The notes beneath the pieces are model-generated. The model saw only the letters and a list, made by a program, of their open reading frames with translations, did not search any database and was not told where the DNA came from. DNA of 64,000 nt from Lysobacteraceae bacterium (lineage in GTDB: Bacteria > Pseudomonadota > Gammaproteobacteria > Xanthomonadales > Rhodanobacteraceae), in contig SEHB01000005.1 of the NCBI GenBank assembly GCA_004143945.1, positions 62,001-126,000 on the forward strand, given 5' to 3'. The position numbers and the translations under genes were made by a program. Shown piece after piece: positions 1 through 64,000 of this stretch (positions are counted from its first letter, which is position 1; each line of letters opens with the position of its first letter).

Positions 1-472
1 GCCGCAGACGCATCCGCTCGCGGGTCGCCCTTCGCTGAAACTCGACGAACTTGCCGCGCACGACCTGCTGCTGCTCGAGGATGGTCATTGCCTGCGCGAC
101 CAGGCGCTCGAGGTGTGCCAGATCGCCGGTGCAGGCGAACGCAGCGGCTTTCGCGCGACCAGTCTCGAAACGCTGCGCCAGATGGTCGCAGCGGGCGTCG
201 GCATCACGTTGCTGCCGAGTCTCGCGGTGCAGCCGCCGGTGGCTACCTCCAGCGACATCCACCTCGTGCCGTTCCGCGGCAAGCCGCCGAGCCGGCGCAT
301 CGGGATGGCCTGGCGCAAGAGCTCGGCGATCGCGCGTTTCCTGCGCGAGCTGGCCGCGGTCGTGAAGACCTTGCCGCCGCAACTGACACACCTCGCGCCG
401 CCGGCGCCGGTCGCAGCCGGCAGGCCGTCGGCGCGCGCGAAAAGCGACACGTCCACCCCTGCCCGCGATTGA
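1..472 (+). CDS. oxyR: OxyR peroxide-sensing LysR-type regulator (5'-truncated)
   Basis: C-terminal part of a LysR-type regulator, read from base 2; the DNA-binding half lies outside the window. The motif HCLRDQALEVC carries two cysteines nine residues apart, the spacing of Cys199 and Cys208, the redox switch of E. coli OxyR. The downstream segment ATSLETLRQMVAAGVGIT is also typical of OxyR. In the family, peroxide oxidises the two Cys to a disulfide and the protein then activates catalase, peroxiredoxin and related genes. The target genes are not visible here. The last 20 or so residues (A/P/R-rich) look poorly conserved. Very likely identity. Confidence 0.93.
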   Translation, partial: PQTHPLAGRPSLKLDELAAHDLLLLEDGHCLRDQALEVCQIAGAGERSGFRATSLETLRQMVAAGVGITLLPSLAVQPPVATSSDIHLVPFRGKPPSRRIGMAWRKSSAIARFLRELAAVVKTLPPQLTHLAPPAPVAAGRPSARAKSDTSTPARD

Positions 473-532
473 GAATGCACGCGCAATGGGCTACGGTGGG
501 AACGATTTTTCCCAGCTCCCGCACGAGGCGAC

Positions 533-949
533 ATGAGCACCGGCGCACCACCGATCATCGTTTCCACCCTCGACCTCGAGCGCATCGAAGCGCTCCTCGA
601 GGCGCCTGCGCACCGGCATTTCCCGGGCGCCGATGCGCTGCGCGAGGAGCTCGAGCGCGCGAACATCGTCGAGCCCGGAGCGATGCCGGCGGACGTCGTC
701 ACGATGAACTCCACCGCGACCGTCGTCGACGAGGGCAACCGCGAGGAGTACCAGCTCACGCTCGTGTACCCGCGCGAGGCCGATGGCAGCCCGGGCAAGG
801 TCTCGGTGCTCGCGCCGGTCGGCAGCGCGATCCTCGGCCTGCGCGTCGGCCAGTCGATCAAGTGGCCGATGTCGGGCGGGCGCGAACTCGTGCTGCGCGT
901 TGCCGCGATCAACTACCAGCCCGAGGCGAGCGGCCACCTGCATCGCTGA
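533..949 (+). CDS. rnk: Rnk, nucleoside diphosphate kinase regulator (GreA/GreB-like)
   Basis: 138 aa, the usual length for Rnk. An N-terminal helical segment (about 10-50, starting with ISTLD-like VSTLDLERIEALL) is followed by a GreA/GreB C-terminal-like fold with VTMNSTATVVD and a late PVGSAILGLRVGQSIKWP segment, the signature of FKBP-like Gre/Rnk domains. Members bind RNA polymerase near the secondary channel without being transcript-cleavage factors; E. coli Rnk was found through its effect on Ndk levels. The gene stands alone, 60 bp after oxyR on the same strand. Confidence 0.92.
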   Translation: MSTGAPPIIVSTLDLERIEALLEAPAHRHFPGADALREELERANIVEPGAMPADVVTMNSTATVVDEGNREEYQLTLVYPREADGSPGKVSVLAPVGSAILGLRVGQSIKWPMSGGRELVLRVAAINYQPEASGHLHR

Positions 950-1090
950 CTTCGCCTTCGTGATCCAGGCGCCGTAGCAGCGGCGCAGCTGTCGCGGCGC
1001 TTCGCGTGCGGCATCGCGCAGATCGCGCACAGGGTGCGCTCCTACACGAGGAGCGATGGTCGACGCAGCTCATCGCCACGGGAAGTCCCG

Positions 1091-3052
1091 TCAGGACCCG
1101 CACGCGGGCGGCGCACGCCCGATGCGCACGAGGTCGAGCGTTCCCGCGCGTCCGTCGTCGAACTGGTACGCGAGCGTCGCGGCCGTGCATGAATGGAACG
1201 CGAGTCGCGCGGTGCCGACCAGCCTGGTCGTCGTCGTCGATGCCGCGTCGAAGCGGCCGCCCTGCGTTTCGAAGATCGCGATGTCGGCAGGGACGCCGAG
1301 GTCGCCAGGCAGCGGCGCCTGCAAGGTGTACCAGCGTTGGCTTCGCGGCGCATTCGGCGGCGCGAATGTGTACCAGGCCGCGAACAGCACGCCTTGCACG
1401 GTATCGAGGTCGAACAGCAGGCCTTGGCCCGAGTTCGAGGGATCGGCCCACGCGCCGGAATGGAGCGCACGCGAATCCTGTCCCGCCGCGTCCGCGTCAC
1501 CATCACGCGAACAGCGCACGTTCGCGAGCAGGCGTGTCAGCGGGATCGTGCCACTGCGACCATCGACGAACGCGTATTCGAGCGATCCGTGCGAGCAGTC
1601 CTCGAAGCGCAGCGTCGCGTTGCCGACCGCGTGGGTCGTCGTCGGATCGGGCGCATCGAACGCACCGAATTCGGTTCGGTAGATCGGCATCGTGGACGCG
1701 TCCGCGTCTTCTCGCACTTCGCCCTGGATCGTGTACCACGCGGGCGCGGCAGCGGGCGCCCAGGTGAACCAGCCGCCGAACGCGAGGCCGATGCCCGGTT
1801 CGAAGAAATCGGCCTGCAGGTCGAGCAGCAGGCCTTGCGCATCGGTCGCTGCATTCGCCCACGATCCCGACAGACCCGGCTGGTCCGGGTTGGGCCCGGC
1901 ACCCACGACGAACGCATGCTCGTAGGCCTTGCCCGCGAAGTCCGCGTGCAGGATCCAGCGACCGGCAGGCGCATCGGAAGGCAACACGTGTTCCCACGAC
2001 CACGCGGTGCCCGCATAGAAGTCGCGCGGCGTGTCTTCGTCCGCAAGGTCGTGTTGCCAGCGCGCGAACACCTCGCCGTCCGGCTGGCGCAGTTCGAACG
2101 TCGCAACCCTACCGCGCCGATGGTCACCAAACGCGACGAATGCATGCAGCGTCTCGCCGCGCGCGAAGCGCCGCCGCTCGTGCGCCTGCTCGTGCACCGG
2201 CACGCCGTCCGCGACGCCGCAGTCGACGAACGCGGGCTCGGCCGCATGCGTGGCGAGCATCATGATGCGCGGCCGTTCGTAAGGCTGCGCGACGATCCAG
2301 CGTTCCGGCTCCGGATTGCAGGCGCCCGCGCGCGGATCGACCACCCCGCCAAGCGCATGGTTGAGCTCGAAGTGCAGGTGCGGAACGCTCGAGGGGCCGG
2401 AACTGCCGACGAGCCCGAGCACGTCGCCCGCCTCGACCCGCGCACCGATCGGCAACGCGGTCACCGAGCCACGCCGGAAGTGCAGGTAGCGCGCGGTGAG
2501 GCCGTCGTCCTGGCGGATCGAGACCGCGTTCGGCGTGGTCGCGCTGCCGCGGAACTCGCAGTTGCGATCGAACTCGCCATCGCGGCGCGCGACCAGCGTG
2601 CCGCCGGCCGCCGCGACCACCGCGATGTCGCCGCGATCCATCATGCGCCACGCGAACGGCCACAGCACGTAGTCGGTGCCGCCGTGGTTGTAGCCGGCGA
2701 CGTCATAGCTGCGCTCGCCGCAGGCGTAGTCCTGCACGAAGCCGGGATTGCGCCGATCGTGGTCGACGAAGTAGGTCGCGGCCTGGTAGTCGAATCCCGC
2801 GAATCCCTCGCGCGCGCGCAAGGGCCACGCGAGGTTCGCGGCCTGCACGGCCTTTGGCGCGGGCGCGCCGTGCGCCGCGGCATACGCGCGCTCCTGCGCC
2901 TCGAGGTCGGCGACGAGCGACGCGCGCTCCACGTCCGCGACGGCGTCCGCTGCAGTCGGTTCGAGCAGCCCGCGCAGCGTCGCGCGTTCCTGCGCGGCGG
3001 CCGCGCCGGCGAACAACGCGATCGATGCGGCGAGGATCGGGATGCACTTCAT
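1091..3052 (-). CDS. Secreted M23 peptidase with duplicated C-terminal beta domain
   Basis: 653 aa. The start at 3052 is supported by GGAG 8 nt upstream and by the signal peptide it exposes (MKCIPILAASIALFAGAAAAQ). The M23 (LytM-type) zinc site is visible: HGGTD gives His123 and Asp127, and PHLHFE gives the HxH pair near 225-227. M23 enzymes usually cut peptidoglycan cross-bridges. About residues 395-650 contain two copies of one domain, each with a G-W-x(n)-GQGLL-D start and a WYT segment; the function of that domain is not known to me. The protein is paralogous to the next gene upstream, 42 bp away on the same strand, so the two probably share a transcript. Confidence 0.88.
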   Translation of the reverse strand: MKCIPILAASIALFAGAAAAQERATLRGLLEPTAADAVADVERASLVADLEAQERAYAAAHGAPAPKAVQAANLAWPLRAREGFAGFDYQAATYFVDHDRRNPGFVQDYACGERSYDVAGYNHGGTDYVLWPFAWRMMDRGDIAVVAAAGGTLVARRDGEFDRNCEFRGSATTPNAVSIRQDDGLTARYLHFRRGSVTALPIGARVEAGDVLGLVGSSGPSSVPHLHFELNHALGGVVDPRAGACNPEPERWIVAQPYERPRIMMLATHAAEPAFVDCGVADGVPVHEQAHERRRFARGETLHAFVAFGDHRRGRVATFELRQPDGEVFARWQHDLADEDTPRDFYAGTAWSWEHVLPSDAPAGRWILHADFAGKAYEHAFVVGAGPNPDQPGLSGSWANAATDAQGLLLDLQADFFEPGIGLAFGGWFTWAPAAAPAWYTIQGEVREDADASTMPIYRTEFGAFDAPDPTTTHAVGNATLRFEDCSHGSLEYAFVDGRSGTIPLTRLLANVRCSRDGDADAAGQDSRALHSGAWADPSNSGQGLLFDLDTVQGVLFAAWYTFAPPNAPRSQRWYTLQAPLPGDLGVPADIAIFETQGGRFDAASTTTTRLVGTARLAFHSCTAATLAYQFDDGRAGTLDLVRIGRAPPACGS

Positions 3053-3094
3053 CGCGGCTGCTCCATGATGCGTCACCCGCCAGGCGAGCTCGCG

Positions 3095-4264
3095 TCAATC
3101 GAATCCATTGGCGAACAGCACGTCGCCGACGGTGAACGCGTGGTGGTAGTCGGCGCCCTCGTAGTGCGCGTGCAGGTGCCAGAGTCCGGTCGGCGCATTC
3201 GCGGGCAGCGCATACCACCAGTACCAGTACGCCGCGGCGTAGTGCGGATCGGTCGTCGCGTCGGACATGCGGAACGTCCATGACGCGAACGTGCTGCCGT
3301 CCGGTCGCTCGACGATGAAGTCGGTCGGCTGCGGGCCGAGCTGGTCGCGATAGTAGGCAGCGAAATACGCGGTCTCGCCCGGCATGAAGTGGTTGGAGAA
3401 GTTCGGCGACTCGGCCACCGGATTCGGGCAGTTCTCGCCGTGGAAATCGGGCGGCGCCGAATGCGTCGCGAGCAGGTTGATCGCCGAGTCGTAGTACGGC
3501 GGTTGCGCGGCCCACAGCGAAGCGCCCGCGTTGCACGCGCCCGCGAACGGTTCGATGATCGCGCCCGTTCCGGCCGCATGGTTCTCGAAATGCAGGTGCG
3601 GGCCGGAGGAGAAACCTGCGCTGCCGACCTTGCCGAGGAATTCACCGGCCGCGACGACCGCGCCGACGGGCTTGGCCGTCAGCGAGGCCCGCTTCATGTG
3701 GCCGTACCACGCGATCGTTCCGTCGGAATGCTGGACGTAGACCGCGTTCCAGTCGTTGGAGTAGTGGTTGGGACAACTGCGGTCGTCATTGCCGTCGACC
3801 TTTCCGATGATCGTGCCCGGCGCGGCCGCGACGATCTCGATCGCGCCCTGGTCCATCAGCAACCAGGTGAACGGCCAGGTGAAGAAGTCGATGCCCGCAT
3901 GGTTGTAGCCGCCGGCCTGGTCGTAGGTGCGCGCGCCGCAGTTCCAGTCGAGCAACTGGTTCGGGAACGCGGGATCGAGGTCGACGAAGTTCGAGGTGCC
4001 GTGATAGCCCGGCGCGGTGTACGCGGGAATCGCGCGCAACGGCCACACGAGTCCGCCCTGCGTGGGTGCCGGCAGCGGCGGGGTCTCCGCGAGCAGGCCG
4101 AGGCCACGAAGCTCGGCGATGTTGCGCGCAAGTTCGGCCTCGATGCGCGCGCGTTGCTCGGGTCGGATCTCGTCGTGCGGAGGCTGCACCGGGCCTCCGC
4201 CGGCGGGCTGCAGCGCAGCGAGTGGCGACGACGCGAGGGAAAGCAGCAAGGCGAGGTAGCGCAT
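3095..4264 (-). CDS. Secreted M23 peptidase ending in a FANGFD tag
   Basis: 389 aa with a short signal peptide (MRYLALLLSLASSPLAAL). M23 metallopeptidase motifs: NHAGID gives His122 and Asp126, and PHLHFE gives His223 and His225. WYGHM near 187-190 is the usual middle His segment. It is clearly related to the 653-aa peptidase downstream (shared NHxGxD, WPF.W..MD and HLHFE blocks), pointing to a tandem duplication. It lacks the duplicated C-terminal domain of its paralogue and instead ends exactly in LFANGFD, a motif shared with two unrelated secreted proteins in this window. Expected periplasmic or extracellular; the substrate is unknown. Confidence 0.88.
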   Translation of the reverse strand: MRYLALLLSLASSPLAALQPAGGGPVQPPHDEIRPEQRARIEAELARNIAELRGLGLLAETPPLPAPTQGGLVWPLRAIPAYTAPGYHGTSNFVDLDPAFPNQLLDWNCGARTYDQAGGYNHAGIDFFTWPFTWLLMDQGAIEIVAAAPGTIIGKVDGNDDRSCPNHYSNDWNAVYVQHSDGTIAWYGHMKRASLTAKPVGAVVAAGEFLGKVGSAGFSSGPHLHFENHAAGTGAIIEPFAGACNAGASLWAAQPPYYDSAINLLATHSAPPDFHGENCPNPVAESPNFSNHFMPGETAYFAAYYRDQLGPQPTDFIVERPDGSTFASWTFRMSDATTDPHYAAAYWYWWYALPANAPTGLWHLHAHYEGADYHHAFTVGDVLFANGFD

Positions 4265-4375
4265 GGCGTGATCCAGCGGGCTCGGGATTGCAGCCTACTC
4301 GTGGAGCCCGCGGATCGGAAGCGGCGCGGTTCGACGCCTCGTCCCAGCGGAATGCAGCACGTGTGCGAGCGGCGC

Positions 4376-5230
4376 TTCGACTCCGCAGCCTGCGGCTGCT
4401 GCGCTCAGCGCGAACGGTGATTCCTTCGTCCGCGCCCCTGCCGTTTCCGCTCACCCAGCCGTTCGCCCTGAGCGCAGGCCGAAGGCCGGAGTCGAAGGGC
4501 ACCGGGCCGAAGCGCCAACTGGCCGCTTCGACTCCGCAGCCTGAGGCTGCTGCGCTCAGCGCGAACGGAGATTCCTTCGTTCGCGCCCCCTGCCGTTTCA
4601 GCTCACCTTGCCGTTCGCCCTGAGCGCAGGCCGAAGGCCGGAGTCGAAGGGCACCGGGCCGAAGCGCCAACTGGCCGCTTCGACTCCGCAGCCTGCGGCT
4701 GCTGCGCTCAGCGCGAACGGAGATTCCTCCGTCCGCGCCCCTTGCCGTTTCCGCTCACCTTGCCGTTCGCCCTGAGCGCAGGCCGAAGGCCGGAGTCGAA
4801 GGGCACGGGCCCGAAGCGCCAACTGGCCGCTTCGACTCCGCAGCCTGCGGCTGCTGCGCTCAGCGCGAACGGTGATGACATTGTTCGACTCCGCAGCCTT
4901 CGGCTGCTGCGCCCGGCGCGAACGGTGATTGCGTCGCGCACCCCCAACCGTTCGCCCTGAGCGCAGGCCGAAGGCCGGAGTCGAAGGGCACCGGGCCGAA
5001 GCGCCAACTGGCCGCTTCGACTCCGCAGCCTGCGGCTGCTGCGCTCAGCGCGAACGGTGATGACATTGTTCGACTCCGCAGCCTGCGGCTGCTGCGCTCA
5101 GCGCGAACGGTGATGACATTGTTCGACTCGGCAGCCTTCGGCTGCTTGCGCCCGGCGCAAACGATGATTGCGTCGCGCCCCCCCAGCCGTTCGCCCTGAG
5201 CGCAGGCCGAAGGCCGGAGTCGAAGGGCAC
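4376..5230. repeat. Cluster of alternating inverted repeats
   Basis: The 970 bp between 4265 and 5238 has no gene. It holds two related units in opposite orientation. Unit A begins TTCGACTCCGCAGCC at 4376, 4527, 4679, 4831, 4884, 5016, 5069 and 5122 (the last has CGGCAGCC). Unit B begins CCGTTCGCCCTGAGCGCAGG at 4459, 4611, 4763, 4948 and 5187. The first three A+B pairs repeat with a period of about 152 bp. The reverse complement of A resembles B (CCGTTCGCGCTGAGCGCAG), so neighbouring units can form long hairpins. A related cluster lies at 52035-52345. Looks like a REP/BIME-type array; there are no unique spacers, so it is not CRISPR. Confidence 0.9.
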
Positions 5231-5238
5231 GTGGCGCG

Positions 5239-5879
5239 TCAGTCGAACCCGTCAGCGAAGATCAGGTCGACCGTTCCGCTCGGCGGCGTGAAGTTGCCCG
5301 CGATCTGCAACGCGATGCTGTTGCTGCTGCCGGCGATGCCCTCGTTGATCGCGTCGCCGTTGCCACCGCACGCGGTCGAATCGATCAGCGGGATCGTGAA
5401 GGCCGCATCGGCCAGCGCAAGGCCGCTCGCGGATGCGCTGCCATCGAGTTCGAACTCTATCGGTTCGAACACGCAATCGTTCCCGACCGGGATCGGCACC
5501 GGAAACGGGCCGACGACCTGCGCGGCGATGACATGAAGTCGCATCGAAGCCGTTGTCAGCGCCACGATGCCGTCGGCAGCAACGAGACCGCTGGATGTGT
5601 CGGTCTGGGTCAACGCGTACGTGGCTGCAACCGTTCCGACCGGCGAATCGAACTCGATCGTCGCCGTCGGAAACTCGAATGCGCCCGGCGCGATCACGCC
5701 ACTCGCGGGATCGTAGGACGACCCCGCGAAGCGCCCGCCTGCCGGCAACGCGCCGGCCGTGCCATTGACCGTGATCGTCCCGCTGACCGGATAGTCGGTA
5801 CCCGCACTCGCCGCGGGCAGCGCGCACGCGAGTGCGAGCGCCGCGGCGGTCATGATCACGCGTCGGTGCGCGCGGTTTC

Positions 5880-5883
<4 letters not shown>
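5239..5883 (-). CDS. Small secreted protein ending in FADGFD
   Basis: 214 aa from GTG at 5883, overlapping the TGA of the S9 peptidase as GTGA. This start gives a textbook signal peptide (RNRAHRR, then a hydrophobic stretch, then ASA-G); ATG at 5853 would remove the basic n-region. The mature part is Gly/Ser/Thr-rich with predicted beta character (TDYPVSGTITVNGTAG) and two cysteines. I recognise no domain. The last residues, DLIFADGFD, match the C-terminal motif of the proteins ending at 3095 and 38942. The overlap suggests co-translation with the peptidase. Confidence 0.7.
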
Positions 5884-7940
<2,057 letters not shown>

Positions 7941-8029
7941 CGGTGTCTCCCCTGAGAGGTCGAGCGCGGGATGGTAAGCCCTTGCCGGGGCGTGGGCCAG
8001 TTGCGAGGGTCATGATTCGCTGCGGCGCG

Positions 8030-8522
8030 GCCGAGCTGACCTCGCTCGGCGAGTTATTCATCCTCGTCCTCGCGCCATTCTTCGCCCGGCTGCGGCCGCA
8101 CTTCGACTCGCGCGGCGGGAACCCGAGCAAACCTGCCGAGTCAGCCTACGGCCTTATCATCGCGGGTCTCGACTTCCTCATGCTGGTATGGAGCGCACAC
8201 CTCCGGCAGGCGAACGGCCTCACGCATATCTGATGGTTCGTGTTCGCCCACGTCGTGCTCGAAGTCGGCGAGATGCTGCTTTCGCCGATCGTCCTCTCCG
8301 CATGATAGGCGGCCGGTTCCTCGGCACCTCATACTCGGCAGGAGTCGCGGCGCAGCTCGGCAAGCTGTCGGCAATCGAGGTACGGGAGGGCGAGGTGCTG
8401 AACATCGCCCATGCAATTGCAAAGTGCCACGCGTTGTTCGCGTTTTCGGCGGGATAGTGAGCGACGTGGTTGCGCTGGTGTTGACGCCGTGGATTCGGCG
8501 GAGGATGCATGGAGTGAGGTAG
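8030..8522 (+). pseudogene. Decayed C-terminal part of a POT-family peptide transporter
   Basis: Three pieces in three frames, in the right order, resemble the end of proton-dependent oligopeptide (POT/DtpT-like) transporters. 8030-8233 reads GELFILVLAPFFARL and ESAYGLIIAGLDFLML, then an in-frame TGA at 8231; the frame continues with FAHVVLEVGEMLLSPIVLS to TGA at 8303. 8302-8457 (another frame) reads GRFLGTSYSAGVAAQLGKLS. 8466-8522 (third frame) reads VALVLTPWIRRRMHGV, the usual end of the family. Two stops and two frameshifts rule out function, and the N-terminal two thirds is absent. Family assignment is by eye from SPxxLS, FLxTSYSxxxAAQxGK and TPWxxxRMHGV. Confidence 0.72.
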
Positions 8523-8786
8523 CGGCTGGGTGGTGACTGACTGCCATCGACCCAAAGCAGCAGCTCAGAAGGCACTCTGACCCCGACCCGGCCGGCGATC
8601 GCGTAGTGCCGGCCGCGATGTGATAGCTCTTATGAGTGGCAAGAATGGGTAGTTCGCAGTGGCTCACGTCCCGCAGAACAGAGCCGAGATGCCGACCATC
8701 CGGCGACCCGGACGAAAATCGCGACAACGCCGCCGAGATTTCGCAGTCTTCACGTAACCTGTCGGCATCACCTGAAGAGACGACGG

Positions 8787-11700
8787 ATGAGCAAGCTCGA
8801 AGCGATGCGTACATATTTGGCCTCGGTGGAGCAGGCCCTCAGGACCGGCCAAGCCAGCGAGCACACCCACCGCCCGGCACTCGAAGCTCTGCTTGAAGCC
8901 CTCGGCGGCCCGGATGTGGACGCCATCAACGAGCCGCGCCAGATCAAGTGCGGCGCGCCGGACTTCATCATCATCCGCGGCACAGTCCCGTTGGGCCACG
9001 TCGAAGCTAAGGACGTCGGGCTGGACCTCGCCAAACTGGAACGCGGCGAGCAGCTAACTCGCTATCGCGAATCGCTCGGCAACCTCGTCTTCACTGACTA
9101 CCTCTCATTCCGCTGGTACTTGGATGGCGAACTTCGCCTGACCGCCGACCTGCCGCGCCCCGCTGCCAACGGCCGCATCCGGTGGAACGACGACGCGGCC
9201 TCCGCCACCGTGCAGCTGCTCGATCAGTTCCTGCTGGCTGACATCCCGCTCAAGTCAACGCCGCAGGACCTCGCCACCCGCATGGCGGGCCTGGCCAAGC
9301 TGATCCGCAGCCTGATCGAGCAGACCTTCAAGGCCGAGGGTGAGCAGGGCGAGCTGCACGGCCAATTGCAGGCCTTCCGAAAAGTCCTGATCGAATCGCT
9401 GACCGTGGAGCAGTTCGCCGACATGTACGCGCAGACGCTGTGCTACGGCCTGTTCGCGGCGCGCTGCAACGCACCCGCCAAGGGGTTCACCCGCCAGATC
9501 GCCGCCAGCGCACTGCCAAAAACCAATCCCTTCCTGCGCAAGCTGTTCAACTCCATCGCGGGCCCGGACCTGGACGAGCGCATCGCCTGGGCCGTGGACC
9601 AGCTGGCCGAGCTGCTGGCGCGCGCCGACATGGCCGCAATCCTGGCCGACTTCGGCAAGCGCACCCGCCAGGAAGACCCGGTGGTGCACTTCTACGAGAC
9701 GTTCCTCGCCGCCTACGACCCGAAGATGCGCGAGGCACGTGGTGTGTACTACACGCCCGAGCCGGTGGTGGGCTACATCGTGCGCAGCGTCGATGCCTTG
9801 CTGAAGCGCGACTTTGGCATGAAGGAAGGCCTGGCCCATGCGAAGAAGATCAAGCTCAAGCGCCCTAAAGTGCAGGGCAAGGGCGAGGAAACCTATGAAA
9901 CGCACCGGTTGCAGATCCTCGACCCGGCCACCGGCACCGGCACCTTCCTGTACGCGGTGATCGCGAAGATCCGCGAGCACTTCGATGGCAATGCGGGAGC
10001 GTGGCCGGGCTACGTGGCCGAGCACCTACTGCCGCGCCTGTTCGGCTTCGAGCTGCTGATGGCGCCATACGCCGTGGCGCATATGAAGCTGGGACTGGAA
10101 CTGGAGCAGTCCGGATACGACTTCTCCAGCGACCAGCGCCTGGGCGTGTTTCTGACCAACTCGCTGGAGGAGGCGCACGAACTGACCGGCCTGCCGCTGT
10201 TTACCCAGTGGCTGGCCGAGGAATCGCGTGCGGCGGCGAACGTGAAGCGCGACGCGCCGGTGATGGTGGTGCTGGGCAATCCGCCGTATTCGGGGCATTC
10301 AGCCAACACCGGTGAATGGATTGCCGGGTTGTTGCGCGGCCACGACAGCCTGAACAAGCGCAAGACCGAGAACTACTTCGAGTGCGACGGCCGGCCGCTG
10401 GGCGAGCGTAACCCCAGGTGGCTCAACGACGATTACGTGAAATTCATTCGCTTCGCCCAGTGGCGCATCGAGCAAACGGGCCATGGCATCCTCGCCTTCG
10501 TCACCAACCACGGCTACCTCGACAACCCGACCTTCCGCGGGATGCGCGAGAGCCTGCTGCGCGGGTTTGACGAAATATACGTGCTGGATCTGCACGGCAA
10601 CAGCAAGAAGAAGGAGCAGGCACCTGATGGTGGCAAGGACGATAACGTCTTTGATATCCAGCAGGGCGTATCAATTGGAATCTTCGTGAGACGGGAAAGT
10701 ACGCAACGCGATAGCGCGCATCTTGCGCAGGCATTCCATGCCGATCTATTTGGCCTTCGGAAAGAGAAGTACGCGCTTCTAGACGCCAGTGATATCGACC
10801 GAACCAAATGGACCAAGCTAAGTCCAGTAAGCCCCGCTTATTACTTGGTGCCAGTGGACGATTCGAATGGTGATGAGTACCGATCGCTCACGTCGGTAAA
10901 GGACATTTTCCCGGTTAACAGCATTGGAATCATCACCAAGCGGGACAATCTTTGCATCCGATGGACCGCAGATGAAGCTTGGCAATCAGCGCGAGACGTG
11001 GCTGAACTAAACGAAGTCGATCTGAGAGAAAAATATGATCTTCCGGCTGATGTGCGCGACTGGAAGGTGAGTTGGGCAAACGCGGACGTTGTTTCATCGG
11101 GCCCAACGAAAGACATGGTTACGCCTGTCCATTACAGACCGTTTGACGTTCGCTATACGTATTACACCGGCCGCTCTAGAGGTTTTCTCGGCTGGCCCTT
11201 TACGAACACCATGCAACATCTTCTCCACGGCGATAACGTCGCGCTAATTACTTCACGACTAACGAAAGGCGAGGAGTTTGCGCACGCCCAGGTAACGACG
11301 ACGATTGCCGAAGTGATCTGTATGTCTTCGAAGACATCCAATAACGGTTTCGTCTTTCCGCTGTGGCTATACCCCGACGATTCAAGCGATCTTCTGAAGC
11401 ATTTGTCCGGCGAAAAGCGCCCCAACCTTGCTCCTGAATTCGTCACAGCAATGTGTGCTGCCGTCGGCAACACTATGGCGCCAGAGGACATCTTCGGCTG
11501 GATCTACGCCATCCTCTACACCCCCTCCTACCGCAGCCGCTACGCTGACTTCCTGCGCCGCGACTTCCCGCGCATCCCGCTGCCGCCGGGCCGCGACCTG
11601 TTCGACCGTTTCGTCGCCATCGGCCGCGAACTGATCGCGCTGCACACGATGGAACAGAAGCAGCCACGCATCAGCCGCTTCGACATCACCGGCAGCAACG

Positions 11701-11990
11701 GGGTTGTCAAGGTGCGCTGGGCGCCTGGCGACGACGGCAAGGGCCGCGTCTACATCAACGATGCGCAGCACTTCGACGGCGTGCCGCAGTGCGTGTGGGA
11801 CACCCATATCGGCGGCTACCGCGTGACCGAGAAGTGGCTGAAGGACCGCAAAGGCCGCCAGCTCAGTTTCGAGGACGTCATGCACTACCACGAAGTTGTT
11901 GCTGCCCTCGCTCGCACGTTAGAGCTACAGGCGAAACTCGATGCCCTGATAGGCGCACACGGAGGGTGGCCGTTGCGGGAGAAAAACTAA
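8787..11990 (+). CDS. Single-chain restriction-modification enzyme (type ISP/IIG-like)
   Basis: 1067 aa. The N-terminus has a PD-(D/E)XK nuclease signature (PD at 58-59, EAK at 73-75). The centre is an N6-adenine methyltransferase with motif I DPATGTGTF (Asp379) and motif IV NPPY (Asn498). The C-terminal part (about 890-1060, with YTPSYRSRYADFLRRDFPRIP) resembles the type ISP specificity domain. No helicase motifs are seen between nuclease and methylase, so it is shorter than LlaGI-type ISP enzymes and closer to a type IIG layout. Roughly 10650-11450 (target-recognition region) is visibly lower in GC than the flanks. It sits alone between two decayed genes, which suggests acquisition by transfer. 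Confidence 0.85.
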   Translation: MSKLEAMRTYLASVEQALRTGQASEHTHRPALEALLEALGGPDVDAINEPRQIKCGAPDFIIIRGTVPLGHVEAKDVGLDLAKLERGEQLTRYRESLGNLVFTDYLSFRWYLDGELRLTADLPRPAANGRIRWNDDAASATVQLLDQFLLADIPLKSTPQDLATRMAGLAKLIRSLIEQTFKAEGEQGELHGQLQAFRKVLIESLTVEQFADMYAQTLCYGLFAARCNAPAKGFTRQIAASALPKTNPFLRKLFNSIAGPDLDERIAWAVDQLAELLARADMAAILADFGKRTRQEDPVVHFYETFLAAYDPKMREARGVYYTPEPVVGYIVRSVDALLKRDFGMKEGLAHAKKIKLKRPKVQGKGEETYETHRLQILDPATGTGTFLYAVIAKIREHFDGNAGAWPGYVAEHLLPRLFGFELLMAPYAVAHMKLGLELEQSGYDFSSDQRLGVFLTNSLEEAHELTGLPLFTQWLAEESRAAANVKRDAPVMVVLGNPPYSGHSANTGEWIAGLLRGHDSLNKRKTENYFECDGRPLGERNPRWLNDDYVKFIRFAQWRIEQTGHGILAFVTNHGYLDNPTFRGMRESLLRGFDEIYVLDLHGNSKKKEQAPDGGKDDNVFDIQQGVSIGIFVRRESTQRDSAHLAQAFHADLFGLRKEKYALLDASDIDRTKWTKLSPVSPAYYLVPVDDSNGDEYRSLTSVKDIFPVNSIGIITKRDNLCIRWTADEAWQSARDVAELNEVDLREKYDLPADVRDWKVSWANADVVSSGPTKDMVTPVHYRPFDVRYTYYTGRSRGFLGWPFTNTMQHLLHGDNVALITSRLTKGEEFAHAQVTTTIAEVICMSSKTSNNGFVFPLWLYPDDSSDLLKHLSGEKRPNLAPEFVTAMCAAVGNTMAPEDIFGWIYAILYTPSYRSRYADFLRRDFPRIPLPPGRDLFDRFVAIGRELIALHTMEQKQPRISRFDITGSNGVVKVRWAPGDDGKGRVYINDAQHFDGVPQCVWDTHIGGYRVTEKWLKDRKGRQLSFEDVMHYHEVVAALARTLELQAKLDALIGAHGGWPLREKN

Positions 11991-12161
11991 GAGCGCCGTA
12001 AGGTCGCAGGGCAAAATTGAAACCGAGCGAGTGTCGTGCGGAGGCGATTCTGGTAGGCGAATGACCGCTGCTGGGCGATAGCGGCCATTCAAGTCCCAGT
12101 ACGTGCATCCCGTTACCTCACGCGATCAGCCCGGACCAAGGTGATCGACAGTCGGCCGCAT

Positions 12162-12505
12162 TCATTCCCTCGTCGCTGCGTCCGCGGCCGTGCCGCCCCT
12201 CCCCGGCCCCCGCGCCTCGCACCCGGCCGTCGCGCCGGCGTGTTCGTCATCACGCAAAATCTGCGCGTCGTTTACGAACACGTCGCTGACCCCGGCTGCG
12301 TAACGCCGTGGCGTGTCGTAGGTTGCGTGGCCTGCGATCGTCGCCGGTGCGAACACCACGATTTCAGCTTGGCAGGCTCCAGCCAGGCGGCCCAGATTGG
12401 GCGGTTTCCAGTTGGGCTACGGCAAGCCAGGCAGCCGACCAGTCGGTGGGCCTCGGGCAGCGGCATCAGCTCCCGGTCGCACGCCTTCCGGACACTCCCG
12501 CGCGA
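12162..12505 (-). pseudogene. Remnant of an N-acyl-D-amino-acid deacylase
   Basis: Minus strand, C-terminal fragments of a D-aminoacylase-type amidohydrolase. One frame (about 12505-12425) reads MPLPEAHRLVGCLACRS, matching the family's LxEAVrkMTglPA helix. Another frame (about 12395 down to the stop at 12162) reads LGRLAGACQAEIVVF, then PATIAGHATYDTPRRYAAG and VFVNDAQILRDDEHAGATAG. These correspond to the conserved DLVVFDPATIADRATY, VxVNGxxVLRDGEHTGA and RGPG end of the family. The two pieces are in different frames and everything further upstream is missing, so it is non-functional. Recognised by eye only. Confidence 0.6.
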
Positions 12506-12635
12506 TCCGTCACGCCGCGATCGACGTCCAATCCGGCCGCCTCGCACTTCCCACCGGTCCAATCCGCCCGTCCCGGACGACCGCACCCCCCGCGAACCGC
12601 GAGTCTGGCCCCCGACATCCGATCGGGAGATCCCC

Positions 12636-13298
12636 ATGCCTCGCCTGCGCTCCGTGCTCCGCTGGACCGCCCAATCCTTGTTCACGCTGACCTCCGTACT
12701 GGTCGCCGCCTACGCGTTCACCTACCTCTACCGATCGTTCCGCGTCGGCGATCCGTTCGCGGCGCAGTTCGCGCTGTCGGGCTGGGACGTGCCGCTGCAT
12801 TTCTTCGGCGCGGGGCTGGCGTTGCTGCTGGCACCGCTGCAGGTCTCGGCGGGCGTGCGCGGGCGGCTGCCGGCGTTGCACCGCACTTCGGGCTGGCTGT
12901 ACGTCGCGGCGATCCTGATCGGCGGGACGTCGGGGCTGTCGCTCGCGTTCAACGCTCAGGGTGGCGCGGCCAGCGGCGTCGGGTTTGCGCTGCTCGCGCT
13001 GCTGTGGCTCGCGATCACCGTTCGCGGCGTGCTGTTCGCGGTGGCGGGCGACATCGCGCGCCATCGGCGCTGGATGTGCCGCAGCGTGGCGCTGACCTTC
13101 GCCGCGGTCACCTTGCGCGTGATGCTGGGCGTCGGCGGCGGCGTGCTCGGATGGCCCTTCATGCCGGTCTACATCACGGCGGCGTGGGCATCGTGGTTGA
13201 TCAACCTTGCGATGTGCGAGCTGATCCTGCGCTGGCCCGCGCCGCGTCCGCCTGCCGCCGGCGGTAGTCGCTGGGTGTCTCGCCCAGTTGCCGCTTGA
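12636..13298 (+). CDS. DUF2306 multi-pass membrane protein
   Basis: 220 aa from ATG 12636, with GGGAGA 5 nt upstream; the frame is open further 5' but that part is Pro/Arg-rich and overlaps the pseudogene. Several hydrophobic helices are visible (about 8-30, 48-66, 83-100, 112-133, 150-170, 172-195), with a conserved-looking HRRWM segment between helices as in DUF2306 proteins. No biochemical role is established for the family. The last 98 bp overlap the end of the convergent AraC-type regulator. Confidence 0.75.
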   Translation: MPRLRSVLRWTAQSLFTLTSVLVAAYAFTYLYRSFRVGDPFAAQFALSGWDVPLHFFGAGLALLLAPLQVSAGVRGRLPALHRTSGWLYVAAILIGGTSGLSLAFNAQGGAASGVGFALLALLWLAITVRGVLFAVAGDIARHRRWMCRSVALTFAAVTLRVMLGVGGGVLGWPFMPVYITAAWASWLINLAMCELILRWPAPRPPAAGGSRWVSRPVAA

Positions 13299-14337
13299 AG
13301 GCGGCGTTGAAGGTCGACTTGGACGTGAAGCCGCAGGCATAGGCGATGTCGAGGATCGTGCGTGCATCGGCCGGATTGGCCAGGTCTTCGCGCACGGCCT
13401 CGATGCGCAGGCGGTTGATGTAGTCCCAGAACGTGCCGCCAAGGCGGCGGTTGATCACGACGGAGACGAGGTATTCCGGATAGCCGCTGCGCCTGGCCAG
13501 TTGCGCGATCGTCAACGCCGGCTCGCGGTACAGCCGTTCGCCGGCCATCAGGTGCGCGAGCCGCGCCTCGACTTCAGGCATGCGCGCATCGTCGACGGTC
13601 TCGTCCAGCGCAGGCGCCGATGGCGCGTCGGTTGCGCCGTGGGTGGCCTGCCCTGCTCCCGCGTCGGCGTACGGCTGCGCCGGCACCGGCGGCTGCGCCA
13701 GGCTAAACCATCCGATCACGAACACCCACAGCGCGACCGCGCCGTAGATCAGGTAGTAGTCGACGTACGGAATGCGCACCAGGTCCTGCAGCACCGCGAT
13801 GCACCAGATCGCGACCTGCGACAGCGCCATCGCGCCGAGCCAGCGCAGTGACTGCCGGTCGGCATCGGCACGATGCGCGCGCAGCTCGCGCCGGAAGCGC
13901 GCGATGCGCACGAGCGCGGCCGCGACATACGCGAGCGCATAGGCATAGAGGAACAGCGCGTAGCCGATGCCCGGGGACGCCCAGCGTCCCTTCGCGAACA
14001 ATTCCGGCGCCGCGATCGCAAGCGCGATCGCGAAGCCCGCGAGATGCACCGCGTCGCGCGCCGCGAAGCCGCGCGCGGTCGTCAGCGCGCGCACGTACAG
14101 GTAGAACAGGCTCGCATGCAGGAACGGGAACAGGCTCGCGACCGAATACGCGAGCGACCAGCGGTCGTCGGGCGCCGCAAGGTGCAGCGCCCGCACCGCG
14201 AGGTCGATGCCGACGAGCGCGGTCCACGCCGACAGGATGCGGTTCGCGGCCGCATTGGCCGGACGCCGCCACAATGCGAGCGCGAGTAGCACCGCCTGCG
14301 CGGCGGCGATGGCGTAGACGATCACCCAGCCCTGCAT
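13201..14337 (-). CDS. AraC-family regulator with N-terminal membrane domain
   Basis: 378 aa from ATG 14337 (MQGWVIVYAIAAAQAV); the frame stays open upstream without a clear ribosome site, so the start is inferred from the first membrane helix. About seven hydrophobic helices occupy residues 1-230, followed by an A/P/D-rich linker and a C-terminal AraC DNA-binding domain (about 275-365) with two helix-turn-helix units: TIAQLARRSGYPEYLVSVVI and ILDIAYACGFTSKSTFNAAF. A membrane-embedded AraC regulator probably senses a membrane or external signal directly. The targets are unknown; the tail-to-tail DUF2306 gene is one candidate. Confidence 0.85.
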   Translation of the reverse strand: MQGWVIVYAIAAAQAVLLALALWRRPANAAANRILSAWTALVGIDLAVRALHLAAPDDRWSLAYSVASLFPFLHASLFYLYVRALTTARGFAARDAVHLAGFAIALAIAAPELFAKGRWASPGIGYALFLYAYALAYVAAALVRIARFRRELRAHRADADRQSLRWLGAMALSQVAIWCIAVLQDLVRIPYVDYYLIYGAVALWVFVIGWFSLAQPPVPAQPYADAGAGQATHGATDAPSAPALDETVDDARMPEVEARLAHLMAGERLYREPALTIAQLARRSGYPEYLVSVVINRRLGGTFWDYINRLRIEAVREDLANPADARTILDIAYACGFTSKSTFNAAFKRQLGETPSDYRRRQADAARASAGSARTSQG

Positions 14338-14587
14338 CCTGGTACCCGCGCGCGAAAGCAGGGGAGTGTAGCGCGCCACTGCCGGCGCCGAAGCTGCGGC
14401 GCCCGTGCACTGCGGGGCGTCGTTTCGCAGTCGGGCACGGGCCGCGTCCGCGCCCGGCCGAGCCTGTCCATTCCAAGCTGACTGCAATGCGACCGACGCG
14501 CGACGTGCGTTCACGGTCGAGCCAAGTTGTCCCGAAGAGACTGCGTTGCAACGTCAGCGGCTCGTCGGCGACGCAAGAGGATGGCCT

Positions 14588-16096
14588 TTGGATTCCCCCT
14601 CTCCGATACGGCTCGCGACGGGCGTTCCGGGTTTGGACGATGTCCTCCACGGAGGCCTGATCGCCGGGCGCTTCTACCTCGTCGATGGCAACCCCGGCTC
14701 CGGCAAGACCACGCTGGCGCTGCAATTCCTGCTCGACGGCGTTCGCGCCAACGAGCGCTGTCTTTACGTCACCTTGTCGGAAACGCGCGAGGAACTCGTC
14801 GCCGGCGCGAGGTCTCACGGTTGGTCCCTGGACGGCATCGAAATCATCGAATTGCTCGCAGACGATCCGGAGCTCGCGGGTGAGCACGACGTGACGATGT
14901 ACCATCCGTCGGAAGTCGAGCTCACGCGCACGACGCGCAAGGTACTCGATGCGGTCGAACGCTACGCGCCGAACCGCGTGGTGTTCGATTCCCTTTCCGA
15001 ATTGCGCCTCCTCGCGCAGAGTTCGTTGCGTTACCGGCGCCAGATCCTCGCACTCAAGCAGTTCTTCAACGGTCGCAATTGCACCGTGGTCCTACTCGAC
15101 GACCGCACCGCGGAAGGGCCGGACATGCAGCTCCAGAGCATCGCGCACGGCGTGATCTCGCTGGACCAGCATGCGCCCCCATACGGCCGCCTCGTGCGCA
15201 GGCTGCAGGTCGTGAAGTTCCGTGGCAGCGATTTCCGCAGCGGCTACCAGGACGTCTCGCTGCGCCACCGCGGCGTCGAAGTCTATCCCCGGCTCGCCGC
15301 ATCGGAACACGGGCACGAGTTCCGCCTGGAGGCGGTGCCGAGCGGCGTGCCCGGACTGGATGCCCTGCTCGGTGGTGGCATCGAACGGGGTTCGGCCACC
15401 CTCGTCGTCGGTGCACCCGGCAGCGGCAAGTCGACGGTGGCGCTGCAATTTGCGGCGGCCGCGGCGCGACGCGGCGAGCACGCCGTGATCTTTCCGTTCG
15501 AGGAGAGCAAGTCGATGCTGCTCGCGCGTGCCGCGAGCCTCGGAATGCGCCTGGACGAAGGCACCGGTGCGGGCCAGGTGGCGATCCACCAGATCGATCC
15601 GACCGACATCGCGCCGGGGGAGTTCGCCCATCGCGTGCGCGATTCGGTCGAGCGCGACAAGGCGCGCGTCGTGGTGTTCGACAGCCTCAACGGCTACCTG
15701 CACGCGATGCCCGACGGCCATGCACTGATGAACCAGCTGCGCGAGCTCCTGTCCTACCTCAACAACCATGGCGTCGCGACGTTCCTCGTGACCGCGCAGA
15801 GCGAATGGATGGGCCCGGGCATGCGCACGCCCGTGGAGGCGAGTTACCTTGCCGACACCGTGGTCATGATGCGCCTCTTCGAACATGCCGGGAGCGTCAA
15901 GAAGGCGGTTTCGGTGCTCAAGAAGCGTGGCGGCGCGCACGAGGAGTCGATCCGCGAGATTTGGTTCGACGCGCAAGGCGTGCACCTCGGCGAGCCCTTG
16001 CGCGGCCTTCGGGGCGTACTGAGCGGACTGCCCGTCGACGCGGCCAACCTCCTGCCGTTGCGAGCGCCGGAAAGCGCCCGGGCCGATGGCCGCTGA
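14588..16096 (+). CDS. KaiC-like dual RecA-domain ATPase
   Basis: 502 aa from TTG 14588, chosen because AAGAGGA lies 6-7 nt upstream and the protein then begins just before the first domain; the frame is open back to ATG 14405. There are two RecA/KaiC domains with Walker A GNPGSGKTT (about 34-42) and GAPGSGKST (about 275-283). The second domain has FEES, matching the catalytic Glu pair of KaiC CII. Near the end, ASYLADTVVM aligns with the KaiC autophosphorylation loop; the Ser is kept and the following Thr is Tyr. The stop overlaps the downstream kinase gene by 11 bp. Likely an ATP-driven signalling partner of that kinase, not proof of a circadian clock. Confidence 0.88.
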   Translation: MDSPSPIRLATGVPGLDDVLHGGLIAGRFYLVDGNPGSGKTTLALQFLLDGVRANERCLYVTLSETREELVAGARSHGWSLDGIEIIELLADDPELAGEHDVTMYHPSEVELTRTTRKVLDAVERYAPNRVVFDSLSELRLLAQSSLRYRRQILALKQFFNGRNCTVVLLDDRTAEGPDMQLQSIAHGVISLDQHAPPYGRLVRRLQVVKFRGSDFRSGYQDVSLRHRGVEVYPRLAASEHGHEFRLEAVPSGVPGLDALLGGGIERGSATLVVGAPGSGKSTVALQFAAAAARRGEHAVIFPFEESKSMLLARAASLGMRLDEGTGAGQVAIHQIDPTDIAPGEFAHRVRDSVERDKARVVVFDSLNGYLHAMPDGHALMNQLRELLSYLNNHGVATFLVTAQSEWMGPGMRTPVEASYLADTVVMMRLFEHAGSVKKAVSVLKKRGGAHEESIREIWFDAQGVHLGEPLRGLRGVLSGLPVDAANLLPLRAPESARADGR

Positions 16097-17666
16097 GGTT
16101 GCACCAAGGCTGGACATGCGCGTGCTGGTGGCGGCGCCGACGCGTCGCGACGCGAAGGTGACCTGCGTCCTCCTCGACCAAGCGGGCATCGCAGGCGAGG
16201 CGTTCGCCGATCTCGCGGACCTCGCGGCGGCGATCTCGCCAGGCGCGGGTGCGCTGGTTCTCACCGACGTGGCACTCGCCTCGAGCGGCATCTCCGACGT
16301 GCTCGATGCGCTCGCACGGCAACCCGCCTGGTCCGACCTGCCGGTCATCGTGCTGACCCCGGATCGGCGTCCCTCCATCGGCCTGTCCCGGATACTCGAC
16401 GCGTTCACCAACCTCACGCTGCTCGAGCGCCCGACGTCGACGCGCTCGCTCCTCAGCGCGGTGATGGCTGCACTGCGCGCGCGGGAGCGCCAGTACCAGA
16501 TCCGCGACCAGCTCCGGGAGCTGCGGCTGGCCGATCGCGCATTGCGCGAGGCCGACCGGCGCAAGGACGAATTCCTCGCCACGCTCGCGCACGAGCTGCG
16601 CAATCCGCTCGCGCCGATCCGCACCGGCCTGGCCGTGCTCGAGCGCGTGCCTGGCGATGCGCCGCAGGCGCTCGAGGTGCGCACGATGATGCAGCGCCAG
16701 CTCGGCGCGCTCGTGCGGCTCATCGACGACCTGCTCGACGTTTCGCGCATCGCGACCGGCAAGGTAAGGTTGCAGCGCGAGAAGCTGGATCTGCGCCGCG
16801 TCGTGGAATCGGCCCTCGAGGCGAGCCAGCCCCTGCTGCGTGCGGCCGGCCACGAAGTGCGCGTGCGCGTGCCGACCGAACCGGTCGGCGTGGTCGGGGA
16901 TTCGCTGCGACTCGCGCAGGTGGTCGGCAACCTCGTCAACAATGCCTCGAAATACACGCCGGACGGTGGGCACATCGAGGTCGCGCTCGAGGTGGACGGC
17001 GACGATGCCGTCCTGCGCGTCCGCGACGACGGTGCCGGCATCCCCGCGCACATGCTCGACCACGTCTTCGACCTCTTCACGCAGGTCGACGGCACGCGCG
17101 ACCAGTCCCAGGGCGGTCTCGGCATCGGCCTGTCGCTCGCACGCCGGCTCATGCAGCTGCACGGCGGAAGCGTCGTCGCCGAAAGCGCCGGACAGGACCT
17201 CGGCAGCACCTTCACGCTGCGGCTTCCGCTGGTGACGATGCGAGCATCGGCGATGCCGCCTGTCGAGGTCGAACGCGCGACTGCACGCGAGCGCGCCCGC
17301 GTGCTCATCGTCGACGACAACAAGGACGCGGCGGATTCACTCGCGCTCGCGCTGGAGCTGGACGGCTACGCGACCCGAGCCGAGTACACCGGCGAAGAGG
17401 CCCTGCGCGCGATCAACGCGTTCCACCCCGTGGCGATCCTCTGCGACATCAACCTGCCCGGCATCGACGGCCACGACGTCGCGCAGCGCGTGCGCGCCGA
17501 TCCGGCCCGCGCGGGCATCACGCTGGTTGCGCTCAGCGGGCTCGGCAGCGCGGGCGACAAGCGGCGCGCACGCGCCGCGGGATTCGACTTCCACCTCGTC
17601 AAGCCGGTGGCCGTCGCGGCGGTGGAACGCATCCTCGACGAATGCGCGGCCGCGCAGGAGGACTGA
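16086..17666 (+). CDS. Hybrid sensor histidine kinase with C-terminal receiver
   Basis: 526 aa. Residues 10-130 form a receiver-like domain with an Asp in LVLTDVAL, but the usual Lys-Pro is replaced by ERP, so it is probably a pseudo-receiver. A short coiled segment follows, then HisKA with the phospho-acceptor His in LAHELRNPLAP, then HATPase with VVGNLVNNASKYTPDGG (N box), DDGAGIP (G1) and GGLGIGLSLA (G2). The C-terminal receiver has VDDNKDAADS, the phosphorylatable Asp in LCDINLPGIDG, and Lys in LVKPV. No transmembrane helix, so cytosolic. It overlaps the KaiC-like gene by 11 bp, implying a KaiC/kinase signalling unit with an unidentified output. Confidence 0.9.
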   Translation: MAAEVAPRLDMRVLVAAPTRRDAKVTCVLLDQAGIAGEAFADLADLAAAISPGAGALVLTDVALASSGISDVLDALARQPAWSDLPVIVLTPDRRPSIGLSRILDAFTNLTLLERPTSTRSLLSAVMAALRARERQYQIRDQLRELRLADRALREADRRKDEFLATLAHELRNPLAPIRTGLAVLERVPGDAPQALEVRTMMQRQLGALVRLIDDLLDVSRIATGKVRLQREKLDLRRVVESALEASQPLLRAAGHEVRVRVPTEPVGVVGDSLRLAQVVGNLVNNASKYTPDGGHIEVALEVDGDDAVLRVRDDGAGIPAHMLDHVFDLFTQVDGTRDQSQGGLGIGLSLARRLMQLHGGSVVAESAGQDLGSTFTLRLPLVTMRASAMPPVEVERATARERARVLIVDDNKDAADSLALALELDGYATRAEYTGEEALRAINAFHPVAILCDINLPGIDGHDVAQRVRADPARAGITLVALSGLGSAGDKRRARAAGFDFHLVKPVAVAAVERILDECAAAQED

Positions 17667-17685
17667 CCGACTCTGCCGCGCCTGA

Positions 17686-19626
17686 CTACGGCGCCACGCT
17701 GCCCGTGCTGCGTTCGAGGAACGCGACCATCTTCGCGAACATGTCCTCGGCATTCTTCTCGTCGTAGAAGCCGTGGCCCTCGGTGCGCTGATACAGCCAC
17801 TCGTGCTCGATGCCGGCCTTGCCGAGCGCGGCACGCAAGGTCTGCCCTTGCACCGGCGGCACGCGCTTGTCCTGTCCGCCGACGATCAGCATGACGGGAG
17901 CCTTGATGCGATCGACGTTCGCCGCGGGCGAGCGCGCGCGCAGCACGGCCTGGTCTTCGCCGAGCACCATCTTCAGGTAGTTGTCGCCGTACATCGACTG
18001 CGGGATGTCGCCGCGCGAGTACATGAGGTTGAGGTCGTAGACGCCGACGTAGCCGATCGCGCAGCGGTAGAGGTCCGGCTCCCTGACGACGCCCTGCAGC
18101 GCCGCATAGCCGCCGTAGCTGCCGCCGAAGATGCAGATGCGTTTCGGGTCGGCGGTGCCCTGCGCGATCGCCCATCGCGTCGCGTCGGTGACGTCGTCCT
18201 GCATCTTCGCGCCCCACTCGTGGAATCCGGCTTTCATGAACGCATCGCCGTAGCCGCCGGAGCCGCGGAAGTTGACCTGCAGGACCGCGTAGCCGCGACT
18301 CGCGAGCATCTGCGCGTACGGGTCGAACTCCCAGTAGTCGCGCACGCCGTAGGGACCCCCGTGCACGTAGACGACCATCGGCAGTCCCTTCGCCTCCTGC
18401 TTCCCCGGTGGCATCGTCAAATAGCCGTGCAACGCGAGCCCGTCGCGTGCCGCGAGCGTGATCGGCTCCACCACGCCCATCCGTGCGGGATCGATCCACG
18501 GGCGGCGCGCGAGCAACAGGCTCGCCTTGCGCGAGTCGGCGTCGAAGAGGTAGTAGGTCCCGGGGTCGCGTCCGCTCGAGACGAGGAACACGACCTTCTT
18601 GCCGTCGATCGTGCTGCTCGTGATCTGCACGTCTTCGCCCGGGAACTGCTGCATCAGGCCGACCAGCAGCTTCGACTCCGGCGCCTCCTTGTCGACCAGC
18701 GTGACCGCGCTGCGTCCCGGCATCGAACGCAGCGCGACGATGTCCTTGCGGTCGAAGCTGCGCACGAGGCCGTCGAGTTCGGCCTCCTTGCCGCTCCAGA
18801 GCGTGGCGAGCTTGCGCGTCTCGACGTCCCAGCGGCACAGGCCGCCCACGCCGTGGCTGCCCGGACACTCGAACCAGGCCACGCGATTGTCGCGCGTGAA
18901 CGCGAGCGGGCGCATGAGCGCGTCGCCCTTCGACTCGTCGAACACGAGTTGCCACTCGCTACCGGCCTTGAGGCGGTGGTAGACGCGCCGCTTGTGGTCG
19001 GTGCCATCGGCATAGGCGAAGCGCACCTCGCCGTCGTTGTCGGCGACGAACGCCGCGTTGCGGATCGGCGCGACCGCGACCTCCTTCTCCGCGCCGCTCG
19101 CGATGTCCATGCGCATCGCGGACGGATGCGATCCGTCGGTGCTGCCGTTCCAGCGATAACGCGCGATCAGCACCCGGCCGTCGATGACCTGAGCCGGCCT
19201 GACCATGTCGGCGAACGACCATTCTCCGTCGGCGCGATAGCCAGCCATCGCGCGCTTGCCGCTGCCGTCGACATTGACCGCGTAGAGTTCACCCATGTGC
19301 GTCGGCTGCACCAGTGCACCGGTGCGCTCGGCGATGCTGTAGAACACGCGCGTCGGCGACACCCACCAGAACTCGACGACTTCGCCGCCGTCACGCGGCT
19401 TCACGTTGAAGCCCTTCATGTCGGAGAGTCGGATCAGCGACAGCATGCGCGTGTCGTCGACGATCGAGATCGCCGCGAGATGCTCGCCGTCGGGCGAGAT
19501 CTGGACATCGTCGTATTGCTGGTGACGCGCGAAGTCCGCGAGCGGAACTTCCGCAGCACCGTGCGCGCAAGGCGTGGCCAGAGCGAGGGCGAGGGTGACA
19601 TTGGCCAGCCAGCGAATCGAAACCAT
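17686..19626 (-). CDS. Secreted S9 prolyl oligopeptidase-family peptidase
   Basis: 646 aa with signal peptide MVSIRWLANVTLALALATPCAHGA. An N-terminal beta-propeller (first repeat DVQISPDGEHLAAIS) precedes an alpha/beta-hydrolase domain with GGSYGGYAALQ (Ser503), GGQDKRVPP (Asp586) and TEGHGFYD (His618), a complete catalytic triad. Same family as the S9 enzyme at 5880-7940 but divergent, so not a recent duplicate. Convergent with the histidine kinase, with 19 bp between the stops and no obvious terminator hairpin there. Confidence 0.92.
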   Translation of the reverse strand: MVSIRWLANVTLALALATPCAHGAAEVPLADFARHQQYDDVQISPDGEHLAAISIVDDTRMLSLIRLSDMKGFNVKPRDGGEVVEFWWVSPTRVFYSIAERTGALVQPTHMGELYAVNVDGSGKRAMAGYRADGEWSFADMVRPAQVIDGRVLIARYRWNGSTDGSHPSAMRMDIASGAEKEVAVAPIRNAAFVADNDGEVRFAYADGTDHKRRVYHRLKAGSEWQLVFDESKGDALMRPLAFTRDNRVAWFECPGSHGVGGLCRWDVETRKLATLWSGKEAELDGLVRSFDRKDIVALRSMPGRSAVTLVDKEAPESKLLVGLMQQFPGEDVQITSSTIDGKKVVFLVSSGRDPGTYYLFDADSRKASLLLARRPWIDPARMGVVEPITLAARDGLALHGYLTMPPGKQEAKGLPMVVYVHGGPYGVRDYWEFDPYAQMLASRGYAVLQVNFRGSGGYGDAFMKAGFHEWGAKMQDDVTDATRWAIAQGTADPKRICIFGGSYGGYAALQGVVREPDLYRCAIGYVGVYDLNLMYSRGDIPQSMYGDNYLKMVLGEDQAVLRARSPAANVDRIKAPVMLIVGGQDKRVPPVQGQTLRAALGKAGIEHEWLYQRTEGHGFYDEKNAEDMFAKMVAFLERSTGSVAP

Positions 19627-20454
19627 GCGGATCTCCCCACCTGCATCGGCTCGGCCATGCTATCCGATGCAGCGGGCGCGATCATCCGCGGCCGCCGCAA
19701 GCGCGCATCGGCGGGGCCGGGCGACCCGGGGCGAAAAGGCGCGGAACGATCAGGCAGCACGCCGTGCACGCACGGCCCCGAAGGCCACGGCCACCGCAGC
19801 CGCCGACATCCCCTTGACTCGCCGCGCGGGCTGTCGTCGGCGCGTCCGCGCGGTCGCCTCAATCCGCTTCGGGGCGGGGCGACGCGGCTTCGTTCGCGTC
19901 CAACGTGTGCCACGAGCGCACGCGACCGACGTCGTATTCGTTCCAGCGCGAGCGGAACGAGCCTCGCGCATAGATGCCGTCGATCGACGCATCGCGTCGG
20001 TCGAGCAGGAATCGGATCAGGTCGCCTTCACCTGGCAGCGAATCCGAACAGGACACCCATCGCAGGAGCATGCAGAGTTCCTCGATCGATTCGCGGAAGG
20101 AAGGAGCGCCACCTCCATGTGGCGCGCCGCCGGGAAGTGAATCCCGACACCGACGACGGTACGCCAAAGTCGGGCGAGCCTCTGTACGTCAGCCCACACA
20201 GGCCGCTCGGGCGCGCGCAAACGCTGCGACCCGCAAGAAGCCGGGGGCGAGCCACGCCGTCATCGCGCACGCCGCGTGCCGCGCGCATCGTGGCTTTCGA
20301 TGATCGCCGGGCACGCAGGGCCCCTCGGGTGCGCAGCGCCCTCGCGCTGGAAACGGGCTGCCTTCCTGTATACGCTGCGTGACACGCGCCACCGCGGGAC
20401 CGCCCCGGGCATGCCGGAGCCGGAGCGGTCGCTGCGAAACCGAAAGGACTCCCG
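19627..20454. other. 828-bp region with little recognisable content
   Basis: Lies between the start of the S9 peptidase and the Crp/Fnr gene. Both probably have promoters here, but no convincing -35/-10 pair was found. The only candidate gene is a weak minus-strand reading frame at 19859-20167. Several other frames are open on both strands because of the base composition; none has a ribosome site with a recognisable protein. Confidence 0.5.
19859..20167 (-). CDS. Possible small hypothetical protein
   Basis: 102 codons, or about 70 if translation begins at an internal Met. The central part (EELCMLLRWVSCSDSLPGEG, then GDLIRFLLDRRDASIDGIYA) has a protein-like mix of residues and codon use like neighbouring genes, whereas overlapping frames are Arg/Ala-rich. 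There is no signal peptide, recognised domain or good ribosome site. It may be a real small gene or a chance frame. Confidence 0.25.
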   Translation of the reverse strand: MAYRRRCRDSLPGGAPHGGGAPSFRESIEELCMLLRWVSCSDSLPGEGDLIRFLLDRRDASIDGIYARGSFRSRWNEYDVGRVRSWHTLDANEAASPRPEAD

Positions 20455-21177
20455 ATGTCCACGCAGGCCGCTGTCCCGCGGCAGAACCGACTGCTCGGTG
20501 CCATTCCCGAAGCAGAATGGGAACGCTTTGCACCGCACCTCTCGCCAGTGGACCTGCGCCTCGGCGAGGTCGTCTACGAATCGGGCCTGGACCAGGCACA
20601 CGTGTATTTCCCGGTCGATTCGATCGTGTCCCTGCTCTATGTCATGAAGGACGGTTCATCGGCCGAGATCGCGATCGTCGGCAACGAAGGACTCGTCGGC
20701 ATCTCGCTGTTCATGGGCGGAGGAACCACGCCGGATCGCGCCGTGGTGCAGAGCGCCGGCACCGCGTTCCGCATGCGTGCGCAGCACATCCGGGACGAGT
20801 TCGTGCTCGCGGGCCCGGTGCAACAGCTGTTCCTGCGCTACACCCAGGCACTGCTGACGCAGATGGGCCAGACGGCGGTGTGCAATCGGCACCATAGCGT
20901 CGACCAGCAACTGTGCCGCTGGCTGCTGATGAGTCTCGATCGCCTCGCTTCGAACGAGCTCACGATGACGCAGGAACTCATCGCGAACATGCTCGGGGTC
21001 CGGCGCGAAGGCGTCACGGAAGCCGCCGGGAAGCTGCAGCGGGCAGGCGTCATCGAGTACAGCCGCGGACGCATCCGGGTGCTCGACCGACCGCGGCTCG
21101 AAAGCATGTCGTGCGAATGCTACGAGGTGGTCAGGAAGGAATTCTGGCACCTCCTGCCCTGGCACGATGCCGCCTGA
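20455..21177 (+). CDS. Crp/Fnr-family transcriptional regulator
   Basis: 240 aa. N-terminal cyclic-nucleotide-binding-type jelly roll (about 10-130: VYFPVDSIVSLLYVMKDG, AIVGNEGLVGISLFMGGG) and a C-terminal winged helix (about 165-225) with LTMTQELIANMLGVRREGVTEAA as the helix-turn-helix. No Fnr-type N-terminal cysteine cluster, so not an oxygen-sensing Fe-S regulator. The branch is common in soil and aquatic proteobacteria, usually with unknown ligand. The stop is 17 bp from the stop of convergent manC. Confidence 0.88.
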   Translation: MSTQAAVPRQNRLLGAIPEAEWERFAPHLSPVDLRLGEVVYESGLDQAHVYFPVDSIVSLLYVMKDGSSAEIAIVGNEGLVGISLFMGGGTTPDRAVVQSAGTAFRMRAQHIRDEFVLAGPVQQLFLRYTQALLTQMGQTAVCNRHHSVDQQLCRWLLMSLDRLASNELTMTQELIANMLGVRREGVTEAAGKLQRAGVIEYSRGRIRVLDRPRLESMSCECYEVVRKEFWHLLPWHDAA

Positions 21178-21194
21178 GCGCTGGCGCGAAGCGC

Positions 21195-22631
21195 TCAGGA
21201 ATGCGCGGTCGTGCGCCCGTAGCGGTCTTCGAGGCGCACGATGTCGTCTTCACCGAAGTAGTCGCCGCATTGCACCTCGATCAGGTGGATGTCGGTGGCG
21301 GTCGGGTTTTCGAGTCGATGCACGGTGTCCATCGGGATGTAGGTGGACTCGTTGCGATTGAGCAGGAACTCGCGCTCGCCGACGCGCACCTTCGCGGTGC
21401 CTTCGACGACGGTCCAGTGCTCGCTGCGGCGATGATGCAATTGCAGCGACAGCACGTGGCCGGGCTTGACGGTCAGGCGCTTGACCTTGCAGTCGTCGGC
21501 GTCCTCGAGCACGGTGTAGCTGCCCCAGGGGCGATGCACGGTCTGGTGCACGCTCGCGGCCGCGTGGTTGGTCGCGCGCAGGCGTTCGACGACGAGCTTG
21601 ACCTGCTGCGCACGCTCGCGGTGCGAGACGAGGACTGCGTCGCCGGTATCGACGATCACGAGGTCGTTGACGCCGACCGCCGCGACCATGCGCGCATCGG
21701 ACTGGATGTAGCAGTTCGAACTTTCGACGAGGATCGCCTGGCCGCGCACGCGATTGCCGTCGCCATCGGCTTCGTCCAGGTCGCTCATCGCCTTCCACGA
21801 CCCGATGTCGCTCCAGTCGAACGAAGCCGGCACCACCGCGACCTTCGGCGCGCGTTCCATGATCGCGTAGTCGATCGAGATGTCGGGCTGCGCGAGGAAT
21901 GCCTCGCGCGCGAACTCGACCGGGCTCTCGTGGCCGGTCGCATGCGCGTAACAGGCTTGGGCCGCCGCGAGCACGTCCGGGCATGCCTGCGCGGCGACCG
22001 AGAGCAGCGCATCGGCGCGGAAGCAGAACATGCCGGAGTTCCATGCGTAGTCGCCCGAGGCGACGTAACTCTCGGCCGTCTGCATGTCGGGCTTCTCGAC
22101 GAACGCCGCGACCTGTCGGCCCTCGCGTCCGCCGATCGCGTGCCCCATGCGGATGTAGCCGAAGCCGGTTTCCGGATGCGTCGGGCGGATCCCGAAAGTG
22201 ACGAGCCAGCCGTCCTGCGCGAGCGCCTCCGCACGCCGCGCATCGGCGAGGAACGCGTCGAGGTCGCGGATCAGGTGGTCGGCCGGCAGCACCAGCAGCG
22301 TCGCGTCGGGCCCGACGTGCTCGCGCGCGTGCAGCGCCGCGAGCACGACCGCGGGCGCGGTGTTGCGTCCGGCGGGTTCCAGCAGGAACGGCAGCTTGTC
22401 GAGGTCGGCGCCTTCGTGCTGCGCGTACTCGTCGCGCGTGAGGAAGTAGTAGTCGCGCCCGGTCACGGTCAGCACGGTGCCACCATCGGCGCAGCGCAAC
22501 GCGCGATCGAGCGTCTTCTTCAGCAGCGACTCGCCGTCGCCCATGCGCATGAACGGCTTCGGATAGGCGCTGCGCGACACCGGCCAGAGCCGCGTGCCGG
22601 CGCCGCCGGAAAGAATCACGGGTACGAGCAT
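21195..22631 (-). CDS. manC: Mannose-1-phosphate guanylyltransferase / mannose-6-phosphate isomerase
   Basis: 478 aa, the normal length of the bifunctional type II enzyme. The N-terminal nucleotidyltransferase domain has the pyrophosphorylase signature PVILSGGAGTRLWPVSR and, further on, FVEKPD. The C-terminal cupin (about 350-470: RPWGSYTVLED, SLQLHHRRSEHW) is the phosphomannose isomerase half with metal-binding His residues. The product, GDP-mannose, feeds surface polysaccharide synthesis. Last gene of the rfb operon, 100 bp after rfbD; that gap holds a CCCGGCGAAGGCCGGG-like hairpin sequence near 22675. Confidence 0.93.
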   Translation of the reverse strand: MLVPVILSGGAGTRLWPVSRSAYPKPFMRMGDGESLLKKTLDRALRCADGGTVLTVTGRDYYFLTRDEYAQHEGADLDKLPFLLEPAGRNTAPAVVLAALHAREHVGPDATLLVLPADHLIRDLDAFLADARRAEALAQDGWLVTFGIRPTHPETGFGYIRMGHAIGGREGRQVAAFVEKPDMQTAESYVASGDYAWNSGMFCFRADALLSVAAQACPDVLAAAQACYAHATGHESPVEFAREAFLAQPDISIDYAIMERAPKVAVVPASFDWSDIGSWKAMSDLDEADGDGNRVRGQAILVESSNCYIQSDARMVAAVGVNDLVIVDTGDAVLVSHRERAQQVKLVVERLRATNHAAASVHQTVHRPWGSYTVLEDADDCKVKRLTVKPGHVLSLQLHHRRSEHWTVVEGTAKVRVGEREFLLNRNESTYIPMDTVHRLENPTATDIHLIEVQCGDYFGEDDIVRLEDRYGRTTAHS

Positions 22632-22731
22632 TTCGTTCGACTCCAGCGGCGATGGCCGCGCATTCCTCGTCGCCCCGGCGAAGGCCGGGAGCCAGCGCCG
22701 CGGCTTCCATCGGCGCGACGAAAACCTCGGG

Positions 22732-23628
22732 TCAGCGGCGCGCGAGTTCGTCCAAGACCGGGTCGAGCCCTGCGCGCCAATCGGGCAATTGTAGCCCGAA
22801 CGCGTTTTCGAGCCGCGAAACGTCGAGGACCGAGCAGGCCGGCCGGCTCGCGCGGGTCGGGTAATCCGCGCTCGCGATCGGCACCACGCGCGGCGCGCGC
22901 GCGATCAGCCCACGCGCGGCGGCCCCCTGCACGATCGCCGCGGCGAAGCCGGCCCAGCTGCATCGGCCGCGCGAGACGAGGTGGAACACACCGTCGGCCG
23001 CGGGCCTGGACAGCGCCGTCGCGGTGACGTCCGCGATCAGGCGCGCGGGCGTCGGCGCGCCGACCTGGTCGTCGACGATGCGCAGTTCGTCGCGCTCGCC
23101 CGCAAGGCGCAGCATCGTGCACAGGAAATTGTGGCCGCGCGCGGCGTACACCCAAGCCGTGCGGAAGACCTGATGCCGCGCGCCGCTCGCGCGCAGGGCC
23201 TGCTCGCCCGCGAGCTTGGTCGCGCCGTAGACGCCGAGCGGCGCGGTCGCGTCGTCCTCGCGATACGGGCGCGACGCGCGGCCATCGAAGACGTAATCGG
23301 TCGAGTAATGCACGACGCGCGCGTGATGGCGCGCGGCCCAGGCGCCGATCTCCGCGACCGCGCGGTGGTTGATGCGGTCGGCGAGGTCCGGCTCGTCTTC
23401 CGCGCGGTCGACCGCGGTGTAGGCAGCCGCATTGACGACGACATCGGCGCGCGCCTGGTCGAGCGCGCGCGCGAGCGAGCCGGCGTCGGCGAGGTCCGCC
23501 TCGAGCACGCGCGAACCGTCGCCGAGGCGGCCGTCGCGCGTCGCCGCAAGGAGTTCGCCGAGCGGCGCCAGCGCATGCAGCAGCGCATGCCCGACCTGGC
23601 CATTCGCGCCGAGCACGAGGAGCCTCAT
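22732..23628 (-). CDS. rfbD: dTDP-4-dehydrorhamnose reductase
   Basis: 298 aa short-chain dehydrogenase. NAD(P)-binding GANGQVGHAL at the N-terminus, YSTDYVFDG and the catalytic YGATKLAGEQ (YxxxK) motif. Reduces dTDP-4-dehydro-L-rhamnose to dTDP-L-rhamnose, the last step of the pathway. It follows rfbC by 46 bp in the order B-A-C-D. Confidence 0.94.
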   Translation of the reverse strand: MRLLVLGANGQVGHALLHALAPLGELLAATRDGRLGDGSRVLEADLADAGSLARALDQARADVVVNAAAYTAVDRAEDEPDLADRINHRAVAEIGAWAARHHARVVHYSTDYVFDGRASRPYREDDATAPLGVYGATKLAGEQALRASGARHQVFRTAWVYAARGHNFLCTMLRLAGERDELRIVDDQVGAPTPARLIADVTATALSRPAADGVFHLVSRGRCSWAGFAAAIVQGAAARGLIARAPRVVPIASADYPTRASRPACSVLDVSRLENAFGLQLPDWRAGLDPVLDELARR

Positions 23629-23674
23629 CGCATGACGGTCCGGCGGCGGCGGAAGCGCGCGACGCGACCACCGC

Positions 23675-24232
23675 TCACGGCATGAACACCGGCAAGCGCT
23701 CGCGCGCGATGTCGGCGAGGAACGGCGCCTTCAGGTCCTTGTCCGACAGCAACGGTTCGGCGATCGGCCAGTCGATCGCGATCGCGGCGTCGTTCCAGCG
23801 CACCGATGCATCCGCGGCGGCGTCGTACAACGCAGTGCACTGGTAGATGAAGGTCGCGTGCTCGGACAGCACCGCGAAGCCGTGCGCGAAGCCTTCGGGG
23901 ATCCAGAAATGGCGCTTGTTGTCCGCCGACAGGATCACGGCGGCCCATTGCCCGAAGCGCGGCGAGCCCGCGCGGATGTCCACCGCGACGTCGTACACCT
24001 CGCCTTCGAGCACGCTGACGAGCTTGCCCTGCGGATTCGGCCACTGGTAGTGCAGGCCGCGCAGCACGCCGCGTGCCGAACGCGAGACGTTGGTCTGCAC
24101 GAAGCGCAGGTCGAGGCCCGCGTCGGCGAACTTGCGCGCGTGGAAACTCTCGTAGAAGAAGCCGCGTGCATCGCCGTGCACCGCGGGCTCGACGACGACG
24201 CATTCGGGCAATGCGGTGCGCGTCGTCTTCAC
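23675..24232 (-). CDS. rfbC: dTDP-4-dehydrorhamnose 3,5-epimerase
   Basis: 185 aa from GTG 24232, whose bases overlap the TGA of rfbA (GTGA), so translation is probably coupled. Cupin fold with [10 protein letters not shown] near the start, [15 protein letters not shown] containing the catalytic His, and [12 protein letters not shown]. Converts dTDP-4-dehydro-6-deoxy-glucose to the L-lyxo form. Length is typical of the family. Confidence 0.94.
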
Positions 24233-25143
24233 GGCTGCGGCGCCTGCCCGACCAGATTGCGCAGGTACTGGCCGTACTGGTTCTTCGCGAGCGGCGCGGC
24301 GAGGCGCAGCACCTGCTCGGCATCGATCCATCCCTGCGTGAACGCGATCTCCTCGGGGCAGCAGACCTTGAGGCCCTGGCGCCGCTCGATCGTCTCGACG
24401 TAGTTCGACGCTTCGACCAGCGACTCGTGCGTGCCGGTATCGAGCCAGGCATACCCGCGACCGAGCTTCTCGAGCATCAGCGTGCCGGCTTCGAGGTAGC
24501 GGCGATTGAGGTCGGTGATCTCGAGTTCGCCGCGTGGCGAAGGCTTCAGCGCTGCCGCGTGCTCGCAGACGTCCGCATCGTAGAAGTAGAGCCCGGTGAC
24601 GGCCCAGTGCGAACGCGGCTTTTCCGGCTTTTCCTCCAGCCCGACCACGCGGCCCGCGGCGTCGAATTCGGCCACGCCGTAGCGCTCCGGATCGCGCACC
24701 CAGTAACCGAACACGGTCGCGCCCGCGTCGCGAGCGCCAGCGCGCGCGAGCGTCTCGGTGAACCCGTGTCCGTAGAAGATGTTGTCGCCGAGCACGAGGC
24801 AGCTCGGCTCGCCCGCGATGAAGTCGCGACCGATCAGGAACGCCTGCGCGAGTCCGTCCGGCGAGGGCTGCACCGCGTAACGGATCGACAGCCCCCACTG
24901 CGAGCCGTCGCCGAGCAGGCGTTCGAACAGCGGCTGCTCGTGTGGCGTGTTGATCACCAGCACGTCGCGGATGCCCGCGAGCATCAACGTCGACAGCGGG
25001 TAATAGATCATCGGCTTGTCGTAGACCGGCAGCAGCTGCTTGCTGACCGCCTGCGTCACCGGATACAGCCGCGTCCCCGATCCGCCCGCCAGGATGATCC
25101 CTCGCCTCGTCGCCACCGCCCTCTCCACTTTGTCGTTCTTCAC
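24229..25143 (-). CDS. rfbA: Glucose-1-phosphate thymidylyltransferase
   Basis: 304 aa. Nucleotidyltransferase signature [16 protein letters not shown], then [31 protein letters not shown] and [10 protein letters not shown], all diagnostic of RfbA/RmlA. Makes dTDP-glucose from dTTP and glucose-1-phosphate. The 203 bp between it and rfbB contain a lower-GC stretch with repeated CTCCGTGT/GTGTGCTC words near 25250-25275 but no gene. Confidence 0.95.
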
Positions 25144-25346
25144 AGCCAGCCAGGAAGCTTCACCATGACGGACGAAGGTGAAGCACAGAAGATTGAAGTA
25201 CGCAGGACACCGGGAACGCCGGGGAAACGCTTTCGAGGCAGATGCCTTGCCCTCTCCGTGTGCTCAGTGTGCTCCGTGTTTCAGTCTTCTCCGAGCTGTC
25301 GCTCTTCCTTCGCATACACGTGTTCAACTTCGCGGACGCTGCACCG

Positions 25347-26399
25347 TCAATGCCCGAGCCGCTCCATGCGGTAGCTGCCGTCGAGCACGCGCTGCACCCA
25401 GGGCTGGTTGTCGAGGTACCAATCAATCGTGCGCGCGAGGCCGGACTCGAACGACTCGGTCACGTGCCAGCCGAGGTCGCGCTTGATCTTGGAGGCGTCG
25501 ATCGCGTAGCGGCGGTCGTGGCCCGGGCGATCCTTGACGTAGGTGATCAGCGACTCGCGCCTGCGTCCGTCCGCGAGCGGATGACGCGCGTCGAGCAACG
25601 CGCAGATCGACTTCACGACGTGGATGTTCTCGCGCTCGGCATCGCCGCCGATGTTGTAGACCTCGCCGACGCGCCCGATCTCGAGCACGCGCCGGATCGC
25701 CGAGCAGTGGTCGCCGACGTAGAGCCAGTCGCGGATGTTGCGGCCATCGCCGTACACCGGCAGCGGTTCGCCCGCGAGCGCCTTCTGGATCACGAGCGGA
25801 ATGAGTTTTTCGGGAAACTGGAACGGCCCGTAGTTGTTCGAGCAGTTGGTGGTCAGCACCGGCAGCCCGTAGGTGTGGTGGAACGCACGCACGAGGTGGT
25901 CGGACGCCGCCTTCGATGCCGAGTACGGGGAGTTCGGCTGGTACGGCGAGTCTTCGCGGAAGCGGCCGACCGGCCCGAGCGAACCGTACACCTCGTCGGT
26001 CGAGACATGCAGGAAACGGAACGCGTCCTGGCGTTCGAGCGGCAACGCGCGCCAGTACGCGAGCGCGCATTCGAGCAGGTTCAGCGTGCCGACGACATTG
26101 GTCCGGACGAACGCGGCGGGTCCGTCGATCGAGCGGTCGACATGCGATTCCGCGGCGAAGTTCACGATCGCGGTCGGCGCATGGGTCGCCAGCAGCGCGC
26201 GCACGCACTCCGCGTCGCCGATGTCGCCGTGCACGAACGCGTGGTCCGGATGCTGCGCGACGCCGGCAAGCGTGTCGGGATTGCCTGCATAGGTCAGCGC
26301 GTCGAGGTTGACGATGCGCACGCCACCCTGCGCCAGCGCGCCCAGCACGAAATTGCCGCCGATGAAGCCGGCGCCGCCAGTGACCAGCAGGGTTTTCAT
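25347..26399 (-). CDS. rfbB: dTDP-glucose 4,6-dehydratase
   Basis: 350 aa from ATG 26399, where the NAD-binding motif TGGAGFIGGNFV begins at residue 7; the open frame upstream is not coding-like. HVSTDEVYGSL and YSASKAASDHLV carry the catalytic residues of the extended SDR dehydratases, and NNYGPFQFPEKLIPL is diagnostic of RfbB. First gene of the dTDP-rhamnose operon. A perfect 16-bp palindrome lies 22 bp upstream of the start. Confidence 0.95.
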   Translation of the reverse strand: MKTLLVTGGAGFIGGNFVLGALAQGGVRIVNLDALTYAGNPDTLAGVAQHPDHAFVHGDIGDAECVRALLATHAPTAIVNFAAESHVDRSIDGPAAFVRTNVVGTLNLLECALAYWRALPLERQDAFRFLHVSTDEVYGSLGPVGRFREDSPYQPNSPYSASKAASDHLVRAFHHTYGLPVLTTNCSNNYGPFQFPEKLIPLVIQKALAGEPLPVYGDGRNIRDWLYVGDHCSAIRRVLEIGRVGEVYNIGGDAERENIHVVKSICALLDARHPLADGRRRESLITYVKDRPGHDRRYAIDASKIKRDLGWHVTESFESGLARTIDWYLDNQPWVQRVLDGSYRMERLGH

Positions 26400-26733
26400 C
26401 CGTTCCAGATCCGATCGGGAGGCCGGTCGACCGGCCAGAACAGGCCGCATCACCGGCCCCTGCGTATCGTAGCAGGTTGCCGCGAAACGTCCGCCGCGCC
26501 TGCGCGCGTGCATCGGTTTCGATTGCGCAACGGCGAAGCCTGCACGGGTTGCAGACCCGATGCCGGTGGCGTCTCGCATCGAGCGGTGACGCCCAGCGAC
26601 CGAACCCCGCACGCCCGCGCTTCCCGGCGTGCAGCCGCTCCTGCCGTCGACAGCCGGAAATGGCGAGAACGCGGCGACCTGCAGTCATAGGATCGGGCCA
26701 GGTGGATCATTCCACCGCGACCGGAGTCTTCCC
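26400..26733. other. 334-bp divergent region between the rfb operon and a small secreted gene
   Basis: Should contain promoters for both directions. Visible elements are the palindrome at 26421-26436 and an inverted repeat GGTGGA-TCAT-TCCACC at 26701-26716, just upstream of the plus-strand gene. No protein-like frame was found. Confidence 0.5.
26421..26436. promoter_or_regulatory. Perfect palindrome upstream of rfbB
   Basis: GGCCGGTCGACCGGCC, a perfect 16-bp inverted repeat ending 22 bp before the rfbB start codon. It could be an operator or a 5'-leader element of the rfb operon. High GC makes chance palindromes more likely, so the assignment is tentative. Confidence 0.3.
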
Positions 26734-27228
26734 ATGGGCCATGGCACGCTCGCCGCCGCAATCGCGATCATGCTGGCCGGCGTCACCGCCTCCTCCGCAG
26801 TCGCCATCGGCGACGACGGCGCACGCGTGATCGAGATCGACAGGCGCATGCAGCGCGCGTTCGTCGATCGAGACCTCGCGACGCTGCGCGGGATCCTCAC
26901 GGACGACTACGTGCTGGTCGCGTCCACCGGCGAAGAGCGCACGCGGGACACGGTCATCGCCGAAGTGGCGTCACCCGACGTTCGATGGGAAGTGAACGAA
27001 GCGAGGGGCGCGACCGTCCGCGTGCATGGCGACACGGCGGTGCTCGTCGCGAACCTGCGACAGAAGGGCATCGATCACGGCAAGCCGTTCGACCGCAGCG
27101 TGAAGTTCTCGACGACCTGGATCCGCGTCGGCCACGTCTGGCGCAACGTGCACGCACATGCATCGCGCGAGGTCGAGTTGCAGCCACCGCCGCCGCGCGC
27201 GACCGAAAAGTCGATCACCGCGCTCTGA
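26734..27228 (+). CDS. Secreted NTF2-like (DUF4440) protein
   Basis: 164 aa from ATG 26734, with GGAG 7 nt upstream and a signal peptide ending near ASSAVA. The rest is one NTF2/SnoaL-like cone domain: RVIEIDRRMQRAFVDRDLATL, then LTDDYVLVASTGEERTRDT and a late TTWIRVGHVWRNVHAHAS. DUF4440 proteins bind small ligands or act as enzymes; no activity can be inferred. Convergent with the DUF4142 gene. Confidence 0.8.
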   Translation: MGHGTLAAAIAIMLAGVTASSAVAIGDDGARVIEIDRRMQRAFVDRDLATLRGILTDDYVLVASTGEERTRDTVIAEVASPDVRWEVNEARGATVRVHGDTAVLVANLRQKGIDHGKPFDRSVKFSTTWIRVGHVWRNVHAHASREVELQPPPPRATEKSITAL

Positions 27229-27262
27229 CCGAGCCTCGAGTCCGTGCGGATGCCGGCGACCG

Positions 27263-27766
27263 TCAGCGCGCCGCGTCCTGCAGCGCCTTCGCGCTCGCGA
27301 GATGGGCACGCAATGCCGGGAGCGTGCGCCGTGCGAGCGCACGCAGGTCCGGGTCCGCGCCGAGCGAGGCCTCGCGCTCGTACAAGGCGAGCTGGGCGGC
27401 GTGTTCGATGACCAAGGCCTCGAGCAGGCGGCGATCGAAGTCCTCGCCGGTCAGCGCGCCGAGTTCGGCTTCCCGTTGGTCGGCGCCCGCATCGACGCTG
27501 TCCGGCAAGCCGAATCCCCTGTCGCCCGCGATCCGCGCGATATCCGCGTTCGTCGCTGCCTGGTCGCGCGCGATGTCGCGCCCGAGCGTCTGCACGCGCA
27601 CGTTGGTCGATCTCGCGTCGGCCATCTCGCCAAGCGCCACTGCGGCCATGCCGGCCGAAGTCGCCGCAGACGCGAACGCCTGACCTGCCTGGCCTGCCTG
27701 GTCCTGCGCACGCGCGGCGCCGGCCGCGCCGAGTGCGGTGCACGCGATCAGGACGAACTTCCACAT
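27263..27766 (-). CDS. Secreted DUF4142 protein
   Basis: 167 aa from ATG 27766 with signal peptide MWKFVLIACTALGAAGAARA. The mature part is an all-helical DUF4142-type (ferritin-like) bundle: FASAATSAGMAAVALGEMA, VQTLGRDIARDQAATNADIA, then LLEALVIEHAAQLALYEREA and LRALARRTLPALRAHLASA. The family is widespread, periplasmic and of unknown function. The 239 bp to the cyanophycinase gene (28006) contain no gene. Confidence 0.8.
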   Translation of the reverse strand: MWKFVLIACTALGAAGAARAQDQAGQAGQAFASAATSAGMAAVALGEMADARSTNVRVQTLGRDIARDQAATNADIARIAGDRGFGLPDSVDAGADQREAELGALTGEDFDRRLLEALVIEHAAQLALYEREASLGADPDLRALARRTLPALRAHLASAKALQDAAR

Positions 27767-28005
27767 GGTCTTCGCCTCCGCAGGGTACCTGCAGTGACGA
27801 TACGCGCGCTTTCGCAACGCCGGCTGACGCAGGCGGGCCCGCCGAGGGCGTGCCCCTGCATGGCCACCCCGGGGAGTGCGGCCATGCAGGCGACACGCGG
27901 CAGGCCGCAACGGGGAGGCGCCCGCGCAACGGCCTGCGCATCATTCAACGCGCAAACGCGGCCGATCCCGCCATCGATCCGGCGAAGCGCGTCGAGCGCC
28001 GCGGT

Positions 28006-29940
28006 TCAGCGCACGTCGCCGACGATCGCGTCCCCGGCGTAGATCGCGACATGCGGCACGCCATCGCCGCCGATCCAGCCGCGGTACATGCCCTCGGTAT
28101 TGAACGGGAACGCGAACGTGCCGTCGCTCGCGAGCGCGATCGCGCCGCCGTCGCCGCCGGCCTTCGGGATCTCCCCGTTGATCACGTCGTGCGCGGCGCG
28201 GCGCACCGACTGTCCCGCGAGCCGCATGCGCGCGCAGACCTCGTGCGCAGCGGCTGCGCGGATGTAGTACTCGCCCCAGCCAGTGCCGGACACCGCGCAG
28301 CGCGCATCCGCCCAGGTGCCTGCGCCGATGATCGGCGAGTCGCCGACGCGGCCGTAGCGCTTGTTGGTCATGCCGCCGGTCGAAGTACCCGCGGCGAGGC
28401 GGCCCTGCGCATCGAGCGCGACTGCGCCGACCGTGCCGAAGTACGCCTTGCCGCCGTCGACGCGCGCGACGCCGTCGGCCTCCTCGCGCAGCGCCTTCTG
28501 CAGCTGCTGCCAGCGCTTGTCGGTGCGGAAGTACGATGGATCGACGAGCGCGACGCCCTGCTCCTTCGCGAACGCCTCGGCGCCGTCGCCGACCATCATC
28601 ACGTGGCGCGACTTTTCCATCACCGCGCGCGCGAGCAGGATCGGGTTCTTCACGCGGCGCACGCCGGCGACCGCGCCGGCCTTGCCGCTCGCGCCGTCCA
28701 TCAGCGATGAATCGAGCTCGTTCCTGCCGTCGTGCGTGAACACCGCGCCGCGGCCCGCATTGAACTGCGGCGCATCTTCGAGCAGGCCGATCGCGGCGGT
28801 GACCGCATCGAGCGCGGCACTGCCGGCCGCGAGCCGTGCGTGGCCCGCGCGCAACGCCGCTTCGAGCGCCGCGCGCGCGGCCGCCTCGTCGGCCGGCGTC
28901 ATGCCGGCGCGTTCCACCCCGGCGCCGCCATGGATCACGAGCAGCGGCGCATCCATCGCGAGCAGGACGCCGTCCTGCACCGCGTAATGGCGCTCGAACA
29001 CGGGCCGCTCGACGCGCGCATCGGGAAGGTGCAGGCGCGAATCCACGCCGACGCCGACCGTCTCCACGCGTGCCAGCCGCATCGGCTCGTCCTCGACCTG
29101 CGGCGCGAAGCCGCCCTTGACCACGGTCGCGCCCGCGCCGGGCGCGTTTGCGTACACGCGCGCGTTGCCGTCGCCATCGACCGCGACCGCGGCGTCTTCG
29201 TCGACGCCGAGGCCGAGCAGCGGCCGCCCGGCGATCGATTCGGCCTTCGCGACGAACGCGACGAGCCGCCCGAGGCGGTTGCGCTCGGTGAAATGGGTGT
29301 CGGTCACGACGCCGTGCAGCAGTGCGATGTCGAGGAAACCGGATTCGATCGTGTTCTCGCTGCCGAGCGGATCGGCGAGCGCGCGCGGGCTGGTCTGGCT
29401 GCCGCCGTCCATCGCGCCGTACAGGTATTCGCCGAGCATCGCGAGGCCGGCGCTGGTGCCGCCGAGCGGCTTGCCGGCGCGCACGTGCGCGTCGAGCGCC
29501 GCGGCCACCGGCGTGCCGCGCCAGTACCTCACGTAGCGCGACTGGTCGCCGCCCGCGATGAAGATGCCGTCGGCGCGGCGAAGGCTGCGCAACATCGTGC
29601 GGTCGCTCGCCGATTCGCGATCCTTGAACACGAAGGTCTCGACCGACGCGATGCCGCCGACCTCGTAGTAGAACTCCTCGCCGATCTCGCCGGCCTGCGA
29701 GGCACGCAGCACGACGATGTGGCCGTTGCCCGCGCGCTGCATGAACCAGCGCAACGAATCGAAATTGCGGTCGCCGCCGCCCATGAGCAGCAGACCCGGC
29801 TGCACGGGGCCCGGCGTCCCCGCGCCGCGATCGCCGAGCAGGTAATGCCCGAGGCTCGCCGCGTGCGCCGGCAGCGCCAGCACGCCGGCGAGCAACGCGA
29901 CTGCAAACGCCCATCGATTGACGCCCGGGGTTCCGGTCAT
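28006..29940 (-). CDS. Secreted cyanophycinase-isoaspartyl peptidase fusion
   Basis: 644 aa from ATG 29940, with AGGAG 8 nt upstream and a signal peptide (hydrophobic WAFAVALLAGVLALPAHA). Residues about 30-330 are a peptidase S51 cyanophycinase domain: LLLMGGGDRNFDS, FIAGGDQSRYV and the nucleophile in GGTSAGL (Ser163). Residues about 338-640 are an Ntn-type isoaspartyl peptidase/L-asparaginase: LVIHGGAG, FNAGRGAVFTHDG and GTVGAVALD with the self-processing Thr503, then TSTGGMTNKRYGRVGDSP. Cyanophycinase releases beta-Asp-Arg from cyanophycin and isoaspartyl dipeptidase splits that dipeptide, so one exported polypeptide could carry out both steps. Divergent from the sigma/anti-sigma/receptor genes, 104 bp apart. 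Confidence 0.9.
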   Translation of the reverse strand: MTGTPGVNRWAFAVALLAGVLALPAHAASLGHYLLGDRGAGTPGPVQPGLLLMGGGDRNFDSLRWFMQRAGNGHIVVLRASQAGEIGEEFYYEVGGIASVETFVFKDRESASDRTMLRSLRRADGIFIAGGDQSRYVRYWRGTPVAAALDAHVRAGKPLGGTSAGLAMLGEYLYGAMDGGSQTSPRALADPLGSENTIESGFLDIALLHGVVTDTHFTERNRLGRLVAFVAKAESIAGRPLLGLGVDEDAAVAVDGDGNARVYANAPGAGATVVKGGFAPQVEDEPMRLARVETVGVGVDSRLHLPDARVERPVFERHYAVQDGVLLAMDAPLLVIHGGAGVERAGMTPADEAAARAALEAALRAGHARLAAGSAALDAVTAAIGLLEDAPQFNAGRGAVFTHDGRNELDSSLMDGASGKAGAVAGVRRVKNPILLARAVMEKSRHVMMVGDGAEAFAKEQGVALVDPSYFRTDKRWQQLQKALREEADGVARVDGGKAYFGTVGAVALDAQGRLAAGTSTGGMTNKRYGRVGDSPIIGAGTWADARCAVSGTGWGEYYIRAAAAHEVCARMRLAGQSVRRAAHDVINGEIPKAGGDGGAIALASDGTFAFPFNTEGMYRGWIGGDGVPHVAIYAGDAIVGDVR

Positions 29941-30044
29941 TCCACGACTCCTGCCGTTGCGCGGCGCAGCGCCGCATTCGAACTCCGGGACGAACGACGG
30001 CCCGGCTTCCCCCATGTCGGCGCGCCGCGCGCTAGAGTCGCGCC

Positions 30045-30641
30045 ATGGCCACCGACCTCGACGACTGGTTCGTACGCGAGATCCTCGCGCACGAACGCGC
30101 ACTGGTGCAGTACCTGCAGCGGTGCTGGCCGCAGCGCGACGAGCACCATGACCTGCTGCAGGAAGTGTACGCGCGCGTGCACGAAGCCGCCGGTCGCAGC
30201 CGGCCGACCACGCCGAAGTCGTTTCTGTTCGCGACCGCGCGCCATCTGATGGCCGATCGCGCGCGTCGCGCGCGCGTGGTTTCGATCGAACCGATGGGTG
30301 ATTTCGAGCCCTCGAACGTCTACCTCATCGACGAGAGGTCGCCCGAACGCTGGATGGGCGCGCGCCAGGCGCTCAAGCGGCTGGCCGAGTCACTCGAGCG
30401 ACTACCCGACCGCTGCCGCGAAGTCGTCTGGCTGCGCCGGGTCGAGGAACTGTCGCAGAAGGAAGTCGCCCAGCGCCTCGGCATCAGCGGGAAAACCGTG
30501 GAGAAGCACCTGGCCAAGGGCATGCGCCTGATCGCCGACCACCTGTATGGCGGCGGGTTCGCGCCCGGCGACGAGGACGCGGCGGAGCCCTGGGCCGAGG
30601 CCGAAGAGGACGAAGGACATGCACGACAGCAGGCGGATTGA
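30045..30641 (+). CDS. FecI-type ECF sigma factor
   Basis: 198 aa. Sigma region 2 (about 15-75: HERALVQYLQRCWPQRDEHH, DLLQEVYARVHE) and region 4 (about 120-170: LERLPDRCREVVWLRRVEEL, SQKEVAQRLGISGKTVEKHL). The acidic C-terminal tail overlaps the fecR-like gene by 23 bp. FecI-type sigma factors are held by a FecR partner until a TonB-dependent receptor signals substrate binding, then transcribe the receptor gene. The gene order here is exactly sigma, FecR, receptor. Confidence 0.92.
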   Translation: MATDLDDWFVREILAHERALVQYLQRCWPQRDEHHDLLQEVYARVHEAAGRSRPTTPKSFLFATARHLMADRARRARVVSIEPMGDFEPSNVYLIDERSPERWMGARQALKRLAESLERLPDRCREVVWLRRVEELSQKEVAQRLGISGKTVEKHLAKGMRLIADHLYGGGFAPGDEDAAEPWAEAEEDEGHARQQAD

Positions 30642-31683
30642 ACAGACCGCCGCCGAGTGGCTGGCGCGATCGGATGCAGGCGACTGGAACGAACGCGACG
30701 CAGCCGCGCTCGACCAGTGGCTCGCGAGCGCGCCGCGCCACCGCGTCGCGTACCTGCGCCTGCAGGCGGCCTGGCGCGAAGCCGGTCGCCTGCGCGCGCT
30801 CGCCGCGGGCCTGCCCGCAGGCGTCGTGCCGCCGCGTGGCTCGTGGGGAAGGGGATGGCGCACCGGCCTCGCGGACGAAGCGCGCGCCCCGGACCTGCAG
30901 GACACCGTGTTCACGCCGCGCGCACGCCGCGACGCCCGCGCGCGTCGCTGGCGCCACGCACTCGTCGCGACCGTCGCGATCGCGCTCGCGGGTTCGGTGG
31001 GCTGGGCCGGATGGCAGCTTGGCGGCCGCCAGGAAGCGCAGTACGCAAGCGGCGTCGGCCAACTGGAGACGGTCGCGCTGATCGATGGTTCCACCGCCGT
31101 GCTCAGCAGCGACAGCCGCCTGCGCGTGCGCATGACGCGAGGCGGGCGCGAGATCGCGCTGCTGCAGGGCGAAGCGTACTTCGACGTCGCGCCGGATCCC
31201 GCGCGACCGTTCGTGGTGGTCGCCGAGGATCGCCGCGTGGTCGCGGTCGGCACGCGCTTCTCGGTGCGCCGCGACCACGCCGAGCTGCGCGTCGTGGTGA
31301 CCGAGGGCAAGGTCCGCCTCGATCGCGCCGCAGGCAGCGACGGACGTGCGACGCCGGTCTCGCTGCTGCCGGCGGGCAGCGTCGCAACCGCCGGGCGCGA
31401 CGGCGTGCTCGTGCGTTCGCTCACGGTGGCCGAGGCGGAACGCTACCTCGAATGGCGCAGCGGGTTCCTTGCATTCGAGGATGCGACGCTCGCCGCGGTC
31501 GCATCCGAGTTCAATCGCTTCAATACGCGCAAGCTCGAGCTCGCGGACGCCGAGGTCGCGCAACTGCGCGTCGGCGGCAACTTCCGCTGGGCCCAGGCCG
31601 AGGACTTCGTGAAGCTGCTCGAACTCGGTTTCCCGGTGCGCGCCGAGCGCCTCCCGGACCGGATCGTGCTGCACAGCCGCTGA
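30619..31683 (+). CDS. FecR-type anti-sigma/signal-transducing membrane protein
   Basis: 354 aa from ATG 30619 (AAGGA just upstream), overlapping the sigma-factor gene. N-terminal cytosolic FecR_N/DUF4880 segment (about 5-60: AAEWLARSDAGDWNERDAAA), one transmembrane helix (about 117-136), a periplasmic FecR domain (LIDGSTAVLSSDSRLRVRMT, ALLQGEAYFDVAPDPARPF) and a C-terminal STN-like domain ending in LELGFPVRAERLPDRIVLHS. It should relay the receptor signal across the inner membrane to the FecI-like sigma factor. Confidence 0.92.
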   Translation: MHDSRRIEQTAAEWLARSDAGDWNERDAAALDQWLASAPRHRVAYLRLQAAWREAGRLRALAAGLPAGVVPPRGSWGRGWRTGLADEARAPDLQDTVFTPRARRDARARRWRHALVATVAIALAGSVGWAGWQLGGRQEAQYASGVGQLETVALIDGSTAVLSSDSRLRVRMTRGGREIALLQGEAYFDVAPDPARPFVVVAEDRRVVAVGTRFSVRRDHAELRVVVTEGKVRLDRAAGSDGRATPVSLLPAGSVATAGRDGVLVRSLTVAEAERYLEWRSGFLAFEDATLAAVASEFNRFNTRKLELADAEVAQLRVGGNFRWAQAEDFVKLLELGFPVRAERLPDRIVLHSR

Positions 31684-31771
31684 TGTCGGGCGGCGGATGG
31701 GGGGAATCGCCGACTCGTTCGTCCTGATCACGCAGAAGGTGCCGTCCCGAGCACCGGGGGAGTCCTGTTCC

Positions 31772-34849
<3,078 letters not shown>

Positions 34850-34864
34850 GTCGTGGCGCTTCTC

Positions 34865-35026
34865 AGGCGTTCACCCCCGTGGGTGATCCGCGCAGGAAAT
34901 CGGTCGCGCGCCGGCATTCCGATCCACGCGATCGCACACAGGGTGCGCTCCTGCGCGAATCCGTGATGTAGGAGCCCACCCTGTGGGCGATCCGCGCAGG
35001 GGCCCGGTCGCGCGCCGACTTTCCGA
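34865..35026. repeat. Dispersed GTAGGAGCCCACC-type repeat, tandem copies
   Basis: Between the receptor and ssb. Contains CGTGGGTGATCCGCGCAGG, CACAGGGTGCGCTCCTGC and TGTAGGAGCCCACCCTGTGG followed by GCGATCCGCGCAGG. The last two are partly inverse of each other and can pair. Related copies lie at 1005-1055 and 39005-39155. Such elements are frequent in Xanthomonadales intergenic DNA and may act as terminators or REP-type elements. Confidence 0.7.
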
Positions 35027-35509
35027 TCAGAACGGAATGTCGTCGTCGTCGAAATTCTCGGCCTGCGGCGGTGCCTGGCGCTGCGCCTGCTGCGGACGCG
35101 CTGCGCCGCGCTCCGAACGCTCGCCGCCGCGCTCGCGGCTGTACCCGCCACCACCACCGCCACCACCTTCGCTGCCGCCACCGCCGAGCATCTGCATCTC
35201 GTCGGCGACGATGTCGGTGAAGTACTTCTCGACACCGTCCTGGCCGGTGAACTTGTCGTAGCGGATCGAGCCCTCGATGTAGACCTGTCGGCCCTTCTTG
35301 AGGTACTCGCCCGCGATTTCGCCGAGCTTGCCGAACAGCTTGACCCGATGCCACTCGGTCTTCTCGATCTGCTGGCCGTCCTTGTCCTTGCGCACGCTGG
35401 TGGTGGCGAGGCTCAACGTGCAGATGGCCATGCCGCCGGCGGTGTACTTCATTTCCGGATCGTTGCCGAGGTTGCCGACGAGGATGACCTTGTTGATGCC
35501 GCGTGCCAT
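35027..35509 (-). CDS. ssb: Single-stranded DNA-binding protein
   Basis: 160 aa from ATG 35509 with AAGGAA upstream. The OB fold occupies 1-110 ([60 protein letters not shown]). A long Gly/Gln/Arg-rich linker leads to the acidic tip FDDDDIPF that binds partner repair and replication proteins. Essential for replication, repair and recombination. Divergent from ispB. Confidence 0.97.
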
Positions 35510-35753
35510 GGCGTGCCGTTCCTTGCTGAATGCTGCAGAGGCAGAAATCATAGCATCGCGACCCGGCCGGCCGGTCCGCGCGATGCGCGAGCGCCTGTAG
35601 TCCGCGCGCGGCATCCCGTGTAGGCGGATCGCGATCGTCCACCGGGGGAGGCGACGCATCGGCAATGAGATCCTCCCGCCGGCGCGTGCGCTGCGGGAGG
35701 CGCATCGAGCTTTCGCGCCGTACCACCCGACCGGGCCCGGCGTTGCTCCCCGC

Positions 35754-35759
35754 TATACT
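35754..35759 (+). promoter_or_regulatory. Possible -10 element for ispB
   Basis: TATACT, 29 bp before the TTG start of ispB, matches the sigma-70 -10 consensus at five of six positions. No good -35 hexamer is seen 16-18 bp upstream (GC-rich), so this is tentative. Confidence 0.3.
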
Positions 35760-35788
35760 CGCGGTTCGCCATCCGGACGCCCTCTTCC

Positions 35789-36793
35789 TTGAGCCCAGAC
35801 GCCACCTCCTCCGCCGGCGCAGCCACCGGTTTCGCCGGCGTGCAGGCCTTCATCGCCGCCGACATGGCCGCGGTCAATGCGCTGATCCGCGCGCGCCTCG
35901 CTTCCGACGTGGTGCTGGTCAACCAGGTCGCCGAGTACATCGTCGGCAGCGGCGGCAAGCGGCTGCGCCCGATGCTGCACCTGCTCGCCGCGCGCGCGGC
36001 CGGCTACCCGGGCCGCGACCACGTGCAGCTGGCCGCGCTGATCGAGTTCATCCACACCTCCACCCTGCTGCACGACGACGTCGTCGACGAATCGGACCTG
36101 CGCCGCGGACGCCGCACCGCGAACGCGGTCTGGGGCAATGCGGCGAGCGTGCTGGTCGGCGATTTCCTCTATTCGCGCTCGTTCCAGATGATGGTCGAAC
36201 TCGACAGCATGCGCGTGATGCGCATCCTCGCCGACACCACCAACCGGATCGCCGAAGGCGAGGTGCTGCAGCTGCTCAACATCGGCAATCCCGACACGCA
36301 CGAGCAGGCCTACCTCGACGTGATCGAACGCAAGACCGCGGTGCTGTTCGCGGCCGCGACGCGGCTCGGTGCGGTGCTCGCGGGCCTGCCCGCGGCGCAG
36401 GAGGACGCGTTCGCGCGGTACGGGCTCGAGCTCGGCCACGCGTTCCAGATCGCCGACGACGTGCTCGACTACGCCTCCGATGCCGGGACGCTCGGCAAGA
36501 ACGTCGGCGACGACCTCGCCGAAGGCAAGCCGACCTTGCCGCTGATCATCGCGATCGCGCGCAGCTCGCCGGCGCAGGCGACGATGTTGCGCGAGGCGAT
36601 CCGCGCCGGCGGTCTCGACGCGCTCGAACCCGTGCTCGCGGCGATCCGCGACACCGACGCGCTCGCGGCCTCGCGCGATCGCGCGCATGCGCATGCCGGG
36701 CGCGCGCGCGACGCGCTCGCGCAGCTGCCACCGTCGCCCGCGCTCGACGCACTCGCGCTGCTCGCCGACTACGCGGTCGACCGCACGCTCTAG
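35789..36793 (+). CDS. ispB: Polyprenyl (octaprenyl-type) diphosphate synthase
   Basis: 334 aa from TTG 35789; no ATG gives a full-length protein, and Met26 would cut off part of the first helix. Trans-isoprenyl diphosphate synthase with GSGGKRLRPML, the first Asp-rich motif LLHDDVVDESD (about 94-103) and the second QIADDVLDYASD (Asp223 onward). Makes the side chain of ubiquinone. The stop TAG shares bases with the stop of the convergent gene. Confidence 0.92.
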   Translation: MSPDATSSAGAATGFAGVQAFIAADMAAVNALIRARLASDVVLVNQVAEYIVGSGGKRLRPMLHLLAARAAGYPGRDHVQLAALIEFIHTSTLLHDDVVDESDLRRGRRTANAVWGNAASVLVGDFLYSRSFQMMVELDSMRVMRILADTTNRIAEGEVLQLLNIGNPDTHEQAYLDVIERKTAVLFAAATRLGAVLAGLPAAQEDAFARYGLELGHAFQIADDVLDYASDAGTLGKNVGDDLAEGKPTLPLIIAIARSSPAQATMLREAIRAGGLDALEPVLAAIRDTDALAASRDRAHAHAGRARDALAQLPPSPALDALALLADYAVDRTL

Positions 36794-37236
36794 TCGCGCG
36801 GCTTGTCCGCATCCTGCGGCATGTCGACCTCATCGCAGCCGACGTCGAGGCCGCCACGCCCGATCTCGTCGCGCGCCTTCTGCGCGAGCCGGCGGTAGCG
36901 CGCGCGCGTCTCGTCGAGCAGTCGGTCGTCGAGTTCCTCGAGGTCGAGCAGCGCATTGTGCGCACCCTGCATCGCGCGGATCAGCTCGTCGAGCTTGACG
37001 TGCATCGCCTCGGCGTCGCGGTTCTGCGTGTTCTGGATCAGGAACACCATGAGGAACGTCACGATCGTGGTGCCCGTGTTGATCACGAGCTGCCAGGTGT
37101 CGCTGAAGCCGAACATCGGTCCGCTGATGCCCCAGGTGACCACCACGAGCAGTGCGAGCAGGAAGGTCATCGGGCGCCCGGTCGCGCGCGACGCGGCATT
37201 GGCGAAACGCGTGAACCATGAACGTCGCACCGGCAT
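36790..37236 (-). CDS. Small membrane protein, low-affinity iron permease family
   Basis: 148 aa. Two hydrophobic helices (about 24-45 and 52-72) separated by SGPMFGFSDTWQLVINTGTT, then the cytosolic segment FLIQNTQNRDAEAMHVKLDE, the most conserved block of the family annotated as low-affinity Fe2+ permease. The transport function of bacterial members is not proven. Its stop overlaps that of ispB by 4 bp (CTAG), so the two genes run directly into each other. Confidence 0.8.
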   Translation of the reverse strand: MPVRRSWFTRFANAASRATGRPMTFLLALLVVVTWGISGPMFGFSDTWQLVINTGTTIVTFLMVFLIQNTQNRDAEAMHVKLDELIRAMQGAHNALLDLEELDDRLLDETRARYRRLAQKARDEIGRGGLDVGCDEVDMPQDADKPRD

Positions 37237-37517
37237 CGTCGATCCTCCGCTGGTCCTGGGTCCGCGATCGGTGGGTCACGCCGCGGGCGGCCGCCATCAT
37301 AGACCGCAACGCGCCGTGGCCAGCGGCGCATGCCCGGCGCATCGACCGAATGATTCAGCAGGGGTTTGCAAACAGGATCATCACGGGTTTGTAGCGCGTC
37401 ACCGCGAGCCTGGTCGGATACTCGGAGGACGGAACGGCGTTCGGGGACGACGTTCCGCCCGTTCATGCGCGCCTGCCCGGCGGCGTCGCGCGACTCCCCG
37501 GCCAACCACGGAATCGC

Positions 37518-38942
37518 ATGACCATGACCCACTTGATCCGCGCATTCGCCCTCAGCCTGCCCATGCTGGCGGGATCGCTGGCCGCGCTGCCGGCCGTCGC
37601 ACAGGACTGGAGCGCACGCTACGCGACCGATGCCATCCGCGCGCCGCAACCGCGCCTGGCATCGGCGCCGTCATCGTCCCTGTCCCTGCTCGGCGCGCCA
37701 CTCGGATGGATCGAGCAGCAGGTGCTCGCGAGCGACGGCGCGAGCGGCGACCTGTTCGGCTTCCGCACGCTGGTCGCGGGCGACCTCGCGTTCATCAGCG
37801 GACCCGCGCCGCTCGCGCGCCCGGGTGCGGTCTACGTGCACGAGCGCAGTGGCGGCACCTGGGGCGAAGTGCAGCGCATCACCGGCACGCCACCCGCCGG
37901 CACGCCGCCGAACTGGTCGGACTTCTTCGGCTGGTCGATCGCGCTGTCCGCGACCGGCGAGTACCTCGCGGTCGGTGCGCCCGACGTGTTCAATCCGATG
38001 GCCGGCCCTGCCGGCGGCGTCTACGTGTTCGAGCGCGACGGCGGGGGTGACTGGGTCGAGGTGCAGCTACTCGAGCCGCCGATCCCGATCGCGGTCACCG
38101 GCTTCGGCGGCCATGTTGCGTTCTCGGGCGAGACGCTCGTCGTCGGCGAGGGCTCCTACAACCGCAACGTCGACGGCAGCCGCGGCGCCGCCCACGTCTA
38201 CAACCTCGTCGCCGGCAGCTGGACCCATACCCAGCTCGTGCAGGGCAGCAACGGGGCGCCTTTCGACGACCGCTACTTCGGCAACGCGGTCGCAGCTGAC
38301 TCGCAGCGTGTCTACGTCGGCGCACCCGGCGCGGACTTCTCGAGCACTGGCGAGTATCCCGTCGGCGCGGTGTACGTGTTCGAGAACGCCGGCGGCGTCC
38401 TCTCCGAGGTGCAGGTGCTCGAAGCGGCGGATGGCGCCGATGGCGACCAGTTCGGCTTCTCGATCGATGTCGACGGCGACCGCCTGCTGATCGGCGCGCC
38501 CGCGGCCGTGGTCGACACGAACACGCACCAGGGCGCGGCCTACCTGTTCACGCACGACGGCTCGGCGTTCGCCCAGTCGCAGAAGCTCGTGCGCGAGGGT
38601 GGTGCCGCGTTCGACCAGCACGGCCAGTCGGTCGCGATCTCGGGCGGCATCGCGCTGGTCGGCATGTGGAGCAACAACGACGAACCCGGTGGCACGCCAC
38701 CGCCGCCCGTGCAGGGCAGCGTCGGCGTCTACGCGCGCGGCGCCGGCGGCTGGACGCATCGCCAGGACCTCGCGGGCAGCCTCGGCAGCGACGGCGATTC
38801 GTTCGGCTGGCATGTGTCGATCGACGGCCCGACCGCGCTGATCGGCGCGGACGCCGATGGCGCGATCAGCCAGTTCCAGGGCTCGGCGTACTTCTACGAA
38901 AACGACGCGCTGTTCGCGGACGGCTTCGAGGGCGGCAACTGA
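37518..38942 (+). CDS. Secreted FG-GAP repeat protein ending in FADGFEGGN
   Basis: 474 aa from ATG 37518 (a second ATG follows two codons later). Signal peptide ends ALPAVAQ. At least six FG-GAP/integrin-alpha-like repeats are visible, each with a D.FG motif and a GAP-like turn: DFFGWSIALSATGEYLAVGA, RYFGNAVAADSQRVYVGAPG, GDQFGFSIDVDGDRLLIGAP, GDSFGWHVSIDGPTALIGAD. They should form a beta-propeller, a surface adhesion or scaffold fold. It ends ALFADGFEGGN, sharing the tag seen in two other secreted proteins. No enzyme motif. Confidence 0.85.
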   Translation: MTMTHLIRAFALSLPMLAGSLAALPAVAQDWSARYATDAIRAPQPRLASAPSSSLSLLGAPLGWIEQQVLASDGASGDLFGFRTLVAGDLAFISGPAPLARPGAVYVHERSGGTWGEVQRITGTPPAGTPPNWSDFFGWSIALSATGEYLAVGAPDVFNPMAGPAGGVYVFERDGGGDWVEVQLLEPPIPIAVTGFGGHVAFSGETLVVGEGSYNRNVDGSRGAAHVYNLVAGSWTHTQLVQGSNGAPFDDRYFGNAVAADSQRVYVGAPGADFSSTGEYPVGAVYVFENAGGVLSEVQVLEAADGADGDQFGFSIDVDGDRLLIGAPAAVVDTNTHQGAAYLFTHDGSAFAQSQKLVREGGAAFDQHGQSVAISGGIALVGMWSNNDEPGGTPPPPVQGSVGVYARGAGGWTHRQDLAGSLGSDGDSFGWHVSIDGPTALIGADADGAISQFQGSAYFYENDALFADGFEGGN

Positions 38943-39004
38943 GCAGTCTCACGAGCCGACCGGCCCCTCGCCGGTCGGCTCGCTCGTGCATTCGCGCGAC
39001 CAGC

Positions 39005-39155
39005 GCCCGCCGCGCACAGGGTGCGCCCTGCGCCTCTCCGGCATCGCCTTTCGTGCAGGAGCCCAATCTGTGGGCGATCCTCGCAGGAAACCGATTGCGC
39101 GACGCCATTTGCATTGGCGATCGCGCACTCGACGCGCTCCTACGCCTCTTCGGTG
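39005..39155. repeat. Dispersed repeat copies downstream of the FG-GAP gene
   Basis: Contains CACAGGGTGCGCCCTGC and, about 40 bp later, CAGGAGCCCAATCTGTGGGC followed by GATCCTCGCAGG. Diverged copies of the elements at 34865-35026. The remaining bases between 38943 and 39179 show no gene. Confidence 0.6.
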
Positions 39156-39179
39156 CGCCTCACGCCACCAACGCCCGAA

Positions 39180-40541
39180 TCAGGCGATGCCGAGCCCGTC
39201 GATCACGCCGATCGCCGCCGGATCGAATCCCGCGAGTCGCGCGAACGCGCATCCGCGCTCGGCGTAGTCGCGGAACTGGTCGAAGCTCGGCGCGCCGGGC
39301 GACAGCAGCACCGCGCCACCACGCGGCACGAGGCTGCGAGCGAGCGTGACCGCCTCGGCGAGCGTGGCGACCGACGCGAGCCGGAATCGCCCGCTGCACG
39401 CGCGCAGCACCTGCGCGATGCGCGCACCGTTCGCGCCCATCGTGACGACCGCATGCGGCGGCTGCTCGTCGAGTGCGCGCGCGAAGGACGTCCAGTCGAG
39501 GCCACGCTCGTAGCCGCCGACGAGCACGCACGCATCGCGTCCGCGCAGGCTCGCGAGCGCTTCGAGCGTCGCCTGCGGCGTCGTCGCGATGCTGTCGTCG
39601 ATCCAGTCGATGCCGTCGCGTTCGCCGAGCAGCTGCAGCCGGTGCGGCAGCGGACGGAACGTCGCGATCGCGGGCGCGGCCGCGACCGCATCCACGCCCG
39701 CCGCTTCGAGCGTCGCCAGCGCGGCGCAGGCATTGAGCGCGTTGTGCGCACCCGGCAAGGGCGAGCGCGCCAGCTCGAACACCGCATGCGCGCCGCGGCG
39801 GATCCAGCCCTCGCGCGCATGCCAGCCTTGCGCGTCGCCGAACGTCACGCGGCGCGGATGGGTTGCCGTGCGTGCGAGCAACTCGGGTTGCAGCGCATTG
39901 AGCACGAGCGTGCGCGCCGCGTCGGCGAGCGCGAGCTTGTCGGCCGCATACCGCTCGCGCGTGCCATGCCAGTCGAGGTGTTCCTCGTAGAGGTTGTTGA
40001 CGACACCGACTTCGACGCCGTTCGCTTCGCCGGTCTGGAAACTCGAAAGCTCCACCACCCACCAATCGGGCGCCTGCGCGGGATCCAGCAACTCGAGCAG
40101 CGGCAGGCCGATGTTGCCCGCGAGCGCCGTGCGTCGCCCGAGTGCGCGCAGCAGGTGCGCGACGAGCGCGCTGAGCGTGCTCTTGCCCTTGGTGCCGGTC
40201 ACCGCGATCACGCGCGCCTGCGGCATCTCGGCGAACCACAGCGCGGTGCCCGAGGTGAACTGCGTGCCGTTGCGACGCGCCTCGAGGAGTTCCGGTCGAT
40301 ACGCGCTGATGCCCGGCGACTTGATCACGACATCGAACGCGCAGAGGTCGGCCGCGGTCGGTGCATCCGTGACGATCGTGCCGACCGAAGCCGCGGCGAC
40401 ATCGGGCGCTTCGATTGCGCTGCAGAACAGGGTCGGCCGCAGGCCCGGCAGGCGCGCCTGCAGCGCCGCGAGCGCCGCCCTGCCCTCGCGGCCGTGGCCC
40501 CAGACCGCGACGCGGCGACCGGCGAGCTCAGCGGTCCGCAT
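39180..40541 (-). CDS. murD2: MurD2, UDP-MurNAc-L-Ala:L-glutamate ligase
   Basis: 453 aa from ATG 40541, overlapping the end of murL by 14 bp. Mur ligase with an N-terminal Rossmann-like domain (RRVAVWGHGREGRAAL), the ATP loop TGTKGKST (115-122), the central-domain segment NNLYEEHLDWHGTRERYAADK and a C-terminal domain with DDSIATTPQATLEAL. In Xanthomonas the enzyme beside MurL adds L-Glu instead of D-Glu to UDP-MurNAc-L-Ala. It would be read as MurD by homology alone; overlap with murL is the reason for calling it MurD2. Confidence 0.88.
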   Translation of the reverse strand: MRTAELAGRRVAVWGHGREGRAALAALQARLPGLRPTLFCSAIEAPDVAAASVGTIVTDAPTAADLCAFDVVIKSPGISAYRPELLEARRNGTQFTSGTALWFAEMPQARVIAVTGTKGKSTLSALVAHLLRALGRRTALAGNIGLPLLELLDPAQAPDWWVVELSSFQTGEANGVEVGVVNNLYEEHLDWHGTRERYAADKLALADAARTLVLNALQPELLARTATHPRRVTFGDAQGWHAREGWIRRGAHAVFELARSPLPGAHNALNACAALATLEAAGVDAVAAAPAIATFRPLPHRLQLLGERDGIDWIDDSIATTPQATLEALASLRGRDACVLVGGYERGLDWTSFARALDEQPPHAVVTMGANGARIAQVLRACSGRFRLASVATLAEAVTLARSLVPRGGAVLLSPGAPSFDQFRDYAERGCAFARLAGFDPAAIGVIDGLGIA

Positions 40542-41874
40542 CGAGTGCGGCCAGCAGCCCGGCGGGAATCGCGTGCTCGCCGCCCGGCGCGAGCTGCGTC
40601 GCGAGCGCGAGTCCCGAACGTTCCAGTTGCGGCAGGATCTCGTCCGCGAAACGCGCGACCAGCGCGTCCTCGCGCCATTCCGCGCGCTCGACGAGCGCGG
40701 CCATCGCGGCACGCGATTCGATGCCCTCGCCGACGCATTCGAACGGCTTGTGGTCGCGATACTCCATCAGCGCATCGAACGCAGCCGCGAGCGCCGCATC
40801 GTCGAGCAGGTTGCGGCCGAAGATCCCGAGCAGGCGCGGCTTGGGCATGAACGGTGCGAGCGCGAGGAATACGAAGTGGCATTTCGGGCACTGCCCGCAC
40901 CAGCGGTCGGCGGGCCTCGGCCCCAGGATGCGGAAGTTGCGGTTGCAGCTCGAGAATACGTCGTCGTAGCGGTCGCTGCGCGCGAAGCGTTCGGCCACCG
41001 CGAGTTCGGACAACGGACGCAGCAGCGAGTAGTACGCAAGGTCGGCCGCGACGCGCGCGTGCACGCGCTCGCGGAAGCGCTGCTCGAATTCCCAGCCCTT
41101 GCTCCACTGGTGATTGACCGCCTGGCCTTCGTACTCGAGCGTCGCGCTCGAGGCCGAGCGCTCGTTCGAGAACGCGATCGCATCATGGTCGTGCAGCAAT
41201 GCCGCGACGACGAGGATCGCCGAGTTGATCGCGGTGACCGGGATGTGCCCGTTGTAGGCGCCGGCCTTGTTGTACTCGAACAGCAGCGGCGACAGCTCGC
41301 GACGGATGTTCAGCAGCGGCAGGCGCGTGCGCTCCGCGCAGGCCGCGATCAGCGGCGAATGGCCGACCCAGGTCGCGGTCGCTGCGGCGCCCGCGCGCTT
41401 GAGCACTTCGACACTGACCAGCGAATCCTTGCCGCCCCCGATCGGCACGAGCGTTCGGTGCGCGAGGCCGAGCGCAGGCGCCGGCGCGCCGGGCGCATCC
41501 GCGGCGACCGGAAAGCGGATGCGTCCGCGCAGGTCGAGCCGGTTGTGGTACGCGAATTCGCCGAGCCCGTGCAGGTACAGCGCGTCGAGGAAGCCCGCGG
41601 TCGCGGCGTCCAGTCGCGTCGACTCGACGAGGATCTGCGCCGGAACAGCGGCCTTGTAGTAGCTCACGCCGGCGACGAGATGCAGCAGGTCGAGCGCGGC
41701 TTCGAACGCGCGCATGCGCGCAGGCACGAGCGCGGACGCTGCAGGAAACACGATGCGCTCGACGAGTTCGGGGCCGTCGTCGAACGCATAGACGAGCGAG
41801 ACCACGCCATCCGCGTGATCACGCCGGACGAAACGGAATGCGCGTGCCTCGCGCGGGTGGGTCAACGGGCTCAC
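40528..41874 (-). CDS. murL: MurL, UDP-MurNAc-L-Ala-L-Glu epimerase
   Basis: 448 aa from GTG 41874, fixed by GGAGGA 6-7 nt upstream; the frame is open much further into lysAC but that part is not coding. The central motif PIGGGKDSL (about 144-152) resembles an ATP-pyrophosphatase/PP-loop, and a cysteine-rich segment RWCGQCPKCHFVF follows about 200 residues later. This architecture matches MurL of Xanthomonas oryzae, which inverts the terminal L-Glu of the MurD2 product to D-Glu in an ATP-dependent reaction, replacing glutamate racemase. It sits between lysAC and murD2 in one operon. Confidence 0.87.
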   Translation of the reverse strand: MSPLTHPREARAFRFVRRDHADGVVSLVYAFDDGPELVERIVFPAASALVPARMRAFEAALDLLHLVAGVSYYKAAVPAQILVESTRLDAATAGFLDALYLHGLGEFAYHNRLDLRGRIRFPVAADAPGAPAPALGLAHRTLVPIGGGKDSLVSVEVLKRAGAAATATWVGHSPLIAACAERTRLPLLNIRRELSPLLFEYNKAGAYNGHIPVTAINSAILVVAALLHDHDAIAFSNERSASSATLEYEGQAVNHQWSKGWEFEQRFRERVHARVAADLAYYSLLRPLSELAVAERFARSDRYDDVFSSCNRNFRILGPRPADRWCGQCPKCHFVFLALAPFMPKPRLLGIFGRNLLDDAALAAAFDALMEYRDHKPFECVGEGIESRAAMAALVERAEWREDALVARFADEILPQLERSGLALATQLAPGGEHAIPAGLLAALDADR

Positions 41875-41929
41875 CGGCGGTCCTCCGACTTGCGCATGGG
41901 GGCGCCGTGGCGCGATGCAGGTTCCATCC

Positions 41930-44563
41930 TCATGACACCACCTCCGCCGCGGGCTCGCGCAGGTTGTAACGCGAGCCCATGACCGCGCCGTAGGCGCCGG
42001 CCTGCGCGACCAGCAACACGTCGCCTTCGCGGCATGCGGGCAGGCGGCGGTTCGCGCCGAGCACGTCGCCGGTCTCGCAGATCGGACCGACCACCTGCAC
42101 CATCGCGGCCACAGGCTCATCGAGGCGCGAGAGGTTCACGATCTCGTGCCAGGCTTCGTACAGCGCCGGCCGCAGCAGCGAGTTCATGCCCGCGTCGACG
42201 CCGACGTAGAGCTGCGAACCCTTGCGCTTGAGCTGGGTCACGCGCGCGAGCAGCACGCCGGCCTCCGCGACGAGGAAACGCCCGGGCTCCATCCAGAGCG
42301 CGAAACGCGGATACGCCTGCTTGACCTCGGCGAGGCCCGCCGCGAGCGCCGCGAGGTCGAGCGGCGCCTCTCCGGGACGGGAAGGCACGCCGAGCCCACC
42401 GCCGATGTCGATCGATTCGATTCGATTGAACCCTTCCGCCAGGCTCGCGACCTGCGCGTAGACCGAGCGCCAGTGCGACGCGTCGAGGATGCCCGAGCCG
42501 AGATGCGCATGCAGGCCCGTGATGCGCGCGCCCGCCGCGCGCGCGAGCGCGCGGAATTCGTCGACCTGGTCCAGCGCCACGCCGAATTTCGAACCCGTGC
42601 CGCCGGTCTTCACCTTGTCGTGGTGGCCGCGCCCGACGCCGAGGTCGACGCGCAGGTGGATCTCGTGACCGTCGAACAACGACGCCCAGTGCTGCAGCGG
42701 GTGCAGCGCATCCAGCGTCACGCGCACGCCGGCCGCGAGCGCGGCCGCGTATTCCTCGCGTGGCGCGAAGTTCGGCGTGAACAGGATGCGTCCGGGCGCG
42801 AGCTGCGGCAGCGTCGTGCGCACCGCCTCGACCTCGGCGAGCGACACGCATTCGAACGCGAAGCCTTCCTCGTGCAGCGCGCGCAGGATCGCCGGGTGCG
42901 GGTTCGCCTTGAGCGCGTAGTGCCAGCGATCGACCAGGGGCTCGCCGGACGGCGTCGCGACGGCCACGCGCAACGCACGCGCGCTCGCGCGCACCGCGTC
43001 GATGGAATAGACGAAGCGCGGCGTGCCTTCGGCGGCGATGCGCAGCAGCGCATCGCGCTCGCGCCGCCACCAGGTCGGCGCGGCCGGCGCGGGAGCCTCG
43101 CCCGCGAGTTCGAGCCAGCTCGGTCCGAACACCGCGCCGTCCTCGGCGCGCAGTGCGTCGGCGCGGATCAGCAGGCCATGCAGGCGCGGGATCAGGTCGT
43201 CGACGAGCGCTTCGTCGACGACGAAGGTGAGGTTCAGGTTGTTCGACGACTGGCTGATCAGGTGCACGTCGAGCGCGCCGAACTCCGCGAGCACGCCGGA
43301 GAGGCGATGCAGCAGCGAACGCATGCCACGACCGACCAGCGTGATCGCCGCGCACGGCGCGATCACCTTCACGCGGCAGATCTTCGCGAGATCGGTCGCG
43401 AGCGCGGACAGCACGTCCGAGGTCACGAGGTTCTCGCTCGGGTCGAGCGAGACCGTCACGTTGGTTTCGGCCGACCCGATCAGGTCCACCGAAAGGCCGT
43501 GCCGCTTGAACTCGGCGAACACGTCGGCAAGGAAGCCGACCTGCTGCCACATGCCGACCGTTTCCATCGACACCAGCGTGACGCCCTTGCGTGCGCTGAT
43601 CGCCTTGACGCACGGCGCCGCGTCGGACGCCGCGGCGCGGATGCGGGTGCCCGCGAGCGCAGGCCGGTTGGTGTCCTTGATCACGAGCGGCACGCCGGCG
43701 CGACGCAGCGGACCGAGCGCGCGCGGATGCAGCACCTTCGCGCCGGTGGTCGCGATCTCCTGGGCCTCTTCGTAGTCGAGCTGCGCGAGCAGGCGCGCCT
43801 CGGGCACGATGCGCGGGTTCGCGCTGAACATGCCGGGCACGTCGGTCCAGATCTCGACGCATTCGGCGCGCAGCATCGCGCCGAAGCAGCCGGCCGACGT
43901 GTCCGAGCCACCACGACCGAGCAGCACGGTCTCGCCTGCATCGTTGCGCGCGATGAAGCCTTGCGTGATGAACGACTCGCCGCGCGCGGCGAGCGCGGCA
44001 GCGAAGCCCGCGTCGGGCGCAGCCGGCACCGTGGCCGACAACTGGCGCGCCCATGCACCCTGGTTCGCGAGCGGCGCGCTGCGCATGTGCTCGCGCGCGT
44101 CGAGCCAGTGCAACGGCAGCCCTTGGCCGGCGAGGAAGCCCGCGCCGAGCGTGCTCGACATCAGTTCGCCGAGGGCGAACACCTCGGCCTGCCAACCGAG
44201 GTCGCCGCCGGCGCATCGCGGATCGTCGAGCAGCTGCGCGAGGCGCTCGAGCCAGCCATCGATCGCGTTGCGGCGCGGCAATCCGAGTTCCGCGTGCAGC
44301 GCGTGGTGGCGCGCGATGATCGTCGCCTGCGCGGCGCGGCAGCACGCGAGGTCGCCACGCGACTCCGCGATCCGCTTCAACTGGTCCGTGATGCCCGACA
44401 GCGCCGAGACGACGATCAGCACGCGCCGGCCCGCATCGTGGTGCGCTCGCGCGATGCGACCGATCGTCTCCCAGCGCGCGCGCGTCGAGACGCTGGTGCC
44501 GCCGAACTTCACGACGACCCACGGCGCGTCGGCGGGCAGCAGTGCTGCGCGATCTGTCGGCAA
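41930..44563 (-). CDS. lysAC: Bifunctional aspartate kinase / diaminopimelate decarboxylase
   Basis: 877 aa from TTG 44563. The frame is open to GTG 44674, but that would precede the putative promoter at 44608-44613, and 877 aa is close to the Xanthomonas fusion. The N-terminal half is a LysC aspartokinase (WVVVKFGGTSVS, then GRGGSDTSAG and two ACT-type segments such as VSMETVGMWQQVGFLADVF). The C-terminal half (about 450-877) is a PLP-dependent LysA decarboxylase (YALKANPHPAIL with the PLP Lys, SIDIGGGLGVP, EPGRFLVAEAG). First and last enzymes of lysine synthesis in one chain, typical of Xanthomonadales. First gene of lysAC-murL-murD2; 55 bp to murL. Confidence 0.93.
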   Translation of the reverse strand: MPTDRAALLPADAPWVVVKFGGTSVSTRARWETIGRIARAHHDAGRRVLIVVSALSGITDQLKRIAESRGDLACCRAAQATIIARHHALHAELGLPRRNAIDGWLERLAQLLDDPRCAGGDLGWQAEVFALGELMSSTLGAGFLAGQGLPLHWLDAREHMRSAPLANQGAWARQLSATVPAAPDAGFAAALAARGESFITQGFIARNDAGETVLLGRGGSDTSAGCFGAMLRAECVEIWTDVPGMFSANPRIVPEARLLAQLDYEEAQEIATTGAKVLHPRALGPLRRAGVPLVIKDTNRPALAGTRIRAAASDAAPCVKAISARKGVTLVSMETVGMWQQVGFLADVFAEFKRHGLSVDLIGSAETNVTVSLDPSENLVTSDVLSALATDLAKICRVKVIAPCAAITLVGRGMRSLLHRLSGVLAEFGALDVHLISQSSNNLNLTFVVDEALVDDLIPRLHGLLIRADALRAEDGAVFGPSWLELAGEAPAPAAPTWWRRERDALLRIAAEGTPRFVYSIDAVRASARALRVAVATPSGEPLVDRWHYALKANPHPAILRALHEEGFAFECVSLAEVEAVRTTLPQLAPGRILFTPNFAPREEYAAALAAGVRVTLDALHPLQHWASLFDGHEIHLRVDLGVGRGHHDKVKTGGTGSKFGVALDQVDEFRALARAAGARITGLHAHLGSGILDASHWRSVYAQVASLAEGFNRIESIDIGGGLGVPSRPGEAPLDLAALAAGLAEVKQAYPRFALWMEPGRFLVAEAGVLLARVTQLKRKGSQLYVGVDAGMNSLLRPALYEAWHEIVNLSRLDEPVAAMVQVVGPICETGDVLGANRRLPACREGDVLLVAQAGAYGAVMGSRYNLREPAAEVVS

Positions 44564-44607
44564 GGGGGAACCTGCGCGGGCGAAAACGGGATTCTTTCGT
44601 GCGTCGC

Positions 44608-44613
44608 AGCATA
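44608..44613 (-). promoter_or_regulatory. Possible -10 element for the lysAC-murL-murD2 operon
   Basis: Minus-strand TATGCT about 45 bp upstream of the TTG start of lysAC, in a locally AT-richer stretch. No clear -35 box. If correct, it excludes the longer GTG start at 44674. Confidence 0.3.
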
Positions 44614-44794
44614 ATGCAATCGGATGGCCATACGCGGGCGTTGCGATGGCGAAGCGGGGGAACGGCGGGAACACCGCACGTGTGCTCGCTTGTCGTTGCC
44701 GGTTCCGCGGCGAAGTTGCCGCGAAATGGCAGAAGCGGACCCCTCGCTCGATCGCGGTGTCGCGCGAACATCAGAAGCGGCCCTCATCCGCCCC

Positions 44795-44887
44795 TGCGGG
44801 GCACCTTCTCCCGCAAGCGGGAGAAGGGAAGTTGCCGACGTGCATCCGCGCTGCGGGGCACCTTCTCCCGCAAGCGGGAGTAGGGAA
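44795..44887. repeat. Two hairpin repeats, CTTCTCCCGCAAGCGGGAG
   Basis: Two near-identical copies of about 36 bp (44795-44830 and 44852-44887), each GCGGGGCACCTTCTCCCGCA followed by AGCGGGAG, so each folds into a short perfect hairpin. A third, diverged element with CCCCCGCGTGCGGGGG lies near 44930-44946. They occupy the 505-bp gap between the divergent lysAC and permease genes, which otherwise shows no gene. Dispersed REP-type sequence is the most likely explanation. Confidence 0.75.
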
Positions 44888-45069
44888 CGAGTCGACAGGC
44901 AAACCGCGCGATCGCACCTGCTCCTGCTTCCCCCGCGTGCGGGGGAAGCTGCCGTGAAGCGGCAGAAGGGGGCCGCTCTTGATCTTGAGGTTGCACAACC
45001 TGCACGACGCAAGCAGGTGCGCCGAAAAGCCGGCATGATCGCGCCTCCGCCAGCCGCCCGGGCCGCCGC

Positions 45070-46389
45070 ATGACGAACGCCGACGACACTCCCGCAACGC
45101 GCGTCGGCTACGCCCGCCGGCTCGGCCCCTGGGATGCGGCGATGGTCGTCGTCGGCGGCGTGATCGGATCAGGCATCTTCCTGACGCCAGCCGCCGTCGC
45201 ACGGCAGACCGGTTCGGCGACCGAGTTGCTGCTCGCCTGGGCGATCGGCGGTGCGCTCGCGCTGGTCGGCGCGCTCTGCTACGCCGAACTCGGCACGCGA
45301 CGCCCGGCCGCGGGTGGCGGCTACGTGAACCTGCGCGAGGCGTTCGGCCTCGTCGTCGCGTTCGTCTACGGCTGGAACATGCTCGTCGTGAACTACTCCG
45401 GCAGCCTCGCCGCGGTCGCGACCGTATTCGTCCAGTACGCGGGCGCCGCGCTCGGGGTCGAGGTCGCCGACGCGCGGCCGTGGGCGGTCGCGTCGATCGC
45501 ATTCCTCGCCGGCATCAACTGGTTCGGCATCCGCGCGGGCGCGATCACGCAGAACATCCTGACCGTGCTGAAGCTCGCCGCGGTCGCGCTGCTGATCGGC
45601 GTCGGCCTGTCCACCGGTGGCGCGCCGCCGACGACGACGCCGCCGCCCGCGCTGAATCCGCTCGCATTCGGCGGCCTGCTGCTGCCAGTGCTGTTCTCCT
45701 ACGGTGGCTGGGCCTACATCAACAACATCGCGGGCGAGGTGCGCGAGCCGCAGCGCAACCTCCCGCGCGCGCTGTTCTTCGGCATGCTGCTCGTCGCGGC
45801 CTGCTACCTGCTCGTCAACCTCGCCTATCTCGCGGTGCTCGGCCACGAAGGCCTCGCGGCGAGCCGCGCGCCCGCGGCCGACGTGATGCGCCACGCGTTC
45901 GGCGAAGCCGGCGCGCGCGTGATCGCGGCAGGCATCGCGATCTCGACGATCGGCTTCTGCAACATCTCGCTGATCGGCGCGGCGCGCGTGTTCCAGGTGA
46001 TGGGCCAGGACGGCGTGTTCTTCCGCGTCGCCGGGCGCCTGCATCCGCGCTGGCACACGCCGAACATCGCGCTGCTGATGCTCGCGGGCTGGGCCTGCGT
46101 GCTCGCGTTCAGCGGCACCTTCGACCAGCTGCTCAACTATGCGACGGTCGGCGACTGGCTCGGCTACGCCGCGGTGGTCGCGACGCTGTTCTGGTATCGC
46201 CGCCACGACGCACCCGCGCCGTTCCGCACGCCGTGGTTCCCGCTGCTGCCGCTCGTGTTCCTCGCGGCGGTCGCATGGGTGGTCGTCGTCACCGTCTGGA
46301 TGCGCCCGGCCGACGCGGGCATGGGCGCACTGATCACGCTCGCGGGATTGCCGGTGTACTGGATCTGGCGTCGCCTGCCGGCGCGCTGA
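45070..46389 (+). CDS. APC-family amino-acid permease
   Basis: 439 aa, about 12 transmembrane helices. The first helix carries [20 protein letters not shown]-like sequence ([16 protein letters not shown]), the substrate-binding GSGIF motif of APC transporters. [20 protein letters not shown] in helix 6 is typical of the LAT/basic-amino-acid branch. Substrate specificity cannot be read from sequence. It lies beside, and is divergent from, the lysine/peptidoglycan operon. Confidence 0.88.
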
Positions 46390-46465
46390 GGCGCCCTGCA
46401 TCGTTCCCACCCGCGCGCGGTCGATGCGAGAATGCGCGGGCGCGATCGTGCGCACGGAGTCCCGC

Positions 46466-46996
46466 ATGTCGAAGCCGCCCGAACCGCCCGCCGGCACATC
46501 GCCGCCACCGTCCCGCTCGCCGGGCAAGGCGGTACCGCTGCCGATCACGATCAACGGCGAGGCGTTCTTCCATGACGGCGATCCGGCGATGCCGCTGCTG
46601 TGGTTCCTGCGCGACAAGCTGCGCCTGACCGGCACCAAGTACGGCTGCGGCACCGGCGAATGCGGCGCGTGCACGGTGCTCGTCGACGGCAAGGCCGCGC
46701 GCGCCTGTGTGACGACGATGTCGGCCGCGGCCTCGCGCGCGGTCACGACGATCGAAGGCCTCGGCGGCGACGGGCTGCATCCGGTGCAGCAGGCCTGGAT
46801 CGAAGAGGACGCGGTGCAGTGCGGCTATTGCCAGGCCGGCCAGATGCTCGCCGCGGTCGACCTGCTCACGCGCAAGCCGCGCCCGAGCGAAGACGACCTC
46901 GCGACGATCGGCAATCTGTGCCGCTGCGGCAGCTATCCGCGCATCCGGCGCGCGATCCTGCGCGCGGCCGCGCAGATGCGGAGCGCGCGCAAGTGA
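46466..46996 (+). CDS. 2Fe-2S subunit of a molybdenum hydroxylase (IorA/CoxS type)
   Basis: 176 aa from ATG 46466 (GGAG upstream). The N-terminal plant-type ferredoxin domain has [12 protein letters not shown] (about 63-75), and the C-terminal 2Fe-2S domain has QCGYCQAGQ and [14 protein letters not shown], giving the eight expected cluster cysteines. It passes electrons from the molybdenum subunit encoded next. A Pro-rich N-terminal extension of about 25 residues is unusual. Overlaps the next gene by GTGA. Confidence 0.92.
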
Positions 46997-49239
46997 ACGG
47001 CATCGATGCGGGACGCCGGCGCTTCCTCTGCGTCTCGCTGACCGCTGGCGGCGCATTGCTGCTCGGATTCCGCGGCGCGGTCGCGGCGCCGACGCCGGGC
47101 GTGCCACCCGAACTGCTCGGCGACGACCTCACCGCGGTCGGACCGTTCGTGCGCATCGAGCGCGGCAACCGGATCGTGATCGGCGCGCGTGGCTGCGAGG
47201 TCGGCCAGGGCGTGATGACGTCGTTGCCGATGCTGGTCGCCGAGGAGCTCGACGTCGAATGGTCGCAGGTGATGGTGGTACAGCTGCCCTACGGCTACGT
47301 CGAGACCGACCAGGGCGCATCGAACCTCTACGGCAACCAGGGCGCCGACGCGGGCATGCGCGAAGCCTGGACCGAACTGCGCCAGGCCGGCGCCGCTGCG
47401 CGCTGGCTGCTGCGCCAGGCGGCCGCGAACGAATGGAAGCTGCCGGTGGCGAACCTGCGCACCGAAGCCGGCGAAGTCGTCGCCCCCGACGGTCGCCGCC
47501 TCAGCTACGGCGCGCTCGCGCGCAGCGCTGCGGCGCTCACGTTGCCGCCGGCGCCGTTGCCGCTCAAGCAGCCGGACCGGTTCCACGTCATCGGCAAGCC
47601 GACGCGAACCGCCGATGCACGCGACATCGTGACGGGTCGCAGCCGCTATGGCATCGACGAATATGCCGCGAACGCGCTGGTCGCGGTGATCGTGCGCTGC
47701 CCGCTGTTCGACGGCACGCTGGCGTCGTTCGACGACAGCGAGACGCGCAAGGTCGCTGGCGTCGTGGATGTGGTCGCGTTGCCTGGACCCGCACCGGGCC
47801 AGCCGTTCGACGGCGTGCTCACGGCCGGTGTCGCGGTGCTCGCCGAACACAGTTGGGGTGCGCTCAAGGGCCGCGAGCAGTTGCAGGTCACGTGGAAGCC
47901 GGGTCCGTGGGCCGACGAGTCCAGCGCCGCGCTCGCGCGGCGCGCCAACGAACGGCTCGACGGCGCGGAAGCAGGGCTCGAGGTGCGCCATGACGGAGAC
48001 TTCGCGCAGGCGCGCAAGCAGGCGCGACAGGTCGTCGAGGCGCGCTACGAGATGCCGTTCCTGGCGCACGCGACGATGGAGCCGCCGGGTGCATTGATCG
48101 AGATCGGCCAGGACAGCGCGCGCCTGACCGCGCCGGTCGAGGACCCGGACGGCGCTTCGCGCATGATCGCGAAGCTCACGGGATTGCCGCGCGCGAGGAT
48201 CGAGATCCGCTTGACGCGAGGCGGGGGGAGTTTCGGCCGTCGACTCGCGAACGACTTCGTCGCCGAAGCGGTGCTCGTCGCGAAGGCCGCGGGCAAGCCG
48301 GTCAAGCTCATGTGGACGCGCGAGGACGATCTGCAGCACGACTTCTACCGACCGTTCGGCGTGCATGCGCTCGCCGCGACGCTCGACCGCCGCAAGCGCA
48401 TCACGGGCTGGTCGCACCGCTGCGCCGCGACGCCGCTGCAGGCCCGCGACGCGCGGGCGAACCCGCCGCCGGCGAACGCGGGCAATCTCGAGGCCGACGA
48501 CTTCCCTGCCGGCCTCGTCGCGAATCTCGAGAAGACCTTCCATGCGGTCGAATCGGGGATGCCGCGCGACGCGTGGCGTGCGCCTGCGGACGCGATGCAC
48601 GCGTTCGCGGTGCAGAGCTTCATCGACGAGATCGCGGTCGCCACGCGCCAGGACGCAGTCAAGCTGCGCCTTGACCTGCTCGGCGAACCGCGGCTCATTC
48701 CCTATTCCGGCGGCCCCGGACTCGACACCGGTCGGCTCGCCGATGTCCTGCGCCGCTGCGCCGAACGCATCGGCTGGGGCGTGCGCCGCACCGACGGCCA
48801 CGGCCTCGGCATCGCCTGCCACTTCACCGCGGGCGGCTACGCCGCGCACGCGTTCGAGGTGTCGGTCGTCGGCGACGAGCTGCGCATCCACCGCGCGGTC
48901 TGCGTCGCCGACGTCGGCCGCGTGATCAACCCGCTCGGGGTCGAGGCGCAGCTCATGGGCGCCACGATCGACGGCCTCTCGACCACGCTGAACCTCGCGA
49001 TCACCGTGCGCGATGGGCAGGTCCGTCAGCGCAGCTTCCGCGACTACCCGCTGCTGCGCATGGCGCATTCGCCGAAGGACGTCGAAGTCGTGCTCGTCGA
49101 ATCGGGCGCGGACCCGGCCGACGCCGGCACCGTCGGCATCGCGAGCGCCGCGCCCGCGCTCGCGAACGCGGTCTACGCCGCGACGACGGTGCGCGTGCGC
49201 AAGCTGCCGTTGATGCCGGAACTCATGCGCATGCTCTGA
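46993..49239 (+). CDS. Molybdopterin-binding subunit (IorB-type), catalytic Glu apparently missing
   Basis: 748 aa from GTG 46993, overlapping the TGA of the 2Fe-2S gene. GRRRFLCVS followed by a hydrophobic stretch is a Tat-like signal, consistent with periplasmic export as a folded complex. Xanthine-oxidase-family blocks are present: [43 protein letters not shown] and [20 protein letters not shown]. At the C-terminus, where family members read GVGExxxxPxAPALANA, this protein has [14 protein letters not shown], so the base-catalytic Glu is not seen. The substrate is unknown; relatives hydroxylate N-heterocycles or oxidise aldehydes. Confidence 0.88.
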
Positions 49240-49345
49240 CCCCCGGTCGCGGACGCACGAGGCTGGATGCGGTTGCGCGGAGCCCGTGCATCAACGCGGC
49301 GTGCGCCCGATATGCGCGGCGCATCCCCTCCCCGCTGCGCCGTCC

Positions 49346-49564
49346 TCACCCGTCGAAGGCGTTGTAGCACCCGACCGCGACCAGCAGGACGATCAGGGCA
49401 ATGAAGCCGATCATCTCGACCTCCAGATCCCGCTGGAGGACCTTGCGACGCCAGGAAGGGACAAGCAGGCACGGCACCAGCACGATTACGCCCGCCGCCA
49501 GGGAGCCGACCTGGCGCCAGAAGTCGAACTGCAGGCAAGCCCCTATCGCGTCGAACATGCGCAT
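49346..49564 (-). CDS. Small two-helix membrane protein
   Basis: 72 aa with two predicted membrane helices (about 18-38 and 50-68, MIGFIALIVLLVAVGCYNAF) separated by a basic loop (SWRRKVLQRDLEVE). ATG 49564 has a weak AGG 5-8 nt upstream. No family recognised. Codon use and the amphipathic layout suggest a real gene. Confidence 0.5.
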   Translation of the reverse strand: MRMFDAIGACLQFDFWRQVGSLAAGVIVLVPCLLVPSWRRKVLQRDLEVEMIGFIALIVLLVAVGCYNAFDG

Positions 49565-49656
49565 GTCGCCTGCGCCGACTCAGGCTGTTTTCCGGCAACC
49601 GACCCGGTGTCCGCTGTCAGTGGCTTGAACCATTCCCCATTCCCGATTCCCTGCTC

Positions 49657-51075
49657 TCAAGTCGCGAAATACACGACGAGCGCGAACGCGGCGAGCACGC
49701 CGAGGCTCACGCGATCGGTCAGCGCGAACACGACCGGGTCGTCGTGCATGCGACCCGCGCGCGCGGTGCGCCAGACGCGCGCGAGCCAGTACGCGAGCAG
49801 CGGCGTCAGCAACCACAGCAGGTGCGGACTCGCGTAGAGCTGGGCGCTCTTCGTGCTGTCGATGTAGAACGCGAGCACGACCACGGCGAGCGCGCTGCTC
49901 GCGATGCCGGCGACGAGGATCGGCAAGCGGTGCGTGACGTGGTAGCCGCGTCCCGCGATGTGCGTGCCGGCGTCGGCAGCGACGCGATCCACTTCGGCGT
50001 AGCGCTTGACGAGTGCGAGTCCGAGGAACAGGAACAGCGAGAACGCGAGCAGCCACGACGAGATCTCGACCGGGATCGCCTCGCCGCCCGCGATGATGCG
50101 CAGCGTGTAGAGCGCCGACAGCGCGAGCACGTCGAGCACCGCGATGCGCTTGAGCACGAACGAGTACACGAGCGTGGTCGCGGCGTACGCGAGCAGGATC
50201 GGCAGGAAGCCCGCGGGCAGTTGCAGCCCGAGCACGATCGCGGCGGACACCAGCAGCGGCGCCGCGACGAGGCCTGCGACGAGCGGCAGCGTGCCGGCCG
50301 CGAACGGACGAAAGCGCTTGCGCGGATGGCGCCGGTCGGCGTCGAGATCGAGCAGGTCGTTGACGAGGTACGTCGCCGAGGCGCAGAGGCTGAACGCGAG
50401 GAACGCGACCAGCGTCGACGCGACCGCGGCCGCGTCGAACACGCGATGCGCGGCGAGCAGCGGAACGAACAACAGCAGGTTCTTCGACCACTGGTGCACG
50501 CGCAGCGCGCGCAGCCAGGCCTTGGGCCCCGCGTGGCGGCGTTCGAATGCGCGCTCGAACGCGGGCGTCGCGCGCACGCGGCGCAGCAGCCACGCGGGCG
50601 CGTTCGCGACGATCGCGTGGCGCGCATGGCGCCACACGGCGAGGTCGACCGGCGCGTTGCCGACGTAGTCGTAGCCCTGCCCGCCGAAGCGGGCATGCAG
50701 CAGCGCGGCCTTGCGCGTGCCACCGAGGTTGCGCACGCCGTCGCTCGCGAGCACTTCGTCGAAGCCGCCGACATGCGCAGCGACCTCGGACGCGAGGTGC
50801 TGGTCGGCCGCGCTGCAGAGCAGGCGCGGGCGACGCGCGTCGTCGCGCAGCCACGCGAGCACGCGTTCATCGTAGGGCAGTCGCGCGACGTCGAGGCGCG
50901 CGCGCCGCGCGATTTCCTGCTTCAGATGCGCGCGTCCGCGCAGCAGCCAGACGAAGAAGCACGCGAGCCAGAACGGATTGCGCCGCAGCAGCGCGAACGC
51001 CGATTCGACCAGCAGGTCCGAGTGGATCAGGGTGCCGTCGAGATCCACGCAGAGGGGGACGTCGTGTCGCTGCAT
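49657..51075 (-). CDS. HAD hydrolase-UbiA prenyltransferase fusion
   Basis: 472 aa. The N-terminal HAD domain (1-190) has the nucleophile motif CVDLDGTLIHSD and, later, GNAPVDLAVW. The C-terminal UbiA-family membrane domain (about 190-472) has NDLLDLDADRRHPRKRFRP, the first Asp-rich prenyl-diphosphate site, and about eight helices. The UbiA half is closest in style to decaprenyl-phosphate phosphoribosyltransferase-type enzymes, which prenylate a phosphorylated sugar; the HAD half could then act as the phosphatase. The actual substrates are unknown. Confidence 0.85.
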   Translation of the reverse strand: MQRHDVPLCVDLDGTLIHSDLLVESAFALLRRNPFWLACFFVWLLRGRAHLKQEIARRARLDVARLPYDERVLAWLRDDARRPRLLCSAADQHLASEVAAHVGGFDEVLASDGVRNLGGTRKAALLHARFGGQGYDYVGNAPVDLAVWRHARHAIVANAPAWLLRRVRATPAFERAFERRHAGPKAWLRALRVHQWSKNLLLFVPLLAAHRVFDAAAVASTLVAFLAFSLCASATYLVNDLLDLDADRRHPRKRFRPFAAGTLPLVAGLVAAPLLVSAAIVLGLQLPAGFLPILLAYAATTLVYSFVLKRIAVLDVLALSALYTLRIIAGGEAIPVEISSWLLAFSLFLFLGLALVKRYAEVDRVAADAGTHIAGRGYHVTHRLPILVAGIASSALAVVVLAFYIDSTKSAQLYASPHLLWLLTPLLAYWLARVWRTARAGRMHDDPVVFALTDRVSLGVLAAFALVVYFAT

Positions 51076-51198
51076 CGAAGGCCGCGCGCTCCGCGGGCGC
51101 GGAGGGCGCCGGGTCGCCGATCCTTGTCGATCGGTGCGACGGAAAGCAAGCGGACGGCCTGGAAGCAGGCGTGCCGACCGACCCTGCGGCCGTCCAGC

Positions 51199-51963
51199 CT
51201 ACCGGGCGGGTTCGCAGCCCCCGGATTCGGCGCGCGCGCGGTTGCGGTCGGCGATCGCGGCCTGGTCCGCGAGCCCGACCCACTTGAGGTACTTGCGCGC
51301 GACGCGGTCGCCGGCCGACTCGTCGGGCGCGAACGCACCGGCGAAGCGCGTCTTGCGGCAGTCGATCGGATTGCCGCGTTCCTCGATCTGCGCCCAGCGT
51401 TCCCTGGCCGCTTCGCGTTCGGTCGCGGGCGCGCTGGGAGGTGCGGCGATCGGGCCCTCGAGTCGGATCGATCCGTCCGGGTTGAACAATCGCGGTGCAG
51501 CCACCGCACCGCCCGCGCCGATGCGCGCGCGCATCGCGTCGCTGTCTTCGGCTGGCGCCTGCGGCGGCGGCGGACGCGTCTCGATCTCGGGTGCCTCCAC
51601 CGCGATGCGGCTTTCGCGCACGACGATCGGCGGCTCGGGCTCGGGCGGAGGCGGCGGGACGTCGGTGGGCAGTTCGTCGTGCAGGGTCACGCGGATCGGC
51701 TGCGCGATGGCTCGCGGATGCTTGTACGGTTTCATGCCGAGTGCGAAGCCCGCGAGTTCGACCACGGTGATCAGCAGCGCCAACAGGCCGCCGAGCCAGA
51801 GCAGGCGGCGGTCGCGAACGGGCTCGGCCCAGCGCAGGCTGCGCTGCCACGGCAGCGCGTCCGCCGCGAAGCGCAGCGCGCCCGGCTCGGCGAGATCGGG
51901 CAACGGACGGGCGACAGTCGGCGGCAGCATCGGACGCGACGAGGGAGGATGCTGCAGGCTCAA
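51199..51963 (-). CDS. Proline-rich single-pass membrane protein, TonB-like layout
   Basis: 254 aa. A short cytosolic N-terminus, one membrane helix (about 54-76: LLWLGGLLALLITVVELAGF), then a periplasmic Pro-rich stretch (TDVPPPPPEPEPPIV, RPPPPQAPAE) and a soluble C-terminal part with two Cys. The helix plus Pro-rich spacer resembles TonB, but the conserved TonB C-terminal YP motif is absent, so the C-terminal region must do something else. No family recognised. 123 bp from the UbiA-HAD gene on the same strand. Confidence 0.65.
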   Translation of the reverse strand: MSLQHPPSSRPMLPPTVARPLPDLAEPGALRFAADALPWQRSLRWAEPVRDRRLLWLGGLLALLITVVELAGFALGMKPYKHPRAIAQPIRVTLHDELPTDVPPPPPEPEPPIVVRESRIAVEAPEIETRPPPPQAPAEDSDAMRARIGAGGAVAAPRLFNPDGSIRLEGPIAAPPSAPATEREAARERWAQIEERGNPIDCRKTRFAGAFAPDESAGDRVARKYLKWVGLADQAAIADRNRARAESGGCEPAR

Positions 51964-52034
51964 GGCGGATCGGTGCGGGCGAGAGTCGCCGAAGCATAGC
52001 GATCGCGCGCTAAGGGCACGTTAACCCGAGCGCG

Positions 52035-52345
52035 GAGGTCTGGCCCTTCGACTCCGGCCTTCGGCCTGCGCTCAGGCCGAAGGATGGTTCAATCCCGTTC
52101 GCGCTGAGCGCAGCGCCCGAAGGGCGCGGAGTCGAAGCGTGTGCGAGCGGCGGCGTGGCGGCTGGCCCTTCGACTTCGGCCTTCGGCCTGCGCTCAGGGC
52201 GAACGGAGATTCCGATGGCGCTCGACCTTCGGCCTGCGCTCAGGGCGAACGGAGATGTCGATGGCGCTCGACCTTCGACCTGCGCCCGGGGCGAACGGAG
52301 ATTTCCACGGCGTTCGGTCTTCGGCCTGCGCTCAGGCCGAACGGA
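52035..52345. repeat. Second cluster of the TTCGACTCC/GCGCTCAG inverted repeats
   Basis: Same family as the array at 4376-5230. CCCTTCGACTCCGGCCTTCG then GCCTGCGCTCAGGCCGAAGG near 52045; CCGTTCGCGCTGAGCGCAGC near 52098; and four further GCCTGCGCTCAGG-type units (one reads CCTGCGCCCGG) to about 52345. The last unit runs 14 bp into the end of the alpha/beta-hydrolase gene, whose final codons it may supply. Confidence 0.8.
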
Positions 52346-53051
52346 TGTGCTGTGCGAGCCAGTCGGCCACGCGTTCGGCCGTGCGCGCCGCGCTGTGGCC
52401 GAGCAGCGGGCCGACGTGGCTCGCACCGGGAATGCGTTCGAAATCGGCTTCGAGCGTGGCCGCGAGCAGACCGGTGGAGTCGGCCGGCACGTCGGCGTCG
52501 TGCTCGCTCGCGAACACCAGCGCGGGACAGGCAGGGGCTTCGATCGGTACGCCCGCGCGAGCGTCGTCGAGTACCGCGCCTGATTCGTCGCGCCAGCGCC
52601 GGAACGCGTGCAGGCACGCCGCATCGTCCGAGTCGGGCATCGCACGCCGGGTCGAGGCGAAGCTGCGCCGGCTGCGCCAGGGCACCACCGAAGGCGAGGG
52701 CAGCGAGTCGACGAGGCCACTCGGCTGCAGCGGATTGACGAGCACCAGCGCCGCCGCGTCCACCTCGCGCACGACCGTGAGCGCGAGCAGGCCGCCGAGG
52801 CTCGCGCCGACCAGCACCGGTGGCTGCGACAGGCCGCGGCACCAGTCGATGACCTGAGCGCGGTATTCCTCGAAGCGCGTCGCCGCGAGGCCGCGAGGAT
52901 CGGGCAGGAGGTCGGGCGCGAACACCTCGTGTCCGCGCGCGCCGAGCACGCGCGCCCAGATCGCCCATTCCCAGCCGCCTCCGCCGGCGCCGTGCACGCA
53001 GACCACACAGCCCGCGCCTCCCTGTCCTTCGCGCATTGCGTCTTGACCCAT
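52332..53051 (-). CDS. Alpha/beta hydrolase
   Basis: 239 aa. The oxyanion region CVVCVHGAGGGGWEWAIW (about 15-32), nucleophile elbow VLVGASLGGLLAL (Ser about 84), probable acid in FASEHDADVPADS and base in IPGASHVG give a complete hydrolase triad. Close in layout to small esterases and lactonases; the substrate is unknown. The last codons (HIRSA) lie within the repeat at 52035-52345. Confidence 0.85.
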   Translation of the reverse strand: MGQDAMREGQGGAGCVVCVHGAGGGGWEWAIWARVLGARGHEVFAPDLLPDPRGLAATRFEEYRAQVIDWCRGLSQPPVLVGASLGGLLALTVVREVDAAALVLVNPLQPSGLVDSLPSPSVVPWRSRRSFASTRRAMPDSDDAACLHAFRRWRDESGAVLDDARAGVPIEAPACPALVFASEHDADVPADSTGLLAATLEADFERIPGASHVGPLLGHSAARTAERVADWLAQHIRSA

Positions 53052-53189
53052 CCGCCCGATGGGTCAAGTCTATGCCGGTCGGCGCGCCCGCGCCGCCGCC
53101 CGCCATGACGTCCGAGTGGCGAATGCCCGCACGGTCCTGCCGCGCGGACACCATGACGGCCTCGCCCACGCAGACGGGAGGCACGAGTC

Positions 53190-55238
53190 ATGCCCTATTC
53201 CACCGATGGCATCCGCAACATCGCCCTGGCAGGCCAGGCGAGCGCCGGCAAAACCACGTTGTTCGAAGCCCTGCTGCATGCCGGCGGCGCGATCCAGACG
53301 GCAGGCACGATCGAGCGCGGCAGCACCGTCTCCGACCACGATCCGATGGAACGGGAACGCGGGCATTCGATGGCCGCCTCGATCGCCTCGGTCGACCTCG
53401 GCGACGTGCACGTGAACCTCATCGACACTCCGGGCCTGCCGGACTTCCGCGGACCCACGCTGTCGGCGCTGGCCGCGGTCGAGACCTGCGCGATCGTCGT
53501 CGATGCGGTCACCGGCATCGGCCATTCGACGCGACGGCTCATGGACCGCGCGCGCGCGCGCAAACTCTGCCGCCTCCTCGTCGTCAACAAGATCGACCAC
53601 GACGGCGTCGATCTCGAAGGCGTGGTCGAGGCGCTGCGCGACGAATTCGGCGCCGAGTGCCTGCCGATCAACCTGCCGGCGCAGGGGCGCACGCGCGTCG
53701 TCGACTGCTTCTTCGAGCCGACCGGCGATGCGGATTTCTCCTCGGTCGCGGCCGCGCACCAGCAGATCATCGACCAGGTCGTCGAGATCAACGAGTCGGT
53801 GATGGGGCGCTACCTCGACGAAGGCGAGTCCGGCCTTTCGGGCCAGGAACTGCACGACGCGTTCGAACAGTGCCTGCGCGAGGGCCACCTCGTGCCGATC
53901 TGCTTCGTGTCGGCGCGCAGCGGCACCGGCGTCAGGGAGCTGCTCGACCTCGCGGCGAAGCTGTTGCCGAATCCGCGCGAGGGCAACCCGCCGCCGTTCG
54001 AAAAAGGCACCGGCGCGGCGGCGAAGCCGATCGAGGCCGTCCCCGATCCGGCGCGCCACGTGATCGCGGACGTGTTCAAGATCGTCAACGACCCGTTCGT
54101 CGGCAAGCTCAGCGTGTTCCGCGTCTACCAGGGCACGGTGCGACGCGATACCCAGCTCTTCATCGACGACGGCAAGAAGCCGTTCAAGGTCGGCCACCTG
54201 TTCAAGCTCAAGGGCAAGGACCACGTCGAAGTCGAGCACGCGATCCCGGGTGACATCGCGGCGGTCGCGAAGGTCGAGGAGATCCACTTCGATGCGGTGC
54301 TGCACGATTCGCACGACGAGGACCAGATCCATCTCGCACCGCTCGACTTCCCGCTGCCGATGTTCGGCCTCGCGGTGCAACCTGCGCACAAGGGCCAGGA
54401 ACAGAAGCTCGCGACCGCGCTGCAGCGGCTCGGCGAAGAGGATCCGTGCTTCCGCATCGAGCACAACAAGGAACTCAACGAGACGATCATCCGCGGGCTG
54501 TCGAACCTGCACCTGAAACTCATGCTCGAGCGCATGAAGGAGCGCTACGGCGTCGAGGTGACGACGCGGCCGCCGCGCATCGCCTACCGCGAGACGGTCG
54601 GCGCGACCGCCGAAGGCCACCACCGCCACAAGAAGCAGACCGGTGGCGCGGGCCAGTTCGGCGAAGTGTTCCTGCGCATCGAGCCGCTGCCGCGCGGCAG
54701 CGGGTTCGAGTTCGCCGACGAGGTCAAGGGCGGCACCATCCCTGGCCAGTTCATCCCCGCGGTCGAGAAGGGCGTGCGCCAGGTGCTCGAGCACGGCGCG
54801 GTCGCGGGTTACCAGATGCAGGACGTGCGCGTGATCGTCTACGACGGCAAGTACCATCCGGTCGACTCGAAGGAGGTCGCGTTCGTGTCCGCGGGCAAGA
54901 AGGCGTTCCTCGACGCGATCACCAAGGCGCGGCCGCAGGTGCTCGAACCGATCGTCAACCTCGACGTCTTCGTGCCCGATGCGCACATGGGCGACGTCAC
55001 CGGCGGCCTCGCGGGCAAGCGCGCGCGCATCAACGGCACCGATTCGCTGCGCGGCGGCGAGATCATCATCAAGGCGCAGGTGCCGCTCGCCGAAGTGTCC
55101 GACTACCAGACCGAGCTCAAGGCGATGACGGGCGGCCAGGGCCGCTATGCGATCGAGTTCAGCCACTACGAACCGGTACCGCCGCAGGTGCAGAAGCAGC
55201 TGACCGAGGCGTACAAGCCGCATCCCGAGGAAGACTGA
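53190..55238 (+). CDS. fusA2: EF-G-like translational GTPase (second EF-G)
   Basis: 682 aa with GGGAGGC 8 nt upstream. G1 GQASAGKTTL (about 15-24), switch region with MERERGHSM where EF-G has RERGIT, G3 DTPGLPD, G4 NKID, then domains II-V including TGGAGQFGEVFLRIEP and GYQMQDVRVIVYDGKYHPVD. The usual str-operon context (rpsL, rpsG, tuf) is absent, so this is a paralogue. EF-G2-type proteins can act in translocation or recycling under particular conditions; its role here is not known. Confidence 0.88.
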   Translation: MPYSTDGIRNIALAGQASAGKTTLFEALLHAGGAIQTAGTIERGSTVSDHDPMERERGHSMAASIASVDLGDVHVNLIDTPGLPDFRGPTLSALAAVETCAIVVDAVTGIGHSTRRLMDRARARKLCRLLVVNKIDHDGVDLEGVVEALRDEFGAECLPINLPAQGRTRVVDCFFEPTGDADFSSVAAAHQQIIDQVVEINESVMGRYLDEGESGLSGQELHDAFEQCLREGHLVPICFVSARSGTGVRELLDLAAKLLPNPREGNPPPFEKGTGAAAKPIEAVPDPARHVIADVFKIVNDPFVGKLSVFRVYQGTVRRDTQLFIDDGKKPFKVGHLFKLKGKDHVEVEHAIPGDIAAVAKVEEIHFDAVLHDSHDEDQIHLAPLDFPLPMFGLAVQPAHKGQEQKLATALQRLGEEDPCFRIEHNKELNETIIRGLSNLHLKLMLERMKERYGVEVTTRPPRIAYRETVGATAEGHHRHKKQTGGAGQFGEVFLRIEPLPRGSGFEFADEVKGGTIPGQFIPAVEKGVRQVLEHGAVAGYQMQDVRVIVYDGKYHPVDSKEVAFVSAGKKAFLDAITKARPQVLEPIVNLDVFVPDAHMGDVTGGLAGKRARINGTDSLRGGEIIIKAQVPLAEVSDYQTELKAMTGGQGRYAIEFSHYEPVPPQVQKQLTEAYKPHPEED

Positions 55239-55385
55239 GGGAAAGCCGGGATCCGGGATCGGGGATTGGTGAAAGCCGGCGCCGATTCGTCGGGAATCGC
55301 GCCCGGCGTCGATCCATGACCATTGGCGGGTCGTTCGTGCGCGTATCGAGCAGATCCATCCGTGCAACCTACCGGGGAGGACGCC

Positions 55386-55952
55386 ATGATTCCGCTTGCA
55401 GGGCTTTGGCTTCCGATCGTTCTGTCGGCCGTGTTCGTGTTCATCGCGAGCTCGATCATCCACATGCTGCTGAAGTGGCACCTGCCCGACTACCGCGGCT
55501 TCAGCAACGAGGACGAAGTGCTCGCGGCCATCCGCAAGGGCAATCCGTCGCCGGGCATCCACATGTTGCCGTTCTGCAAGGACATGAAGGACATGGCGAG
55601 CCCGGACATGCTCGCGAAGTTCCGCCAGGGGCCGACCGGCAAGATGATCCTGCGCGCGGGTGCCGCGCCTTCGATGGGCAAGCCGCTGCTGCAGTGGTTC
55701 GTGCTGTGCCTGGTCGTGTCGCTGCTGTGCGCGGTGCTGGCGGCGGCTGCGCTGCCCGCGGGCGCCTCGTTGCGGCAGGTGCTGCATCTCACCGGCATCG
55801 CCGCGTTCATGGCATACGGCTTCGGCGCGTTCATCCAGGGCATCTGGTGGGGCCAGCCCTGGGGCGCGGTCGCGAAGGACGCACTTGACGGCCTGATCTT
55901 CGCGCTCGTGACCGGCGCGACGTTCGGATGGCTCTGGCCGCAAGCCGCGTAA
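55386..55952 (+). CDS. Uncharacterised three-helix membrane protein
   Basis: 188 aa from ATG 55386, with GGGGAGG 6-7 nt upstream. Membrane helices at about 7-27, 113-137 and 143-185. Between them is a conserved-looking cytosolic part (HLPDYRGFSNEDEVLAAIRK, PGIHMLPFCKDMKDMASPDM). I recognise the sequence type as a conserved hypothetical but no function. 147 bp after fusA2; the gap holds a GGGATCCGGGATCGGGGATT word. Confidence 0.75.
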   Translation: MIPLAGLWLPIVLSAVFVFIASSIIHMLLKWHLPDYRGFSNEDEVLAAIRKGNPSPGIHMLPFCKDMKDMASPDMLAKFRQGPTGKMILRAGAAPSMGKPLLQWFVLCLVVSLLCAVLAAAALPAGASLRQVLHLTGIAAFMAYGFGAFIQGIWWGQPWGAVAKDALDGLIFALVTGATFGWLWPQAA

Positions 55953-56032
55953 CCCCGACGCAAGCGGCCGCGCGATGATCCGCGCGGCCGCGCTTCCACG
56001 TAGATGGCTGCACACCCTGCGGAATGCCAGCC

Positions 56033-56590
56033 ATGAAATCTCTGCTCTCGCTGCTGCTCCTCGTTGCCGCCGTCGACTTCACGTCCGCCACGCCAGCGGC
56101 TTCTTCCGCCGCCAGCGGCTGCGCCGCCCTCTTCCGCGAACGAGTCGCCGCGGATCTCGACCTTCCCTACGACACCTTCGACCAGACCGAAGGACATGGC
56201 TTCCGCATCCTGGCCGCCGCCGGCTGCCCTGCCGAAGCCGCCGACCTGATCGAAGCCTGGATCGCGAAGAACAAGACGACCCGGCGCAGCCTCGACTGGC
56301 ACATCGCGCAGATGCGCGCCGAGGCGGGCGCCACCGAGGCCGCGATCGCGGCGGCGCGACGCTCGCTGATCAGCGCGGACGAAGCGCGCACGAATGCGTT
56401 CAAGTGGAACGACTACGTGCTCGCGGTCATCGCCTTCCTGCAGCGGGACCGCGCCGCATTCGACCGCCATCGCGACGTGCTCGCCGCGGCTGCCGACGCG
56501 CACGCGGGCAATGCGATGAACCTGCGCTTCATCGATCGCCTCGAAGCCGGCTTCGGCGGCAGCTATGCCGCCGCGCTCGCTGCGCAGTAG
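56033..56590 (+). CDS. Small secreted hypothetical protein
   Basis: 185 aa from ATG 56033 (MKSLLSLLLLVAAVDFTSAT); ATG 56024, three codons upstream, is equally possible. After the signal peptide come two Cys (SGCAALF, AAGCPAEAA) and an all-helical domain that resembles tetratricopeptide-like repeats (AADLIEAWIAKNKTTRRSLD, WHIAQMRAEAGATEAAIAAA). No known family. 80 bp downstream of the membrane protein and possibly co-transcribed. Confidence 0.7.
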   Translation: MKSLLSLLLLVAAVDFTSATPAASSAASGCAALFRERVAADLDLPYDTFDQTEGHGFRILAAAGCPAEAADLIEAWIAKNKTTRRSLDWHIAQMRAEAGATEAAIAAARRSLISADEARTNAFKWNDYVLAVIAFLQRDRAAFDRHRDVLAAAADAHAGNAMNLRFIDRLEAGFGGSYAAALAAQ

Positions 56591-56668
56591 GCACGCGACG
56601 CGGCGTGGCCGACTCGCTTCGCGTCCTGCAGGCGCAGCCCGCTCTGCTGTGCGCCTCTATCCTGCTTC

Positions 56669-56925
56669 GTGGGAGGGGCCTCAGCCCCGAGCTCTTCGCG
56701 CGATCCATTCGGGACTGAAGTCCCTCCCACAAGAAGCCAACTGCCCCACCAAATGGCGCTGGCCTGGGCTGTCGTGGGAGGGGCTTCAGCCCCGAGCCCT
56801 TCGCGCGATCCATTCGGGACTGAAGTCCCTCCCACAAGAAGCCAACTGCCCGACCAAATGGCGCTGGCCTGTGCTGTCGTGGGAGGGGCTTCAGCCCCGA
56901 GCCCTTCGCGCGATCCATCGGACTG
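56669..56925. repeat. 105-bp tandem repeat with internal palindrome
   Basis: Copies begin GTGGGAGGGGCTTCAGCCCC (first copy CCTCAG) at 56669, 56774 and 56879, a period of exactly 105 bp; the third is truncated. Inside each, CGGGACTGAAGTCCCTCCCA is the near-inverse of the beginning, so each unit forms a long stem. The spacer AAGCCAACTGCCCxACCAAA is also repeated. This fills the 385-bp gap between the small secreted gene and the EamA gene; the rest of the gap shows no gene. Confidence 0.9.
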
Positions 56926-56975
56926 AAGGGTGACGCACGGGTCGCCGGCGCCGCGCTGCACGTCGGCGGCCCTTG

Positions 56976-57881
56976 CTAGGCGGTGCGCCGTGCGGCGGGG
57001 CGGTACGAGCCGACGAAAATGCCGAGCAGCGACAGCGCGACCCCGACCCAGTCCATCGAACGGGTCGGACGCGCGAACAGGATCACGTCGAACACGAACG
57101 ACAGCGCGGGCTGCAGCAGCAGCAGGAGTCCGATCAACGATGCCGGCAATCGCGGCATCGCGCGCGTGAGCAGCACCCAACCCAGTACCTGGCCGAAGAA
57201 CGCGAGGCCGAGCAGCGCTGACCCGCTCTGCAGGTCCGGGATCGCGAAACGCTCGCGCTCGAACAGCGCGACGAGGCCGAGGATCACTGCACTCACGAGG
57301 CTGCTCACGCAGAGCAGCTGCGCCGGGTGCAGCCGCACGTGGCCCGCGCGCTGCGCGTGTCGCGTCGACAGCATGTACAGCGCATAGGCGAAGCCGGTGA
57401 CGACGCCGAGCACCACACCGAGCCGGTAGCGCGCGTCGAACGCGTTCCAGTCGAGTCCGACCAGCAGGTAGAGGCCGACGAACGCGAGCGCGACGCCCGT
57501 GAGGAACTGCCAACCGAGCTTCTCGCGATACCAGAGCCAGCCCGCGAGCGCCATCAGGAACACCTGGAAGTTGCCGAGCAGGGTCGCGAGGCCGGGGCCG
57601 ACGTACAGGATGCTCCGGTGCCACATCACGAGGTCGATCGCGAAGGCTGCGCCCGGCAGCAGCAGCCAGCCAAGGTCGCTCCAGCGCACGCGCTGCCACT
57701 GCCGCGTCGCGACCAGCCACGCGAGCAGCATCAAGCCGCCGAACGCCATGCGGTAGAAGCCCGATACCGTCGGGCCGACATGCGCGACCTTGACGAAGAT
57801 GCTGGTGGTGCTGATTGCGCAGGCGCCGACGATCATCTGGATCAGCGCCTGGCGCTCGACGCCCGGCGATCCGGCGGTCAT
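56976..57881 (-). CDS. EamA/DMT-family transporter
   Basis: 301 aa from ATG 57881, overlapping the TGA of the GST gene (ATGA). Ten predicted membrane helices in two EamA halves: STTSIFVKVAHVGPTVSGFY and AFAIDLVMWHRSILYVGPGL in the first half, LIGLLLLLQPALSFVFDVIL in the second. Drug/metabolite-type exporter; the substrate is unknown. Probably co-translated with the glutathione transferase. Confidence 0.88.
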   Translation of the reverse strand: MTAGSPGVERQALIQMIVGACAISTTSIFVKVAHVGPTVSGFYRMAFGGLMLLAWLVATRQWQRVRWSDLGWLLLPGAAFAIDLVMWHRSILYVGPGLATLLGNFQVFLMALAGWLWYREKLGWQFLTGVALAFVGLYLLVGLDWNAFDARYRLGVVLGVVTGFAYALYMLSTRHAQRAGHVRLHPAQLLCVSSLVSAVILGLVALFERERFAIPDLQSGSALLGLAFFGQVLGWVLLTRAMPRLPASLIGLLLLLQPALSFVFDVILFARPTRSMDWVGVALSLLGIFVGSYRPAARRTA

Positions 57882-58561
57882 GCAACCTCGTCCGTCGCAG
57901 CGAGCGTCTCGGGTTCGTTCGCGGCCGCGTCCAGCCACTCCTGCATCGCGGGCAGCGCGAGCAGCGCCCGGGTCCACGCCCGTGCTCCGTCGTCGATCTC
58001 GATCCCGTAGCTCCGGAAGCGCATCGCGACCGGCGCGTACATCGCATCGGCGATCGAGAACGCCCCGAACAGGAACGGTCCGCCGTCGCCGAAGCGCGCG
58101 CGGCAATCGCGCCAGAGTGCGAGCACCCGCGCGACGTCACGCTGCACCTCGGCCGGCAGCGCGAGGCCGGCGCTGCGCCGCCGGCAGTTCATCGGCATGC
58201 GCGCACGCAGGGCCGCGAAGCCCGCGTGCATCTCGGCGCTGGCCGCGCGCGCGACCGCTCGCGCGTGCCGCGATGCCGGCCAGCCGGCTCCGCCGAGGAA
58301 CGCCTCGTTCGCGTACTCGCAGATCGCGAGCGAGTCCCACAGTACGAGCTCGCCATGGCGCATCGCGGGGACCGTGCGCGTCGGCGACCACCGGCCGATC
58401 GCATCCGCGAAGGCCGGCGTGTCGAGGGGCAACCGCACTTCGTCGAAGTCGACGCCGTGGTGGCGCAGCAGCAACCACGGGCGCAACGACCAGGACGAGT
58501 AGTTCTTGTTGCCGATCACGAGGATCGGACGCTCGATCGTGGCCATCGGCATGGGACGCAC
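57878..58561 (-). CDS. Glutathione S-transferase family protein
   Basis: 227 aa. The N-terminal thioredoxin-like domain begins PILVIGNKNYSSWSLRPWLL, with a Ser in the usual catalytic position, and continues with TVPAMRHGELVLWDSLAICE containing the cis-Pro and the ES/DS glutathione-binding pair. The C-terminal domain is all helical with FSIADAMYAPVAMRF. The likely substrate is an electrophile or lignin-type ether, but this is not determined. Operon with the EamA exporter. Confidence 0.88.
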   Translation of the reverse strand: MRPMPMATIERPILVIGNKNYSSWSLRPWLLLRHHGVDFDEVRLPLDTPAFADAIGRWSPTRTVPAMRHGELVLWDSLAICEYANEAFLGGAGWPASRHARAVARAASAEMHAGFAALRARMPMNCRRRSAGLALPAEVQRDVARVLALWRDCRARFGDGGPFLFGAFSIADAMYAPVAMRFRSYGIEIDDGARAWTRALLALPAMQEWLDAAANEPETLAATDEVA

Positions 58562-58620
58562 GCGGTCGCAGGGGCGGCGAGACTAGCAGAACGGGGCGGT
58601 GCTGCCGCGTGCCGGTCGAC

Positions 58621-58881
58621 TCAGGTGGGTGCGAGCAGGTCGGGCGTTCCGGCGCGTGCGCGATGCTCGCTGAGGTCGGCGTCGATCGCGCTCACGACCG
58701 GCATCGCGCGCTCGACGTCGTGCCCGGCGACCATCACCGCGACGAGGTTCCATGCGGGCAGCTCGCCGATCGCGCCGGTGAGGTATTCGCCGCTGACGAA
58801 CGCGACCACGCCCTCGGCCGCGAGCGCGGCCTTGACGAGGTTCGCGTCGATGATGTTTTCGGCCCGATAGATGATCTGCAT
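58621..58881 (-). CDS. DUF2007 family protein
   Basis: 86 aa from ATG 58881; the frame is open upstream but the family begins at this Met (MQIIYRAENIIDANLVKAAL). The short alpha-beta domain is a GlnB-like ferredoxin fold: AAEGVVAFVSGEYLTGAIGE, VAVMVAGHDVERAMPVV. The family is annotated as putative signal-transducing; its role is unknown. Confidence 0.82.
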   Translation of the reverse strand: MQIIYRAENIIDANLVKAALAAEGVVAFVSGEYLTGAIGELPAWNLVAVMVAGHDVERAMPVVSAIDADLSEHRARAGTPDLLAPT

Positions 58882-59069
58882 GGGCCGATTCTGCGCGTTT
58901 CGCGCGGCCAAGGCACGCCACGCGTGCTGGCGGGCGGAGTCGGCCGCGACGGATCGGGCGCGCGGAAGGTGGCGAATCGAATACGGAGGTGCAGGCCGCC
59001 CCGGTCGCGTTATGATGCCCGCCGTCGCGCGGTCGAATGCCGCCCCTGCGAGACCTGCGAAGAAGCCGC

Positions 59070-59378
59070 ATGCTCCAGCCCGCACCGGACGACAACCTCG
59101 CGGACCGCATTCGCGAATGCGTGCTCGAGCTACTGGTCGAGCGCGGCCCGGGTCGCAGCATCTGCCCGAGCGAGGCCGCGCGCCTGCTCGGCGTGCGCAT
59201 GGGCTGTCGCTGGCAGGAACTCATGCGCCCGGTGCGCACGATCGCATCGAACCTCGCCGACGACGGACTGATCGAGGCCACGCAGCACGATCGGGTCGTC
59301 GACCTCAAGGACGTGCGCGGGCCGGTGCGCCTGCGCCTGCGCCCGATCGCGGGCCAGCGCACGGCCTGCCACGCCTGA
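59070..59378 (+). CDS. DUF3253 family protein
   Basis: 102 aa, starting at ATG 59070 (MLQPAPDD) or ATG 59037. The DUF3253 core is visible: IRECVLELLVERGPGRSICP, SEAARLLG, then W.ELM.PVR..A..L..DG.IEATQ. It looks like a small winged helix with an arginine-rich end. Function unknown. It lies 65 bp upstream of glnS. Confidence 0.8.
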   Translation: MLQPAPDDNLADRIRECVLELLVERGPGRSICPSEAARLLGVRMGCRWQELMRPVRTIASNLADDGLIEATQHDRVVDLKDVRGPVRLRLRPIAGQRTACHA

Positions 59379-59395
59379 GCCTGCGGGCGTCCTGC

Positions 59396-59401
59396 TAGAC
59401 T
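59396..59401 (+). promoter_or_regulatory. Possible -10 element for glnS
   Basis: TAGACT within GCTAGACT. It would place transcription start near 59408, which favours ATG 59444 over ATG 59411 as the glnS start. No convincing -35 box. Confidence 0.3.
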
Positions 59402-59443
59402 GCGCGGTTTATGCACCCGGACGCCGCATCGCGGCGAAGACGC

Positions 59444-61183
59444 ATGACCGACACCGCCGCCCCTGCCGTTCCCGCCGGCAATTTCATCCGCCAGATCGTC
59501 GCCACCGACCATGCCGCGGGCAAGCACGGCGGGCGCGTCGCCACGCGCTTCCCGCCCGAGCCGAACGGCTACCTGCACCTCGGCCATGCGAAGGCGATCT
59601 GCATGGACTTCGGCATCGCGCGCGAGTTCGGCGGCCGCTGCAACCTGCGCTTCGACGACACCAATCCGTCGAAGGAAGACATCGAGTACGTCGAGGCGAT
59701 CAAGGACGACGTGCGCTGGCTCGGATTCGAGTGGGACGGCCTGCACCACGCATCCGACTACTTCGAGATCTTCCACCTCGGCGCCGAGAAGCTCGTGCGC
59801 GAAGGCAAGGCCTTCGTCTGCGACCTCAGCGCCGAGGAAGTGCGCGCGTATCGCGGCACGCTGACCGAGCCCGGTCGCCATTCGCCGTATCGCGACCGCA
59901 GCGTCGAGGAGAACCTCGAGCTGTTCCGCCGGATGCGCGCGGGCGAGTTCGCCGACGGTTCGCGCACGCTGCGCGCGAAGATCGACATGGCGAGCCCGAA
60001 CATCAACATGCGCGATCCGGCCATCTACCGCATCCGCAAGGTGCCGCACCAGAACACCGGCGACGCCTGGCCGATCTACCCGATGTACGACTACGCGCAT
60101 CCGCTGTCGGATGCGGTGGAAGGCATCACGCATTCGTTCTGCACGCTCGAGTTCGAGGATCACCGGCCGCTCTACGACTGGTTCCTCGACCAGCTCGATC
60201 TCCCGGGCGATCCGGTCTTCGTCGAGCCGATGCGCCGCGCCGGCCTCGCCGGCAAGGCGAGTCGCCCGCAGCAGATCGAGTTCGCGCGCGGCAACCTCGA
60301 CTACACCGTGATGAGCAAGCGCAAGCTCATCGCGCTCGTCGCCGACGGCCTCGTCGACGGCTGGGACGATCCTCGCATGCCGACCCTGGTCGGCGTGCGC
60401 CGGCGCGGCTTTCCGCCGGCGGCGATCCGCACGTTCTGGGAACGCGCGGGCGTGACCAAGCAGAACTCGGTGATCGAGTTCGGCGTGCTCGAGAACTGCG
60501 TGCGCGAGGAACTCGATGCGACGGCGCCTCGGCGCATGGCGGTGCTCGATCCGTTGCGCCTCGTGCTGACCAACCTCGATGCGGCGCACGCGGAAACGAT
60601 CGAGTTCGCGAACCATCCGAAGGATGCCGCGATGGGCACGCGCGCGGTGCCGTTCTCCAACACGCTCTGGATCGAGCGCGAGGACTTCGCGGAAGTGCCG
60701 CCGAAGGGCTTCCACCGACTCGTGCCGGGTGGCGAAGTCCGCCTGCGCGGCATCGGCATCGTGCGCTGCGAAGAGGTCGTCAAGGATGCGGGTGGAGCGG
60801 TCTCGGAACTGCGCTGCACGCTCGATCCCGAGACGCGCGCGGGCCTGCCGGGCGCCGACCGCAAGGTCAAGGGCACGATCCACTGGGTCAGTGCGCGCGA
60901 CGCGATCGCCGCCGAGGTTCGCCTCTACGACCGCCTGTTCGACGTCGCCGATCCCGACGACGGCAACGACGGCAAGACCTACGCCGACCACCTCAACCGC
61001 GAGTCCAAGCGCGTCGTGCAAGGCTGGGTCGAACCCGCGGCGGTCGCGCTCGCACCCGAGCATCACGTGCAGTTCGAGCGCCTCGGCTATTTCGTGGCCG
61101 ACCGCCGCGACCACGACGGCGCCGGGCGCCCGGTGTTCAACCGCACCGTGACGTTGCGCGATTCCTGGTCGGGAAAACGCTGA
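59444..61183 (+). CDS. glnS: Glutaminyl-tRNA synthetase
   Basis: 579 aa from ATG 59444 (GAAG 5-8 nt upstream); ATG 59411 is an alternative. Class I synthetase with RFPPEPNGYLHLGHAKAIC containing the HIGH-type HLGH, FDDTNPSKE, and VMSKRKL as the KMSKS loop, followed by the two beta-barrel anticodon-binding domains. Length is slightly above E. coli GlnRS. Charges tRNA-Gln directly, which implies that this organism need not use the amidotransferase route for Gln-tRNA. Confidence 0.96.
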   Translation: MTDTAAPAVPAGNFIRQIVATDHAAGKHGGRVATRFPPEPNGYLHLGHAKAICMDFGIAREFGGRCNLRFDDTNPSKEDIEYVEAIKDDVRWLGFEWDGLHHASDYFEIFHLGAEKLVREGKAFVCDLSAEEVRAYRGTLTEPGRHSPYRDRSVEENLELFRRMRAGEFADGSRTLRAKIDMASPNINMRDPAIYRIRKVPHQNTGDAWPIYPMYDYAHPLSDAVEGITHSFCTLEFEDHRPLYDWFLDQLDLPGDPVFVEPMRRAGLAGKASRPQQIEFARGNLDYTVMSKRKLIALVADGLVDGWDDPRMPTLVGVRRRGFPPAAIRTFWERAGVTKQNSVIEFGVLENCVREELDATAPRRMAVLDPLRLVLTNLDAAHAETIEFANHPKDAAMGTRAVPFSNTLWIEREDFAEVPPKGFHRLVPGGEVRLRGIGIVRCEEVVKDAGGAVSELRCTLDPETRAGLPGADRKVKGTIHWVSARDAIAAEVRLYDRLFDVADPDDGNDGKTYADHLNRESKRVVQGWVEPAAVALAPEHHVQFERLGYFVADRRDHDGAGRPVFNRTVTLRDSWSGKR

Positions 61184-61196
61184 CCGGGGATCGCGT

Positions 61197-61604
61197 TCAC
61201 GACGCTGCCGCGGCGTCCTCGAGCTCGTAATGGAAGACCTTGGCGATGATCTGCCAGCGCCCGTCGAGCTTCACGAGCGTCAGGAGGTCGGTGAATGACT
61301 TCGGTGCGATCGCGCACTCGACGCGCGCGAGCGCGGTGACCGGTCCCGCGAATTCGATCGACACGATGCGGTCGCGGCGAGGCTCCCCGCGGCTCGCGGG
61401 CGACGGCCGGCGCTCGACGATCGGGAAGTACGCGTCCATGCGCAGCTGCAACAGCACGCCGTCGGTCGCGCAGGCGTACTGCGCGGCCGGGTGGAACACG
61501 CGCCGCAGCCTCGACGTGTCGCCGTGGTACAGGCCGTCGAAATAGTCGGCGAGCACGCTCGCGACGTCGTCGAACGGCGTCGCCAACGCGGTCGGCGCGC
61601 TCAT
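61197..61604 (-). CDS. NTF2-like protein (lumazine-binding-type)
   Basis: 135 aa, one NTF2-like domain: VLADYFDGLYHGDTSRLRRV, FHPAAQYA, and a late LLTLVKLDGRWQIIAKVFHY, the pattern of the Lumazine_bd_2 family. No signal peptide. Its start overlaps the end of the tautomerase gene (ATGA), so the pair is co-translated. Ligand or reaction unknown. Confidence 0.82.
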   Translation of the reverse strand: MSAPTALATPFDDVASVLADYFDGLYHGDTSRLRRVFHPAAQYACATDGVLLQLRMDAYFPIVERRPSPASRGEPRRDRIVSIEFAGPVTALARVECAIAPKSFTDLLTLVKLDGRWQIIAKVFHYELEDAAAAS

Positions 61605-61816
61605 GTCGCGTCCACGCGGGGCGCGCGGCGCAGCGCAGTCACCGACTGCCCGCCGACACCCCAGTTGTCCGTGTCGACCTCCTCGATCACGACGAACGTC
61701 GTCGCGGGATCCTTGCCGAGCACGCGCACGACGAGATCGGTCGCGCCGCGGATCAGTTCCGCCTTCTGGCTCGCGCTCACGCCCTCGCGCGTCACTTGGG
61801 TCTTGATGTATGGCAT
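61601..61816 (-). CDS. 4-oxalocrotonate tautomerase family protein
   Basis: 71 aa from ATG 61816. Begins MPYIKTQVTREGVSASQKAE; after Met removal Pro1 is the catalytic base of the tautomerase superfamily. TFVVIEEVDTDNWGVGGQSV is also typical. The gene is slightly longer than classical 62-aa 4-OT. ATGA overlap with the NTF2-like gene downstream. Confidence 0.9.
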   Translation of the reverse strand: MPYIKTQVTREGVSASQKAELIRGATDLVVRVLGKDPATTFVVIEEVDTDNWGVGGQSVTALRRAPRVDAT

Positions 61817-61903
61817 GCGCAGGTCCCCGTCACGCGGCCGGACGGCCGTGGTACTGCTCTGGGGGCGCCCGCGCGGCCGATCAAGCGGCACGCGGCAGCG
61901 GGA

Positions 61904-62668
61904 TCAGGTCGCGCGGAACACGAGGCTGCAGCAGGTCACCGCACCCTCGGCCTTCTGCAGTTCCGAGACGTCGACCGTGACCACGTCGATGCCGGCCGCG
62001 CGGATCCGCGCGTGCGTGCGCGGGAAGCACGCCGGCGAAACCACCGCGTCGCCGATGCGCAACACGTTCGCCGCGTGTTCCTCGCCGGGATCGACCTCGA
62101 CGATGCGGTACGCGGCGAACGGTTCGCGGTCGATCCAGGCAGGCTGCAGCAGCACGCTGCGGTCATCGAGCGCGGTGACCGCCGATTTCAGGTGCAGGCA
62201 TCCGCGCGTCGGCACCGCCTCGACCTCATGGCCGTGCGCGCCGAGGATCGAGCGCAGCTGCGCGATGCCGTGCGCATTGGTGCGCGCCGACTTGCCGACG
62301 AACACGCGTCGCCCGATCCGCAGCACGTCGCCACCGTCGAGCGTGCCCGGCGCGACGATCGCGTGCAGCGGTCGATGATCGCCGAGGACCGCGGCCACGC
62401 TTTCGCCCTCGCGGCGGCGCGAGGGCGCGCCGGGCCGCGTCATCACGGCGACCTCGTCGGTGACGATCGCGACGTCCTCGACGAACACCGCGTCCGGCAT
62501 TTCAGGTTGCCCGGGCAACGCGATCACCTCGCAGCCGAGCGCCTGCAGCACGTCGCGGTACGCCGCGTGCTGCTCGCGCGCACGCGCGAGGTCGATGCGC
62601 GTGCGCGGCACGAACGAGAGTTCGCACTGCGCGAGGCTCGCGCTCACTTCACGGGTCAGCGCGATCAT
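61904..62668 (-). CDS. Dimethylarginine dimethylaminohydrolase (DDAH)
   Basis: 254 aa from ATG 62668 (GGAG 6 nt upstream). Matches the Pseudomonas DDAH layout: MPDAVFVEDVAIV, ITRPGA-like MTRPGAPSRRREGE, GTLDGGDVL, VGKSARTNAHG, then LHLKSAVTAL with the catalytic His and EGAVTCCSLVF with the catalytic Cys (Cys246 by alignment). The guanidine-modifying fold hydrolyses methylated arginine to citrulline and amine; a related arginine deiminase-like activity cannot be excluded. Confidence 0.87.
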   Translation of the reverse strand: MIALTREVSASLAQCELSFVPRTRIDLARAREQHAAYRDVLQALGCEVIALPGQPEMPDAVFVEDVAIVTDEVAVMTRPGAPSRRREGESVAAVLGDHRPLHAIVAPGTLDGGDVLRIGRRVFVGKSARTNAHGIAQLRSILGAHGHEVEAVPTRGCLHLKSAVTALDDRSVLLQPAWIDREPFAAYRIVEVDPGEEHAANVLRIGDAVVSPACFPRTHARIRAAGIDVVTVDVSELQKAEGAVTCCSLVFRAT

Positions 62669-62719
62669 GCAGCACTCCGGCGACGGACCGACGACCGCAT
62701 TGTGTCGCAATCCAGGCGC

Positions 62720-63133
62720 TCAGCGCGCGAGGTCGGGCAATCGGTAGTCGAACTCGTACGCATGCGCGCCGTCCGCGGCGATCACGATCCTCATCGATCC
62801 CTCGAGGCCGGCCAGTTCGCCCGTGCCCGAGTCCGGGATCACGATGATGCCCTGGCGTTGCTCGCCGCGCTGCATCGTGCTGCTGTGCTGCAAGGCGAAG
62901 CTGCCGCGTCGGCCCTGCAGGCTGCCTTCGACGCGCTCGATCGCGACATAGCCCGCGGAGTCGGCGATCGCGGTGCGGTAAGCGAGCATTTCACCGGTGC
63001 TGGTCGCGTCGAGGTCGCCGTGGAAGCGCTTGTCGAGCGACATGCGCCCGACGCCGGCCGAGCGTGCCTGCGGATTGTCGGCATTCTGTGGTGCAATCGT
63101 GACCTCGAACGGTCCACGGGCCTGCTGGTTCAT
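62720..63133 (-). CDS. DUF3224 family protein
   Basis: 137 aa from ATG 63133, chosen because AGGAG lies 8-9 nt upstream and the family begins with MNQQARGPFEVTIAPQ. The frame is open to ATG 63256, which would add a signal-peptide-like segment, so an exported form is not excluded. Later blocks: GRMSLDKRFHGDLDATSTGE, GRRGSFALQHSSTMQRGE, IVIPDSGTGELAGLEGSM. The fold resembles the allene-oxide-cyclase-like barrel; function unknown. Confidence 0.82.
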   Translation of the reverse strand: MNQQARGPFEVTIAPQNADNPQARSAGVGRMSLDKRFHGDLDATSTGEMLAYRTAIADSAGYVAIERVEGSLQGRRGSFALQHSSTMQRGEQRQGIIVIPDSGTGELAGLEGSMRIVIAADGAHAYEFDYRLPDLAR

Positions 63134-63379
63134 CGTTGCTGCTCCTGCGAGGGTCGACATGCCTGGAAACGCATCGCGCGCGATGCCGATGCAGCAGAGC
63201 GTGGCCAGTGCCAGCGAGGTCGTGCCGCGCATCCACGCGTGCGTGACGGCGTTCATTCGTGGTCCGTCGCTTCCATGGGGGACCCGATTGCAGCAGCACC
63301 CGCACGGCGGCGATTGCAAAAACGCGACGCGATGCGACGCGGCGCCGCCGGTGGCCTGTCGGCACGCATCGGAGGTCGC

Positions 63380-64000
63380 ATGAAGTTCGGTCCCGGCGAT
63401 GCGCGTGGCATCCTGCACCGGCTCGCACCGGCCGGACGGTTCCAGCATGCGCGCTTCCCGGCACGGCCGCCGCTCGACGTTTTCGTCCAGCATGGCTGGA
63501 TCGTGCGATGGGACCTGCGGGGCGAGGCGCCGCAGCTGCAGGAGACGTTGCCGCACCCGAACGTCTACCTCGTGTTCGAGCGCGGCGCCGGGACCGTGAA
63601 CGGCGTCGCCGAGGGCCGCTGGTCGCGCGAGCTCGAAGGCGAGGGATTCGCGTTCGGCGTGAAGTTCCGTCCCGGGGGTTTCCGGCCGTTCTTCGGCCAG
63701 CCGGTTTCGCGGCTGGCCAATCGCTCGCTCGCGCTGCGCGAAGTGTTCGGCGACGCCGGCGCGGATCTCGAGCGCGCGGTATTCGCGGCGACCGACGCGC
63801 GCGCGATGAGCGACGTCGTGCACCGGTTCCTGTGCGAACGGCTGCCCGCGCCGGATCCGGATGCCGCGCGCGCGGGCGAGATCGTCGATGCGATCGCGCT
63901 CGACCGCGGCCTGCTCAAGGTCGACGACCTCGTCGCGCGCTTCCGGCTCGGCAAGCGCTCGCTGCAACGCCTGTTCAGCGAGTACGTCGGCGTCGGCCCG
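63380..64000 (+). CDS. AraC-family regulator with DUF6597-type N-terminus (3'-truncated)
   Basis: At least 207 aa, open to the window edge, starting at ATG 63380 with GGAGGT 3-9 nt upstream. The N-terminal domain (FQHARFPARPPLDVFVQHGW, HPNVYLVFERG, GVKFRPGGFRPFFGQPVSRL) is the DUF6597-type sensor seen in many AraC regulators. The first helix-turn-helix begins at LLKVDDLVARFRLGKRSLQR and is followed by FSEYVGVGP, where the sequence stops. Ligand and targets unknown; the DUF3224 gene is divergent. Confidence 0.87.
   Translation, partial: MKFGPGDARGILHRLAPAGRFQHARFPARPPLDVFVQHGWIVRWDLRGEAPQLQETLPHPNVYLVFERGAGTVNGVAEGRWSRELEGEGFAFGVKFRPGGFRPFFGQPVSRLANRSLALREVFGDAGADLERAVFAATDARAMSDVVHRFLCERLPAPDPDAARAGEIVDAIALDRGLLKVDDLVARFRLGKRSLQRLFSEYVGVGP

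Follow-up and report, generated by a model that had tools for sequence, protein, structure and literature searches.

A predicted exported fusion of a cyanophycinase-type and an isoaspartyl peptidase-type enzyme in a conserved four-gene module that shares a promoter-like site

Introduction

Can both hydrolytic steps of cyanophycin breakdown be carried by one exported protein, and what would the locus encoding such a protein do? The question is raised by a gene in the stretch of DNA analysed here (the window, 64,000 nucleotides), which a preliminary description had read, from the sequence, as an exported protein with a peptidase of family S51 followed by an Asparaginase_2 domain. The cyanophycin utilisation loci described in the available part of PMC10206079 comprise a cyanophycinase gene, iadA or iaaA, and a transporter gene; there, among 52 genomes that encode both a cyanophycinase and an isoaspartyl dipeptidase but lack cphA1, 45 have the two genes clustered, which was interpreted as scavenging. 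The words 'fused' and 'fusion' are absent from the text of PMC10206079, and a search of literature titles and the opening parts of abstracts, with subscription journals mostly outside its coverage, found no paper on this fusion.

Results

The fusion gene and its protein

The preliminary description gave the coordinates without a strand; the open reading frame is on the minus strand (Table 1) with its stop codon at 28006-28008, and the plus-strand reading of the same interval is interrupted by an internal stop. A Pfam domain search found both of the expected domains in the expected order and above their gathering scores: Peptidase_S51 at residues 114-258 (2.9e-10) and Asparaginase_2 (PF01112) at residues 332-634 (2.7e-108, 362.2 bits against a gathering score of 27), the second match being full length (positions 1-309 of the 309 in the profile). 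Against the NCBIfam models, the fusion protein scored 107.5 bits with the cyanophycinase equivalog TIGR02069, under the cut-off of 126.6, and 303.9 bits with the beta-aspartyl-peptidase equivalog PRK10226 (NF007589), under the cut-off of 567, so neither half is a strict NCBI equivalog member. Chance read-through of two adjacent genes was considered as an origin of the long frame and rejected: the same join is full length in another 19 family genomes, and therefore the reading frame is no accident; it is also open in 74 of the best 80 named loci. Thirteen of the 19 family fusions aligned with the window protein over its whole length.

Table 1. Features of the locus, with positions in the window
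Feature	Positions	Strand	Basis and remarks
Fusion gene, 644 aa: predicted exported S51 cyanophycinase + IaaA-type isoaspartyl peptidase	28006..29940	-	ORF, Pfam, NCBIfam, alignment
Signal peptide-like N-terminus, residues 1-27 (Arg, hydrophobic core, AHA/AS)	29860..29940	-	Read from sequence
S51 half, residues 28-325	28966..29859	-	Alignment to CphB 3en0, CphE residues (PMC3235067), conservation
Ntn half, predicted alpha chain, residues 332-502	28435..28947	-	Pfam and solved relatives
Ntn half, predicted beta chain, residues 503-644, nucleophile Thr503	28009..28434	-	Beta-chain starts of solved relatives
ECF-type promoter-like site upstream of fusion, GGGAA-N12-TTCGTC	29989..30011	-	Aligned intergenic regions, pattern counts
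ECF sigma factor, divergent from fusion	30045..30641	+	Pfam Sigma70_r2, r4
FecR-type anti-sigma/regulator	30619..31683	+	Pfam FecR, DUF4880; listed ORF from 30547
ECF-type promoter-like site upstream of TonB receptor, GGGAA-N11-TTCGTC	31702..31723	+	Pattern counts
TonB-dependent receptor with STN signalling domain	31772..34849	+	Pfam STN, Plug, beta-barrel; listed ORF from 31697

Active sites of the two halves

Both nucleophiles lie where the preliminary description had placed them, Ser163 in GGTSAG (from residue 160) and Thr503 in GTVGAVALD (from residue 502), and sequence alignments show that the catalytic partners in both halves are present and conserved. The strong solved relatives of the S51 half are three cyanophycinases only, 3en0, 7uqw and 7uqv (2.6e-18 to 7.6e-16), and PepE-type chains match it weakly (E about 0.05). 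Ser163, His216 and Glu248 align with Ser132, His174 and the Glu of GIDED in CphB (3en0), and the same alignment gives Gln133, Asp214, Thr215, Arg220, Arg222 and Arg225 as pocket residues. According to the sections of PMC3235067 available, the critical residues of CphB are Gln101, Asp172, Gln173, Arg178, Arg180 and Arg183, and CphE, with a Ser-His-Glu catalytic triad, retains this set except for Thr in place of Gln173. The pocket in the window is the CphE set, i.e. Thr215 occupies the position of CphB Gln173.

We followed these residues in an alignment of 23 S51 halves (20 family fusions and three split loci, the window included) and in one of 36 chosen fusions. Gln133, Asp214, Arg220, Arg222, Arg225, Ser163 and His216 were invariant in both (23/23 and 36/36). 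Thr215 was Ser in 3 of the 23 halves and at least 90% conserved among the 36 fusions, and Glu248 was Gln in 7 of the 23, at least 90% conserved among the 36 and present in all 80 named loci (the best 80 of 432 S51 relatives). Of the ten fusions from family genus g22, seven (L046, L047, L051, L053, L054, L055 and L056) have GVDQD instead of the expected GVDED; their S51 half either can do without the Glu or is altered in activity. The S51 genes that adjoin cphA in five relatives all carry DQHF, the CphB form (5/5).

Among solved chains, 2zak (1.4e-81), which we take to be E. coli IaaA, matched the Ntn half best. Thr503, Thr521, Arg531, Asp534 and Thr553 were invariant in all 36 chosen fusions; they presumably correspond to residues 179, 197, 207, 210 and 230 of EcAIII, after which we assign their roles (Thr503 as nucleophile, the others as its partners). 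The deposited beta chains of the half's best solved hits begin at the residue matching Thr503. Autocleavage before Thr503 is predicted between positions 28435 and 28434, and the predicted chains after signal removal and cleavage have computed masses of 49.8 and 14.4 kDa.

Export signal

The preliminary claim that the protein is exported agrees with its N-terminus: by eye, residues 1-27 resemble a Sec signal peptide ending in AHA before AS, and the stretch of 11 residues with the highest hydrophobicity in the protein begins at residue 13. Export was scored across loci by a home-made signal-peptide rule, not a trained predictor, and the rule picked out 74 of the 74 fused named loci; among the control starts it picked out 0/66 from sigma genes, 0/66 from FecR genes and 64/72 from TonB receptor genes. 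The fusion protein would act in the periplasm or outside the cell.

Neighbouring genes

Of greater weight than the protein itself, and absent from the preliminary description, is a conserved module of four genes sharing a promoter-like site, i.e. the fusion gene together with the sigma, FecR and TonB receptor genes. The last three occur in the same order at all 19 other family fusions, and all three are present at 63 of the 74 fused named loci. We set the FecR start at 30619 by comparison with a relative (L074) whose FecR open reading frame begins MHDSRR, and the receptor start is probably 31772 because a promoter-like site sits in the first codons of the listed open reading frame. The receptor's nearest solved relatives match its plug and STN regions only and are mostly siderophore and B12 receptors.

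Eight of the 74 fused named loci show no sigma or FecR gene. The receptor alone is missing at L112, L114 and L128, where the contig end was reached first; L109, L134, L148 and L151 are without sigma and FecR; and at L145, L146, L147 and L153 the stretch examined holds the fused gene and no sigma, FecR or receptor gene. Seven of the eight loci named as Sphingomonadales carry the receptor and none of the eight carries sigma or FecR in the stretch examined. Five Sphingomonadales loci (L141, L143, L149, L150 and L152) have an S51 gene alone with a divergent TonB receptor gene, neither sigma nor FecR being present in the stretch examined, and L139 has S51 alone and no receptor, the stretch examined there extending only 244 bases upstream. 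When the open reading frames of 80 loci were clustered, with clusters read as antisense shadows set aside, the 16 largest clusters held no further neighbour common to more than 24 loci. A DUF4142/DUF305 exported-type protein is encoded downstream of the fusion (27263-27910, minus strand); it had no hit in the 19 other family loci.

Promoter-like sites

The aligned intergenic regions contain GGGAA...GTTCGTC, an ECF-like form, oriented toward the fusion. Sites were counted with a strict pattern, GGGA(A/T)-N12-NNCGTC, and on the receptor side GGG(A/G)(A/T)-N11-13-NTCGTC was accepted as well. A site preceded the fusion at 74 of 87 distinct sigma-bearing loci and at 3 of the 15 where no sigma gene was found, and preceded the receptor at 78 of 83 and 0 of 10 respectively; the loci are related, and therefore these counts are not independent events. 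Upstream of the fusion, the strict pattern is absent in 13 of the 87 sigma-bearing loci. On the wrong strand of the same stretches in sigma-bearing loci there was no match on the fusion side (0/90) or, with both forms, on the receptor side (0/86), and the strict form alone matched 56 of 2100 random windows of 310 bases. A first, over-strict pattern had matched 46 of 89 sigma-bearing loci, 3 of 15 loci without sigma and 2 of 8900 shuffles.

The pattern GGGAW-N11,12-TTCGTC has 15 matches in the window's genome, two of them at this locus, and its reverse has none. The idea that the site is unique to this locus is ruled out by the 13 similar sites elsewhere, which may mark other ECF-controlled genes. 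A variant with a spacer of 13-15 was rejected, as its five matches in the genome included none at this locus.

Occurrence and origin of the fusion

The survey of how widespread the fusion is found it at full length in 20 of 233 family genomes, in 7 of the 26 genera by row count, and in 51 of 398 order genomes (E 1e-150), with five further partial matches. At 1e-130 it was present in 2 of 369 genomes of the class sample and 3 of 398 of the phylum sample, the window's genome and G233 being counted in both, and at 1e-40 in 5 of 249 genomes from the order to which G1225 belongs, by inference Sphingomonadales. There was no second match to the protein in the window's genome (1e-3). Among named relatives, Dokdonella fugitiva strains are the closest (83% for the S51 half), and the window's genome is probably Dokdonella. 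The best 80 of 432 S51-half relatives, a set biased toward the window's kin, comprise 74 fused loci and six with S51 alone; by NCBI name they include Pseudoxanthomonas (21), Thermomonas (7), Luteimonas (5), Xanthomonas (5), Dokdonella (3) and Arenimonas (3), with 12 unplaceable. Among the named sphingomonads the gene is fused in Sphingobium (L148) and Sphingomonas (L151), and S51 stands alone in Novosphingobium (L149, L152) and Sphingomonas (L150). Plasmid pSA1 of Novosphingobium resinovorum (L223) has an open fusion beside a receptor and no sigma or FecR, and a second Novosphingobium plasmid matches over 94% of the query. pSA1 is a 1.76 Mb plasmid typed as conjugative, and therefore the fusion may move between strains.

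Cyanophycinase and peptidase are separate neighbouring genes at nine loci in the set compared. At each of the five junctions inspected (L058, L060, L071, L180 and L181) the separate peptidase starts with a signal-like N-terminus of its own, and all of these loci except L071 adjoin a sigma gene. In the Ntn tree, the gammaproteobacterial and alphaproteobacterial fusions fall in separate, class-specific clades, each of which includes unfused genes. A single fusion origin was rejected when all 25 fused Ntn halves were constrained to one clade (p 3.66e-88), a value to be read with the points that the grouping was picked after the first tree, that the trees were quick, that G1225 is present twice (L188 and L194) and that replacement of the Ntn half would give the same rejection. 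In the S51 tree, the alphaproteobacterial sequences lie inside the clade of the window's gammaproteobacterial fusions, except for L188, a long row that was placed apart; the starred branches imply at least four changes of fused label, among which gain and loss are indistinguishable. Because the alphaproteobacterial fusions are built on another IaaA lineage, the join probably arose at least twice. The Ntn clades being split and the S51 halves together, either related S51 enzymes were joined to different IaaA enzymes or the Ntn half was swapped.

Cyanophycin synthesis in the same genomes

Neither CphA1 nor IadA gave anything above cut-off in the window's genome. Production of cyanophycin by this organism was rejected, the best CphA match reaching 53.1 bits against a cut-off of 850, with no CphA1 match at 1e-30. 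Across the 24 module-bearing genomes examined, CphA1 was above cut-off in five and had no match at 1e-30 in the other 19 (the window's included). Because five of the 24 have CphA1, scavenging is not the sole possible setting of the module. In these five Lysobacterales genomes (L242-L246), which also have a CphB-type S51 gene, a second, partial CphA-like match adjoins CphA1; four of them carry the fusion on a different contig, and in the fifth it lies at a distance of about 475 kb. For Lysobacter capsici, the available part of PMC4742617 describes a cyanophycinase gene with a cyanophycin synthetase gene after it. On the Deinococcus ficus plasmid pDFI2 (L224), cphA and the genes for isoaspartyl peptidase and cyanophycinase are consecutive, the peptidase gene preceding that of the cyanophycinase; the annotated ends of the three genes overlap by 4 and 20 bases.

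Discussion

The fusion is probably a bifunctional exported enzyme that degrades cyanophycin. Recurrence of the arrangement across many related bacteria suggests a system dedicated to scavenging, and we think it likely that the locus scavenges cyanophycin or a closely similar beta-Asp-linked polymer, fed by TonB and induced by its ligand. Substrate, autocleavage, export, transport and signalling are here all inferred, and the scheme would run as follows. The TonB-dependent receptor would bind the polymer or its oligomers at the cell surface and move them inward, and its STN domain would signal via FecR to the ECF sigma factor, which would then transcribe both the fusion gene and, divergent from it, the receptor gene from their matching promoters. 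The fusion protein would be exported by Sec; its S51 half would free beta-Asp-Arg dipeptides, and its Ntn half, after cleaving itself before Thr503 into chains of about 50 and 14 kDa, would hydrolyse the dipeptide outside the cytoplasm to Asp and Arg, both of which could be taken up by ordinary amino-acid transporters.

The enzyme might instead target another isoaspartyl-linked substrate, i.e. side-chain-linked or isomerised peptides such as aged protein fragments, or lasso-type or modified peptides imported by the receptor. The TIGR02069 cut-off is not reached and the receptor's solved relatives, matching only its plug and STN regions, give no cargo; in the parts of the sources available, family S51 takes in peptidases with other targets, e.g. 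MccG (PMC9239234), and one IaaA and one IadA from cyanophycin clusters were promiscuous on beta-aspartyl dipeptides (PMC10206079). Against this, the CphE pocket, including its Arg-rich motif, is conserved across the aligned fusions and PepE-like S51 proteins match weakly, and we regard another substrate as unlikely. It is very improbable that the fusion digests cyanophycin of the cell itself or of its kin, released by lysis, rather than foreign polymer: CphA1 does occur in a minority of the 24 module-bearing genomes examined, but most of them, with the window's, have no match at 1e-30, and the five makers have a separate DQHF-type S51 gene beside cphA, with the fusion located elsewhere. Least probable of all is that one half is a catalytically weak structural passenger retained for stability or dimer formation, as the Gln at Glu248 in some S51 halves and the six S51-alone loci (five of them beside a receptor) might suggest, since the window's two active sites are complete, the active-site residues other than Glu248 and Thr215 are invariant among the 36 fusions, and the repeated joining of the same two enzymes argues that both halves are used.

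The locus resembles several known systems. In the comparison with the extracellular cyanophycinase CphE (Pseudomonas alcaligenes DIP1 / P. anguilliseptica BI), made through the residues named in the available part of PMC3235067 only, the S51 half shares the Sec-type signal peptide, the Ser-His-Glu triad and the pocket with Thr for CphB Gln173; CphE, however, is a single enzyme of 43.6 kDa that yields dipeptides, whereas the fusion adds an isoaspartyl peptidase in the same chain. With IaaA / EcAIII (plant-type isoaspartyl aminopeptidase, Ntn hydrolase, PF01112) the second half shares the full-length domain, the Thr nucleophile, the partner Arg and Asp and a matching alpha/beta boundary, but here it is predicted to be exported and is joined behind a cyanophycinase. 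As in the cyanophycin utilisation loci, to judge from what is available of PMC10206079, both activities occur together in genomes without cphA1, but here they are in one polypeptide and are accompanied by an ECF sigma/FecR pair and a TonB receptor.

The sigma, FecR and receptor genes are adjacent and in the same order as FecI-FecR-FecA, with an STN-bearing receptor; unlike in that system, the promoter-like site is also shared by a hydrolase gene running divergently, and the ligand of the receptor is unlikely to be an iron chelate. Citromicrobium is a relative of the sphingomonads. The available part of PMC3400609 places a TonB receptor near a cyanophycinase gene in Citromicrobium sp. JLT1363 and there mentions no fusion or sigma/FecR pair; this locus may be similar to L141, L149 and other loci with S51 alone.

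A more far-reaching reading is possible, and we put it forward tentatively: one self-processing exported protein would be a polymer-to-amino-acid machine in which the dipeptide passes from the S51 to the Ntn half; a dedicated TonB receptor would sense and import cyanophycin and, through its own sigma factor, turn on the genes for itself and for the enzyme; and the fusion would have arisen on at least two occasions, once in Gammaproteobacteria and once in Alphaproteobacteria, from the joining of related cyanophycinases to different IaaA lineages. A single enzyme taking cyanophycin to free Asp and Arg may also be useful in practice, because the production route in PMC3235067, as far as the available part describes it, stops at dipeptides. 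If the scavenging function holds, several Lysobacterales genera would possess a whole pathway for scavenging a bacterial nitrogen store, complete with a testable inducer, importer and enzyme, and a FecA-like signalling receptor would gain a cargo beyond iron or vitamins.
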